Source: Nitrospirota bacterium
Lineage (GTDB): Bacteria; Nitrospirota; Thermodesulfovibrionia; SZUA-242
DNA: 40,537 nucleotides
Assembly: GCA_027021335.1 (NCBI GenBank)
Contig: JALUUO010000063.1
Location: 1 to 40,537, forward strand
Reading direction: 5' to 3'
Position numbers and translations under genes: made by a program. The notes below the pieces were generated by a model. It had not been told where the DNA came from. It did not search any database and saw only the letters and a program-made list of their open reading frames with translations. Shown here one piece after another: positions 1 through 40,537 of the stretch (positions within the stretch are counted from its first letter, which is position 1; every line of letters begins with the position of its first letter).

Positions 1-751
1 TTGTTCTGAGTACAGCTCAAAAGCTGCTCCGCCAGTATCAGGACATCCACCGGCCAGAAGCACTCCGGGCGTGGATGGCGTACATGCGCCTGTCCGGCCA
101 CAGGGCGGCAGTTCAGCAAGCACTCGGTCCATTGCTCGGGAATCGCGTCCCGACCGCACACAGCGCCAAGAAGCGCCCCGCAGATCCGGACCCACGTGCG
201 CGGACACCTCGTCTGTGATGGGGAGGCTCATGGTGGCGGAGATGCCGTACTTTGAGAAATAACAGCCCAGGCGGCGGTACTTTTCGGCGGCCGTGGAAAG
301 GTAGCTCGCAGCTTCTTCCAGCCGCTCCTTCTTGAGCGCCAGGAAGCCAGCGAGGTACGCTCCGTCTGCCAGATGAGCCAGCCTGCTTGAGGTGCTGAAG
401 CGCTTTGTCCTCATTCCCCAGCACCAACTCCCACCCGTCCACTAGGGCTTCCTCGTCGTCCGGTGTGACGAGCCGCTTGAAGAAGCCCAGGGTCAGGCGG
501 TCTTCCGCGCGGACTGAAGGAAGCGCCGGTGCGACGGAAGACATGTTTTTCCTGCCACCTGACCTCCAGCTTGGAAGGGTTGTGGTGTAAAAGAGCCCCG
601 TTCCCGGAATACCCACCGTGGCCCGTTTGCCTCGAGAGCCAACGGTGAACTTCGCACCTCGTGGTCCGAATGAGAGCGATCCACCCGACTTGCCCAGGTT
701 CAGGGTGACGCCCGGTGCGATCTTTAGTCTTCGCCAAAAGCGGAAGCCCAT
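1..751 (-). pseudogene. DUF4236-domain protein, frameshifted and cut by the window edge
   Basis: The ATG at 749-751 follows a good GAGGAG ribosome site. Residues 1-55 are a clear DUF4236 domain: an N-terminal MGFRFWRR, then glycine-rich stretches ending in GIPGTGLFYTT. A short acidic helical stretch follows to about residue 125 (LQHLKQA). There the frame becomes arginine/glycine/serine-rich and stops looking like protein. The neighbouring frame continues convincingly from about base 380 (LAHLADGAYLAGFLALKKER, then a TPR-like helical region). A second shift near base 195 restores sense as GALLGAVCGRDAIPEQW up to base 1. So the original gene was longer, and two indels have broken it. It is the last gene of the island operon, starting 12 bases after the stop of the YgjP-like gene. 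The function of DUF4236 proteins is unknown. Confidence 0.7.
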
Positions 752-763
752 TATAGTTACTCC

Positions 764-1474
764 TCAGATTACCACTTTTTCCAGACGTTCCTTGCGTTTT
801 TCCCAGTCCGGCAGAATTCGCCCGAGAAGGTGGTAAAATTTTCTATCATGGTGTGGATAGAGCAGATGACACAGTTCATGTATAATCACATAATCGATGC
901 AGTGGATCGGAGCCTTGACGAGTTCAGTATTCAGCATGATGACGCTTTTACCCGAACAGCTACCCCATCGTTTCTTCATACGGCGGTAGCGTACTTCCGG
1001 CACCACAGCCCCCATCCTCTCGAAAGTCGGCACGTACTGAGCAAGCCTTCTCGAAAGCAAATCCTTGGCGTGTGCCGAGTACCAATCGAGCATGAGTGCC
1101 CTTGCCTTTTCCCTATTGCTTGTATCAGGCAGTTCCATTTCAAAAAACCGACCGATCAGCCGCACTCGAGCTTTCTCGCCAGGCCGTATTCTCAAACGAT
1201 ATTGTCTGCCTAAATAATAGTGAGTTTCACCGGAGACAAATTTGCGCTCCGTGGGTAGGGGCTGAAATCGCTCAAAAAAATCAAGCTGCCGGGCTATCCA
1301 CGACGCCCGCTTTTCCAATCGCTGCCGAATAACTTCCAGTTCATATCCGGCAGGTGCTTTTGCCGTGATACGGAGGTCTGGATGCACCGTAACGGAAAGA
1401 CGTTTGCGTTTCTCCGTCACAACATCAACAACGAACTCTCGCGCACCAAATGACAAATCCATCTGCATCCTCAT
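764..1474 (-). CDS. YgjP-like (DUF45/SprT-type) zinc metallopeptidase
   Basis: The protein has 236 residues and belongs to the YgjP-like/DUF45 family, often named M48-like metallopeptidase or metal-dependent hydrolase. The C-terminal half carries the zinc motif HELCHL followed by a third histidine in YPHHDRKFY; the glutamate would be the catalytic base. The segment RRMKKRWGSCS just upstream is also typical of this family. I chose the ATG at 1474 because it overlaps the hsdR stop as ATGA, the usual sign of translational coupling; an upstream ATG at 1504 would overlap by 34 bases. Family members are often found beside type I restriction genes, as here, but their role there is not established. 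No signal peptide is visible, so it should be cytoplasmic. Family call is secure, role is not. Confidence 0.85.
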   Translation of the reverse strand: MRMQMDLSFGAREFVVDVVTEKRKRLSVTVHPDLRITAKAPAGYELEVIRQRLEKRASWIARQLDFFERFQPLPTERKFVSGETHYYLGRQYRLRIRPGEKARVRLIGRFFEMELPDTSNREKARALMLDWYSAHAKDLLSRRLAQYVPTFERMGAVVPEVRYRRMKKRWGSCSGKSVIMLNTELVKAPIHCIDYVIIHELCHLLYPHHDRKFYHLLGRILPDWEKRKERLEKVVI

Positions 1475-4400
1475 GGCCTTCTGACCCTGGCAATATCCAG
1501 ACACTGTTCCATAATCGCATCCATGTCCTCGAACGTGATTTCAATGCCGGTTTGATCCTTGAAGTCGAAAAGGAGGTCTTCGATCTCGTTTCTCATACGA
1601 TTTTGTGTGTCTATGTCACTGGTCCAATTAACAATACGATTTCGTTCAATGACGTCATCTATAGCCAGCGCAGCGTCTGCAAGACGGTCATCGAACTCAT
1701 CATCACCTTTATCAAACCGCGCCAAAGTTTCCTTGATAGAACCAAAATAGGCCTTGGCAACGTCATGACTTTGGAGCTTATCTGGAATGTGGTCACCGGT
1801 ACGGTTAAGCACAGCGTTCATAATCTCCGTAACCTTCTTGAGATACTCGTTTGCCTTGATCCGCTCTTCCCTGAAAGCTGCAATAGTAGCAATGAGAAGC
1901 TCGGAGAAACGTTTATAGAAGGCCGGATCTTCCTGCATGCGGTCATGGATTGTCCGGGCAGTACGATGTGCTATGGTATCAGCTTTGGCTGCAGCATTCG
2001 GAAGCTTTTCCACCTCCTTGGCAAAGGCATCTTTGTCAAAGATATTAACCAGCGGGGTAATTCTCTCCACCTCTCCGGTTCCGACATGAGTGTCGAGAAG
2101 TTTTTGTATCTTGGGCTCATACTCTCCAAAATCAACCACCTCGGCATATCGCCGCCTCACCGCAGTGCGAAGCTTGGAGAAAAATTTCAGATCTGCCCGA
2201 TAACAGTTCAACTTTTCCGGCTCGGTTTCCTCCAGAAACTTGACGCTGGAAAGCGCGATGGCAAGAGTTTTGGAAAAAGCTGATAAACGTTCATAAAATT
2301 TCGCACGCAACTCTTCATCTGCGAGCAGCAGTTCGTACTCTTCCTCATCCTGCCTGTTCTTAACTTCTTTAAATGTATCCCACAGAAGCGAGTGCTTCTG
2401 AGGCAGCGCCTGCGTCTCAACGCTCACATCAGTAAGAATGTCCTTAATGTCTCCGGCATCAAACTCAGGTAGAGAGCTGTAAAGGTCGAGCGCGTGGTCG
2501 AGATTCTCTAAAACCCCACGATAATCCAGAATATACCCAAATTCTTTACCATCGCACAGCCGGTTGACCCTTGCTATGGCCTGCAGCAAGGTATGATCTT
2601 TAAGTTTGCGGGTCAGGTAAAGAATGGTATTGCGCGGTGCGTCAAATCCGACGAGCAGCTTATCCACTACAATGATAATTTCAGGATGTTCCGCATGCTT
2701 AAACGCATTGATGACCTGCTTGTTGTATTCCCGTTCGCTGCCGTACTTCTGCATAGTCGCTTTCCAAAACCGCTGCACGGCCAGCTTGTTCTCTTCATAC
2801 AGATCCTCTTCACCTTCCCGTTCATCGGGACCAGAGATCAGCACTTCGCTTGAGACCATGCCGAATTCATCCAGATACTTTTTATAGAGCAATGCAGTGG
2901 CCTTGTCCTGTGCCACCAACTGCCCTTTAAAACCTGTCCCCTGCCAGTTGTCGCGAAAATGTTCACTGATCTCCCAGGCAATGGCCATAACCTTCTGTGC
3001 GGCCTTGTTCAACTGATCAGTGGTGGAGAATTTCTTTTTCAGGTCTGCGGCCTGCTCTTGACTTAGATTTGCCGTGATCTTATCAAACCAGGCATCTATC
3101 CCCTTTGAATCAACATACTGTTCAACATGCCTTCCCTCATATAAAAGAGGCACAACCGCCTTGTCTGCCACCGCCCGGTCAATGGTATAGGTATCAATCA
3201 GGCCGCCGAACTTCTCGACTGTGTTTTTATCCTTTTTCATGACCGGTGTGCCTGTGAATCCGATGTAACAGGCATTTGGCAGCACCCGGCGCATTTTGGC
3301 GTGACGCGGACCGTACTGTCCTCGATGCCCCTCATCTACCAGGACAAAGATGTTGGGATCATCATTGCGTACGGCGTGACGACCGACAGCCGCCTCAAAC
3401 TTGTCAATAATCGTGGTAACAATGCGTTGTTTGTTGTCTTTCAGCATATCCGACAGGTGCTTGCCGGTTCTGGCCTGCTCCACCTCTTTGCCGCAATGAT
3501 GGAAGGTCCTGTAGATCTGGTCGTCAAGGTCAACCCGGTCGGTAACCAGAACGATCTTGTAATCGGGTATCTCAGGACACAGGGCGATGGACTTGGCAAG
3601 CAGCACCATGGTCAGCGACTTGCCGCTGCCCTGGGTGTGCCAGACCACGCCGCCGCGCCGCCTGCCGTCACGCTCGCGAGTTCTGATACGGTCCATGATT
3701 TTTTTTACGCAAAAATACTGCTGATATCGTGCGATCTTCTTGACACCGGCATCAAACAGAATGAAGCGGTAGGTCAATTCAAGGAGTCTTTCAGGGCGAC
3801 ATAGCGCATAAAGGGCACGGTCCTGCTCGGTTACCTGTCGTTTGAGCGTCCCGTATTCAGTCGGTTTCTCCCGTACCAGCCACTCATTTTCAGTGAATAA
3901 CTTGTCCACCTGTGCTTCCGTCAGGGGAATACACACAAGGCGTTGCAATTCCTGCTCAAAACGGGTGCCTTCTTCCCGCCAGACAGACCAGAACTTCGCC
4001 GGTGTTCCCGTGGTTGCGTATTTGGCCTCATTTTTGGACAACGCCAGAAGTAGCTGCGAATACAAAAACAGGTGGGGGATTTCGTCATCCTTCTGGTTGC
4101 GTATCTGCTGGGATATGGCCTCACGTATTGGGTCCTTGATGTGCGGCGACTTACATTCGATCACGCCAAAGGGGATACCATTTACAAAGAGTACGATATC
4201 CGGCCTGCGGGTCTGGTGACTGCCGGTCCGCTCGACGGCAAACTCTTCTGTGACATGCAAGACGTTGTTCTCTGGATGTTCCCAGTCGATATAGTGCAGG
4301 GTAAAACTCTTGATATCGCCGTCCACTGACTGCTGCAGGCTTTTTCCCAGGCACAGAAGATCGTAAATTTTCTCGTTTGTACGCACCAGCCCGTCAAAGG

Positions 4401-4656
4401 GGATTTCTTTAAGTGCCTGCAGCGCGCTTAAGATATTGCCCTCGGTAAACGGTAGCTCCTTTCCCTTGAATCTGACCCGGTTGTGTTTCCTCAACCAGGG
4501 GACGAGAACACCCTCCAAGAGCACGCCCCCCAGTTTGCCGCCCCGGAGGTCAAGCGCCTCATCCGGCGAGAGGTATTGCCATCCAAGATTCTGAAGCAGG
4601 TGCAGCGCAGGAAGCTTGGAGATGGCATCTTCGTTTATGGAAGGTGTAATCATCAT
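1471..4656 (-). CDS. hsdR: Type I restriction enzyme, R subunit (nuclease/translocase)
   Basis: This 1061-residue protein is the motor and nuclease of a type I restriction complex: with HsdM and HsdS it translocates DNA from unmethylated sites and cuts at a distance. The N-terminal PD-(D/E)xK nuclease is visible as RRPDIVLF (about 151-157) and IECK (166-169). The superfamily 2 translocase core follows: Walker A TQGSGKSL (about 341-348), the Walker B/DEAD-box variant DEGH (441-444), and motif III FTGTP. A helicase C-terminal half (LVGFDAP; LLQAIARVNR) and an alpha-helical C-terminal domain complete it. Length is normal for the family and I see no internal damage. It begins with two ATGs immediately after the stop of the AlbA_2 gene and ends overlapping the YgjP-like gene by 4 bases, so it sits inside the operon. 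Confidence 0.96.
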   Translation of the reverse strand: MMITPSINEDAISKLPALHLLQNLGWQYLSPDEALDLRGGKLGGVLLEGVLVPWLRKHNRVRFKGKELPFTEGNILSALQALKEIPFDGLVRTNEKIYDLLCLGKSLQQSVDGDIKSFTLHYIDWEHPENNVLHVTEEFAVERTGSHQTRRPDIVLFVNGIPFGVIECKSPHIKDPIREAISQQIRNQKDDEIPHLFLYSQLLLALSKNEAKYATTGTPAKFWSVWREEGTRFEQELQRLVCIPLTEAQVDKLFTENEWLVREKPTEYGTLKRQVTEQDRALYALCRPERLLELTYRFILFDAGVKKIARYQQYFCVKKIMDRIRTRERDGRRRGGVVWHTQGSGKSLTMVLLAKSIALCPEIPDYKIVLVTDRVDLDDQIYRTFHHCGKEVEQARTGKHLSDMLKDNKQRIVTTIIDKFEAAVGRHAVRNDDPNIFVLVDEGHRGQYGPRHAKMRRVLPNACYIGFTGTPVMKKDKNTVEKFGGLIDTYTIDRAVADKAVVPLLYEGRHVEQYVDSKGIDAWFDKITANLSQEQAADLKKKFSTTDQLNKAAQKVMAIAWEISEHFRDNWQGTGFKGQLVAQDKATALLYKKYLDEFGMVSSEVLISGPDEREGEEDLYEENKLAVQRFWKATMQKYGSEREYNKQVINAFKHAEHPEIIIVVDKLLVGFDAPRNTILYLTRKLKDHTLLQAIARVNRLCDGKEFGYILDYRGVLENLDHALDLYSSLPEFDAGDIKDILTDVSVETQALPQKHSLLWDTFKEVKNRQDEEEYELLLADEELRAKFYERLSAFSKTLAIALSSVKFLEETEPEKLNCYRADLKFFSKLRTAVRRRYAEVVDFGEYEPKIQKLLDTHVGTGEVERITPLVNIFDKDAFAKEVEKLPNAAAKADTIAHRTARTIHDRMQEDPAFYKRFSELLIATIAAFREERIKANEYLKKVTEIMNAVLNRTGDHIPDKLQSHDVAKAYFGSIKETLARFDKGDDEFDDRLADAALAIDDVIERNRIVNWTSDIDTQNRMRNEIEDLLFDFKDQTGIEITFEDMDAIMEQCLDIARVRRP

Positions 4657-6183
4657 TTATTCTCTTGCCTCAGCATACGCTGTCCCCTTTGCCGTCAACC
4701 GATATTTTTGCTTGCTGCTCCTTGTCTTGTCAGGAATGGTCATCTCAATGAGCCCATACTCAAGGGCAGGCAAAAGGTAGGCATCCCGAAAGTGAAAGCG
4801 GTCCCTGAGACCAAGACGTTCCTGAAGCTGCGATCGTGTCATTTCACCCTGTAACACATTCAGTAACTCAAGAACTTGTGGGGTGACTTGTGGGGTGACT
4901 TGTGGGGTGACTTGTTCATGCGCCATAGCTTCCGCAAAAGCCGGGTGAACGGGCAACTCAACCAAAAAATAACTGCGATCGTCATCCGTATGGAATGAAG
5001 GCATGGGTGATCTGTTCGACTCAATAGCCCTTAACATCTTCGGGATACCGGTTCCACGCCCCTCTGTCATTTCAAGTTCTTTGAGGAACTCCCCAACACG
5101 CCGGTTGCGGTACCTGCGTGACAGGAAACGATATTCACGCATGTCCTTCCTGCTGATGGAGCGGTCCGGCCCCGGGAAGCTGGATATGGTTATACGATCC
5201 GGTAAAATGCGCACCTCAATCGGCTCCCTTATCTCATAGGAGCGGTGATATACGGCATTACAGAGAGCCTCTTCAATGGCGGCAAAAGGATAGTTAAAAA
5301 AGCGTTCGGCTTGGGCACGGTCAGGATGCTTCACTACCCTTTCCTCGATCACCGTTGAGCGGATATGAGCAAGCGCATCCTGCAACATGACGTGCAGAGG
5401 CCCCGTAAATATTTTTTCAGTAAAATAGTCCGCCCCGGGGCCTTCAGGAAAATGCACCACATCAATTTGCATTTGAGGGAAAAATCTGGAAGGATCGTCG
5501 TTAAAGAACATCAAGCCGACATTTCGCGGGCAAACCGATTCATCAGGACCGTCCACTATATTCATCCGACGGCAAAGACGGACAAAATCCATCTTTGCCG
5601 ATTCTTCAAAGAGGTCGCTTTTTACCTGCTTCAGGTAAGCACGTATAAGCCCCAGGTCCAGATCATCCAGGGTAGCTGACTGGTTCATACGATCGTCAAA
5701 TGGCACAGTTGCCGCCAGGCTCATCAGTTCCACTTCATCCTGGTAACCGGCTCGAACTGTCACGGACCCCTTGCGGATATAATAAGCAAATTCTCTTTCA
5801 CCCTTTGATAGAGTAACAGGGGCCTTGTATGGCCTGGTCTGTCCACCCATTGCCCAGAGCACCAGAATATGTCTGCCATTAATTTCACATGGGGCCATGA
5901 TTGGGTGGTAATAAGGCACCATGCGGTAGCCAAGCTCCACGACTTGTTTCTGAATTGAATCAATTCGTCCTGCCGGTATCCCCTTAGGTGGCAAGACGGG
6001 TCTGCCATTTTTCTCACCTACCCCGATAATGATGTAGCCGCCGCCAAGATTATGAAAATCATTGGCAAAGGCACACATGGTATGCAAAACCTTCTCGGGG
6101 TTCCACCCTGCCTTGAATTCCAGCCGTTCCCATTCAACAGTACGGGCCGTAAGGAGATCATTTATGTTGATGGGCAGATTCAT
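4657..6183 (-). CDS. AlbA_2 (Schlafen-like) domain protein with ATPase-like and winged-helix regions
   Basis: The protein has 508 residues. The N-terminus (about 15-130) is an AlbA_2/SLFN domain, recognisable from VEWERLEFK and LGGGYIIIGVGE. The middle (about 280-400) resembles the HATPase_c_4 region found in COG2865-type proteins: FNYPFAAIEEALCNAVYHRS, then GRGTGIPKM. After residue 420 come tandem VTPQ repeats and a winged-helix-like C-terminus ending in KYRLTAKGTAYAE. Such proteins are annotated as ATP-binding or putative transcriptional regulators and are common inside type I restriction loci; related Schlafen-type domains occur in antiphage proteins, so either regulation or defence is possible. 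It is translationally coupled to its neighbours: ATGA overlap with the upstream four-helix-bundle gene, and no gap before hsdR. Confidence 0.85.
   Translation of the reverse strand: MNLPININDLLTARTVEWERLEFKAGWNPEKVLHTMCAFANDFHNLGGGYIIIGVGEKNGRPVLPPKGIPAGRIDSIQKQVVELGYRMVPYYHPIMAPCEINGRHILVLWAMGGQTRPYKAPVTLSKGEREFAYYIRKGSVTVRAGYQDEVELMSLAATVPFDDRMNQSATLDDLDLGLIRAYLKQVKSDLFEESAKMDFVRLCRRMNIVDGPDESVCPRNVGLMFFNDDPSRFFPQMQIDVVHFPEGPGADYFTEKIFTGPLHVMLQDALAHIRSTVIEERVVKHPDRAQAERFFNYPFAAIEEALCNAVYHRSYEIREPIEVRILPDRITISSFPGPDRSISRKDMREYRFLSRRYRNRRVGEFLKELEMTEGRGTGIPKMLRAIESNRSPMPSFHTDDDRSYFLVELPVHPAFAEAMAHEQVTPQVTPQVTPQVLELLNVLQGEMTRSQLQERLGLRDRFHFRDAYLLPALEYGLIEMTIPDKTRSSKQKYRLTAKGTAYAEARE
4874..4915 (-). 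repeat. 12-bp in-frame tandem repeat (VTPQ), about 3.5 copies
   Basis: The unit acttgtggggtg occurs at 4874-4885, 4886-4897 and 4898-4909 without mismatch, followed by a half copy. It encodes consecutive VTPQ residues in the AlbA_2 protein, between the ATPase-like region and the winged helix. Because the unit is a multiple of three, copy-number changes alter linker length without breaking the frame. Confidence 0.95.
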
Positions 6184-6428
6184 GTCAAACTAACATTTGC
6201 CTCTTTTAACGCAATGCTCATCTTGCTGATAAAATCGGCTTTACTTTGGGCAAATTCAGCCTCACGTATCAATGCGCCAATCGCAGTCCCGCTCCGTAGC
6301 ACCTGCTTATTCAACACAAATTCCCTCTTCTCATCCATCAGGAACCGCGACAACTTCACAATCCGTATCGCAAAATCATAACTCTTATCTCTCAGAACCG
6401 ATTTCCCCAATTTGTCTCCTTCCTTCAC
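6180..6428 (-). CDS. Four-helix-bundle protein (S23/TIGR02436 type), C-terminally shortened
   Basis: Residues 14-80 match the four-helix-bundle family first known from 23S rRNA intervening sequences: KSYDFAIRIVKL, then EFVLNKQVLRSGTAIGALIREA and FISKMSIALKEAN. Family members usually run to about 115-120 residues, with a third and fourth helix after ALKEAN. Here the frame stops at 82 residues, right after that motif, so the last part is missing. The stop overlaps the AlbA_2 start as ATGA, so translation may still be coupled. The GTG at 6426-6428 is one possible start; a TTG at about 6408-6410 preceded by AAGGAAGGAG is a better-placed alternative and fits the usual N-terminus. Function unknown. 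The GTG is also the end of a heptanucleotide repeat tract. Confidence 0.75.
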   Translation of the reverse strand: MKEGDKLGKSVLRDKSYDFAIRIVKLSRFLMDEKREFVLNKQVLRSGTAIGALIREAEFAQSKADFISKMSIALKEANVSLT

Positions 6429-6467
6429 TTTTCACTTTTAGTTTTTCACTGTTCACTGTTCACTGTT
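6426..6467 (-). repeat. Heptanucleotide tandem repeat, six units
   Basis: Read on the minus strand, six contiguous 7-mers occur: AACAGTG three times, AAAAACT, and AAAAGTG twice. A related run lies at 10975-11001. The last GTG coincides with a possible start codon of the four-helix-bundle gene. Confidence 0.85.
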
Positions 6468-6481
6468 TAGGCTTGACAAGC

Positions 6482-6572
6482 GATGGCCGATAATAATATT
6501 GTAAAGATACTCATCGGCCATCCCCTCCGGGTGTAAGAGCCGAAGGAGATGGGTCTGCCGTCCGGGCAGACC
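6482..6572. repeat. Two inverted repeats in an intergenic stretch
   Basis: The gap 6468-6725 holds no gene I can support. It contains a 10-bp perfect inverted repeat (gatggccgat at 6482-6491 with atcggccatc at 6513-6522). A second, tighter hairpin follows: ggtctgcc at 6552-6559 with ggcagacc at 6565-6572, a 5-base loop, then a T-rich run on the plus strand. The second looks like a plus-strand terminator, but no plus-strand gene feeds it. Confidence 0.6.
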
Positions 6573-6725
6573 TTTCTTATTTTCTTAATTGACATTACAT
6601 GATCCTTCTGTTCTTCTAAAGTAGAATTCACTGCCCAACGGCTTTGAACCAATCGAGGTTTCGGCCTGCTGAACCAGCGTAGCAAATCAGCGGCCTTTTT
6701 ACTCATTAATGTTCAGCCCCATTAA

Positions 6726-7103
6726 TCATTTTGAACGAATAATTTTAGCGATTCTTTCGGCTACCTTAATCAATTGATCTGCCCTAAGATAAACGTCTTT
6801 AAGTCCAGGTACGTCTTCTTCAGATTCTTGAGGAGATTTTTTTCCAAAGTATTCATCTGCTTTTTTCTCGATTATTTCTTTTTGCTTTGCCTCATCAAGC
6901 TTTACAATAAAAGGATCCAGAGCAGCCAACTCTAACGCCAACCTCCTATTATGTTTTTCCGCATTCCAATGCCGTGAAGATTCCTTTGCACAATATATTC
7001 CAGGAATCAAGAATGCAAATCCAAGGGATATTCTGAAAGCAAAAGTACCCCAATCGATTCCGTTCTTGTTAAAGTGCATTGAGGAAACTGCCCATATAAC
7101 CAA
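6726..7103 (-). pseudogene. C-terminal fragment of the coiled-coil membrane protein (frameshifted)
   Basis: This frame has no convincing start of its own: only a TTG, without a ribosome site. It begins with VIWAVSSMHF, which continues the hydrophobic helix that ends the gene upstream. It then adds a second membrane helix (FAFRISLGFAFLIPGIYCA, about residues 21-39) and a charged soluble tail of about 85 residues ending in AERIAKIIRSK. It overlaps the upstream frame by 35 bases in the +1-shifted register. A single extra base in the GGTTGGTT stretch around 7088-7105 would explain the split; removing it joins the two frames into one protein of about 430 residues with two membrane helices. See the 7069-8031 entry. 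Confidence 0.7.
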
Positions 7104-8031
7104 CCATCCCTCCCATAGCTAAGAAAGCCAATATGGCAACCCCACGCATAATCCAGGCATTTTTATATTCTCTATTGGCAACTATCTGGTAATTTCCGCT
7201 CATCGTTGTTTTAACAATGGTTCCCACGATTTCAACAGCCTTATCAAGTTGTGTGTTTATTTGGCTGACAATTTCTTTGGATTTTTTCTTCCCTTCCTCT
7301 TCAATACTTTTCAACTCTGTCTGGTGTTTTTTAATTACATCATTCTTCATCTGCTCAAATGTTTTAACGAGTGTCTCGAACTGATTCTTCTTTTGTTCTT
7401 GTGACTCATTGAACCTCTCTGTTCGCTCCTGTTCAGAAGTATTAAAGGTCGTACTTTGTTGAGTTAACATTTGGTCCAAACGTGTTTTTTGCGCTTGAAT
7501 TTCCGATTCGAGTTCCTCAAGTTTTTGGCTAGCTTTCTGGAACTTCTCTTGGACAGTATTCTCACTTTTATGTATATTCTGGATGATTTCATGTGCTTCT
7601 TTGATTGCACTATTCATGTCAGACTGGAGATCATCAAAATATTCTACCCATGCTTCTTTATTGCCATAAACCGGAAGAGCTTGAATGTGAGTAATCAAGT
7701 TATCGGTATAATTATTCAATTGCTTCCATTGCCCTTTGGGATTACTTAGGAAATTTTGCCAATTTGTCTGCAAATTGGACAAGTCTTGATTGAGGTCATT
7801 CAAGACCTTAGTTTGAACCAACATTGGATTCAATTTATCTAACCGGGCTCGAAGATATCGCAGATTCCATCGCAATCGAACATATGCATCGCGAATATTA
7901 TCATCTAACTCTCTGAAGTTTTCCGGCCTTTCATGTGAAAGTTTTTGCAGCCACTTTTCTAATGCAGAATGAACTGGGTGAGCCCGATAACGCTGAGTTG
8001 ATGGGCTAACTTTTATATTTGATTTATTCAC
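7069..8031 (-). CDS. Coiled-coil membrane protein, unknown function (N-terminal part of a split gene)
   Basis: I do not recognise a named family. The 320 residues start with a helical region (IRDAYVRLRWNLRYLRARL). From about 160 to 255 there is a long glutamine/glutamate/lysine-rich coiled coil (KLEELESEIQAQKTRLDQML and onward). One hydrophobic helix (about 292-315, WIMRGVAILAFLAMGGMVGYM) ends abruptly in GSFLNAL. The expected continuation, the rest of that helix, a second helix and a charged tail, lies in the next frame at 6726-7103. The gene start overlaps the hsdS stop by 8 bases, so it belongs to the restriction operon. If the two parts were joined, the protein would place a large coiled coil and a short tail on the same side of the membrane. 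A membrane-anchored partner of a restriction system is unusual; the role is unknown. Confidence 0.7.
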   Translation of the reverse strand: MNKSNIKVSPSTQRYRAHPVHSALEKWLQKLSHERPENFRELDDNIRDAYVRLRWNLRYLRARLDKLNPMLVQTKVLNDLNQDLSNLQTNWQNFLSNPKGQWKQLNNYTDNLITHIQALPVYGNKEAWVEYFDDLQSDMNSAIKEAHEIIQNIHKSENTVQEKFQKASQKLEELESEIQAQKTRLDQMLTQQSTTFNTSEQERTERFNESQEQKKNQFETLVKTFEQMKNDVIKKHQTELKSIEEEGKKKSKEIVSQINTQLDKAVEIVGTIVKTTMSGNYQIVANREYKNAWIMRGVAILAFLAMGGMVGYMGSFLNAL

Positions 8032-9319
8032 TGCCTACCTCCTTTACTCTTATCTCTCCCGTTAACAGCTTTTGCATCAGCCCCTTTTTCTGTTCCTTCA
8101 ATTTCTCCAGTTTCTTTTTCAGCAGCTCAATCTCCCGGTCGCAGGAGGAAAGGACAGAGGCGATGCGGGTTTGTTCGGCTAAAGAAGGCAATGGTACTCG
8201 AATTTTCGAGAATTCTTGCCATCGCAAACTGCCGCGTCGGTCTACAGAAGAGTTAGTGTTGACACGAAATACATGCTGATATGTATCGGTTTTGAATAAA
8301 GCGTATAGATAAGGTGCAAAAACCTTTTCTGGATTCATTTCAAATATTGTATAAATCGGGCTTACGATTCCTGCATCTACATGATTTAAAAGGCCAATTG
8401 AGCCTTCTTCGATGTGATTGGAAGGAAAACCAAATTGTCCTCGTTTTATGATCTTATAATTTGATGTGTCATCGCTGTAGACTTTCTTTCCAAAGTATTC
8501 TAATGAATTTACAAAACCGTCATACTTGCAACAGGAAAGAACTGGATAATCAATCTGCTCCACGTTCTTTTCGGAAACTTCACGAGCAATTTCTGAGATT
8601 CTGGGATGCTTCCAATCTAATGGCAAATCGTAAAAATGTGTTTTGACCCTTTCATTTGCCGACCTAAACTGCGGAAATCTCATCCGGCCGGTGAGAAGCT
8701 GCTGCATCAGTCCTTTTTTGAGCCGCTCTTTGGCATCGATGAGCTTGCCCACCTGCTCAATGGCCCGGTCCCAGGCAGAGAGGATTTCAGCTATTTTTTT
8801 CTGTTCGGAAAGAGGGGGGAGGGGGATTCTGTAGGCTGAAAATTCAGATTTATTAACTATCGGCACCGCTTGTTCTGATGCCAGTGATTTTATTCTAGGA
8901 GATAATTTCAATAGAGCATAATAAAGGAATTCTTTTGTATCCTTATTATTTGATATAACTGCATTAATTTGTTGATTTGTAGCTAAGTCTTCGCCAGCTA
9001 TAGCCACCTTTCCAATCGTTGAACCAATGCATGTAAAAAGTGTACTTCCGGCGGGTATCTTCCTGCATATATTAAAACCAGTCATTGATAGTTTTTTTGC
9101 CGAATCGACAACATATTTACCGTTATCTAGGTCAGCTGGACCAACAAATAGAAACTTAGAGCCATAATATTCTGGTTTTTTGGTACTTGGGGTTGATCCT
9201 GTAATAACCTTTGCAACATCCCGAATGCGGACACACTCCCACTCTTCCGGTATCCACCCGACTTTGGTCTTTTTATAACCCGGCCGTCCTTCATTACGGG
9301 CTTTCTTTTTTGCTCTCAT
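8024..9319 (-). CDS. hsdS: Type I restriction enzyme, specificity subunit (two TRDs)
   Basis: HsdS chooses the DNA target for both methylation and cutting. The 431 residues show the standard layout: a first target-recognition domain beginning at GWIPEEWECVRI, a first conserved helix (PLPPLSEQKKIAEILSAWDR through KKGLMQQLLTG, about 165-210), a second recognition domain, and a second conserved helix (LPSLAEQTRIASVLSSCDR through KKGLMQKLLTG, about 377-424). The two conserved regions are clear internal repeats, as expected for a bipartite recognition site. The ATG at 9319 has AAGG upstream. It follows the TIGR04141-family gene by 12 bases and overlaps the coiled-coil gene by 8. Its first 12 codons are duplicated upstream at 10943-10974. 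The target sequence cannot be read from the protein. Confidence 0.95.
   Translation of the reverse strand: MRAKKKARNEGRPGYKKTKVGWIPEEWECVRIRDVAKVITGSTPSTKKPEYYGSKFLFVGPADLDNGKYVVDSAKKLSMTGFNICRKIPAGSTLFTCIGSTIGKVAIAGEDLATNQQINAVISNNKDTKEFLYYALLKLSPRIKSLASEQAVPIVNKSEFSAYRIPLPPLSEQKKIAEILSAWDRAIEQVGKLIDAKERLKKGLMQQLLTGRMRFPQFRSANERVKTHFYDLPLDWKHPRISEIAREVSEKNVEQIDYPVLSCCKYDGFVNSLEYFGKKVYSDDTSNYKIIKRGQFGFPSNHIEEGSIGLLNHVDAGIVSPIYTIFEMNPEKVFAPYLYALFKTDTYQHVFRVNTNSSVDRRGSLRWQEFSKIRVPLPSLAEQTRIASVLSSCDREIELLKKKLEKLKEQKKGLMQKLLTGEIRVKEVGSE
9280..9311. repeat. Direct repeat, copy 1 (5' end of hsdS)
   Basis: The bases ccggccgtccttcattacgg and the 11 that follow are repeated, with one mismatch at the end, at 10943-10974. 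In this copy they encode residues 4-12 of HsdS (KKKARNEGRP). Confidence 0.9.
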
Positions 9320-9331
9320 TATTATTAAACC

Positions 9332-10882
9332 TTATAGTCTTGTTTGTTGTTTTTTTCTATCAACATTATCTTTGATAAATACAACATGAGCCTGGATGCC
9401 CATTAGTTTCAGTCTTTCTAAAGTTCTTTTAAGACTGATACGAGAAAAAAGGGGAAGGTTGTCGGATTTCCCATATGCATCTTTCGCCGTGACAACACCG
9501 TAAACAACTACAAAAGCGCCTTTATTTACCAGATTTGAATATTGATTGTCCGTCAGCTTATTTAACTTTTTTCTGGATTCTTGATGGAGCCTTAACAGTT
9601 CTACGGAATTCAGCCCCTGATTAAACAAGTGGCTGAGAGCGGCGGAGCGGGTCGATATTTTAATGTGTATAAGGTGAATATGGTCATCTTTTTCCCTCAG
9701 CAAATCACAAGGCTCCACCTGTGTCTGGCCGTCGGGCGCAATGTTTTTTGTATCCAAACAAGCAACGCCATCATGGTTCTTCTCAATAGTGTTGTTGAAG
9801 TCTTTCTCCAATTTATCATAGCACTCATCTAAAATATCGTATTCGACAAATTGGGTATCAATTGAGTTTTTTATTTTATCAAGGTAGTCAGCATCAATAT
9901 GATACCACTCCCCCTCACATAGATGATAATGTGATGAATTTAAATCACAATCAAAGAGGAAACATTTGAAAACAGAGTAGCTTTTTATGGTTTGCCCGTT
10001 CTCGTCCTGTATGTTCAATTTGTGGCGCTTAAAGGTGTTTATCGTTACATCATTTGTTTGCTGCCTATCATTCAGATATTCCCTATAATGCAAGATGTAT
10101 ACGTCGTCGTAAGACTTATCAGTTCTTCCGGCGCCGCTATACTTGACTCTAAAGGAAGTTGCGTGATCGATAATATCCGGCACGCTTAGCACCAGTTCGA
10201 CAGCGTCATCATTGAATGCTGCAAGCAGCTGGTTATTCAGTTTTTCAACTATAGCCGGATCTTTTACGGGACTTATATTTTGAATATCGGGAAAGTTGTT
10301 CTTGTAATCATCCTTTTGATAAGTCTCTAATAATCTTTTGCAAAGATCAGGAATCTTTTCGGGGCTAACCTTGGATGAAATCCTGAGGCTGCAGGCCCCT
10401 GTAATATTCGTAAGAATATCTTTGTATTCATCCGCCACCGCTCCGGTCAGCCTTTTAATGATGGATTCATCGTGATTTATATCGAAAAAGGTAAGGTCAG
10501 AATTAGCTGGGCTCTGGATTCTTTCTCTTCTGGCTTTTTCCGGCTGTAGTACGTCGGTTGATTTTATCTTTTTGGGGTCTAATGCGTTTAGCGTTGCTCT
10601 CAACCCAAAATCATATTCATAGCTGTTCTCTTTCAGGTTGTGATAGGTGTGGCCGAATGTAATGGCAAAACAGCGGTTACTTACTGGAATAAAAACAATT
10701 GCGCCTTTGAGGGTCTGTCTCAAATCTTGGGAAATACCCCAATAGGTTTTCCACCATGGGTCGGCAGGGCGTTTGTCTGATAAATATAACACTGAGCCAT
10801 TTGGCAAATTTGACGCCTTTCTGCATTCCTTAAGCGTATGATCTTCTTTTAGAGAATTCTGAGCGTTAAAGCCGTCTTTCAA
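9332..10882 (-). CDS. TIGR04141/DUF6119-family sporadically distributed protein, N-terminus cut off by an amber codon
   Basis: The protein belongs to the 'sporadically distributed' TIGR04141 family, recognisable from LKDGFNAQNSLKEDHTL, GSVLYLSDKRPADPWWKTYW and AITFGHTYHNL. A C-terminal part is rich in conserved aromatic and charged stretches (IHLIHIKISTRSAALSHLFNQG). Function is unproven; members are patchy and often lie in defence islands. The natural start is ATG at 10913-10915 or 10916-10918, giving MAKSRSF then TAG (10892-10894) then IFLLKDGFNAQ, all in one frame. So a stop codon interrupts codon 8 of an otherwise complete 520-residue gene. The coordinates given begin at the first possible restart, a TTG at 10882 that has no ribosome site. 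The gene sits between two copies of a 31-bp direct repeat. Confidence 0.75.
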   Translation of the reverse strand: MKDGFNAQNSLKEDHTLKECRKASNLPNGSVLYLSDKRPADPWWKTYWGISQDLRQTLKGAIVFIPVSNRCFAITFGHTYHNLKENSYEYDFGLRATLNALDPKKIKSTDVLQPEKARRERIQSPANSDLTFFDINHDESIIKRLTGAVADEYKDILTNITGACSLRISSKVSPEKIPDLCKRLLETYQKDDYKNNFPDIQNISPVKDPAIVEKLNNQLLAAFNDDAVELVLSVPDIIDHATSFRVKYSGAGRTDKSYDDVYILHYREYLNDRQQTNDVTINTFKRHKLNIQDENGQTIKSYSVFKCFLFDCDLNSSHYHLCEGEWYHIDADYLDKIKNSIDTQFVEYDILDECYDKLEKDFNNTIEKNHDGVACLDTKNIAPDGQTQVEPCDLLREKDDHIHLIHIKISTRSAALSHLFNQGLNSVELLRLHQESRKKLNKLTDNQYSNLVNKGAFVVVYGVVTAKDAYGKSDNLPLFSRISLKRTLERLKLMGIQAHVVFIKDNVDRKKQQTRL

Positions 10883-10942
10883 TAAAAAAATCTAAAAACT
10901 TCTACTTTTTGCCATCATTATTTCCTCTTCTCTTTCCCTTTC

Positions 10943-10974
10943 TCCGGCCGTCCTTCATTACGGGCTTTCTTTTT
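10943..10974. repeat. Direct repeat, copy 2 (upstream of the TIGR04141 gene)
   Basis: This is the second copy of the 31-bp repeat at 9280-9311. On the minus strand it lies within a 19-codon ORF (GTG start about 10977, stop just before the TIGR04141 start) that reads KKKARNEGRPEKGKEKRK. Its first half is the HsdS N-terminus; its second half resembles the RhuM C-terminus (PEKGKGRKK). Confidence 0.85.
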
Positions 10975-11001
10975 CACTTTTAACTTTTCACTATTCACTT
11001 C
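10975..11001 (-). repeat. Heptanucleotide tandem repeat, about four units
   Basis: On the minus strand, 7-mers related to AAAAGTG (AATAGTG, AAAAGTT, AAAAGTG) run from the RhuM stop codon to the start of the 19-codon hybrid ORF. They match the unit and spacing of the tract at 6426-6467. Confidence 0.7.
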
Positions 11002-12044
11002 TTCCGCCCCTTGCCCTTCTCCGGCAGCATCTTCGCCGCTTCCTCAAGCTGTCTTAGGTAGTCCTCTTCTCCCAGAACTTCCTTGTATTCCCGGCGGCGG
11101 GCGGCGAATTTTTCATATTCAGCCTTGGCGTGATCCTCGGCAGATTGTTTGCTCACCTTGCCGGCATCGGGGAGAACTCTGCGGTCGTTGAACCGCAAGA
11201 ACTCATCTAGCTTCCGCTCCCAGTCTTTCATGAATATTTGTTTCCGGCGTCTCGCCTGGTCCTCGGCAAAGTCCAGCCACATGGTGACGATTCGGTTCAG
11301 TTCGTCAATCTCATTTTCTTTCAGATAGTTCTTGGCAATAGCCACATCGGTTTTGCGTACTTCATCACCTTTCCATGATGTCAATCCCATATTGGGCAAA
11401 AGATGGTCGGCCCGGCTCTTGATCAGCTCCGCCGCGGTCATGCCGGTGGCTGCGTAATGCAGCTTGTTCTGGATGATACTGAAAAATTGTGTGGTTTCCG
11501 GAAGCGATGATTCATAATCGGCGGACATGGCTAAAATCTCCCTGACCCGCAGATACATCCTACGCTCACTGGCCCGGATGTCGCGGATGCGCTCCAGCAT
11601 CTCGTCGAAATAATCCGGCACGGCAGAACCGGCCACCGGCGGATTTTTCAGCCGCTCGTCATCCATGGTGAAGCCCTTGACGATGTATTCTTTCAGCCGC
11701 TCGGTCGCCCAGATGCGGAACCGGGTGGCAATCAGGCTTTTTACACGATATCCCACGGAAATGATCATATCGAGATTGTAGAAATCGACCTGATAACGCT
11801 TGCCATCGGCGGCAGTTGTTGCAAATTTTGCAACAACTGAGTCTCGGGACAACTCGCCTTCCTTGAAAATGTTGCTGATGTGACGTGAAATCACGGACTT
11901 GTCACGCTGAAACAGCTCTGCCATCTGGTTGAGCGACAGCCAGACTGTCTCATCTTGAAGCCTGACCTCAATGCGGGGCTGCCCTGTACCCGTCTGATAA
12001 ATGAGAAGTTCCGAATGTGGAACCGGAAGATTTCTCTTGTTCAT
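10995..12044 (-). CDS. RhuM-family protein
   Basis: This 349-residue protein belongs to the RhuM (virulence RhuM, COG3943) family. The N-terminal part carries a DNA-binding-like motif, WLSLNQMAELFQRDKSVISRHI (about 33-54). The KilA-N/Bro-like section FYNLDMIISVGYRVKSL follows at about 87-103, then the family core WATERLKEYIVKGFTMDDER. The C-terminal third is highly charged and helical and ends in the lysine-rich EKGKGRKK. RhuM was named in a Salmonella pathogenicity island, but most relatives sit in type I restriction operons between hsdM and hsdS, as here. The biochemical role is unknown; regulation or DNA binding is suggested by the N-terminal motif. It starts inside the end of hsdM (4-base ATGA overlap), so the two are probably translated together. 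Confidence 0.9.
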   Translation of the reverse strand: MNKRNLPVPHSELLIYQTGTGQPRIEVRLQDETVWLSLNQMAELFQRDKSVISRHISNIFKEGELSRDSVVAKFATTAADGKRYQVDFYNLDMIISVGYRVKSLIATRFRIWATERLKEYIVKGFTMDDERLKNPPVAGSAVPDYFDEMLERIRDIRASERRMYLRVREILAMSADYESSLPETTQFFSIIQNKLHYAATGMTAAELIKSRADHLLPNMGLTSWKGDEVRKTDVAIAKNYLKENEIDELNRIVTMWLDFAEDQARRRKQIFMKDWERKLDEFLRFNDRRVLPDAGKVSKQSAEDHAKAEYEKFAARRREYKEVLGEEDYLRQLEEAAKMLPEKGKGRKK

Positions 12045-13561
12045 AACCCCAGCTCCTCCAGATACCTGTTCAGCTCTTTCTGTGTCTTTGCCAGTTCCGC
12101 CTCTATTGCCTGAATCTCCTTTTGAACGGCAGGAATATCGATGTCCTCTTCTTCCTCAAAGGTATCAACATAGCGGGGGATATTCAGATTGAATTCGGCT
12201 TCCTGAGTCTCTTCCAGCGTAGCCAGATGCGAGTATTTTTCGACTTCCGTAAAATCGCGGAAGGTGGTGACGATCCTTTCGATATCCTCATCCCGCAGGC
12301 GGTTCTGTTTCTTGCCGTCCTCGAACTCCCGGCTTGCGTCAATAAAGAGGACATGCTTGTCCCGCTCACTCTTTGCCTCCTCCCAGGATTTCCGACCCTT
12401 GTTGAAAACGAGAATTGCCGCCGGTATACCTGTGCCGTAGAAAAGTTGAGCTGGAAGCCCGATAACCGCCTCAAGGATATTCTCCTCGATGAAAGCTTTT
12501 CGGATGACGCCTTCCGCCCCGCTACGGAACAGAACCCCATGAGGAACAATGACTCCCACTTTGCCTTCACCCTCAAGCGCTATTTCGACCATGTGACTGA
12601 TAAAGGCGTAATCACCCCGGCTCTTTGGGGGAACCCCTCGCCAGAAGCGATTGAACCGGTCGTGACTTGCGTTTTCATGACCCCACTTATCCAGGGAGAA
12701 CGGAGGATTGGCAACCACGATATTGAACCGCATCAGTTCGTCGTTCTCGATTAACTTGGGGTTGTTGATGGTGTCGCACCATTCAATGCGGGCGGAATCC
12801 ATCCCGTGTAGGAACATGTTCATCCGACAAAGAGACCAGGTAGAACCGTTGGACTCCTGCCCGAAAAGGGCGAAGTTCTTGCTGCCAACTTCCTGGCCTA
12901 CCTTGATGAGGAGTGACCCTGATCCGCAGGCGGGATCACAGATGCGGTCCCCGTCTTTTGGAGCGAGCAACTTGGCGAGAAGAGTAGAAACTTCGGGCGG
13001 GGTGTAGAACTCACCAGCCTTCTTGCCCGCTCCAGCTGCAAAACGGGCGATCAGATATTCATAAACATCTCCGATCACATCACGATTGCCTATGCGTGAA
13101 GGACGGAGATCAAGACGATCGTCGGCAAAATCCTCAAGAAGATTTTTCAGGCGGCGGTTGCGTTCCTTGGTCTGTCCCAGGGCAGGTTCGCTGTTGAAGT
13201 CAATATTGCGAAACACATTTTCAAGTTTTGACTTATTGGCATCCTCTATTTTCTGAAGGGCGATATTGATAATCTCGCCGATATTGGGCTCGTCACGCTT
13301 ACTGTAGAGGAAATCAAAGTCCGATTCCGGAGGCACCACAAAACGTTCCCGGGCCAATGCTCTTTCCACTCGGGCCATATCACCATTATATTTTTTCTCG
13401 TATTCGGACCTTTTGTCCTTCCAAAGATCACTCATATACTTAATGAAGAGCATGGTAAGGATGTAATTCTTGTATTCCGACGGATCGACAGCGCCCCTGA
13501 ATGTATCGCATGCCCGCCAGACAACATCATTGATTTCTTTCTTGGAAACATGAGGACTCAT
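12041..13561 (-). CDS. hsdM: Type I restriction enzyme, methylase (M) subunit
   Basis: HsdM is the N6-adenine methyltransferase of the complex and uses S-adenosylmethionine. The 506 residues contain an N-terminal helical HsdM_N domain (FRGAVDPSEYKNYILTMLFI). The methylase core has the SAM-binding motif DPACGSGSLL (about 209-218) and the catalytic NPPF (285-288). A C-terminal coiled coil (EIQAIEAELAKTQKELNRYL) is of the type that contacts HsdS. Length and motifs are intact. It starts 3 bases after the stop of the one-TRD HsdS-like gene and overlaps RhuM by 4 bases. A second, badly decayed hsdM lies at 14841-15024 and is of a different subtype (GACGTGGMLTV motif). Confidence 0.96.
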   Translation of the reverse strand: MSPHVSKKEINDVVWRACDTFRGAVDPSEYKNYILTMLFIKYMSDLWKDKRSEYEKKYNGDMARVERALARERFVVPPESDFDFLYSKRDEPNIGEIINIALQKIEDANKSKLENVFRNIDFNSEPALGQTKERNRRLKNLLEDFADDRLDLRPSRIGNRDVIGDVYEYLIARFAAGAGKKAGEFYTPPEVSTLLAKLLAPKDGDRICDPACGSGSLLIKVGQEVGSKNFALFGQESNGSTWSLCRMNMFLHGMDSARIEWCDTINNPKLIENDELMRFNIVVANPPFSLDKWGHENASHDRFNRFWRGVPPKSRGDYAFISHMVEIALEGEGKVGVIVPHGVLFRSGAEGVIRKAFIEENILEAVIGLPAQLFYGTGIPAAILVFNKGRKSWEEAKSERDKHVLFIDASREFEDGKKQNRLRDEDIERIVTTFRDFTEVEKYSHLATLEETQEAEFNLNIPRYVDTFEEEEDIDIPAVQKEIQAIEAELAKTQKELNRYLEELGL

Positions 13562-13564
13562 TGT

Positions 13565-14149
13565 TTATTTCTCCTGTTCTTGGATTGCTTTTATACAAAC
13601 TGCTTTGACAAGACGCGATCGCAGCGAAGAAAGCCTGTCCAGAAGGAATTGCTCGTGCTTGGCGAGCGTTAGCATCTTTACAACTTTTTTCTGAACAGAA
13701 AGTGGCGGGATCTGGACTTGTAGGCGGGAAAGTGTGCTCTTAGAAATAAAAGACATCCCAGCCCCACGTGCCTGTGACTGAAAGTAGGCTTGCGCTTTCG
13801 ACTGATTCAGCCACCACGCTAGATATTGCGGGAGCAGGTTCTCGTTTTTCGTGCGAAGAATGTAGAAAGAACCTGCGGCAAGGGTATCCTTCAGGTCGTC
13901 TTCAATGCAGTAGGCAAAATGCACCACGCCACGAGCCTGAAAAAGTACATCTCCTCTACGCACAGAGTAAGTTTCAGGTTTTCGCTCAGGAAAAAAGGTA
14001 GTCAGGTTCTCGGATCGTAAGCGATGGAAAGAATCGAAATCTTTGCTTTGGATCAGGCGGTGCGTGCCTCGCGCCCTCTCCTTGATCCTGGTCTTAGCCT
14101 GGTATCCCACTTGGATACTGGCAACTGTCTTTAAAGCAACTTCTGTCAT
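13565..14149 (-). CDS. HsdS-like protein with a single target-recognition domain
   Basis: The 194 residues look like half of a specificity subunit. There is one target-recognition domain (about 5-140) with the family-typical VRRGDVLFQARG and NLLPQYLAWWLNQSKAQAYF. One conserved region follows (STLSRLQVQIPPLSVQKKVV), then a helix to the end. A complete HsdS has two of each. It is the first gene of the operon, directly before hsdM. Its leader is about 37 bases from the predicted promoter, and AAGG precedes the ATG. Half-S proteins can dimerise to form a working specificity subunit with a symmetric target, so this could give the methylase a second specificity besides the full HsdS at 8024-9319. 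It could instead be a regulatory or leftover subunit. It appears intact. Confidence 0.8.
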   Translation of the reverse strand: MTEVALKTVASIQVGYQAKTRIKERARGTHRLIQSKDFDSFHRLRSENLTTFFPERKPETYSVRRGDVLFQARGVVHFAYCIEDDLKDTLAAGSFYILRTKNENLLPQYLAWWLNQSKAQAYFQSQARGAGMSFISKSTLSRLQVQIPPLSVQKKVVKMLTLAKHEQFLLDRLSSLRSRLVKAVCIKAIQEQEK

Positions 14150-14192
14150 TTAAGCAACCTTATGGTGTCGGTATCAAGTCTACTGTTTAAAT

Positions 14193-14221
14193 AATATACA
14201 TAAAGAGGTCTTTGGTGTCAA
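14193..14221 (-). promoter_or_regulatory. Sigma70-like promoter of the restriction operon
   Basis: On the minus strand TTGACA (14216-14221) is followed after exactly 17 bases by TATATT (14193-14198). This is a near-consensus promoter, about 37 bases of leader upstream of the first operon gene at 14149. It is the strongest promoter-like sequence in the island. Confidence 0.7.
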
Positions 14222-14840
14222 GATAAAAATAAGTATGTCATCTACCGATTTCATTTTTGCATGCCAGGCCAGTTCTTGATGCGCCCCCAATTCATAAGAA
14301 TCTTTCTCATTGTGTAAACCCAGACAGGATAAGTAGCTGAATCTATAGCACTTGGCACCAGTACACGTCGGTACATGCTGGAGCCGCCGGGATGGAAGCC
14401 CTCGAGGCGCTCTATCCGCCGTCATTCTTCGAATTATGGCCTGACAAGTGGCGGGCAGGCGGGTTGATGGGTCGTCGAAGGTGAGAAGCTCCCCGTACCC
14501 CGTACACTGGGGCACAGTCGCCCGCTGTGGCACTTTGACACTCGCCGTCCATGGCTCGCACCCTTCGGGCGTGCCTTCGGCACGTCCAATTCGGATGTCC
14601 TGCCGAATTGTCATTGGGGTTCATTGACTGTTCTCTTGGGTTCATTGCCGATTCTGTCATGGTGCTTTCCCCTTTTTTGCCTGAGCGACCTGCCTTGCGC
14701 CGAGGCTTCGGCAGGCAGGTGAACCAGAGAGGCTCCCTCGAAAACTCCATAAGATCCTCGTGCCTGAACACGACCATGCTCATGGCAGGAACAGGCAGCT
14801 CCGGACAGCCGGTTTCTTCGGCCAGAACGGCGTCCAGAAA
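14222..14840. other. Degraded, GC-rich stretch with no supportable gene
   Basis: More than 600 bases between the operon promoter and the hsdM relic. Several overlapping frames stay open because of high GC, but none keeps protein-like composition. A minus-strand segment around 14690-14840 reads AFLDAVLAEETGCPELPVPA and then MVVFRHEDLMEFSREPLWF, which looks like eroded protein, but I cannot name it. Small hairpins such as the one around gcgtgccttcggcacgt near 14570 are present. It is best described as gene debris. Confidence 0.5.
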
Positions 14841-15024
14841 GGCAAGATCGCGGAGCGTTTCCTCGGTCGGCCCACGGTAAGCATCCCGCCGGTACCACAC
14901 GCACCGTCGTAGAGACTCTGCATGTGGCGGATTGAATATCGTCAGCGATCGGCCAGAAGATCAGGTTGGCCATCAGGCGGACGTCGGCGTCGCGCACCGG
15001 GTGATGGCGAATTCTGAAGATCAA
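14841..15024 (-). pseudogene. Relic of a second hsdM (type I methylase)
   Basis: Three short pieces in three frames spell part of an HsdM of the GACGTGG subtype. Bases 14920-15024 give RDADVRLMANLIFWPIADDI, matching the family segment 'TPRDVIRLMANLIF..IAD'. Bases 14870-14917 give SLYDGACGTGGMLTVG, the SAM-binding motif that follows it. Bases 14841-14867 give TEETLRDLA, as in 'AEETL'. The order is correct, but one-base shifts separate the pieces, and nothing before or after is preserved, so this is a dead fragment. It abuts the stop codon of the GIY-YIG gene. It is not a copy of the working hsdM, which has DPACGSGSLL. Confidence 0.7.
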
Positions 15025-15266
15025 AGTCGTTTTTTTGCAAAGGCGCGGCCGGATGGACTCTTTAAGTATCTCTCAAATTCCAACGCCTTTGTTCGATCAG
15101 TAAACGCAATGGCTGTTTTTATGCACCATGGCTTGTGCTTTGAACTATGTGGAACTTGGCCGGAGTTGTGCGATTTCAGGCGTGAATCAAGGTTTTCAGT
15201 GAAACCCGTATAATAATGTCTCGGATCAGATTCGGACTGTAAAATGTAAACATAGTAAAATTTCAC
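15021..15266 (-). CDS. GIY-YIG domain protein (small UPF0213/URI type)
   Basis: This 81-82-residue protein is a stand-alone GIY-YIG domain. The first motif is FYYVYILQS, the second YYTGFTENLDSRLKSHNSG, followed by the conserved HKPWCIKTAIAF and the glutamate of ALEFERYLKSPSGRAFAKKRL. Proteins of this size are usually annotated as putative endonucleases; the cellular role of the small forms is unclear. All family motifs are present, so it seems intact, in contrast to the debris next to it. The GTG at 15264-15266 is the likeliest start (a TTG lies one codon upstream). Such small GIY-YIG genes are often scattered and mobile in bacterial genomes. Confidence 0.85.
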   Translation of the reverse strand: MKFYYVYILQSESDPRHYYTGFTENLDSRLKSHNSGQVPHSSKHKPWCIKTAIAFTDRTKALEFERYLKSPSGRAFAKKRL

Positions 15267-15352
15267 CAAGGCCCATTCTTACAAGGCATACCGTCTTAAT
15301 CTTTCACAGGGCGTGCCGAGCCGTAGCTTCGAAACAGAAAAAACATATGCCC

Positions 15353-15414
15353 GCCTTCGCTTCACTGCTTCGGCGCGGCAGCCTTCCCTTCTCAACTAGT
15401 TTCGAAGCGAAGGC
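15353..15414 (-). terminator. Inverted repeat just after ssrA, possible terminator
   Basis: The 11-bp arms gccttcgcttc (15353-15363) and gaagcgaaggc (15404-15414) pair perfectly, and the second arm touches the CCA end of ssrA. On the minus strand a run of six T lies at 15338-15343, nine bases beyond the stem, which is further than in a canonical terminator. An alternative pairing (gcttcgaaac at 15326-15335 with gtttcgaagc at 15399-15408) also exists. The structure may serve termination or may belong to the island junction. Confidence 0.4.
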
Positions 15415-15763
15415 TGGTGGAGGCGGGGGGAATCGAACCCCCGTCCGAAAGCGCTTCACTCAGGCATCTACATGCTTAGCCGGCTTTTTGGTGTCTCGGA
15501 TTTTCGGACGCCAGCAGGCGGGCTTCCGGGTCTCCCAGTTTCCTTAAGTCTCATCCCGAAGGCCGGAAACAGCTCCTTCAAGGACCAGCCTGTAGTCGGT
15601 GCCCCTTCCAGGATCCAGGCTCTCCCGGAGGGACATGACAGCTTTAAGCTGCCAGCGCCAGTTCGTTGTTGGCGTTTGTGTTTGTTCCGCCTGTTTTACG
15701 AGGTAACGGACCTCGGCATGCTTCCCGAGCTTCGACAGCCCCCGTCGAAGCCAAGTCGCCCCC
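15415..15763 (-). ncRNA. ssrA: Transfer-messenger RNA (tmRNA)
   Basis: tmRNA rescues stalled ribosomes and adds a degradation tag. On the minus strand the 5' end reads GGGGGCGACTTGGCTTCGAC, and the 3' end has the TTTCGGACGGGGGTTCGAAT T-arm and CGCCTCCACCA, with CCA encoded at 15415-15417. The first and last seven bases pair as the acceptor stem with one G-U. The segment CCTCGTAAAA precedes the tag reading frame as in other tmRNAs. The frame ends ANNELALAA and stop (15644-15673); with the preceding codons the tag could begin as TNANNELALAA. The ALAA tail is the usual protease signal. It is 349 bases long and lies 18 bases downstream of smpB. The 3' end borders the defence island. Confidence 0.96.
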
Positions 15764-15781
15764 AAACTAAAAGACTAAAAA

Positions 15782-16234
15782 CTATCTGCGGTTTTTCATT
15801 GCACGCTCCATTTCCCTATCATCGGAGCGCTTTTTCAGAGTTTCACGCTTATCGTACTGTTTTTTTCCACGTGCCAGGCCCAGCTCCACCTTTGCACGGC
15901 CTCCTTTGAAATAGACCTTGAGGGCCAGAAGCGCAAAACTCTTCTCCTTAATTTTACCATAAAGCCGGGAAATTTCCTTTTTGTGAAGAAGCAGCTTCCT
16001 GGTTCTGGTAGGATCGTAATTCTCAGACCTGCTATGGCTGTAAGGACTTATGTGAAAGCCAAGAAGAAACGCCTCTCCATCCTTAATAAGAGCATAGCAG
16101 TCTTTCAGGGTGCCGCGGCCCTGCCTGAGCGATTTGACCTCGGCCCCGAAAAGGCTGATACCCGCCTCAATAGTCTCCTCGATGAAGTAATCGTGGTAAG
16201 CCTTTTTGTTCGTACAAACTATTTTTATGCCCAT
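15782..16234 (-). CDS. smpB: SsrA-binding protein SmpB
   Basis: SmpB carries tmRNA to stalled ribosomes and mimics the anticodon arm. The 150 residues have the family hallmarks: KIVCTNKKAYHDYFIEETIEAG, then GAEVKSLRQGRGTLKDCYA, and HISPYSHSRSENYDPTRTRKLLLH. The C-terminal basic tail has the form seen in all SmpBs (GKKQYDKRETLKKRSDDREM). I chose the ATG at 16234 because MGIKIV matches known starts and because a TATACT box (16243-16248) lies only 8 bases upstream, which excludes the ATG at 16252. There is no Shine-Dalgarno sequence, so the message may be leaderless. It precedes ssrA and follows the NagA-like gene on the same strand. Confidence 0.95.
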   Translation of the reverse strand: MGIKIVCTNKKAYHDYFIEETIEAGISLFGAEVKSLRQGRGTLKDCYALIKDGEAFLLGFHISPYSHSRSENYDPTRTRKLLLHKKEISRLYGKIKEKSFALLALKVYFKGGRAKVELGLARGKKQYDKRETLKKRSDDREMERAMKNRR

Positions 16235-16242
16235 AACGTGTA

Positions 16243-16248
16243 AGTATA
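16243..16248 (-). promoter_or_regulatory. Putative -10 box of smpB, close to the start codon
   Basis: TATACT on the minus strand ends 8 bases before the smpB ATG. The -35 region is poor (CTTTCA with 17 bases spacing). If used, transcription would begin within 1-3 bases of the ATG. Confidence 0.35.
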
Positions 16249-16299
16249 ACATGGGATGGGAAGGGTGAAAGAAAGGAAAGGGGAGAAAGGCTGATCCTT

Positions 16300-17145
16300 C
16301 TAAATTCCGAGGTACCTGTTTGGGTTATCTGTAAATAAACCGGAAATTATGTGCTGATTATCAACTCCTATTCTTTCGAGAGTCTTTTTGCAGCCTGAAA
16401 GCGCGGTAGCGCCACCAAGCAGGTATCCTTCAGCAGAACGTGCCGGACCTTTAGATATTGGATCCTCTAAGGCCACGGAATCGGATACCGGAATAATCCG
16501 GTCACCTGGTTTCAACCGGAAGATCAACTCAAGCGCCCAATCGGAAATATGGTAACCGTCGGCTATAACTTCTATATAGACGTCGGGGTCGGTAAGAGCG
16601 AATCCAGCCAGGCCCGGCTCTCTGTGATGAATTCCCCTCATGGCATTAAAAATGTGGGTTATTCCGGTTGCCCCGGCCTGCTTGCCCTCTAGAGACTCTT
16701 GGTAGGTCGCGCCGGAATGTCCCATACTGACTTTTATGCCCAGCTCCACGCACCTGGAAATCAGATCCAACGCCCCCGGCAGTTCAGGTGCCAGGGTTAT
16801 TATCTTAACCAAACCTTCGAAGTCTTCAAGAAGCCTGTTGAGGTTATCTATAGTAGGGGAGATAAAGTGTTGGCGGTCGAGCGCACCAGCGTAGTCTGGA
16901 TTAAGAAAAGGCCCTTCCAGGTGCAGGCCGACAATCTCCGCACCATGCTCGTCAGGGCTGTCCATCGCCTCTGCTGCCGCCGCCATCACGTGTCTCATAT
17001 TCGTTACGTCATCAGGGAATAATGTCGGAAGTATCCTGTGGGTTCCATTCTGCTTGTGAAGAATCGAGAGCCGCCGGAAGGCCGAAGACGAAGCTTGACT
17101 TGTCGAGACATCTTCAAGTCCATGCGTATGAATATCCGTCACCAT
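16300..17145 (-). CDS. nagA: N-acetylglucosamine-6-phosphate deacetylase-like amidohydrolase, barrel only
   Basis: The 281 residues match the TIM barrel of NagA, which removes acetate from GlcNAc-6-phosphate. Visible metal and catalytic motifs are DIHTHG (4-9), HLEGPF, MGHSGA, THIFNAM and the VSDS aspartate. The protein starts at the first barrel strand and ends at NPNRYLGI. It therefore lacks the N-terminal strands of the small beta domain (usually 50-60 residues) and the C-terminal strands that complete it; typical NagA has about 380 residues. I see no remnant in the flanking sequence, so this looks like a compact variant, not a frameshift, though it could act on another substrate. The ATG at 17143-17145 has no clear ribosome site. 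A promoter with an overlapping dyad lies just upstream. Confidence 0.75.
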   Translation of the reverse strand: MVTDIHTHGLEDVSTSQASSSAFRRLSILHKQNGTHRILPTLFPDDVTNMRHVMAAAAEAMDSPDEHGAEIVGLHLEGPFLNPDYAGALDRQHFISPTIDNLNRLLEDFEGLVKIITLAPELPGALDLISRCVELGIKVSMGHSGATYQESLEGKQAGATGITHIFNAMRGIHHREPGLAGFALTDPDVYIEVIADGYHISDWALELIFRLKPGDRIIPVSDSVALEDPISKGPARSAEGYLLGGATALSGCKKTLERIGVDNQHIISGLFTDNPNRYLGI

Positions 17146-17159
17146 AATTATTTAAGGAT

Positions 17160-17190
17160 AATATAAGGCTTCTGTGAACCCGGTGTTCAC
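17160..17190 (-). promoter_or_regulatory. Putative nagA promoter with an overlapping operator-like dyad
   Basis: On the minus strand TGAACA (17184-17189) and TATATT (17160-17165) are separated by 18 bases, and the ATG follows 14 bases after the -10. A perfect dyad, gtgaac-5-gttcac (17174-17190), covers the -35 box. That is a plausible repressor site; no regulator gene lies next to it. Confidence 0.45.
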
Positions 17191-17420
17191 CCATACAACC
17201 AAATCCGGCTCCAGAAGTGCGGAGAAAATATTTCTAAAACTCAAATTCAGCGGTTTAATTATTTCATATTGATAGAACTGCTGCCGATATAATATATAGT
17301 AACAGATCAAGGGCTGCCAGCAGAAGCTGCACCCTATATGTTATTTACGGCAAAATCGCTTAAATATCTATAGGTTAGAGCCTTGACTTTTCCGACACAG
17401 TTAAGTAACACTATTTTTTA
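17191..17420 (+). promoter_or_regulatory. Upstream region of the pil cluster
   Basis: AT-rich gap. It contains a perfect TATAAT (17288-17293) with TTGATA at 17269-17274 but only 13 bases between them. Nearer the gene, TTGACT (17383-17388) is followed after 17 bases by TAACAC (17406-17411), 9 bases before the pilB ATG. No sigma54 GG-N10-GC element is evident. Which box is used cannot be decided from the sequence. Confidence 0.35.
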
Positions 17421-19124
17421 ATGGCTAGCCGATTGGGTCAAATGTTGGTTAACGCCAACCTCGTCATGGAAGACCAGTTAATGAAGGCACTGGAACTCCA
17501 GAAGAAGGAGGGGGGACGCCTTGGTTCCAGCCTGGTAAAGCTGGAATATATCACAGAGGAACGTCTTGTTTCATTTCTTAGCAAACAGTACGGCATTCCT
17601 GCCATCAACCTTAATGACTACCAGATAGATGAAGGTGTTGTCCGGCTCATTCCTCCGGAAGTCGCTCAGAAGTACCAGATTATGCCGGTTGCCAGGGTGG
17701 GTGCCAACCTGACAATCGCCATGGTGGATCCTTCCAATGTATTTGCCATAGATGACATAAAGTTCATGACCGGCTACAATGTGGAACCTGTCGTTGCGTC
17801 TGAGTCGGCTATCATGGAAGCAATAGCCACGCATTATGACCGCTCTGATGCGCTTCAGAGCGTTATCGACAGCCTCCAGGGTACTGATACCGAAATAATG
17901 GATTATATCCAGGAGGAAAATGACGAAGTAGACTTCAGTGAGCTCAAGCAGCAAGTTGAAGACGCTCCTGTTGTAAAACTTGTGAACCTCATATTGGCCG
18001 AGGCTATAAACCGGGGTGCCAGCGATATTCACGTGGAACCCTATGAAAAAAAATATCGAGTCAGGTACCGGGTTGACGGCGTAATGTACGATTTTATGCA
18101 GCCTCCTATCAAACTCAAAGCTGCTCTTTCATCACGCCTTAAAATCATGGCTGAACTGGATATCGCCGAGCGCAGACTACCCCAGGACGGACGCATAAAG
18201 CTAAAGATAGGCAACAAGGCCATTGATCTGCGTGTATCGACACTGCCGACACTCTTTGGTGAGAAAATCGTTATGCGTATCCTGGATAAGAGTAATCTCC
18301 AACTTGATCTTACCAAGCTTGGATTTGAAGAAAAGGCACTTAACGACTTCCGTGAAGCCATTGAGTCACCGTTCGGCATGGTGCTGGTTACCGGCCCTAC
18401 AGGAAGCGGAAAAACCACTTCGCTTTATTCGGCTTTAAGTACGGTTAACAAAGTGGACGTAAATATAATGACAGCCGAAGACCCTGTGGAGTATAATCTC
18501 GATGGAATCAACCAGGTGCATATGCACGAAGAAATCGGCCTGACCTTTGCCGCTGCTCTAAGATCTTTTCTTCGACAGGACCCGGATATTATTATGGTCG
18601 GAGAAATCCGGGACTTCGAAACAGCCGAAATAGCTGTAAAAGCGGCTCTTACAGGTCACCTGGTACTTTCCACGCTTCACACAAACGATGCGCCAAGCAC
18701 TGTAAGCCGGCTTTTAAACATGGGAATCGAGCCTTTTCTTGTGGCTTCCTCTGTAATTTTAATCCTGGCCCAGAGGCTTGCGCGAAAGATTTGCACACAA
18801 TGTATCGAGCAGGAACAAGTACCTGAACAGGCGCTTTTAAAGATCGGATTCACCAAGGAGGAAGCTGCTTCTGTCAAGGTAATGAAGGGGAAAGGGTGTT
18901 CCAATTGCAGCGATACAGGCTACAAGGGCCGGATAGCTCTTTACGAGGTTATGCCCCTTAAAGAGGAGATGAAAGACCTGGTGCTTGAAGGAGCCTCTGC
19001 AGGAGAACTTAAAAAAACGGCTATACGACTCGGAATGACCACATTACGACGTGCCGGACTCAATAAAGTCAAGGAGGGTGTAACTTCGATTGAAGAGGTA
19101 ATGAGGGTTACGTTCGGAGACTAA
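17421..19124 (+). CDS. pilB: Type IV pilus assembly (extension) ATPase PilB
   Basis: PilB powers pilus polymerisation at the cytoplasmic face of the inner membrane. The 567 residues comprise an N-terminal GspE/MshE-type domain (1-140, RLGQMLVNANLV), a linker, and the ATPase core. Walker A is GPTGSGKT (325-332), the Asp box ends at TAEDPVEY (351-358), Walker B is DIIMVGEIRD (389-398), and the His box is STLHTND (417-423). A zinc site is formed by two CxxC pairs (458/461 and 493/496), which separates PilB from PilT. The length is normal. The start is set by homology (MASRLGQML); there is no Shine-Dalgarno sequence. pilT follows after 4 bases. Confidence 0.97.
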   Translation: MASRLGQMLVNANLVMEDQLMKALELQKKEGGRLGSSLVKLEYITEERLVSFLSKQYGIPAINLNDYQIDEGVVRLIPPEVAQKYQIMPVARVGANLTIAMVDPSNVFAIDDIKFMTGYNVEPVVASESAIMEAIATHYDRSDALQSVIDSLQGTDTEIMDYIQEENDEVDFSELKQQVEDAPVVKLVNLILAEAINRGASDIHVEPYEKKYRVRYRVDGVMYDFMQPPIKLKAALSSRLKIMAELDIAERRLPQDGRIKLKIGNKAIDLRVSTLPTLFGEKIVMRILDKSNLQLDLTKLGFEEKALNDFREAIESPFGMVLVTGPTGSGKTTSLYSALSTVNKVDVNIMTAEDPVEYNLDGINQVHMHEEIGLTFAAALRSFLRQDPDIIMVGEIRDFETAEIAVKAALTGHLVLSTLHTNDAPSTVSRLLNMGIEPFLVASSVILILAQRLARKICTQCIEQEQVPEQALLKIGFTKEEAASVKVMKGKGCSNCSDTGYKGRIALYEVMPLKEEMKDLVLEGASAGELKKTAIRLGMTTLRRAGLNKVKEGVTSIEEVMRVTFGD

Positions 19125-19128
19125 AAAT

Positions 19129-20241
19129 ATGGCAACTTTATACGATATGTTGAAAACCATGATTGAAAGGGGGGCGTCCGATCTTCACATCACAACCGGA
19201 AGTGCACCCAGGCTTAGAGTCGATGGATGGCTTATGCCTCTTGACTACCCACCACTTACCCCGAATGAAACCAAGGCCTTGTGTTACAGTATTTTGACCG
19301 ATGTGCAGAAACATAAGTTCGAGGAGTCCAGCGAGCTGGATCTTTCTTTCGGTGTTAAGGGTCTCAGCAGGTTCAGGGCGAACATATTTATGCAGAGAGG
19401 CGCTGTTGCCGGAGCTTTCAGAACAATTCCCTTCGAAATAAAATCCTTTGCAGAACTGGGCCTTGTAGACGTCGCCAAAGACCTCATCAAGAAACCCAAG
19501 GGACTTGTCCTGGTGACAGGCGCAACGGGCAGTGGAAAATCCACCACCCTGGCCGCGATGATTGACGAAATCAACAAAGACCGCCAAGAGCATATTATTA
19601 CGGTTGAAGATCCGATCGAATTTCTGCATCCGCACAAACAGTGCCTGATAAACCAGCGGGAGGTGAATGCAGATACAAGCTCGTTCAAGAGCGCCTTGAG
19701 GTATATACTCAGGCAAGACCCCGACGTAGTGCTGGTAGGAGAAATGCGTGATCTGGAAACAATTGAGGCAGCCTTAACCATAGCTGAGACAGGGCACTTG
19801 ACCTTTGCGACACTTCATACCAACTCTGCGATTCAGGCAATAAACAGAGTAATAGACGTATTTCCACCATTTCAACAAGAACAGGTACGGGTTCAGCTTT
19901 CTTTTGTTTTGGAGGCTGTTATGTCTCAACAGTTAATTCCCAGAAGAAACGGACAGGGACGTGTTCTCTGCCAGGAGGTTCTAATACCGAATGCCGCAAT
20001 AAGGAACTTGATCAGGGAAGATAAAATCCACCAGATCTATGGAATGATGCAGGCCGGCCAAGGACGATCCGGAATGCAGACTATGAACCAGGCACTGTTC
20101 GATCTCTACACAAAAGGTGTAATTTCACACGAAAACGCTATGGGACGCTCCTCTGCTCCGGATGAACTTGCAGCTATGATCAGCCGTTCCGAACCAACAT
20201 CCGGGGCAACGCGGAAAGCAGGTTCCCAGTTAGGTAGGTAG
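19129..20241 (+). CDS. pilT: Type IV pilus retraction ATPase PilT
   Basis: PilT disassembles pili and drives twitching. The 370 residues have the N-terminal PAS-like domain (DLHITTGSAPRLRVDG), Walker A GATGSGKS (131-138), Asp box TVEDPIEF (158-165), Walker B DVVLVGEMRD (199-208) and His box ATLHTNS. The PilT signature AIRNLIRE (290-297), required for retraction, is present, and the CxxC zinc pairs of PilB are absent. The C-terminal tail is short and serine/threonine-rich. It lies 4 bases after pilB and 285 bases before pilC. In Geobacter-type clusters the gene in this position is often called pilT4. Confidence 0.96.
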   Translation: MATLYDMLKTMIERGASDLHITTGSAPRLRVDGWLMPLDYPPLTPNETKALCYSILTDVQKHKFEESSELDLSFGVKGLSRFRANIFMQRGAVAGAFRTIPFEIKSFAELGLVDVAKDLIKKPKGLVLVTGATGSGKSTTLAAMIDEINKDRQEHIITVEDPIEFLHPHKQCLINQREVNADTSSFKSALRYILRQDPDVVLVGEMRDLETIEAALTIAETGHLTFATLHTNSAIQAINRVIDVFPPFQQEQVRVQLSFVLEAVMSQQLIPRRNGQGRVLCQEVLIPNAAIRNLIREDKIHQIYGMMQAGQGRSGMQTMNQALFDLYTKGVISHENAMGRSSAPDELAAMISRSEPTSGATRKAGSQLGR

Positions 20242-20331
20242 AACCGGAATTTAATAATATTCGAATATAGCCATAACTATCATTTTATGTCCACTGATAC
20301 TACAATATTTTTTCTAAAACCTGGATTGAAC

Positions 20332-20405
20332 GTTTTGCCGCGGAGATGTATGCTATTTCTTGATGCAAAAAGTTTTTTAAAAAAGCGCAGACATCTCTGC
20401 AAAAC
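20332..20405 (+). other. Imperfect hairpin between pilT and pilC
   Basis: The 285-base gap holds one clear structure. gttttgc (20332-20338) pairs with gcaaaac (20399-20405). After a 3-base bulge, ggagatgt (20342-20349) pairs with acatctct (20391-20398), and tgc pairs with gca. The loop carries an A-run/T-run palindrome. It lacks a T-run after the stem, so it is not a canonical terminator; it could be an attenuator or a processing site. I see no gene in the gap. Confidence 0.45.
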
Positions 20406-20526
20406 CTGCTATTAAGAGGATTTTTATTTATTGATTCATTAGGATTTATACGTAATGAGGTTGGTACAGATCAGACAAAAAAACGTTCAACTTGAGCTAA
20501 GAGACTAATCCTGGAGGCTTTTATTA

Positions 20527-21735
20527 ATGGCAACGGTCTATAAGTGGTCGGGCAAAACATTAAGAGGAACAAAACAAGCCGGAGAGATAACCGCCGACAA
20601 TAAGGAAGCCGTTGCGGCCATCCTTAGAAAACAGAGAATAACTCCTACCAAGATCACCCCTAAGCAGACCCAGCTCTTCGGAGGATCTTTATTTTCAGGC
20701 AGTGTCAGCGCAAAAGATCTTGTAGTTTTTACCCGGCAGTTCGCCACGATGATAGATGCAGGGCTGCCTCTTGTTCAGGCACTTGATATTCTTTCACAAC
20801 AAACAGAGAGCAAGGGGCTGGCAACGATCATAGGAGACGTTAAAAATGATGTTGAAGGCGGTGCCACATATGCAGACGCGCTGAAAAAACATCCCAAAGT
20901 ATTTGACGGTCTTTATGTCAACATGGTGGCGGCAGGTGAAACAGGCGGTATTCTTGACACCATCTTAAACCGCCTGGCCGGATATATTGAAAAATCCATG
21001 AAACTTAAGAAAAAAGTGAAGGGAGCCATGATGTATCCGGCGGTGATAACAACAGTGGCGGTTGCTGTTATTGCGGTCATCATGATTTTTGTGATTCCCA
21101 TCTTCAGTCAGATGTTTTCCTCGATGGGCGGAACACTTCCGCTCCCAACCCGGTTTGTTATGGCAACAAGCTCTTTTCTAAGCGGACGAGGAGGAGCGTT
21201 TCTCTTTGTAGGTATTATTGCTGTAATTGTCGGTATCGTCCAGGCCCGCAAGACCGAAAAGGGAAGTCATGTATTCGACAGCCTGGTACTTAAACTGCCG
21301 ATATTTGGGCTGCTTATCAAAAAGGTGGCTGTAGCAAAGTTCACACGTACCTTGGGAACGCTTATAAGCAGCGGCGTACCTATTTTGGAAGGCCTTGATA
21401 TCTGTGCTAAAACATCAGGAAACAAGGTTATTGAATATGCTGTTGGAGATGTTCGAAAAGCTGTTTCTGAAGGAAAAACAATCTCTGAGCCACTCATGAA
21501 AACAGGAGTTTTCCCCCCCATGGTGAACCAGATGATATCAGTCGGCGAGGCGACCGGAGCTTTAGACGCCATGCTCTCTAAAATAGCCGACTTCTATGAC
21601 GACGAAGTGGACAATACCGTGAATAATCTGACATCACTAATGGAACCTATGATGATGGTCTTCCTTGGCGGCGCTGTCGGGTTCATCGTGGTAGCCATGT
21701 ACCTGCCGATCTTCAAGATGATCACACTTATTTGA
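20527..21735 (+). CDS. pilC: Type IV pilus inner-membrane platform protein PilC
   Basis: PilC is the polytopic platform on which PilB and PilT act. The 402 residues have two T2SSF domains (about 70-190 and 270-395), recognisable from FTRQFATMIDAGLPLVQALD and its repeat KFTRTLGTLISSGVPILEGL. Membrane helices lie near 169-190, 215-240 and 372-398 (MEPMMMVFLGGAVGFIVVAM). An N-terminal cytoplasmic segment begins YKWSGKTLRGTKQAGEI. The ATG is preceded by a strong TGGAGG site at the proper distance. The stop overlaps a possible TTG start of pilS. Confidence 0.97.
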   Translation: MATVYKWSGKTLRGTKQAGEITADNKEAVAAILRKQRITPTKITPKQTQLFGGSLFSGSVSAKDLVVFTRQFATMIDAGLPLVQALDILSQQTESKGLATIIGDVKNDVEGGATYADALKKHPKVFDGLYVNMVAAGETGGILDTILNRLAGYIEKSMKLKKKVKGAMMYPAVITTVAVAVIAVIMIFVIPIFSQMFSSMGGTLPLPTRFVMATSSFLSGRGGAFLFVGIIAVIVGIVQARKTEKGSHVFDSLVLKLPIFGLLIKKVAVAKFTRTLGTLISSGVPILEGLDICAKTSGNKVIEYAVGDVRKAVSEGKTISEPLMKTGVFPPMVNQMISVGEATGALDAMLSKIADFYDDEVDNTVNNLTSLMEPMMMVFLGGAVGFIVVAMYLPIFKMITLI

Positions 21736-21749
21736 TTAGTTTCGCCCTT

Positions 21750-23339
21750 ATGCCGACGGGGCAACTGGAGTCCAAGCTTAAGGCTCTGATTTTCTACAGG
21801 GCCTTGTTTATAACCCTACTGTTAGGGTCTTCTGTCTTTTTCGAGGATGTTTCCGCGCGTATCCCGTACCCGGAGGCTCTCTCCGCCTTCATTGTTGCCC
21901 TGTACGGATTAACAATTGTATATAGTCTTTTATTCAATAAGCTGAAAAACAGCACAGGATTTGCCTACGCACAACTTATTGGAGATATTGTCGCCGAAGC
22001 GGTTCTTGTTTATTTAAGCGGCGGAATCGAAAGCTGGTTCTCTTTCACGTTCCTCTTAACCATACTTTCTGCAAGCATAATACTGCACGGCAAAGCAGGA
22101 TACTTTATATCTTCTCTTGCAACTATACTTTACGGCACTCTACTGGTCCTGCAATCAAACAGAATTATTCTAAACAGTCCGGAAATTTTTTCAGCCTCCG
22201 ATTATCTATACAATATTTTCGTTCATATGCTGGCGTTTTACAGCATGGGTTTTCTTTCCTCTCAACTTGCGGACCGCTTAAGAAAAGTCACCGAAAATCT
22301 GGAAAAAACAGGGCTGGATCTCTCCGACCTGAAAGCCTTCAGCCGTGACGTAATAGAGTTCATCCCTGTCGGTCTAATAACAGCCGACACTGAAGGCAAT
22401 GCATTGACCGCTAATTCAGCAGCAAAAAAAATTCTTGGGCAGCCGGCTAATGGGATTGAAGGAAAAATCCTTACCGACTTATTTCCTTTTATCTCTCTTG
22501 AACATGGTTATGATGAAAGAATTGAAGGGGAAATTAAGGATAACGGCACCGTCAGGGTAATAGGTCTGACTATTTCACCGCTTAAAAACCGGACAGGCAA
22601 AGCTGTGGGTAAAATAGTGATATTCCGTGATCTGACAAAAATAAGGGCTATGGAAATAGAGATGCAAAAGCGTAAGCAGCTGGCCGCCGTAGGAGAACTT
22701 TCGGCCTGGATAGCACACGAGCTCCGCAATCCTCTTGCCTCGCTTAAAAGTTCCATTGAGATGCTTCGCGAGGAAAAAGAGCCCAGCAGGTACTCCTTTC
22801 AACTTATGGATATTGCTGTCAAGGAGATGGACCGGCTAAATGCAATCATCACGGATTTTCTCATATACGCCAGGCCAAAACCGCTAAAGAAGCAGACTTT
22901 TGATCTGGCAGAAGTGCTTCGGGAACTATCTATAGTGTTCAGCTACAGAAAAGATATTCGCATTATTAACTCAATCCGTGATAAATTGACAATTACCGGC
23001 GATCCGGATCAATTGAAGCAGGTTTTTCTAAACCTGCTGCTTAACGCTGTAGAAGCCATGCCCGGTGGCGGAGAAATATATCTTGAAGCAGAAAATCATA
23101 GAGACGGCCTTGAAATTCGTATAAGAGATTCCGGCATGGGAATATCTGTTGAAAATATTGATAAAGTTTTCTATCCCTACTTTTCGACCAAGAATGAAGG
23201 GACAGGGCTTGGACTGGCTATTGCCTACAGGATCATAGAAAAACACCAGGGCTCACTTCAAGCCGAGTCACCGCCGGAGGGAGGGGCTGTTTTTACAGTA
23301 ACATTACCAACAACATTACCAACGATCAAAAATGCGTAA
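21750..23339 (+). CDS. pilS: Sensor histidine kinase PilS
   Basis: PilS is the membrane sensor that phosphorylates PilR to control pilin transcription. The N-terminal 170 residues contain six hydrophobic helices (for example ALFITLLLGSSVFF and FTFLLTILSASIILHGKAGY). A PAS domain follows (VIEFIPVGLITADTEG through IVIFRDLTKI). The kinase core has the phospho-acceptor histidine in WIAHELRNPLASLKSSIEML (about 323), an N box QVFLNLLLNAVEAMPGG, a G1 box RDSGMGI and a G2 box GTGLGLAI. All catalytic motifs are intact. I chose the ATG at 21750; a TTG at 21732 overlaps the pilC stop (TTGA) and would add six residues. Neither has a clear ribosome site. It overlaps pilR by 8 bases. Confidence 0.93.
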   Translation: MPTGQLESKLKALIFYRALFITLLLGSSVFFEDVSARIPYPEALSAFIVALYGLTIVYSLLFNKLKNSTGFAYAQLIGDIVAEAVLVYLSGGIESWFSFTFLLTILSASIILHGKAGYFISSLATILYGTLLVLQSNRIILNSPEIFSASDYLYNIFVHMLAFYSMGFLSSQLADRLRKVTENLEKTGLDLSDLKAFSRDVIEFIPVGLITADTEGNALTANSAAKKILGQPANGIEGKILTDLFPFISLEHGYDERIEGEIKDNGTVRVIGLTISPLKNRTGKAVGKIVIFRDLTKIRAMEIEMQKRKQLAAVGELSAWIAHELRNPLASLKSSIEMLREEKEPSRYSFQLMDIAVKEMDRLNAIITDFLIYARPKPLKKQTFDLAEVLRELSIVFSYRKDIRIINSIRDKLTITGDPDQLKQVFLNLLLNAVEAMPGGGEIYLEAENHRDGLEIRIRDSGMGISVENIDKVFYPYFSTKNEGTGLGLAIAYRIIEKHQGSLQAESPPEGGAVFTVTLPTTLPTIKNA

Positions 23340-24690
23340 AAAAATACTTATAGTTGACGATGAACAGAGCATGCGGGAGGTGCTCGCGATTCTCCTGGAG
23401 AAGGAGGGTCATGAAGTTACCTCATGTGAGGGCGGAGTGGCGGCTCTTAAAGCTTTGCAAAAAGCCGTCTTTGACATGGTGATTACAGATCTCAAGATGC
23501 CTGATGTAGGAGGCATTGAGGTTCTAAGGAGCGCAAAAAGTGTAAATCCTGATACAGTCGTGCTGGTTATTACCGCCTTCGGAACCGCCGAATCCGCAGT
23601 GGAAGCTATGAAGTTGGGAGCCTATGACTATATAAACAAGCCCTTTAAAGTCGACGATGTCCGGTGTATCGTTAAAGAAGCCCTAAGCAGCACTGACCAG
23701 TACCAGAATAAACTTAGTGCGGAGTTATCAGCACATGAAAAGCCGGCTTTACAAAAAATTATCGGCCAAAGCCCTGCAATGCGGGAAGTTCTCGAATTAC
23801 TGCCCAAAATAGCTGTGAGCGAACCCAATGTCATGATCACAGGCGAATCCGGCACCGGGAAAGAGCTTGTGGCAAAAGCGGTTCACCAGCTAAGCCCGCG
23901 TAGCTCAGCTCCTTTTGTGACGGTCAACTGCGGAGCCATTCCAGAAAACCTACTGGAATCAGAGCTTTTTGGACATATAAAAGGCGCTTTTACAAACGCC
24001 GTAGCCAACAAAAAAGGACTTTTCGAGATTGCCGGCAGAGGTACTCTTTTTCTTGATGAAATAGGCGACCTGCCTTTACCTCTTCAGGTAAAATTGCTTC
24101 GTGTGCTTGAGGACGGAGCTTTCCGCCGAGTGGGTGACACAGAAGTTATCCGGGTGGATGTGCGCATTGTCTCAGCCACAAACAAAGACCTGAAAGAGGC
24201 GTTGAAAGAAGGGACCTTCCGTGAAGACCTTTATTACCGGCTTAACGTTCTGCCGCTTAAGTTGCCGCCGCTTAGAAACCGGGGAGACGATGTAGCTGTC
24301 CTAATTCGGCATTTTCTCGGCAAATTTAAACCTGCCAAGAAAATTTCGGCCGAAGCTATGGAGATTCTGAGCCGCTATCCGTGGTACGGCAATGTGCGCG
24401 AGCTTGAAAACACAATGGAACGTCTCATAGTTCTAAGCAGCGGAGATACAATTACAGAAGAACATATTCCAGACGAAATCAGAATGCCGGATTCTTTACC
24501 GCTTCCACAAGACATACCGGCAGAAGGTGTCAACCTGGATGGTATAATTGAGGACATTGAAAAGCGCTACCTGACCAAAGCGCTTGAAAAGACAAAGGGA
24601 GTCAAGACAGATGCCGCCAGGCTTCTTAACCTCTCATTTCGCTCATTTCGGCACCGCTTATCGAAGTATGATCTTGGAGAAAAGGACTAA
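23332..24690 (+). CDS. pilR: Sigma54-dependent response regulator PilR
   Basis: PilR activates sigma54 promoters such as that of pilA. The 452 residues have a receiver domain (acidic pair 9-10, phospho-accepting D53 in ITDLKMPD, K103). The AAA+ domain shows Walker A GESGTGKE (171-178) and Walker B LFLDEI. A Fis-type helix-turn-helix lies at the C-terminus (TDAARLLNLSFRSFRHRLSKY). The sigma54-contact loop, normally GAFTGA, reads GAFTNA (218-223): the second glycine is replaced by asparagine. The rest of the domain is normal. It starts inside the end of pilS. The gene at 24626-25495 overlaps its 3' end from the opposite strand by 65 bases. Confidence 0.95.
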   Translation: MRKKILIVDDEQSMREVLAILLEKEGHEVTSCEGGVAALKALQKAVFDMVITDLKMPDVGGIEVLRSAKSVNPDTVVLVITAFGTAESAVEAMKLGAYDYINKPFKVDDVRCIVKEALSSTDQYQNKLSAELSAHEKPALQKIIGQSPAMREVLELLPKIAVSEPNVMITGESGTGKELVAKAVHQLSPRSSAPFVTVNCGAIPENLLESELFGHIKGAFTNAVANKKGLFEIAGRGTLFLDEIGDLPLPLQVKLLRVLEDGAFRRVGDTEVIRVDVRIVSATNKDLKEALKEGTFREDLYYRLNVLPLKLPPLRNRGDDVAVLIRHFLGKFKPAKKISAEAMEILSRYPWYGNVRELENTMERLIVLSSGDTITEEHIPDEIRMPDSLPLPQDIPAEGVNLDGIIEDIEKRYLTKALEKTKGVKTDAARLLNLSFRSFRHRLSKYDLGEKD

Positions 24691-25495
24691 ATACCGGCTG
24701 CGATAGCAGTTGGACCTCATCGGAAATCCAGATCCTGCTTCCGCATACGTTTATGAACTTCGCCTCCGGATTGCGAAACAGCATGATATGAGCATCAGTC
24801 AGATTCTGCTGATTTGTATACGTATCTCCAAGGATACGCCTTTCTTCCTCATGAATTGCCTCTTCCAAAAGTTCGACTGCTTCCGAAGGTTTACGGTTCC
24901 TGAAATATCTTTCAAGAAGCGGGTAGCCTGATTCGGCTAAAGACTTCGCATGCCTCCGCAACAACAACTTGATGGCTTTTGATGATGCCGAATGAAACGC
25001 CCCTGCGCGTATACACACGTGCCTGCCGGCCCCTGTTGACTCTTCCACCCAGTTTTCTATCCGTTCCTTGGCATGGCCCATAGCGCCGTAGTTTATGCGC
25101 TGATGTTCAAAATTATAGAAGGTGGAGTAACCCACCAGAACGCCTATGGAGAATTTTTCATCAAGGCTGATCAACGGATCAAATGAAACCCTGCATGCAG
25201 CGATAATCTGGTCCTTGGTGGACATCTCTATGGGAAAGCCGACCTCTCCCAGCGCTGTGGCGAAAAAAACATAGTCAAATTCCGCCCCTGCCGAGTCAGC
25301 TATCCGGTCTAAAACGCTGTTATCCGTTATATCTCCAAATACAACCCTGTCAACTCCTTCAATCTTTATATCCTCATACTTTCGGCCGTACCATACCGCA
25401 GTAATATCAGTCTCTGCCCCAAAGTGCCTACAAGCGGCATTAATAGCTGCTGTTCCTGCAACACCCGTGCCGCCTATGACCAGAATTTTTTTCAT
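24626..25495 (-). CDS. Short-chain dehydrogenase-like NAD(P)-binding protein, resembling enoyl-ACP reductase
   Basis: The 289 residues start with a Rossmann fold motif, ILVIGGTGVAGTAA, and a second strand near ITAVWYGRKY. The likely active site is YGAMGHAK (136-143), a Tyr-x6-Lys pattern with the same spacing and MG pair as FabI-type enoyl-ACP reductases (Y-x-x-M-G-x-A-K). The rest is divergent, so I do not assign a substrate. The start ATG at 25493-25495 is clear from the Rossmann motif. It lies downstream of tRNA-Ala on the same strand and could be read from that promoter. The last 22 codons lie inside the coding end of pilR on the other strand, so transcripts of the two genes are complementary there. 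Confidence 0.7.
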   Translation of the reverse strand: MKKILVIGGTGVAGTAAINAACRHFGAETDITAVWYGRKYEDIKIEGVDRVVFGDITDNSVLDRIADSAGAEFDYVFFATALGEVGFPIEMSTKDQIIAACRVSFDPLISLDEKFSIGVLVGYSTFYNFEHQRINYGAMGHAKERIENWVEESTGAGRHVCIRAGAFHSASSKAIKLLLRRHAKSLAESGYPLLERYFRNRKPSEAVELLEEAIHEEERRILGDTYTNQQNLTDAHIMLFRNPEAKFINVCGSRIWISDEVQLLSQPVFSPFLQDHTSISGAEMSEMRG

Positions 25496-25560
25496 AATTA
25501 TATTAAATTATTAAGGTTTTTGTTTATAGAGGAGCCACCTAAAGTTAAAATAAACTATAC

Positions 25561-25636
<76 letters not shown>

Positions 25637-25652
25637 ATCTAAAATACTGCTC

Positions 25653-25682
25653 AATATATCATCGGCAGAGAATCAAAGTCAA
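25653..25682 (-). promoter_or_regulatory. Promoter of tRNA-Ala
   Basis: Minus-strand TTGACT (25677-25682) and TATATT (25653-25658) are separated by 18 bases and lie about 16 bases upstream of the mature tRNA 5' end, as expected for a stable-RNA promoter. Confidence 0.65.
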
Positions 25683-25784
25683 GATTTTTTCAGTTTTTTT
25701 AAAAGTTTTTTAAAAGTTTTCTTTTAAAAAAATCGAAAGATCCAGCAGCATTGTCCTGAAAATATCAAAACGTAAAAAAGGTCT

Positions 25785-25814
25785 TTGCCGGTGCCTGCTT
25801 GAATACGGTATACT
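25785..25814 (+). promoter_or_regulatory. Promoter of the MetE-like gene
   Basis: TTGCCG (25785-25790) and TATACT (25809-25814) are separated by 18 bases. The -10 box ends only 9 bases before the ATG and there is no Shine-Dalgarno sequence, so the transcript would be leaderless or nearly so. Confidence 0.5.
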
Positions 25815-25823
25815 TTTTGAATC

Positions 25824-26837
25824 ATGATCGAACCATTCAGCACAACCGGAATCGGAAGTCTGCCTCACACCGTCCCTGCCGATGCGTGCAGGCTTATACT
25901 GGAATCTGTTGACATACCCTTCTGGCCCCAGCTGCCCCGCCTGGGAATTCAGGAACTTATGATTCCCCAGTACATCGAGGGCTTTCCTCTAGCTTTGGTT
26001 GAGGATGAGAACGTTTGGGCTGTTGACGGCAGCCAAGACGACGTATTTGCTTTCTACAGCGCCATGGAGTCAGATAAGGGTTTTCCGATAAGCCGTCAAT
26101 ATGCTAAAGGTCTTTACGCCTTCCTGGATGAACTGCGTAACCGTCCCCGGCTGCCGATAATTAAAGGACATATCACCGGACCGCTTACTTTTGCGTTAGG
26201 ACTTACAGATCGTGAAAAAAAACCTCTCTACTTTGACGAAGAAAAAAGAGAGCTTGCCCTTGAACTCTTAAAAGGAAAAGCCAGGTGGCAGATTCAACTC
26301 CTTAAAAAGCTTGCCGCAGATGTAATTATTTTTATAGATGAGCCTATCCTCTCTGCGCTTGGCACATCCAGCTATGTGGGTGTTGCCGAAGAAGAGGCTG
26401 CGCGGCTTCTCAAGGATACCGTCGAGGCCATACGGACGGCTGGAGGCATATCAGGCATTCACTGCTGCAGCAGGGCTGACTGGCCGCTTATTGTGGCATC
26501 AGGAGTTGATATCCTTAACTTCGATGCATATTTTTACGCTGAATCACTACGCATATTTCCGGAAGAGGTAAAGATGTTTCTAAACAATGGAGGTACGATT
26601 GCCTGGGGAGTAGTACCGACAACCGAAGAGATACGTAAAACCAGCCTGGAAACCATAGCAAACAAGCTCCGGCAAGGCCTGAAAGTTCTGACAGACATAG
26701 GCGTGGACAGACAAAAGGCCCAGAGTCAAAGCATTATTACACCCTCATGCGGAACCGGCTCTCTTGAGGTAAAAGAAGCGGAAAAAGTCTTCTATTTCCT
26801 TAAAAACCTTAAAAGTAATCTCCAAAACCTTTTATAG
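25824..26837 (+). CDS. UroD/MetE-like protein, candidate methyltransferase (core MetE type)
   Basis: The 337 residues form one TIM barrel of the cobalamin-independent methionine synthase/UroD-like superfamily: TTGIGSLPH at the N-terminus, KGHITGPLTFAL, IFIDEPILSALG (169-180), GIHCCSRADW (211-220), and TPSCGTGSL (306-314). His213, Cys215 and Cys309 match the zinc ligands that bind homocysteine in MetE. The fourth ligand region (near NFDAYFYAE) has no obvious MetE-type glutamate position. Full MetE is more than twice as long; this corresponds to the catalytic half only, as in core-MetE proteins that use methyl donors other than methyl-tetrahydrofolate. It may transfer methyl groups to a thiol, but the substrate is not proven by sequence. 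tmk follows directly. Confidence 0.75.
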   Translation: MIEPFSTTGIGSLPHTVPADACRLILESVDIPFWPQLPRLGIQELMIPQYIEGFPLALVEDENVWAVDGSQDDVFAFYSAMESDKGFPISRQYAKGLYAFLDELRNRPRLPIIKGHITGPLTFALGLTDREKKPLYFDEEKRELALELLKGKARWQIQLLKKLAADVIIFIDEPILSALGTSSYVGVAEEEAARLLKDTVEAIRTAGGISGIHCCSRADWPLIVASGVDILNFDAYFYAESLRIFPEEVKMFLNNGGTIAWGVVPTTEEIRKTSLETIANKLRQGLKVLTDIGVDRQKAQSQSIITPSCGTGSLEVKEAEKVFYFLKNLKSNLQNLL

Positions 26838-26889
26838 TAATTAAGTGAATCAAAAAACCCGGTGTAAAAAATATGAGTGTCATAAAAAC

Positions 26890-27528
26890 ATGACTGATCA
26901 AAAACGCGGGAAGCTCATTGTACTGGAAGGCGTTGAGGGCGCTGGAAAAACAACACAGATACCGCTGCTCGAAAATTTTCTGAAATCAAATAAAATCCCT
27001 GTTGTGACAACACTCGAGCCTGGAGGGACCGCTGTAGGGCGGCGTATACGCGAAGTTCTGCTTGATCCGTCTTTGCCGTCTATGGCGGCACTTACAGAAC
27101 TGCTTCTCTACAATGCGGCCAGGGCCCAGCACGTGGAAGAGGTGATAAAACCCGCCCTTGATGCAGGCACCTATGTACTATGCGACAGGTTTTCCGACTC
27201 CACTCTTGCCTATCAGGGATATGGACGGGGGCTTGATCAAAAAGTCATAAACCGCCTTGACGAAATTGCCACCGGAGGACTTATACCGGACCTCACAATT
27301 ATCCTTGATCTTCCGATAAATGTGGGACTCGGCAGAAATGCCGGCGCAGGAAAGATTGATAGGATGGAACTCGAGTCTATGGAGTTTCACGAAAGAGTCA
27401 AAAACGGATTTCATGAAATAGCCTTCCGAAAACCACATGCAGTGCTTGTAAGCGCAGAGGGATCGCCGGAAGATGTTCAAAAAAGGCTGCAAAAAACTAT
27501 CCAGGAGCAGTTGCACTTATGCCTTTAA
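26890..27528 (+). CDS. tmk: Thymidylate kinase
   Basis: Tmk phosphorylates dTMP to dTDP in the cytoplasm. The P-loop GVEGAGKTTQ, the dTMP-binding LEPGGT and DRFSDSTLAYQGYGRG, and the LID KIDRMELES are all present. About 212 residues is normal length. I chose the ATG at 26890 because MTDQKRGKLIVLEG fits the family; a GTG at 26845 would add 15 unconserved residues. The ribosome site is weak. It overlaps holB by 10 bases, a common bacterial pairing. Confidence 0.95.
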   Translation: MTDQKRGKLIVLEGVEGAGKTTQIPLLENFLKSNKIPVVTTLEPGGTAVGRRIREVLLDPSLPSMAALTELLLYNAARAQHVEEVIKPALDAGTYVLCDRFSDSTLAYQGYGRGLDQKVINRLDEIATGGLIPDLTIILDLPINVGLGRNAGAGKIDRMELESMEFHERVKNGFHEIAFRKPHAVLVSAEGSPEDVQKRLQKTIQEQLHLCL

Positions 27529-28469
27529 ATTCGCTTATCGGACAGGATGATACAATCGGTCTTCTCCGCGGCATCCTCAAAACAGGAGTCATTGCGCACT
27601 GTTATCTGTTTTCGGGCGAGGACGGCGTAGGAAAAACACTTGCAGCCCACGAATTTGCAAAAGCCCTCATCTGCCGGGAAACAGAAGCCGACTCCTGCGG
27701 GGTGTGTTCAGCATGCCGCAGGATAGACTCCGGCACTCATCCGGATGTCCAGGTAATAGGTGGAGACGACAGGCAGATCAAGATCGACCAGGTCCGGTTG
27801 ATCGAGACATGCTTATCCAGAAAATCTTTTGAGGGAGGGCTTAAAGTTGTTGTTGTAAAGGACGCAGATACAATGAATCCGGCAGCGGCAAATGCATTTC
27901 TGAAAACTCTTGAAGAGCCGCCCGACAGCAGTATTTTAATCCTGGTGTCTTCCAGGTCGGACCTTCTGCCCGAAACAATACGCTCCCGCACCCAGAAGAT
28001 CCTGTTTTATCCCCTGCCCAAAACAGAAATTGAAAAAGTTCTGAGTGCGCAATCAGTGCCTGACGCCGAACTTCGTGCCGTGCTGTCCGGGGGAAGATTG
28101 AGCAAGGCTCTTGATCCAAATCTCTGCCGGGACAGGGATGAGTTTCTAAAGGGTTTTGATATGGCGCTCAGAGGCACGGCTGATGCCGATCAGCTCTGGA
28201 AAGACCGGCAGGATATTGACGAATGGTTTGACCATGCCATAGCCTGGATCCGGGATCTCATGGTTTATAAATCATCTAAAAATCCTTCTCTTCTTGTTAA
28301 TGCCGATCAGGAGGCAAGGGTAAAGAACGCTGTCAAAGATACCACACTCAAAGCACTATCAAAACTCTTATCCGAGTTGTTCAGGCTAAGACAATTACTA
28401 CGGTTTAATCTCAACAAGCATCTTACATTTCAGCACATACTTATGCAGCTAAAAAGTGTTTTGAGGTAG
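27519..28469 (+). CDS. holB: DNA polymerase III delta' subunit
   Basis: Delta' is part of the clamp loader. The 316 residues have a Walker A GEDGVGKT (33-40), and zinc cysteines 52, 60, 63 and 66 (CGVCSAC). A typical delta' core follows: KVVVVKDADTMNPAAANAFL and KTLEEPP, then ETIRSRTQKI. The usual SRC motif reads SRT here. A helical C-terminal domain completes it (FRLRQLLRFNLNKHL). It overlaps tmk by 10 bases and is followed by ricT after 75 bases. Confidence 0.93.
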   Translation: MPLNSLIGQDDTIGLLRGILKTGVIAHCYLFSGEDGVGKTLAAHEFAKALICRETEADSCGVCSACRRIDSGTHPDVQVIGGDDRQIKIDQVRLIETCLSRKSFEGGLKVVVVKDADTMNPAAANAFLKTLEEPPDSSILILVSSRSDLLPETIRSRTQKILFYPLPKTEIEKVLSAQSVPDAELRAVLSGGRLSKALDPNLCRDRDEFLKGFDMALRGTADADQLWKDRQDIDEWFDHAIAWIRDLMVYKSSKNPSLLVNADQEARVKNAVKDTTLKALSKLLSELFRLRQLLRFNLNKHLTFQHILMQLKSVLR

Positions 28470-28544
28470 AATAATTATGTAAAACGCGGAATGTAGGTAA
28501 TACTGTTACCAAAAATAAATTAATTAACCGAATTAACCTAAGAA

Positions 28545-29435
28545 ATGACCAAGATCGTAAATGCCAGGCTGAAAGCCAGTGGGAAACGACAAACATTCGA
28601 GACAGATACACTTGATATAAAGTACGGTGATAAAATCGTTGTTCACCTGGAATCCGGAGTTGATATCGCCACGGTAGTAAGCGCCACAGCCAAAAACGAA
28701 GAGTCTTGCAAAAAAAGCCTTAAACAGGTTCTGCGCATCGCAACTGACGAGGATGTTAAGAACGACAAAGACAATATACGCCTTGAGGAAGAAGGACGTA
28801 TTTTCTGTCAGAAAAAGATAGAAGAAAGCGGCCTGCCTATGCGGCTTGTGGGAACAAAAATAACCCTGGATAAAAAGAAGTTCGTTTTTTATTTCACTGC
28901 AGAAAAAAGGGTTGATTTCAGGGAACTGGTAAAGGAACTGGCCTCAAAATTCAGAACAAGGATAGAACTTAGACAGATCGGAATACGTGATGAAGCCAAG
29001 TTTCTTGGAGGAGTCGGCAGTTGCGGAAGAGAGGTTTGCTGCAAGCTCTTTCTTACACGTTTCGCGCCCATCTCTATTCGCATGGCGAAAAAACAGGATA
29101 TAACCTTGAATCCCTCCAAACTCTCTGGACTCTGCGGCCGCCTTATGTGTTGCCTAAGCTACGAACACACCAAGGAGAAGAAGGCTTGCGGCAAAGGCAA
29201 GCCGGCCGGCCGGGCTCCGAAGGTGGATACGCTGAAAAATAAAAAAACAGATAAAGAAATACCGGCAACGTATGCTCAGGCAACGGAAGAAACAAGCGCC
29301 GGCAGACCTGTCAAAAAGGCCGGAACAAATATGGAAAAACCTGAAAGCACGGAAGCGCCCTCCGGGAAATCAGTTCAAAAAAAGGCCAGGAAAGCGCCCA
29401 GAAGACGGCGTCGCTCTGCCAGAAAAAAGAGTTAA
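28545..29435 (+). CDS. ricT: PSP1-domain protein, RicT (YaaT) family
   Basis: RicT (YaaT) forms an iron-sulfur complex with RicA and RicF in Bacillus that affects RNase Y and sporulation; outside Firmicutes its role is less clear. The PSP1 region is unmistakable: FVFYFTAEKRVDFRELVKEL and FRTRIELRQIGIRDEAKFLG. The cysteine cluster follows: VGSCGREVCC, then LSGLCGRLMCCLSYE (about 165-205), the likely iron-sulfur ligands. The last 80 residues are lysine/arginine-rich and low-complexity, ending in PRRRRRSARKKS, which suggests nucleic-acid contact or an unstructured tail. It lies between holB and metG, an order common in delta-type proteobacteria. Confidence 0.9.
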   Translation: MTKIVNARLKASGKRQTFETDTLDIKYGDKIVVHLESGVDIATVVSATAKNEESCKKSLKQVLRIATDEDVKNDKDNIRLEEEGRIFCQKKIEESGLPMRLVGTKITLDKKKFVFYFTAEKRVDFRELVKELASKFRTRIELRQIGIRDEAKFLGGVGSCGREVCCKLFLTRFAPISIRMAKKQDITLNPSKLSGLCGRLMCCLSYEHTKEKKACGKGKPAGRAPKVDTLKNKKTDKEIPATYAQATEETSAGRPVKKAGTNMEKPESTEAPSGKSVQKKARKAPRRRRRSARKKS

Positions 29436-29478
29436 GAAGTAGTGTCAGTATCTAATCCCAGGAGAAATAACTTAACTG

Positions 29479-31500
29479 ATGAGCGGTAAATTTTATGTTA
29501 CTACGCCGATTTACTATGTAAACGATATACCTCACATAGGCCATGCCTACACGACTGTGGCGGCCGATATACTGGCCCGTTACAACCGCCTGTGCGGAGA
29601 CGATGTATTTTTCCTTACCGGCACGGATGAACACGGACAGAAGGTGGAAGAAGCCGCCGGAAACCGCGGAATATCCCCCAAGAAGCACGCGGACCTTATG
29701 GTCGAAAACTTCAGTGCACTATGGAAAAAACTCCTCATAACCAACGACGCCTTTATTCGCACCACTGACGAGGCTCATGTTCGTACAGTACAGGGTATTT
29801 TGCAGATGCTCTGGGACCGTGGAGAAATAGAAAGGCGGCCATGGAAGGGGTGGTACTGCACTCCTGATGAACGATTCTGGACCGAAACAGACCTGGTAGA
29901 GGGCAACTGTCCTGACTGCGGTCGTGCCGTGGAACTTATCGAGGAAGAGAATTATTTCTTCCTCATGTCGAAGTATCAAGATCGTCTGATGAATTATATA
30001 AAGACGAACCCCGAATATATTCTGCCGGAGTTCCGAAGAAACGAAGTTATGGGTTTTCTTAAAAGCCAAACCCTGGGCGATCTATGCATCTCCAGGCCGA
30101 AACTACGTCTTTCCTGGGGTGTTCCTATTCCCTTCGACGAAAAATTTGTAACTTATGTATGGTTTGACGCGCTTTTGAACTATTTTTCGGCCACAAGATA
30201 CCTGGCTCCGAAAAGCGGCCATGGACATCCGGAAAAAGAGGCGGCCAAAGCCTACTACAATAGCAAAGGCGAGTTCTGGTGGCCCCCTGACTGCCACATA
30301 GTTGGTAAAGACATTCTTACAACCCATGCCGTGTATTGGTCCACAATGCTTATGGCCATGAACCTACCACTTCCAAAATGCCTGTTCGCCCATGGATGGT
30401 GGACAGTGGAAGGCAAAAAGATGTCGAAAAGCAGAGGTAATGTGGTTAGTCCCAACGAGATGGTGGAGAGATTCGGAGCTGACGCCCTGCGGTATTTCCT
30501 GTTTCGAGAAGTGCCTTTCGGCTTAGATGGAAATTTCTCAATAAGCGCCCTTGCAGGCAGGATTAACAACGATCTGGCTAACGACCTCGGCAACCTGGCA
30601 AGCAGGGCACTCAATATGATTGTGCGTTACCGAAACGCAACAGTTCCATCTCCAGGCCCTGAAGGTAAGAAGGAGTCAGACCTGAAAGCTATGGCAGAAT
30701 CGATTCCAGACCTGGTAAAAAATGATCTTGGAAAACTCCGGTTCAATAACGCTCTGGAAAACATATGGAAGTTGGTTTCGCTTGCAAACAAGTACATCGA
30801 AGATACGGCCCCTTGGAAGCTTGCTAAGAACCCGGGGGATACAGAGCGCCTAAATACAGTGCTTTACAGCGTTGCAGAATCATTGCGGCTCCTGTGCATC
30901 AACCTGGCACCGTTTATGCCGGAAAGCATGCAGAATCTTTGGACCCGCCTGGGACAAGAAGGCGAACTTAGCCAAATAAACCTGGATGATCAGAGCAAAT
31001 GGGGCATATTACGCCCCGGTACCGTTGTAACAAAGGGGGAACCGTTATTTCCGAGGATTGATATGAAAACAAACAATTTAAATATTTCAAATAATTCAAC
31101 TGCTTCAAAAGACAAGGAAGTTTCAAACAGAAAACAGGCAGAGTCTCACTTACCTGGAGATGACAGCAAGGCAGATAACCTTATAACCATAGCTGACTTT
31201 GCAAAAGTGGAATTAAAAACAGGCAAAATCCTGGCGGCTGAGAGTATTAAAAAATCCAAGAAACTACTACGGCTGGATGTCGATACCGGCGAAACTCGGC
31301 AGATAGTGGCGGGCATAGCAATGTCTTATTCTCCGGAAAAACTCCTGGGAAAGACTGTTATTGTGGTTACAAACCTTGCGCCTGCCAAGCTTTTCGGTAT
31401 TGAGTCACAGGGGATGCTTCTGGCTGTACCCGGTAACGACGGCGGCCTGACACTGCTTACAACTGATAAAGACGCAGCCCCGGGCGCTAAAGTAGGTTAA
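29479..31500 (+). CDS. metG: Methionyl-tRNA synthetase with C-terminal tRNA-binding domain
   Basis: MetG charges tRNA-Met. The 673 residues have HIGH at 19-22 (PHIGHAYTT), the KMSKSRGN loop near 315, and an anticodon-binding helical domain. A low-complexity linker (about 535-565) leads to the EMAP/CsaA-type tRNA-binding domain at the end (FAKVELKTGKILAAESIKKS). The zinc-knob region reads C127-T-P-D and then C144-P-D-C147, so one of the usual four cysteines is aspartate; zinc binding there may be lost or altered, as in some other bacterial MetGs. An AGGAGA site precedes the ATG. It ends 88 bases before the HEAT-repeat gene. Confidence 0.96.
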   Translation: MSGKFYVTTPIYYVNDIPHIGHAYTTVAADILARYNRLCGDDVFFLTGTDEHGQKVEEAAGNRGISPKKHADLMVENFSALWKKLLITNDAFIRTTDEAHVRTVQGILQMLWDRGEIERRPWKGWYCTPDERFWTETDLVEGNCPDCGRAVELIEEENYFFLMSKYQDRLMNYIKTNPEYILPEFRRNEVMGFLKSQTLGDLCISRPKLRLSWGVPIPFDEKFVTYVWFDALLNYFSATRYLAPKSGHGHPEKEAAKAYYNSKGEFWWPPDCHIVGKDILTTHAVYWSTMLMAMNLPLPKCLFAHGWWTVEGKKMSKSRGNVVSPNEMVERFGADALRYFLFREVPFGLDGNFSISALAGRINNDLANDLGNLASRALNMIVRYRNATVPSPGPEGKKESDLKAMAESIPDLVKNDLGKLRFNNALENIWKLVSLANKYIEDTAPWKLAKNPGDTERLNTVLYSVAESLRLLCINLAPFMPESMQNLWTRLGQEGELSQINLDDQSKWGILRPGTVVTKGEPLFPRIDMKTNNLNISNNSTASKDKEVSNRKQAESHLPGDDSKADNLITIADFAKVELKTGKILAAESIKKSKKLLRLDVDTGETRQIVAGIAMSYSPEKLLGKTVIVVTNLAPAKLFGIESQGMLLAVPGNDGGLTLLTTDKDAAPGAKVG

Positions 31501-31588
31501 CTAAAAAGACGAAAAGTAAATTGGATACTTTTGCATATGAGCTTAATTTTCAACCTTAAGTTCAATAGCATTTTACTTACTTTAGTTA

Positions 31589-33814
31589 ATGTGCGCCGAA
31601 TTGAATAACACAACCGATTCCAAGTCTCAGGACATAGGTCTTCTAACAGAACTTGTTAAAGAACTTAACGTCTCACGTCGTAATGTAACATCCTACCCAA
31701 AAGACCATCCTTTAATAAAAAACTCGTTGACCAAGGCCATCAGCCTGCTAAACAGCATCCTGGATACGCGTGACCGGGTGACTTTCGGTGTGGTCAAGGA
31801 CTCTCTTATGGTCTGGCAGACCTATCTGGATAATAAGAATCCGCTTTATCGTGATTTCGCAACAACCCTTTTCAACCGCGGTATAGCTGCCGTCACGCTT
31901 ATCAGGGGCCTGAACGAAACTGAACTGCTGATGTTCAACGAACTTCTGAACATGGATCCTGATGAAATAGTCGAGAAGGGTGGAATTGAAAGCCTTGTAA
32001 ACAGTATCGGACTCCTTCATATACAGGTAATAGCAGTCGACTACAGTCTGCTTGGAACTAATGAAGAACATCTTATCGATGGCTTCTCAGGCAGGCCTAT
32101 TCCTCTCTGGGAAGGCTTTGTTTACGGCCTTATGCAGGGAAACCTCGATCCTGACGGCAAGCAGCTCTCCAGCACGTTCGAAATAGACCCGGAAACCCTT
32201 GCAAGGGTTTTAAACGAGATGCCTGAAGATTCTTTAACCGCCAAAACCGAAAGTTATGAGCAGACAATCACCTCATTCATGCAGAAACTAGGCGGAGAAT
32301 CCATGGAGGGAGAATCCGAGTCCGAAAGTCATTCTGCCGCTCCGGCTGCTGACAATTTCTCTAGATTCGTAGGTAAACTAAAACCCGATTTAAAAAGGCA
32401 GTTTCTCTCCGGCATGCTTAAAACCATGGCGCCAAGACAAGAACTGGCCAAGAAAGTTATGCCAAAACTTCCATCAAAACTTGTAATGGAAGCCTTTGAG
32501 GAGGTCAACAAACAGGAAACATACATACCACCAACCACGCTGTCTGTGCTTAAGAAGCTTGCAAATATTGCAACAGACCCAAGTGCCGGATCGCCAACCG
32601 TTGCAGCGGAACGAAAAGACAGTGAAAGCGACATGAAGGAAAAACTCCGTACGATTTTCAACGAAGATGCCGATTTTGCGTTTCTTCCAAAATCATATCA
32701 AGACACGCTGGACAGTATTGTGAAGACCGAGAAGATTTCGGCATCTGAGGAAGAGGAAATTATGGAGATTTCCAGAACAGTGGACAATCTTGCGGTTGAG
32801 CCCCAGGTTGCATGGATTATCTTCGAACTGATGAAATACAACCCAACCGAAGAAGAACTGGAGGTTCTAAAAAGAAACATCCAGGATCTATGCAAATACT
32901 TCCTGGAAACCGGAGATATATCAACATTAATCGGAATACATGATAAATATGCCGGCAACGGCAAAGAAAGCCTGCCCCCGGTTTGTGCTTCAGGTGATAT
33001 ATGTCAGTTTGGTCAAGCCGAATTTCTTGAAGAACTTCTTAACGGTCTCAGCTTTTGGGATAAAGAAAAACATCCTGAAATCAGCAGGCTTATCCGAAAA
33101 ATAGGTGACCCTTTTATCAATCCGATGCTGGATATGCTGGCGGTGGAACCCTCAATCTCGATAAGGAGATTTCTTATCGATAGACTATCAGAGATGGGAA
33201 CTGCGGTCCGGGATGCTATTATCCCAAGGTTAACGGATCAACGCTGGTATTTCGTCAGGAACCTCGTGCTTATACTCCGCAACATTGGAGACCCGAGCGT
33301 GCTGGAACACCTGCATAATAAAATAAATCACTCGCATCCCAAGGTACGGTTGGAAACGCTCAAAACAATGCTTTATCTTCAGGATCCGGAATCTGAAAGA
33401 ATGTTGATCAATGACATGGAGAGCCGGGAGTCTGATGTACGTGTTAACGCAGTTCAACTTGCTTCGTACAGCAAAAGTAAGGCTATCTTCGATAAATTGA
33501 AAAGTGTTTTGAGTAAAAATCCTCTGATAGAGCTGGACCTCGACTTTAACTTTAAAAAGGCGGTGATTAATGCACTTGCGGATATAGGCAACCCTGAGAT
33601 TATTCCAGTACTGGCACGTTTTATTGAGTCCAGAAGCCTATTCCACCCGGTACTTCACAATCGTTTAAAACCGGAGGTTGTGCGCAGCCTTGGACGTTAC
33701 CCTGAAAATGACGCTGTTACACTTTTGGAGAAAATCGCAAGTTCGAAAAACGAAGAGCTGGCCAAGTTGGCCCGGGACACTATTCAGACAGCAAAAATTA
33801 GAGGCCGTTTGTGA
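31589..33814 (+). CDS. HEAT-repeat protein with an N-terminal module shared with the next gene
   Basis: The 741 residues fall into three parts. Residues 1-120 are a conserved-looking module: NVTSYPKDHPLIKNSLTKAI, VTFGVVKDSLMVW, LFNRGIAAVTLIRGLNETEL. The middle is helical and acidic (about 220-410). Residues 480-740 are HEAT-type repeats, for example IGDPSVLEHLHNKINHSHPK and DIGNPEIIPVLARFIESRSL. HEAT arrays are protein-binding scaffolds. No enzyme motif, signal peptide or membrane helix is visible. The gene overlaps the HD-GYP gene by 4 bases (GTGA), so the two products are probably made together. The start ATG has no clear ribosome site. A small A/T hairpin (31512-31532) lies in the gap after metG. 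Confidence 0.8.
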   Translation: MCAELNNTTDSKSQDIGLLTELVKELNVSRRNVTSYPKDHPLIKNSLTKAISLLNSILDTRDRVTFGVVKDSLMVWQTYLDNKNPLYRDFATTLFNRGIAAVTLIRGLNETELLMFNELLNMDPDEIVEKGGIESLVNSIGLLHIQVIAVDYSLLGTNEEHLIDGFSGRPIPLWEGFVYGLMQGNLDPDGKQLSSTFEIDPETLARVLNEMPEDSLTAKTESYEQTITSFMQKLGGESMEGESESESHSAAPAADNFSRFVGKLKPDLKRQFLSGMLKTMAPRQELAKKVMPKLPSKLVMEAFEEVNKQETYIPPTTLSVLKKLANIATDPSAGSPTVAAERKDSESDMKEKLRTIFNEDADFAFLPKSYQDTLDSIVKTEKISASEEEEIMEISRTVDNLAVEPQVAWIIFELMKYNPTEEELEVLKRNIQDLCKYFLETGDISTLIGIHDKYAGNGKESLPPVCASGDICQFGQAEFLEELLNGLSFWDKEKHPEISRLIRKIGDPFINPMLDMLAVEPSISIRRFLIDRLSEMGTAVRDAIIPRLTDQRWYFVRNLVLILRNIGDPSVLEHLHNKINHSHPKVRLETLKTMLYLQDPESERMLINDMESRESDVRVNAVQLASYSKSKAIFDKLKSVLSKNPLIELDLDFNFKKAVINALADIGNPEIIPVLARFIESRSLFHPVLHNRLKPEVVRSLGRYPENDAVTLLEKIASSKNEELAKLARDTIQTAKIRGRL

Positions 33815-34971
33815 GCAAACAATCCAGAAAAGCCGAACTGGAAACATTTATAGGCAAGTTAGTCAGCGCTGTGTCAAATGCCGCCCTGTATTCACCCGAA
33901 CATGTTCAGGTAAAACGACTTATCTCAATCGCTTACTCATGCCTGGACGATGCTATGGACTCAACAGGCGAAATATCTCTTATGATTATTGATGACGAGT
34001 TGATAAGCGAAGGAAGCCCTGTCGGCAACAACATGTACCTGAACAGATTCGCTCAAATGCTTAAAAACCGCGGCATAGAAACCATAAGAATAATTACCGG
34101 GGTTACGCCGGAAGAACTGCTGATGCTGGTAAAATCTTTGTCCATGCAGCGCGACAGGCGACGGGAAGTGCGCTCTTCAGAACATATCCGCCTTGGAAGG
34201 GTCGAGGTAAGAGTAGCCGGCAAAGAAGATAACGGTTCCGCTTCCAAAGAGGCGGTGTCAGTGCCTAAATTAACGCTCTCCGATCTTTCAGTTCATGAGC
34301 AGACGAAATTGATGGAAATTTACGAGGGAGTGAAAAAGCATAACAAATTGAGTGTCGCAGGTATTTATGATGTTGTCTCGAATTTCATAGACGTTTTCAA
34401 GCAGGAAGCCGACCCTTTCATGGCCCTTTCCGACCTGCGCAATGCTGACGAGTACACATTCACCCACTCCACCAATGTCTGCATTCTGAACCTCTCTCAG
34501 GCCATGTCAATGGGCATTGAAGGACAACTGCTTCACGATATAGGCATTTCAGCCATGCTTCACGATATAGGCAAACTGTTTATTCCTGAGGAAATTCTGT
34601 CAAAAAAAGGCCAGCTGAGCAATTCTGAATGGGAACAGATGAAACTGCACCCGGTAAAAGGAGCACAACACCTGTTGGATACACCGGGAGTGCCGAGACT
34701 GGCTGTGGCTGTGGCCTTTGAACACCACATGCGCTTCAACTTTGAGGGGTACCCTAAGGTGCCTAAGGGATGGAAACAGAATATCTGCAGTCATATAACC
34801 GCAGTATCCGACTTCTTTGATGCCATGCGCTCCAGGCGTTCCTACCGTGATCCGATGGAGGCTGAAAAAATCGCCTCAATAATGCACAGCAGAGCCGGTC
34901 TCGACCTGAACCCGCTGCTGGTAAAAAACTTTTTCCGTCAGCTTGACAACGTCTCAACAAAACAAGAATAA
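33811..34971 (+). CDS. HD-GYP domain phosphodiesterase
   Basis: The 386 residues end in an HD-GYP domain (about 200-375). The HD pair is in AMLHDIGKLFIPEEIL, the further histidines in KLHPVKGAQHLL and FEHHMRFNFEGYP, and GYP itself is intact, so it should be an active enzyme that degrades cyclic di-GMP or a related cyclic dinucleotide. Residues 1-115 are not a receiver domain. They resemble the first 120 residues of the HEAT protein upstream: LYSPEHVQVKRLISIA, IDDELISEG, LKNRGIETIRIITGVTPEEL. Translation starts at a GTG that overlaps the upstream stop, which implies coupling. The pair may form a signalling complex in which the HEAT protein is the scaffold. Confidence 0.9.
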   Translation: MSKQSRKAELETFIGKLVSAVSNAALYSPEHVQVKRLISIAYSCLDDAMDSTGEISLMIIDDELISEGSPVGNNMYLNRFAQMLKNRGIETIRIITGVTPEELLMLVKSLSMQRDRRREVRSSEHIRLGRVEVRVAGKEDNGSASKEAVSVPKLTLSDLSVHEQTKLMEIYEGVKKHNKLSVAGIYDVVSNFIDVFKQEADPFMALSDLRNADEYTFTHSTNVCILNLSQAMSMGIEGQLLHDIGISAMLHDIGKLFIPEEILSKKGQLSNSEWEQMKLHPVKGAQHLLDTPGVPRLAVAVAFEHHMRFNFEGYPKVPKGWKQNICSHITAVSDFFDAMRSRRSYRDPMEAEKIASIMHSRAGLDLNPLLVKNFFRQLDNVSTKQE

Positions 34972-35093
34972 TTTCGAGCGCTTGACCTGTCGAGCCATGG
35001 ATAAATATAATTTCATGTAATACTCTGGTTCAGGGTTCAAAGTTGACAACCTTATGCTCTTTAACAATCTTCAGAAACTGTAAAAATATTTAA

Positions 35094-35169
35094 GCCGAGA
35101 TAGCTCAGTTGGTAGAGCAGCTGATTCGTAATCAGCAGGTCGTCGGTTCAACTCCGATTCTCGGCTCCA
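35094..35169 (+). tRNA. tRNA-Thr (anticodon CGT)
   Basis: A 76-base cloverleaf: acceptor GCCGAGA pairing with TCTCGGC, D-arm AGCTCAGTTGGTAGAGC, anticodon stem GCTGA/TCAGC with loop TTCGTAA, T-arm GTCGGTTCAACTCCGAT, CCA encoded. Anticodon CGT reads the threonine codon ACG. A TTGACA at 35043-35048 may be its -35 box, but the -10 is poor. Confidence 0.97.
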
Positions 35170-35174
35170 CTTAT

Positions 35175-35279
35175 CATTTCACAGGGTGCAGTTGTCAGGG
35201 TACAGTGTACAGGAATTCGGTAGACATTAAATGATCCACAGCTTTTTCTGCCCCCCTGACAACCGTCCCCTGTGAAATG
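35175..35279. repeat. 105-bp element with near-perfect 26-bp inverted termini
   Basis: The left arm (35175-35200) and right arm (35254-35279) are inverted copies: atttcacaggg, a variable 3-4 bases, then gttgtcaggg. The 53 bases between are unremarkable apart from the dyad tacagtgtac. It lies between two convergent genes, tRNA-Thr and the DUF445 gene. It could be a small non-autonomous mobile element or a bidirectional termination structure; there is no strong T-run on either side. Confidence 0.75.
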
Positions 35280-35283
35280 TTTG

Positions 35284-36864
35284 TTACAGAAATATAAACG
35301 TGTTTATAATACCTATAAGCGCGCCCAGCAGTGCGCCAAAAAGGTTTATATACTTAAACTGCTCGCGCATAACTCCTTCTATCAGGCTTTCGACCTCCAG
35401 CAGCTCCAGATGGTTTACCTTGTTTTCAACAATGGCGCTTATATCTAAAGACTCAACGAGCCTTGGCACTTCTTTTCCAAGCAGGGACATAACCTGGTTA
35501 TAAGCATAGCGCTCAAGACTCAGGACTATATCCGCAGGAAGCAGTCCTGAGAGTTTTCTAATTCGCTTCTTTTTTGTGATATTATGCAGCAGGCCTCTCA
35601 CCGCCTGTTGTGTAAGACGTTCAAACTCATCCGTATAAACAAACGCCAGCACCTTGCTCTTAAGCTCATCCGTACCCGTCTCCACCGACTTTTTTGATAG
35701 AGTCAACCTCAGTACACTTCCGAGCTTTGCCCTGGCAACAGAATCCATACTCTGCCTTATGCCATCCATTATAAGACTGTGGAGCTTATCTCCCCGGAGC
35801 ATCTCAAGGATATTTTGTTTAATGGCGTTACGGGCATAAGTCACTTTGCTATAGGGAAGCCGGCTTAGAAATTCTGCAAGCGGACGTTTTAAAAAAGAGT
35901 CAATGGTTTCTTCAAGAAACGCCGTTATTTTTCTCTGTGTCTCGGGTGATTTAAGCGCTTGCGACACCTCCGCTGCGCTGCCTTCCAAAAGTTCGTCAAT
36001 CTTGGAGTTCAGCATATCATCAGTTAATTTGACGGATAGAATTCTTGCAAGAAAACCAAGATTTCCAAGAAGGCCCTTTACCCCGCTTTTAGCACGGTTT
36101 CGAAGTTTTTCCCTGAATGAAGGGTCGTGGACAAGTGATGAGTGTTTTTCCAGGAAACGTGGCAGTTCGGTCTCGATTTCCCTGAACAAGGCCTCTTTGA
36201 CACCTGCAGGCAGAAGTTCCTCTATCGTTCCACCTGAGGCAAGAAAAGACTCCACCTTATCATCCACAAGTTTACTAACTGCCTGGGACAGCCGCTTGCT
36301 ATTCTGGACGGACAGAATTCTCTCGTCTGCTATCTCCAGCGCTCTTTTGATGCTTTCCGGTCCCAGCAGTTCCTCGACCGTCTGTTTTAAAGCAGAGTCG
36401 ATTTGCTTGTCCATCGCCCGGTTAAGCTCGTTCTGGAAAGATTCAGACCGTACGTAGAGCATTACGGCATCAACCGCAGCATTTTCCAGGTGTACCAGCA
36501 AGGTGTCCCAAAAACCCCTGAAATCTTCGGGCAATATCGACTCCAAGTTTTTAAATTCCCTGTTCAGCATGCCGGCCAGGGTATCTTCTACAGTGATACG
36601 CATACTGCTTCGGAACGCCTCGTTTTCGATAATTCCAGCGATATCTTCCCTGGTCAACAGGTGCTGCCCAACCATTCGTCCCATGTTTTTTGCAAGGTCT
36701 CTTCTTTTAGCCGGAATAACGCCGGGAGTCATAGGTATTCTTACACCGAAAACACGCCACGCATTCAACGGGCGGAAAAGCATTCGAATGGCGAGATAGT
36801 TTGTGAGGTACCCAATGGCCGCCCCGCTAAGGGGCGGTACCAGGTAAATTAGGGAACCATCCAT
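35284..36864 (-). CDS. DUF445-family membrane protein
   Basis: The 526 residues match DUF445: an N-terminal membrane helix with PPLSGAAIGYLTNYLAIRMLFRPLNAWRVFG, then GVIPAKRRDLAKNMGRMVG. A very long, mostly helical middle follows, with repeated amphipathic segments (SRLPYSKVTYARNAIKQNIL). A C-terminal hydrophobic helix (INLFGALLGALIGIINTFIFL) ends the protein. So both ends are probably in the membrane with a large soluble body. Function is not established. It begins with MDGSLIYLV at 36864 with no strong ribosome site and faces the tRNA-Thr gene tail to tail. Confidence 0.88.
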   Translation of the reverse strand: MDGSLIYLVPPLSGAAIGYLTNYLAIRMLFRPLNAWRVFGVRIPMTPGVIPAKRRDLAKNMGRMVGQHLLTREDIAGIIENEAFRSSMRITVEDTLAGMLNREFKNLESILPEDFRGFWDTLLVHLENAAVDAVMLYVRSESFQNELNRAMDKQIDSALKQTVEELLGPESIKRALEIADERILSVQNSKRLSQAVSKLVDDKVESFLASGGTIEELLPAGVKEALFREIETELPRFLEKHSSLVHDPSFREKLRNRAKSGVKGLLGNLGFLARILSVKLTDDMLNSKIDELLEGSAAEVSQALKSPETQRKITAFLEETIDSFLKRPLAEFLSRLPYSKVTYARNAIKQNILEMLRGDKLHSLIMDGIRQSMDSVARAKLGSVLRLTLSKKSVETGTDELKSKVLAFVYTDEFERLTQQAVRGLLHNITKKKRIRKLSGLLPADIVLSLERYAYNQVMSLLGKEVPRLVESLDISAIVENKVNHLELLEVESLIEGVMREQFKYINLFGALLGALIGIINTFIFL

Positions 36865-36935
36865 GGGTTAAAGTGACAAAATAACTAAGAACCAGAAACT
36901 AAGAAATTAAGCAGAGATAGAAACTAAGTATGAAA

Positions 36936-37715
36936 TCAGAATTCCACGCCGATCTCCGCAAAAGGACCGCCGAACTTCAGATCGGCTTTGACATCATCAA
37001 CGTCTATATTAATTGTCTCCTGGCGCCAGCCTACGGCTATAAAGGGTTTTAAAAGAGGAACTCCCAAAGGCTTTACTTTGACTCTACCGGTAAAGTCATA
37101 GTAAGAGTTGTCGTTATAGGCAATGCCTCTGCCCTCGACTTCCAGGGATACAAACTTTATCGGGTTTACCTGTGCACCAATGTATATCATCGGAACAGGG
37201 ATGGTCATGCTGGTAGAATCGGTTGCGGCAGTCCCTAAGGTGTTTTGGCCTGTTACCTCTGCACTAAAGTCTAAAATCCTGGCGTTAATGCCTAGTTCAA
37301 CATTTAGCTTCCCTAGGGTGGCCGTTTTAAGAAAAGGAATACCGTAGTACAAAGCGATGTCGTAGTGGTCGAGGGTTATCTTCGAGTCGAACTGAGCACT
37401 GCCGCTGAAGGTCTCGTCGCCAAATGTGAAAGAGCTATCTTTGCTTCCTTTTCCCTCAAACGCCATTGGCGTTGCAACCAGGTAGATATTAGGGATAATA
37501 AGAGGCATATCCACCTTCACTCTTCCAAACACTCGGGTTTCCCTGTCGTAGTTGAAATCTCCTTCAAGATCAAGGGTATCGGCTGCATTGTAACCTAAAC
37601 TACCGCTTGGACCTTGTCCCCATCCGCCAATCGCCACCTCGGCCCCAATAGCATATGCTGATACCGGAGCAGTTAATAAAAAAAGCACTCCAACGACGTA
37701 TGTAATCAATCTCAT
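36936..37715 (-). CDS. Outer-membrane beta-barrel protein (TIGR04219-like)
   Basis: The 259 residues start with a signal peptide (MRLITYVVGVLFLLTAPVSA, cleavage near YA-IG). Alternating amphipathic strands of a small porin-like barrel follow, with the family-like IGAEVAIGGWGQGPSG, RVFGRVKVDMPLIIPNIYL and a terminal phenylalanine (GGPFAEIGVEF), the usual outer-membrane insertion signal. I chose the ATG at 37713-37715 because AGGAGA precedes it and it begins the signal peptide; an upstream in-frame start would overlap efp and put 24 hydrophilic residues before the signal peptide. It follows efp on the same strand after 52 bases. The cargo or role is unknown. Confidence 0.85.
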   Translation of the reverse strand: MRLITYVVGVLFLLTAPVSAYAIGAEVAIGGWGQGPSGSLGYNAADTLDLEGDFNYDRETRVFGRVKVDMPLIIPNIYLVATPMAFEGKGSKDSSFTFGDETFSGSAQFDSKITLDHYDIALYYGIPFLKTATLGKLNVELGINARILDFSAEVTGQNTLGTAATDSTSMTIPVPMIYIGAQVNPIKFVSLEVEGRGIAYNDNSYYDFTGRVKVKPLGVPLLKPFIAVGWRQETINIDVDDVKADLKFGGPFAEIGVEF

Positions 37716-37767
37716 AACAATTCTCCTTTTGCCTCCGTCAGGGCCGGGGGTCTGGTAGGATTTATTA

Positions 37768-38331
37768 CTACTCTTTGGCTCTTTCAACGTACTGGCCTGT
37801 TCGGGTATCTATCTTAAGGCGCTCTCCTTGTTCGATAAAAAGCGGCACTGTTACGGTGTAACCTGTTGAAAGGGTGACAGGTTTTGTAGCACCGGTTGCG
37901 GTGTCTCCACGAACCCCGGGTTCGCATTGCGTTATCTCGAGCACAACAAAGTTCGGAACCTCAACAGTGATAGGCAGGTTATTATGAAAAAGAACCGTGC
38001 ATAAAAGGCCTTCGGAAAGGTATTTCCAGGCATCTCCCAAGTTATCCTTATCAATAACCACCTGTTCATACGTCTCACTGTTCATGAAGTGGTATTCATC
38101 ACCCTGGTTGTAGAGAAACTGCATTTCCTGCTCGACCACATCGGCCTTTTTAATCTTCTCGCCGGATTTGTATGTGCGATCCACCACCCTGCCGTTAATC
38201 AGGTTTTTCAGGCGGACTCTACAAAATGCCTGGCCTTTTCCCGGCTTTACGAACTGCGAATCCACCATTAAATAGGGGTCGTTGTCCAACTCGACTTTCA
38301 GGCCCTTTCTAAATTCATTGGTATTGTACAT
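37768..38331 (-). CDS. efp: Elongation factor P
   Basis: EF-P relieves ribosome stalling at polyproline. The 187 residues have the three-domain layout and normal length. The modification loop VKPGKGQAF places Lys32 at the tip, the residue that EpmA/EpmB-type enzymes modify; those genes are not in the window. Domain II-III markers are present: YHFMNSETYEQ and the C-terminal signature GDTATGATKPVTLSTGYTV. AAGGA precedes the ATG. It is divergent from the amino-acid transporter operon, with 124 bases between. Confidence 0.97.
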   Translation of the reverse strand: MYNTNEFRKGLKVELDNDPYLMVDSQFVKPGKGQAFCRVRLKNLINGRVVDRTYKSGEKIKKADVVEQEMQFLYNQGDEYHFMNSETYEQVVIDKDNLGDAWKYLSEGLLCTVLFHNNLPITVEVPNFVVLEITQCEPGVRGDTATGATKPVTLSTGYTVTVPLFIEQGERLKIDTRTGQYVERAKE

Positions 38332-38455
38332 GGTTTATTATCCTTGGTAAGCTTTTGATGCCGATGAGCTTGGCAAAGTACGTTCTATACAATCAAAATC
38401 AGGTATCTGATGTCAAGAATAGTTCAAGAATAATTGGAACCATAGGAGATCTTTA

Positions 38456-39481
38456 ATGAAAAAATATAAGCTTCTTACAACGTTTGCCGTTATTTTATTT
38501 TCTGTTTCGGCGGTAAACTCGCATGCCGGTGAAATCCTGAACTCTGTAAAAAAGAAGGGCTTTATCCAGTGTGGGGTAAGCACCGGTCTGCCCGGTTTTT
38601 CTAACGCTGATGACAAGGGGGTATGGAAAGGTCTGGATGTGGATATCTGCCGTGCGGTTGCAGCGGCTGTGCTTGGAGATGCCGGCAAGGTAAGGTTTAC
38701 TCCCCTGACATCCAAAGAGCGCTTTACTGCGCTGCAATCCGGTGAGGTGGATATTTTATCCCGTAATACCACGTGGACACTTACCAGGGATACAGCCCTG
38801 GGGTTGAATTTTACAGGAGTGAGCTATTTTGACGGCCAGGGATTCATGGTAAAGAAAAATCTCGGTGTAAAGAGCGCCAGGGAACTGGACGGCGCGGCTG
38901 TCTGTTTGAATGCCGGCACCACAACCGAGCTGAACCTGGGAGACTATTTCCGTGCTAATAAGATGACATACACACCGGTGGTATTTGATAAGCCGGAAGA
39001 GACTGTCAGGGCATTTGAAACCGGACGCTGCGATGTCTTCACCGCTGATCAGTCACAGCTCTACGCTTTACGCATACAACTGGGCAATCCGGATTCCGCA
39101 ATCGTACTGCCTGAAGTCGTCTCCAAGGAACCGCTCGGCCCGGTGGTGCGCCAGGGCGATGACGAGTGGTTTGATATCGTCAAGTGGACTTTATTTGCCC
39201 TGATTAATGCAGAAGAGCTGGGGATTAATTCAGGCAACGTAAGCGGCTTGAAGATCAAGAGTGCCAACCCGACTGTCCGGCGGCTTCTTGGTGCGGAGGG
39301 AAACAAGGGTAAAGACTTGGGTTTGCCGAATGATTGGGCTTACAATATTATCAAGCAGCTCGGCAATTATGAAGAAGTGTTTGAACGAAATGTTGGAATG
39401 CGAACTCCTCTTAAAATTTCTCGTGGGTTGAACCGGCTATGGAACAAAGGCGGCATCATGTACGCGCCTCCAATCAGATGA
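38456..39481 (+). CDS. aapJ: Periplasmic amino-acid-binding protein, AapJ type
   Basis: This 341-residue protein binds amino acids in the periplasm for an ABC importer. A signal peptide (MKKYKLLTTFAVILFSVSAV, cleavage near SHA-GE) is followed by a family 3 solute-binding fold: KKGFIQCGVSTGLPGFS, DVDICRAVAAAVLG, ALQSGEVDILSRNTTWT, and CDVFTADQSQLYALR. The C-terminus, NRLWNKGGIMYAPPIR, is typical of AapJ/general L-amino-acid types. GGAGAT precedes the ATG. The stop overlaps the permease start as ATGA. The divergent gap to efp holds no convincing promoter. Confidence 0.93.
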   Translation: MKKYKLLTTFAVILFSVSAVNSHAGEILNSVKKKGFIQCGVSTGLPGFSNADDKGVWKGLDVDICRAVAAAVLGDAGKVRFTPLTSKERFTALQSGEVDILSRNTTWTLTRDTALGLNFTGVSYFDGQGFMVKKNLGVKSARELDGAAVCLNAGTTTELNLGDYFRANKMTYTPVVFDKPEETVRAFETGRCDVFTADQSQLYALRIQLGNPDSAIVLPEVVSKEPLGPVVRQGDDEWFDIVKWTLFALINAEELGINSGNVSGLKIKSANPTVRRLLGAEGNKGKDLGLPNDWAYNIIKQLGNYEEVFERNVGMRTPLKISRGLNRLWNKGGIMYAPPIR

Positions 39482-40537
39482 GTATATGGAATAAAAAACA
39501 TGTACGGGCCATGGTTTTTCAGGCGCTCGTGCTTGCCGCTGTAGCAGCGCTGGGGATTTATCTATTAAACAATACACTGCACAACCTGAAAGCCAGGGGC
39601 ATTGCCACCGGCTTTGGCTTTCTGTCTTCCGAGGCCGGGTTCGGTATCATTCAGCACCTTATTGATTATGACGAATCCTCCAGTTTCGGCCGGGTATTTA
39701 TTGTGGGCCTTCTTAACACCCTGCTGGTTGCAGGCCTGGGGATCGTACTTGCAACAATTCTTGGGTTTGTAATCGGCATAGGCCGATTGTCCAAAAACTG
39801 GTTGGTATCACGACTGGCCGCGGCTTACATCGAGATCTTTCGGAACATCCCTCTGCTTCTGCAGATTTTCTTCTGGTATTTCGCTGTGCTTAGATCTCTG
39901 CCTCCGCCCCGCCGGAGTTTTTCTCTATGGGACAGTATATTTCTGAACATCCGCGGACTTTATCTGCCCTCTCCGGTTTTTGAAGAAGGTTTTTTTTGGC
40001 TGGTTTCAGTAACTTTGGCAACGACGATCGGCCTTTATCTCTGGATGCGTAAATACAGGGGAAAAACAGGTAAGAATTTTCTTAACGGCTTCTTTAGAAA
40101 CATTTACGTTCCACCCGCCTTATTAATAGTAGCCCCCATGCTTATCTTTATTGCACTGGGCTTTCCCGTCTCCCTGGAAATACCACGCCTGAAGGGGTTT
40201 AATTTCGTCGGAGGTATCGCGGTTATCCCCGAGCTGGCCGCCCTGTTGATCGCTCTTACCATCTATACCGCAGCGTTTATCGCAGAAATAGTGCGCGCCG
40301 GCATTGAAGCGGTCGGTCCGGGGCAGACCGAGGCAGCCTATGCCCTGGGTTTGCGGCCCGGTATTACATTACGTCTTGTCGTTATTCCACAGGCCATGCG
40401 AGTGATTATTCCACCGCTGACCAGTCAATACCTGAACCTGACAAAAAACTCCTCCCTGGCCACGGCAATCGGCTATCCTGATTTGGTGTCGGTCTTTGCC
40501 GGCACCACCCTGAACCAAACAGGCCAGGCCGTTGAGG
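39478..40537 (+). CDS. aapQ: Amino-acid ABC transporter permease, AapQ type (runs off the window)
   Basis: The ATG at 39478 overlaps the stop of the binding-protein gene (ATGA). The reading frame stays open to the last base, giving more than 353 residues. The protein starts MSIWNKKHVRAMVFQALVLA with a first membrane helix. A second region has GLLNTLLVAGLGIVLATILG, then RLAAAYIEIFRNIPLLLQIF, and after a long insert typical of AapQ, IPELAALLIALTIYTAAFIA. The EAA loop that docks the ATPase reads EAAYALGLRPGITLRLVVIP. It forms the inner-membrane channel with a second permease (AapM) and the ATPase (AapP), which should lie just beyond the window. Confidence 0.93.
   Translation, partial: MSIWNKKHVRAMVFQALVLAAVAALGIYLLNNTLHNLKARGIATGFGFLSSEAGFGIIQHLIDYDESSSFGRVFIVGLLNTLLVAGLGIVLATILGFVIGIGRLSKNWLVSRLAAAYIEIFRNIPLLLQIFFWYFAVLRSLPPPRRSFSLWDSIFLNIRGLYLPSPVFEEGFFWLVSVTLATTIGLYLWMRKYRGKTGKNFLNGFFRNIYVPPALLIVAPMLIFIALGFPVSLEIPRLKGFNFVGGIAVIPELAALLIALTIYTAAFIAEIVRAGIEAVGPGQTEAAYALGLRPGITLRLVVIPQAMRVIIPPLTSQYLNLTKNSSLATAIGYPDLVSVFAGTTLNQTGQAVE

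Follow-up and report, generated by a model that had tools for sequence, protein, structure and literature searches.

Two adjacent genes of the window (the whole stretch of 40,537 nucleotides that was analysed) encode a HEAT-repeat protein, A, and an HD-GYP protein, B. The N-terminal modules of the two proteins are homologous and represent a previously unnamed alpha/beta domain. Because the pair is maintained in many species, A and B probably work as one unit. Judged from sequence, there is an even chance that they are the two subunits of a single cytosolic cyclic-dinucleotide phosphodiesterase, joined via their modules; the messenger of the predicted phosphodiesterase B is probably c-di-GMP. 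The observations in support of such a unit are the homology of the modules, the conserved overlapping pair, the retention of metal-site residues in B, and the separate lineages of A-type and B-type modules in the best tree.

Overlapping genes with a shared N-terminal module

Gene A (31589..33814; this and all other features are on the + strand) starts with ATG and encodes 741 amino acids, comprising the module, a middle region and HEAT repeats, as delineated from the reading frame, Pfam HEAT_2 and orthologues. Gene B (33811..34971) starts with GTG and encodes 386 amino acids, comprising the module, a linker and the HD-GYP domain, as delineated from the reading frame and Pfam HD_5. The start codon of B (GTG, 33811-33813) overlaps the stop codon of A (TGA, 33812-33814) in the sequence GTGA (33811..33814), just as an earlier note on this DNA had described. 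A ribosome-binding-like site for B, AGAGG (33800..33804), lies within the 3' end of A, 6 nt upstream of B. The HEAT and HD-GYP assignments of that note were correct. HEAT_2 matched A with 58.4 bits against a gathering score of 27.7 (E 8.9e-16), three stretches passing and residues 650-726 (33536..33766) scoring best. HD_5 matched B with 60.4 bits against 27.2 (E 2.3e-16); the domain spans residues 218-363 (34462..34899), and its relatives in the PDB include PmGH (4mcw, 7.6e-23) and V-cGAP3 (5z7c, 4.9e-16). B is cytosolic by hydropathy. The C-terminal HEAT repeats of A are shared with bacterial HEAT-repeat proteins (HEAT_2), and A is NblB-like by a weak NCBIfam match, which at 24 bits falls far short of the cut-off of 300. 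A differs from these proteins in its N-terminal module and its almost constant HD-GYP neighbour.

The module spans residues ~12-153 of A (31622..32047) and ~2-136 of B (33814..34218). BLASTP of A 1-230 against B 1-170 returned 33 identities in 115 positions (29%; 47.8 bits, E 9e-12). The Smith-Waterman score of the two modules was 114, a value reached by 0 of 1000 shuffles (mean 32.1, sd 5.0, maximum 61). A profile-profile comparison and structure prediction had been proposed in the earlier note. The former, by hhalign of an A profile (77 modules) with a B profile (70 modules), each built independently of the other, aligned 130 columns with a probability of 99.2 and E 1.7e-19. Chance similarity is ruled out by this value and by the shuffles. 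In the AF2 models (pLDDT 88.3 and pTM 0.81 for A, 89.1 and 0.80 for B), helices (H) and strands (E) succeed one another alike: B reads H H E E H E H E, and A reads H H E E H E H (H H) E, where the bracketed pair are two short additional helices at residues 124-140. The shared N-terminal pattern first seen by eye is thus real, and the motif pairs cited for it exist in both proteins and can be aligned with each other. Its proposed length of ~120 residues was slightly short; the region reaches the final strand (145-149 in A, 126-129 in B), or ~130-140 residues.

Family and fold searches with the module

No named domain covered the module above its curated cut-off in Pfam (sets of 54, 70 and 77 members) or NCBIfam (54 members), where isolated weak matches were all that appeared. 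Receiver, PAS and GAF profiles were absent from the 25 of 32 Pfam families listed for the 54 modules at E ≤ 1, and from those listed for the 70 and 77 modules at E ≤ 0.01. A profile search of the PDB gave no confident match, its best row being the designed protein Octarellin V, over a short repeated stretch (stretch E at least 0.6). Foldseek returned no row at E ≤ 0.001 for either module. The weak top rows for the A module were GAF-containing proteins, as are PelD and phytochromes, with PelD at E 0.047, the best value, and a TM of ~0.2. In VIA-align the best Z was 4.9 for the B module (77 residues, rmsd 4.6) and 5.5 for the A module (ribosomal S20; 79 residues, rmsd 3.6), both within background, and GAF was not prominent among the rows listed. 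The earlier statement that the module is not a receiver, PAS or GAF domain therefore stands for Pfam sequence profiles; at the level of fold, the weak GAF-type rows leave room for a kinship with GAF. The titles and abstract openings listed from open-licence PMC papers describe neither the module nor the A/B pair, which is weak evidence of absence.

Conservation of the pair

The genome-collection scan offered 69 testable A genes, and a module-bearing gene followed 68 of them (ten loci without room excluded, and the two failing frames of locus L146 counted as one gene). In a batch from the window's own phylum, selected solely on frame length, the figure was 62 of the 63 module-HEAT genes that had room (3 of 66 lacked it), with two of the partners truncated and several loci repeating genes already counted. 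A third tally, 194 of 208, mixes loci picked via A, via B and, in 51 cases, as pairs, and is more biased than these two counts. The genes overlap in 42 of the 68 pairs and lie within 20 nt in a further 20. Close overlap of the two genes is the rule among relatives, as had been claimed for the window, although overlaps are possibly over-counted since the most upstream ATG, GTG or TTG was taken as the start. The four modules of the window's genome form exactly two pairs; of the 98 genomes in the phylum sample that contain the module, 81 contain an even number (counted by eye). Lone module-HEAT genes (L059/L277, L232, L234, L240, L258, L260, L261 and L271) and orphan module-HD-GYP genes (L241 and L242) also exist, so the partner is not indispensable.

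The pair is not a peculiarity of this one assembly, as pair and module recur in both the genome-collection scan and the phylum sample. Nor is it part of a larger conserved operon: among 79 loci, the upstream genes tmk-holB-ricT-metG are common only to L132. No conserved third gene adjoins the pair, the commonest neighbour family, an ABC ATPase superfamily, occurring at 16 of the 79 loci. A plasmid search with A gave no match.

Module lineages and a possible joint between A and B

We consider it likely that A and B form a physical complex; that the module is the joint between them is a claim we place just short of even. While the two proteins undergo coupled translation, the A-type and B-type modules would dock together, or the B module would dock on A. 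Protein A's HEAT solenoid would then position the phosphodiesterase at a partner protein, or gate it via that protein, and the result would be local breakdown of the messenger.

In the 88-module tree, a single branch divides the A modules (44) from the B modules (44), with support 97/79 and presence in 96% of bootstrap trees. In this best tree the two types are separate lineages without exchange. Two specialised, non-exchanging copies would be more in keeping with heterotypic docking than with a single interchangeable sensor. A tree constrained to keep A1 and B1 together was not rejected (p-AU 0.07). In an earlier 75-module tree the groups were not cleanly separated, A2, B1 and B2 needing 2-4 changes each, and a FastTree of 245 modules placed B1 and B2 apart and A1 with A2.

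The homology and the gene coupling claimed in the earlier note hold; that the two proteins sense the same input or dimerise through the module, as it also suggested, is a hypothesis. As a common-input sensor, each module would bind one and the same ligand of the cytosol, possibly a nucleotide, and scaffold and enzyme would respond jointly, with no contact. The module does sit N-terminally or in an interdomain position in proteins with several outputs (HD-GYP, HEAT, GGDEF-AAA, HEAT-cNMP-PilZ and a GGDEF-like protein encoded beside kinases), as is typical of input domains. The separate lineages argue against this sensor, as does the finding that the module accompanies HEAT or a HEAT partner in most cases. 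Moreover, neither the B-module nor the 54-module alignment contains an invariant column or an invariant polar set, though the A modules keep Y36, H40 and N84. On balance we regard the common-input sensor as unlikely.

The coevolution tests bear on where B would dock. In 61 short pairs, the mirror-tree partial correlation between A and B modules was a weak 0.09 (27 of 300 permutations as high), and that between the B module and HEAT was the highest, at 0.55. This difference speaks against a joint made of two modules and would suit docking of the B module on the HEAT solenoid of A. In 17 long pairs, the A-module/B-module value was 0.39 (2 of 300 permutations as high) and equal to that of the B module with HEAT. 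HEAT/B-module pairs were also enriched 1.3-1.8 fold among the top couplings of 171 pairs, in an analysis that had no power, as the intra-domain contacts serving as its positive control did not stand out. As both tests are underpowered, docking on the solenoid appears somewhat less probable still than the common-input sensor.

We give a similarly low probability to the absence of any A-B complex, where the module would be a homodimerisation domain or folding cap, duplicated along with the operon, and HEAT and HD-GYP would act separately. Common ancestry and an operon could by themselves maintain the pair, orphan genes of both kinds were found, and homodimers are known for HD-GYP proteins such as PmGH and DvhD (PMC13090378). 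Against it stand the near-universal adjacency with overlap in two phylum samples and the lack of exchange between A and B modules in the best tree.

The predicted HD-GYP active site of B

B resembles the HD-GYP phosphodiesterases (PmGH, V-cGAP3 and the RpfG type) in its HD_5 score, well above cut-off, in its HD and GYP motifs, and in 7 of the 8 PmGH metal ligands, which were mapped with the help of PMC4159591. All 104 module-bearing HD-GYPs retain the HD motif (H251-D252, 34561..34566; metal ligands) and the GYP motif (G313-Y314-P315, 34747..34755). The same holds for H219, H280, H305, H306 and K255; D334 is kept in 103, plus one X. The position of E185 in PmGH is Y215 in B, and PMC4159591 describes a Y/F subfamily at this position. 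Where those enzymes have HHE, B has EHHM (residues 304-307, 34720..34731), a variant present as EHH[M/L/I/R/Q] in 101 of the 104. HD-GYPs called module-less have xHHE in 16 of 17 cases, the 17th being later found with a divergent module. B is a divergent HD-GYP subfamily rather than a canonical member, because its loop, HHMRFNFEGYP, departs from HHExxDGxGYP; this is a consensus, on which neither the fold nor the HD/GYP name depends. B further differs from these phosphodiesterases by carrying a module outside Pfam in place of REC, GAF or PAS, and by its HEAT partner gene.

Least likely of all is that B is a cyclic-dinucleotide receptor whose state A relays, for although the loop deviates, D213 (D183 in PmGH) is aspartate in just 49 of the 104, and degenerate HD-GYP receptors are known, essentially all 104 retain the 7 ligands and K255, unlike DvhD, which lost its ligands. 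DvhD, the HD-GYP c-di-GMP receptor of Desulfovibrio, shares with B an HD-GYP domain and an N-terminal regulatory part; it is a membrane receptor with PAS and periplasmic domains (PMC13090378), whereas B is cytosolic.

Wider occurrence of the module

The window's genome contains nine HD-GYP places and 12 GGDEF places, the latter a point in favour of the preferred reading, in which A and B are subunits of one phosphodiesterase; the pair bears on how such a cell would separate its signals. Conserved as scaffold and enzyme with an unnamed domain in common, the two genes are a small system for testing local c-di-GMP signalling, in little-studied bacteria of Nitrospirota and Deltaproteobacteria type. 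A named profile of the module would re-annotate proteins now labelled just 'HEAT repeat' or 'HD domain'. More tentatively, the module may be a pairing domain of cyclic-dinucleotide signalling, whose A and B types heterodimerise specifically and thereby fasten a phosphodiesterase to a HEAT solenoid, with the EHH[M/L] loop marking enzymes that need a scaffold. If so, bacteria would possess a scaffolded local-signalling system. The domains that accompany the module include those for synthesis of the messenger (GGDEF-AAA-HEAT), for its breakdown (HD-GYP) and for its binding (HEAT-cNMP-PilZ). Two modules and HEAT share one chain in five proteins, with GGDEF-AAA in the four scanned, a point in favour of the A-B unit. 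It counts against this unit that the tandem modules of the GGDEF proteins group as sisters within the A side of the tree and do not comprise an A-type and a B-type module. The module also occurs in a GGDEF-like protein beside Ser/Thr kinases.

A two-gene unit with a shared N-terminal module

Gene A (31589-33814, forward strand; 741 aa; Pfam HEAT_2, 58.4 bits) and gene B (33811-34971, forward strand; 386 aa; Pfam HD_5, 60.4 bits) are open reading frames joined by a GTGA overlap, with AGAGG, read from the sequence, 6 nt upstream of the GTG start of B. A Pfam scan of both proteins gave no match for either N-terminal region. The earlier note had proposed that these regions are one module, and they are: they are 29% identical across 115 residues (pairwise comparison, E 9e-12), and none of 1000 shuffles came close to the real score. 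Profiles built apart from 77 A and 70 B modules aligned over 130 columns (probability 99.2, E 1.7e-19). The AlphaFold2 models, from A-only and B-only alignments (pLDDT 88.3 and 89.1; pTM 0.81 and 0.80), when read separately gave the same order of predicted elements: a pair of long helices, a pair of strands, then one helix, one strand, one more helix and a closing strand, ahead of which the A model, compared with B, has two extra short helices. Because the profile match is significant and the element order agrees, neither a missing match nor differing folds, the outcomes that the earlier note held against a common module, was encountered. With best 19-residue hydropathy means of 1.46 for A and 1.09 for B, neither protein reaches the level of a membrane helix, and therefore both are probably cytosolic.

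The module is treated as an unnamed domain, since no search gave a convincing match. Sets of 54, 70 and 77 module sequences had no convincing Pfam family (among the 77 there was an isolated match to PolB_N, E 0.0009), the 54 had no convincing NCBIfam family, and a profile search of PDB sequences returned nothing credible. With neither model did Foldseek reach E<=0.001 against any chain of the PDB; its best rows for the A module were of the GAF-containing PelD (E 0.047, TM ~0.2, poor superposition). The best VIA-align Z values, 5.5 (A) and 4.9 (B), are at background level.

Conservation of the pair

Scanning genome contigs with the A alignment gave 79 loci, whose labels are Nitrospirae/Thermodesulfovibrio, Geobacteraceae/Desulfuromonadales, Deltaproteobacteria and Deferribacteres. 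A module-bearing gene adjoins A in 68 of the 69 cases with enough downstream DNA; 42 of these 68 partners overlap A and 20 more begin within 20 nt of it, so the coupled arrangement reported earlier is itself conserved. Modules occur in 98/148 genomes of the window's phylum, 81 of the 98 having an even number (counted by eye), and in 79/198 genomes of the phylum of a Geobacteraceae-labelled genome. An overlapping sample of 118 genomes held 130 modules in 52 genomes. Of these modules 96 form 48 adjacent pairs, two tandem proteins account for 4, and the other 30 stand alone, although at least four of the 30 proved to be pairs with a sub-threshold partner (G199, G185:C3, G223:C16, G242:C7). In the window's genome there are four modules and no more, in the window pair and in a second pair on contig C95, where a HEAT protein (open frame of 565 codons) precedes a 470-aa HD-GYP with an 8-nt overlap. 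Just downstream of the C95 pair, on the opposite strand, is a gene combining CHASE2 with an adenylate/guanylate cyclase (1489-2901 and 2941-4119 of L002 for this neighbourhood). G002, a close relative of the same family (~100% complete), has no module, so loss of the pair can occur. Gene A lies in two frames or has an internal stop in the L083, L134, L142 and L048 assemblies; these are pseudogenes or assembly errors.

The HD-GYP active site

The metal-site residues of B are, by alignment, intact. H219, H251, D252, K255, H280, H305, H306 and GYP are kept in 104/104 module-bearing HD-GYPs, and D334 in 103, the remaining one reading X. They correspond to the metal ligands and K225 of PmGH (4mcw), as the passages of PMC4159591 on this enzyme give them; its E185 position is Y215 in B, as in the Y/F subfamily described there. 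Module-bearing HD-GYPs are marked by an EHH[M/L] loop (34720-34731 in the window) in place of HHE, the glutamate of HHE being lost. EHH with M, L, I, R or Q as the next residue was found in 101/104 and HHE in none, while 16 of 17 HD-GYPs called module-less, a small set mostly from the window's genome, have xHHE. The sole exception, L243, adjoins a module-HEAT gene and has a divergent module of its own (E 4.8e-10, one-sequence search). A cruder pattern count found HHE in 0/180 readable module-bearing HD-GYPs, with 36 more unreadable, and in 13 of the 17 module-less ones (absent in 4). The relatives of B in the PDB include V-cGAP3 (5z7c), which bears the name of a cGAMP phosphodiesterase, and for this reason c-di-GMP is a candidate substrate of B.

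The earlier observation was right, and it reaches further than could be seen from the sequence alone: A and B make up a conserved signalling unit of two genes, marked by an unnamed domain and by an active-site variant that is diagnostic, and they are a variant within HD-GYP signalling, a known kind.

Other proteins carrying the module

Five proteins of 1367-1447 aa carry two tandem modules with HEAT repeats: two side by side in L226 (2050-6393 and 6896-10999, reverse strand, one cut by the end of the stretch) and one each in L227 (3039-7334), L229 (3530-7774) and L269 (2367-6611). All four scanned have N-terminal GGDEF and AAA_16 (ATPase) domains, which in L237, L255, L256 and L257 accompany a single module and HEAT. 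Module and HEAT are joined to cyclic-nucleotide-binding and PilZ domains in L228 (5014-10056) and L254 (3920-6676), both on the forward strand. In six further proteins (L230, L231, L233, L235, L236, L259) the module is followed by ~600 residues, the C-terminus mostly lacking an assignment; GGDEF scored above the cut-off in L230 and PelD_GGDEF below it in L235, with no GGDEF-type match in the other four. A Ser/Thr kinase gene directly precedes all of these except L231, and a PP2C phosphatase gene comes next after the L259 protein. Given these GGDEF-AAA_16, cyclic-nucleotide-binding and PilZ partners and kinase neighbourhoods, the module is part of signalling proteins; most of them belong to the c-di-GMP circuit, and in most cases HEAT repeats accompany the module.

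Evolution and possible working of the pair

Among 153 complete pairs, 71 combine a short A with a long B, 66 a long A with a short B, and 16 are mixed. In the best tree A-type and B-type modules are separate lineages: it was built from 88 modules, 22 pairs per length type, and a single branch (97/79; 96% of bootstrap trees) divides the 44 of A from the 44 of B, in a tree of few columns and long branches, as the tool warned. Earlier trees separated them less cleanly, and the alternative, a clade of A1 with B1, was not rejected (p-AU 0.07). The simplest reading is a single module duplication, after which the pair was inherited and duplicated as a unit, its two module copies not trading places.

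On the likeliest reading, coupled translation would yield two subunits that assemble via their modules, and the HEAT repeats of A would then position or gate the phosphodiesterase B. As a test of physical pairing, mirror-tree partial correlations between A and B modules were 0.09 in 61 short pairs (27/300 permutations as high) and 0.39 in 17 long pairs (2/300); between B module and HEAT they were 0.55 and 0.39, respectively. In a coupling analysis, also aimed at physical pairing and based on 171 A-B pairs (effective number 134.5), the internal control failed, as intra-domain pairs did not stand out. A joint function of the two modules is thus far a candidate.

Among the RNA genes of the window, tRNA-Thr (35094-35169) lies immediately 3' of gene B, tRNA-Ala is at 25561-25636, and a tmRNA gene (15415-15763, reverse strand) encodes the tag ANNELALAA.
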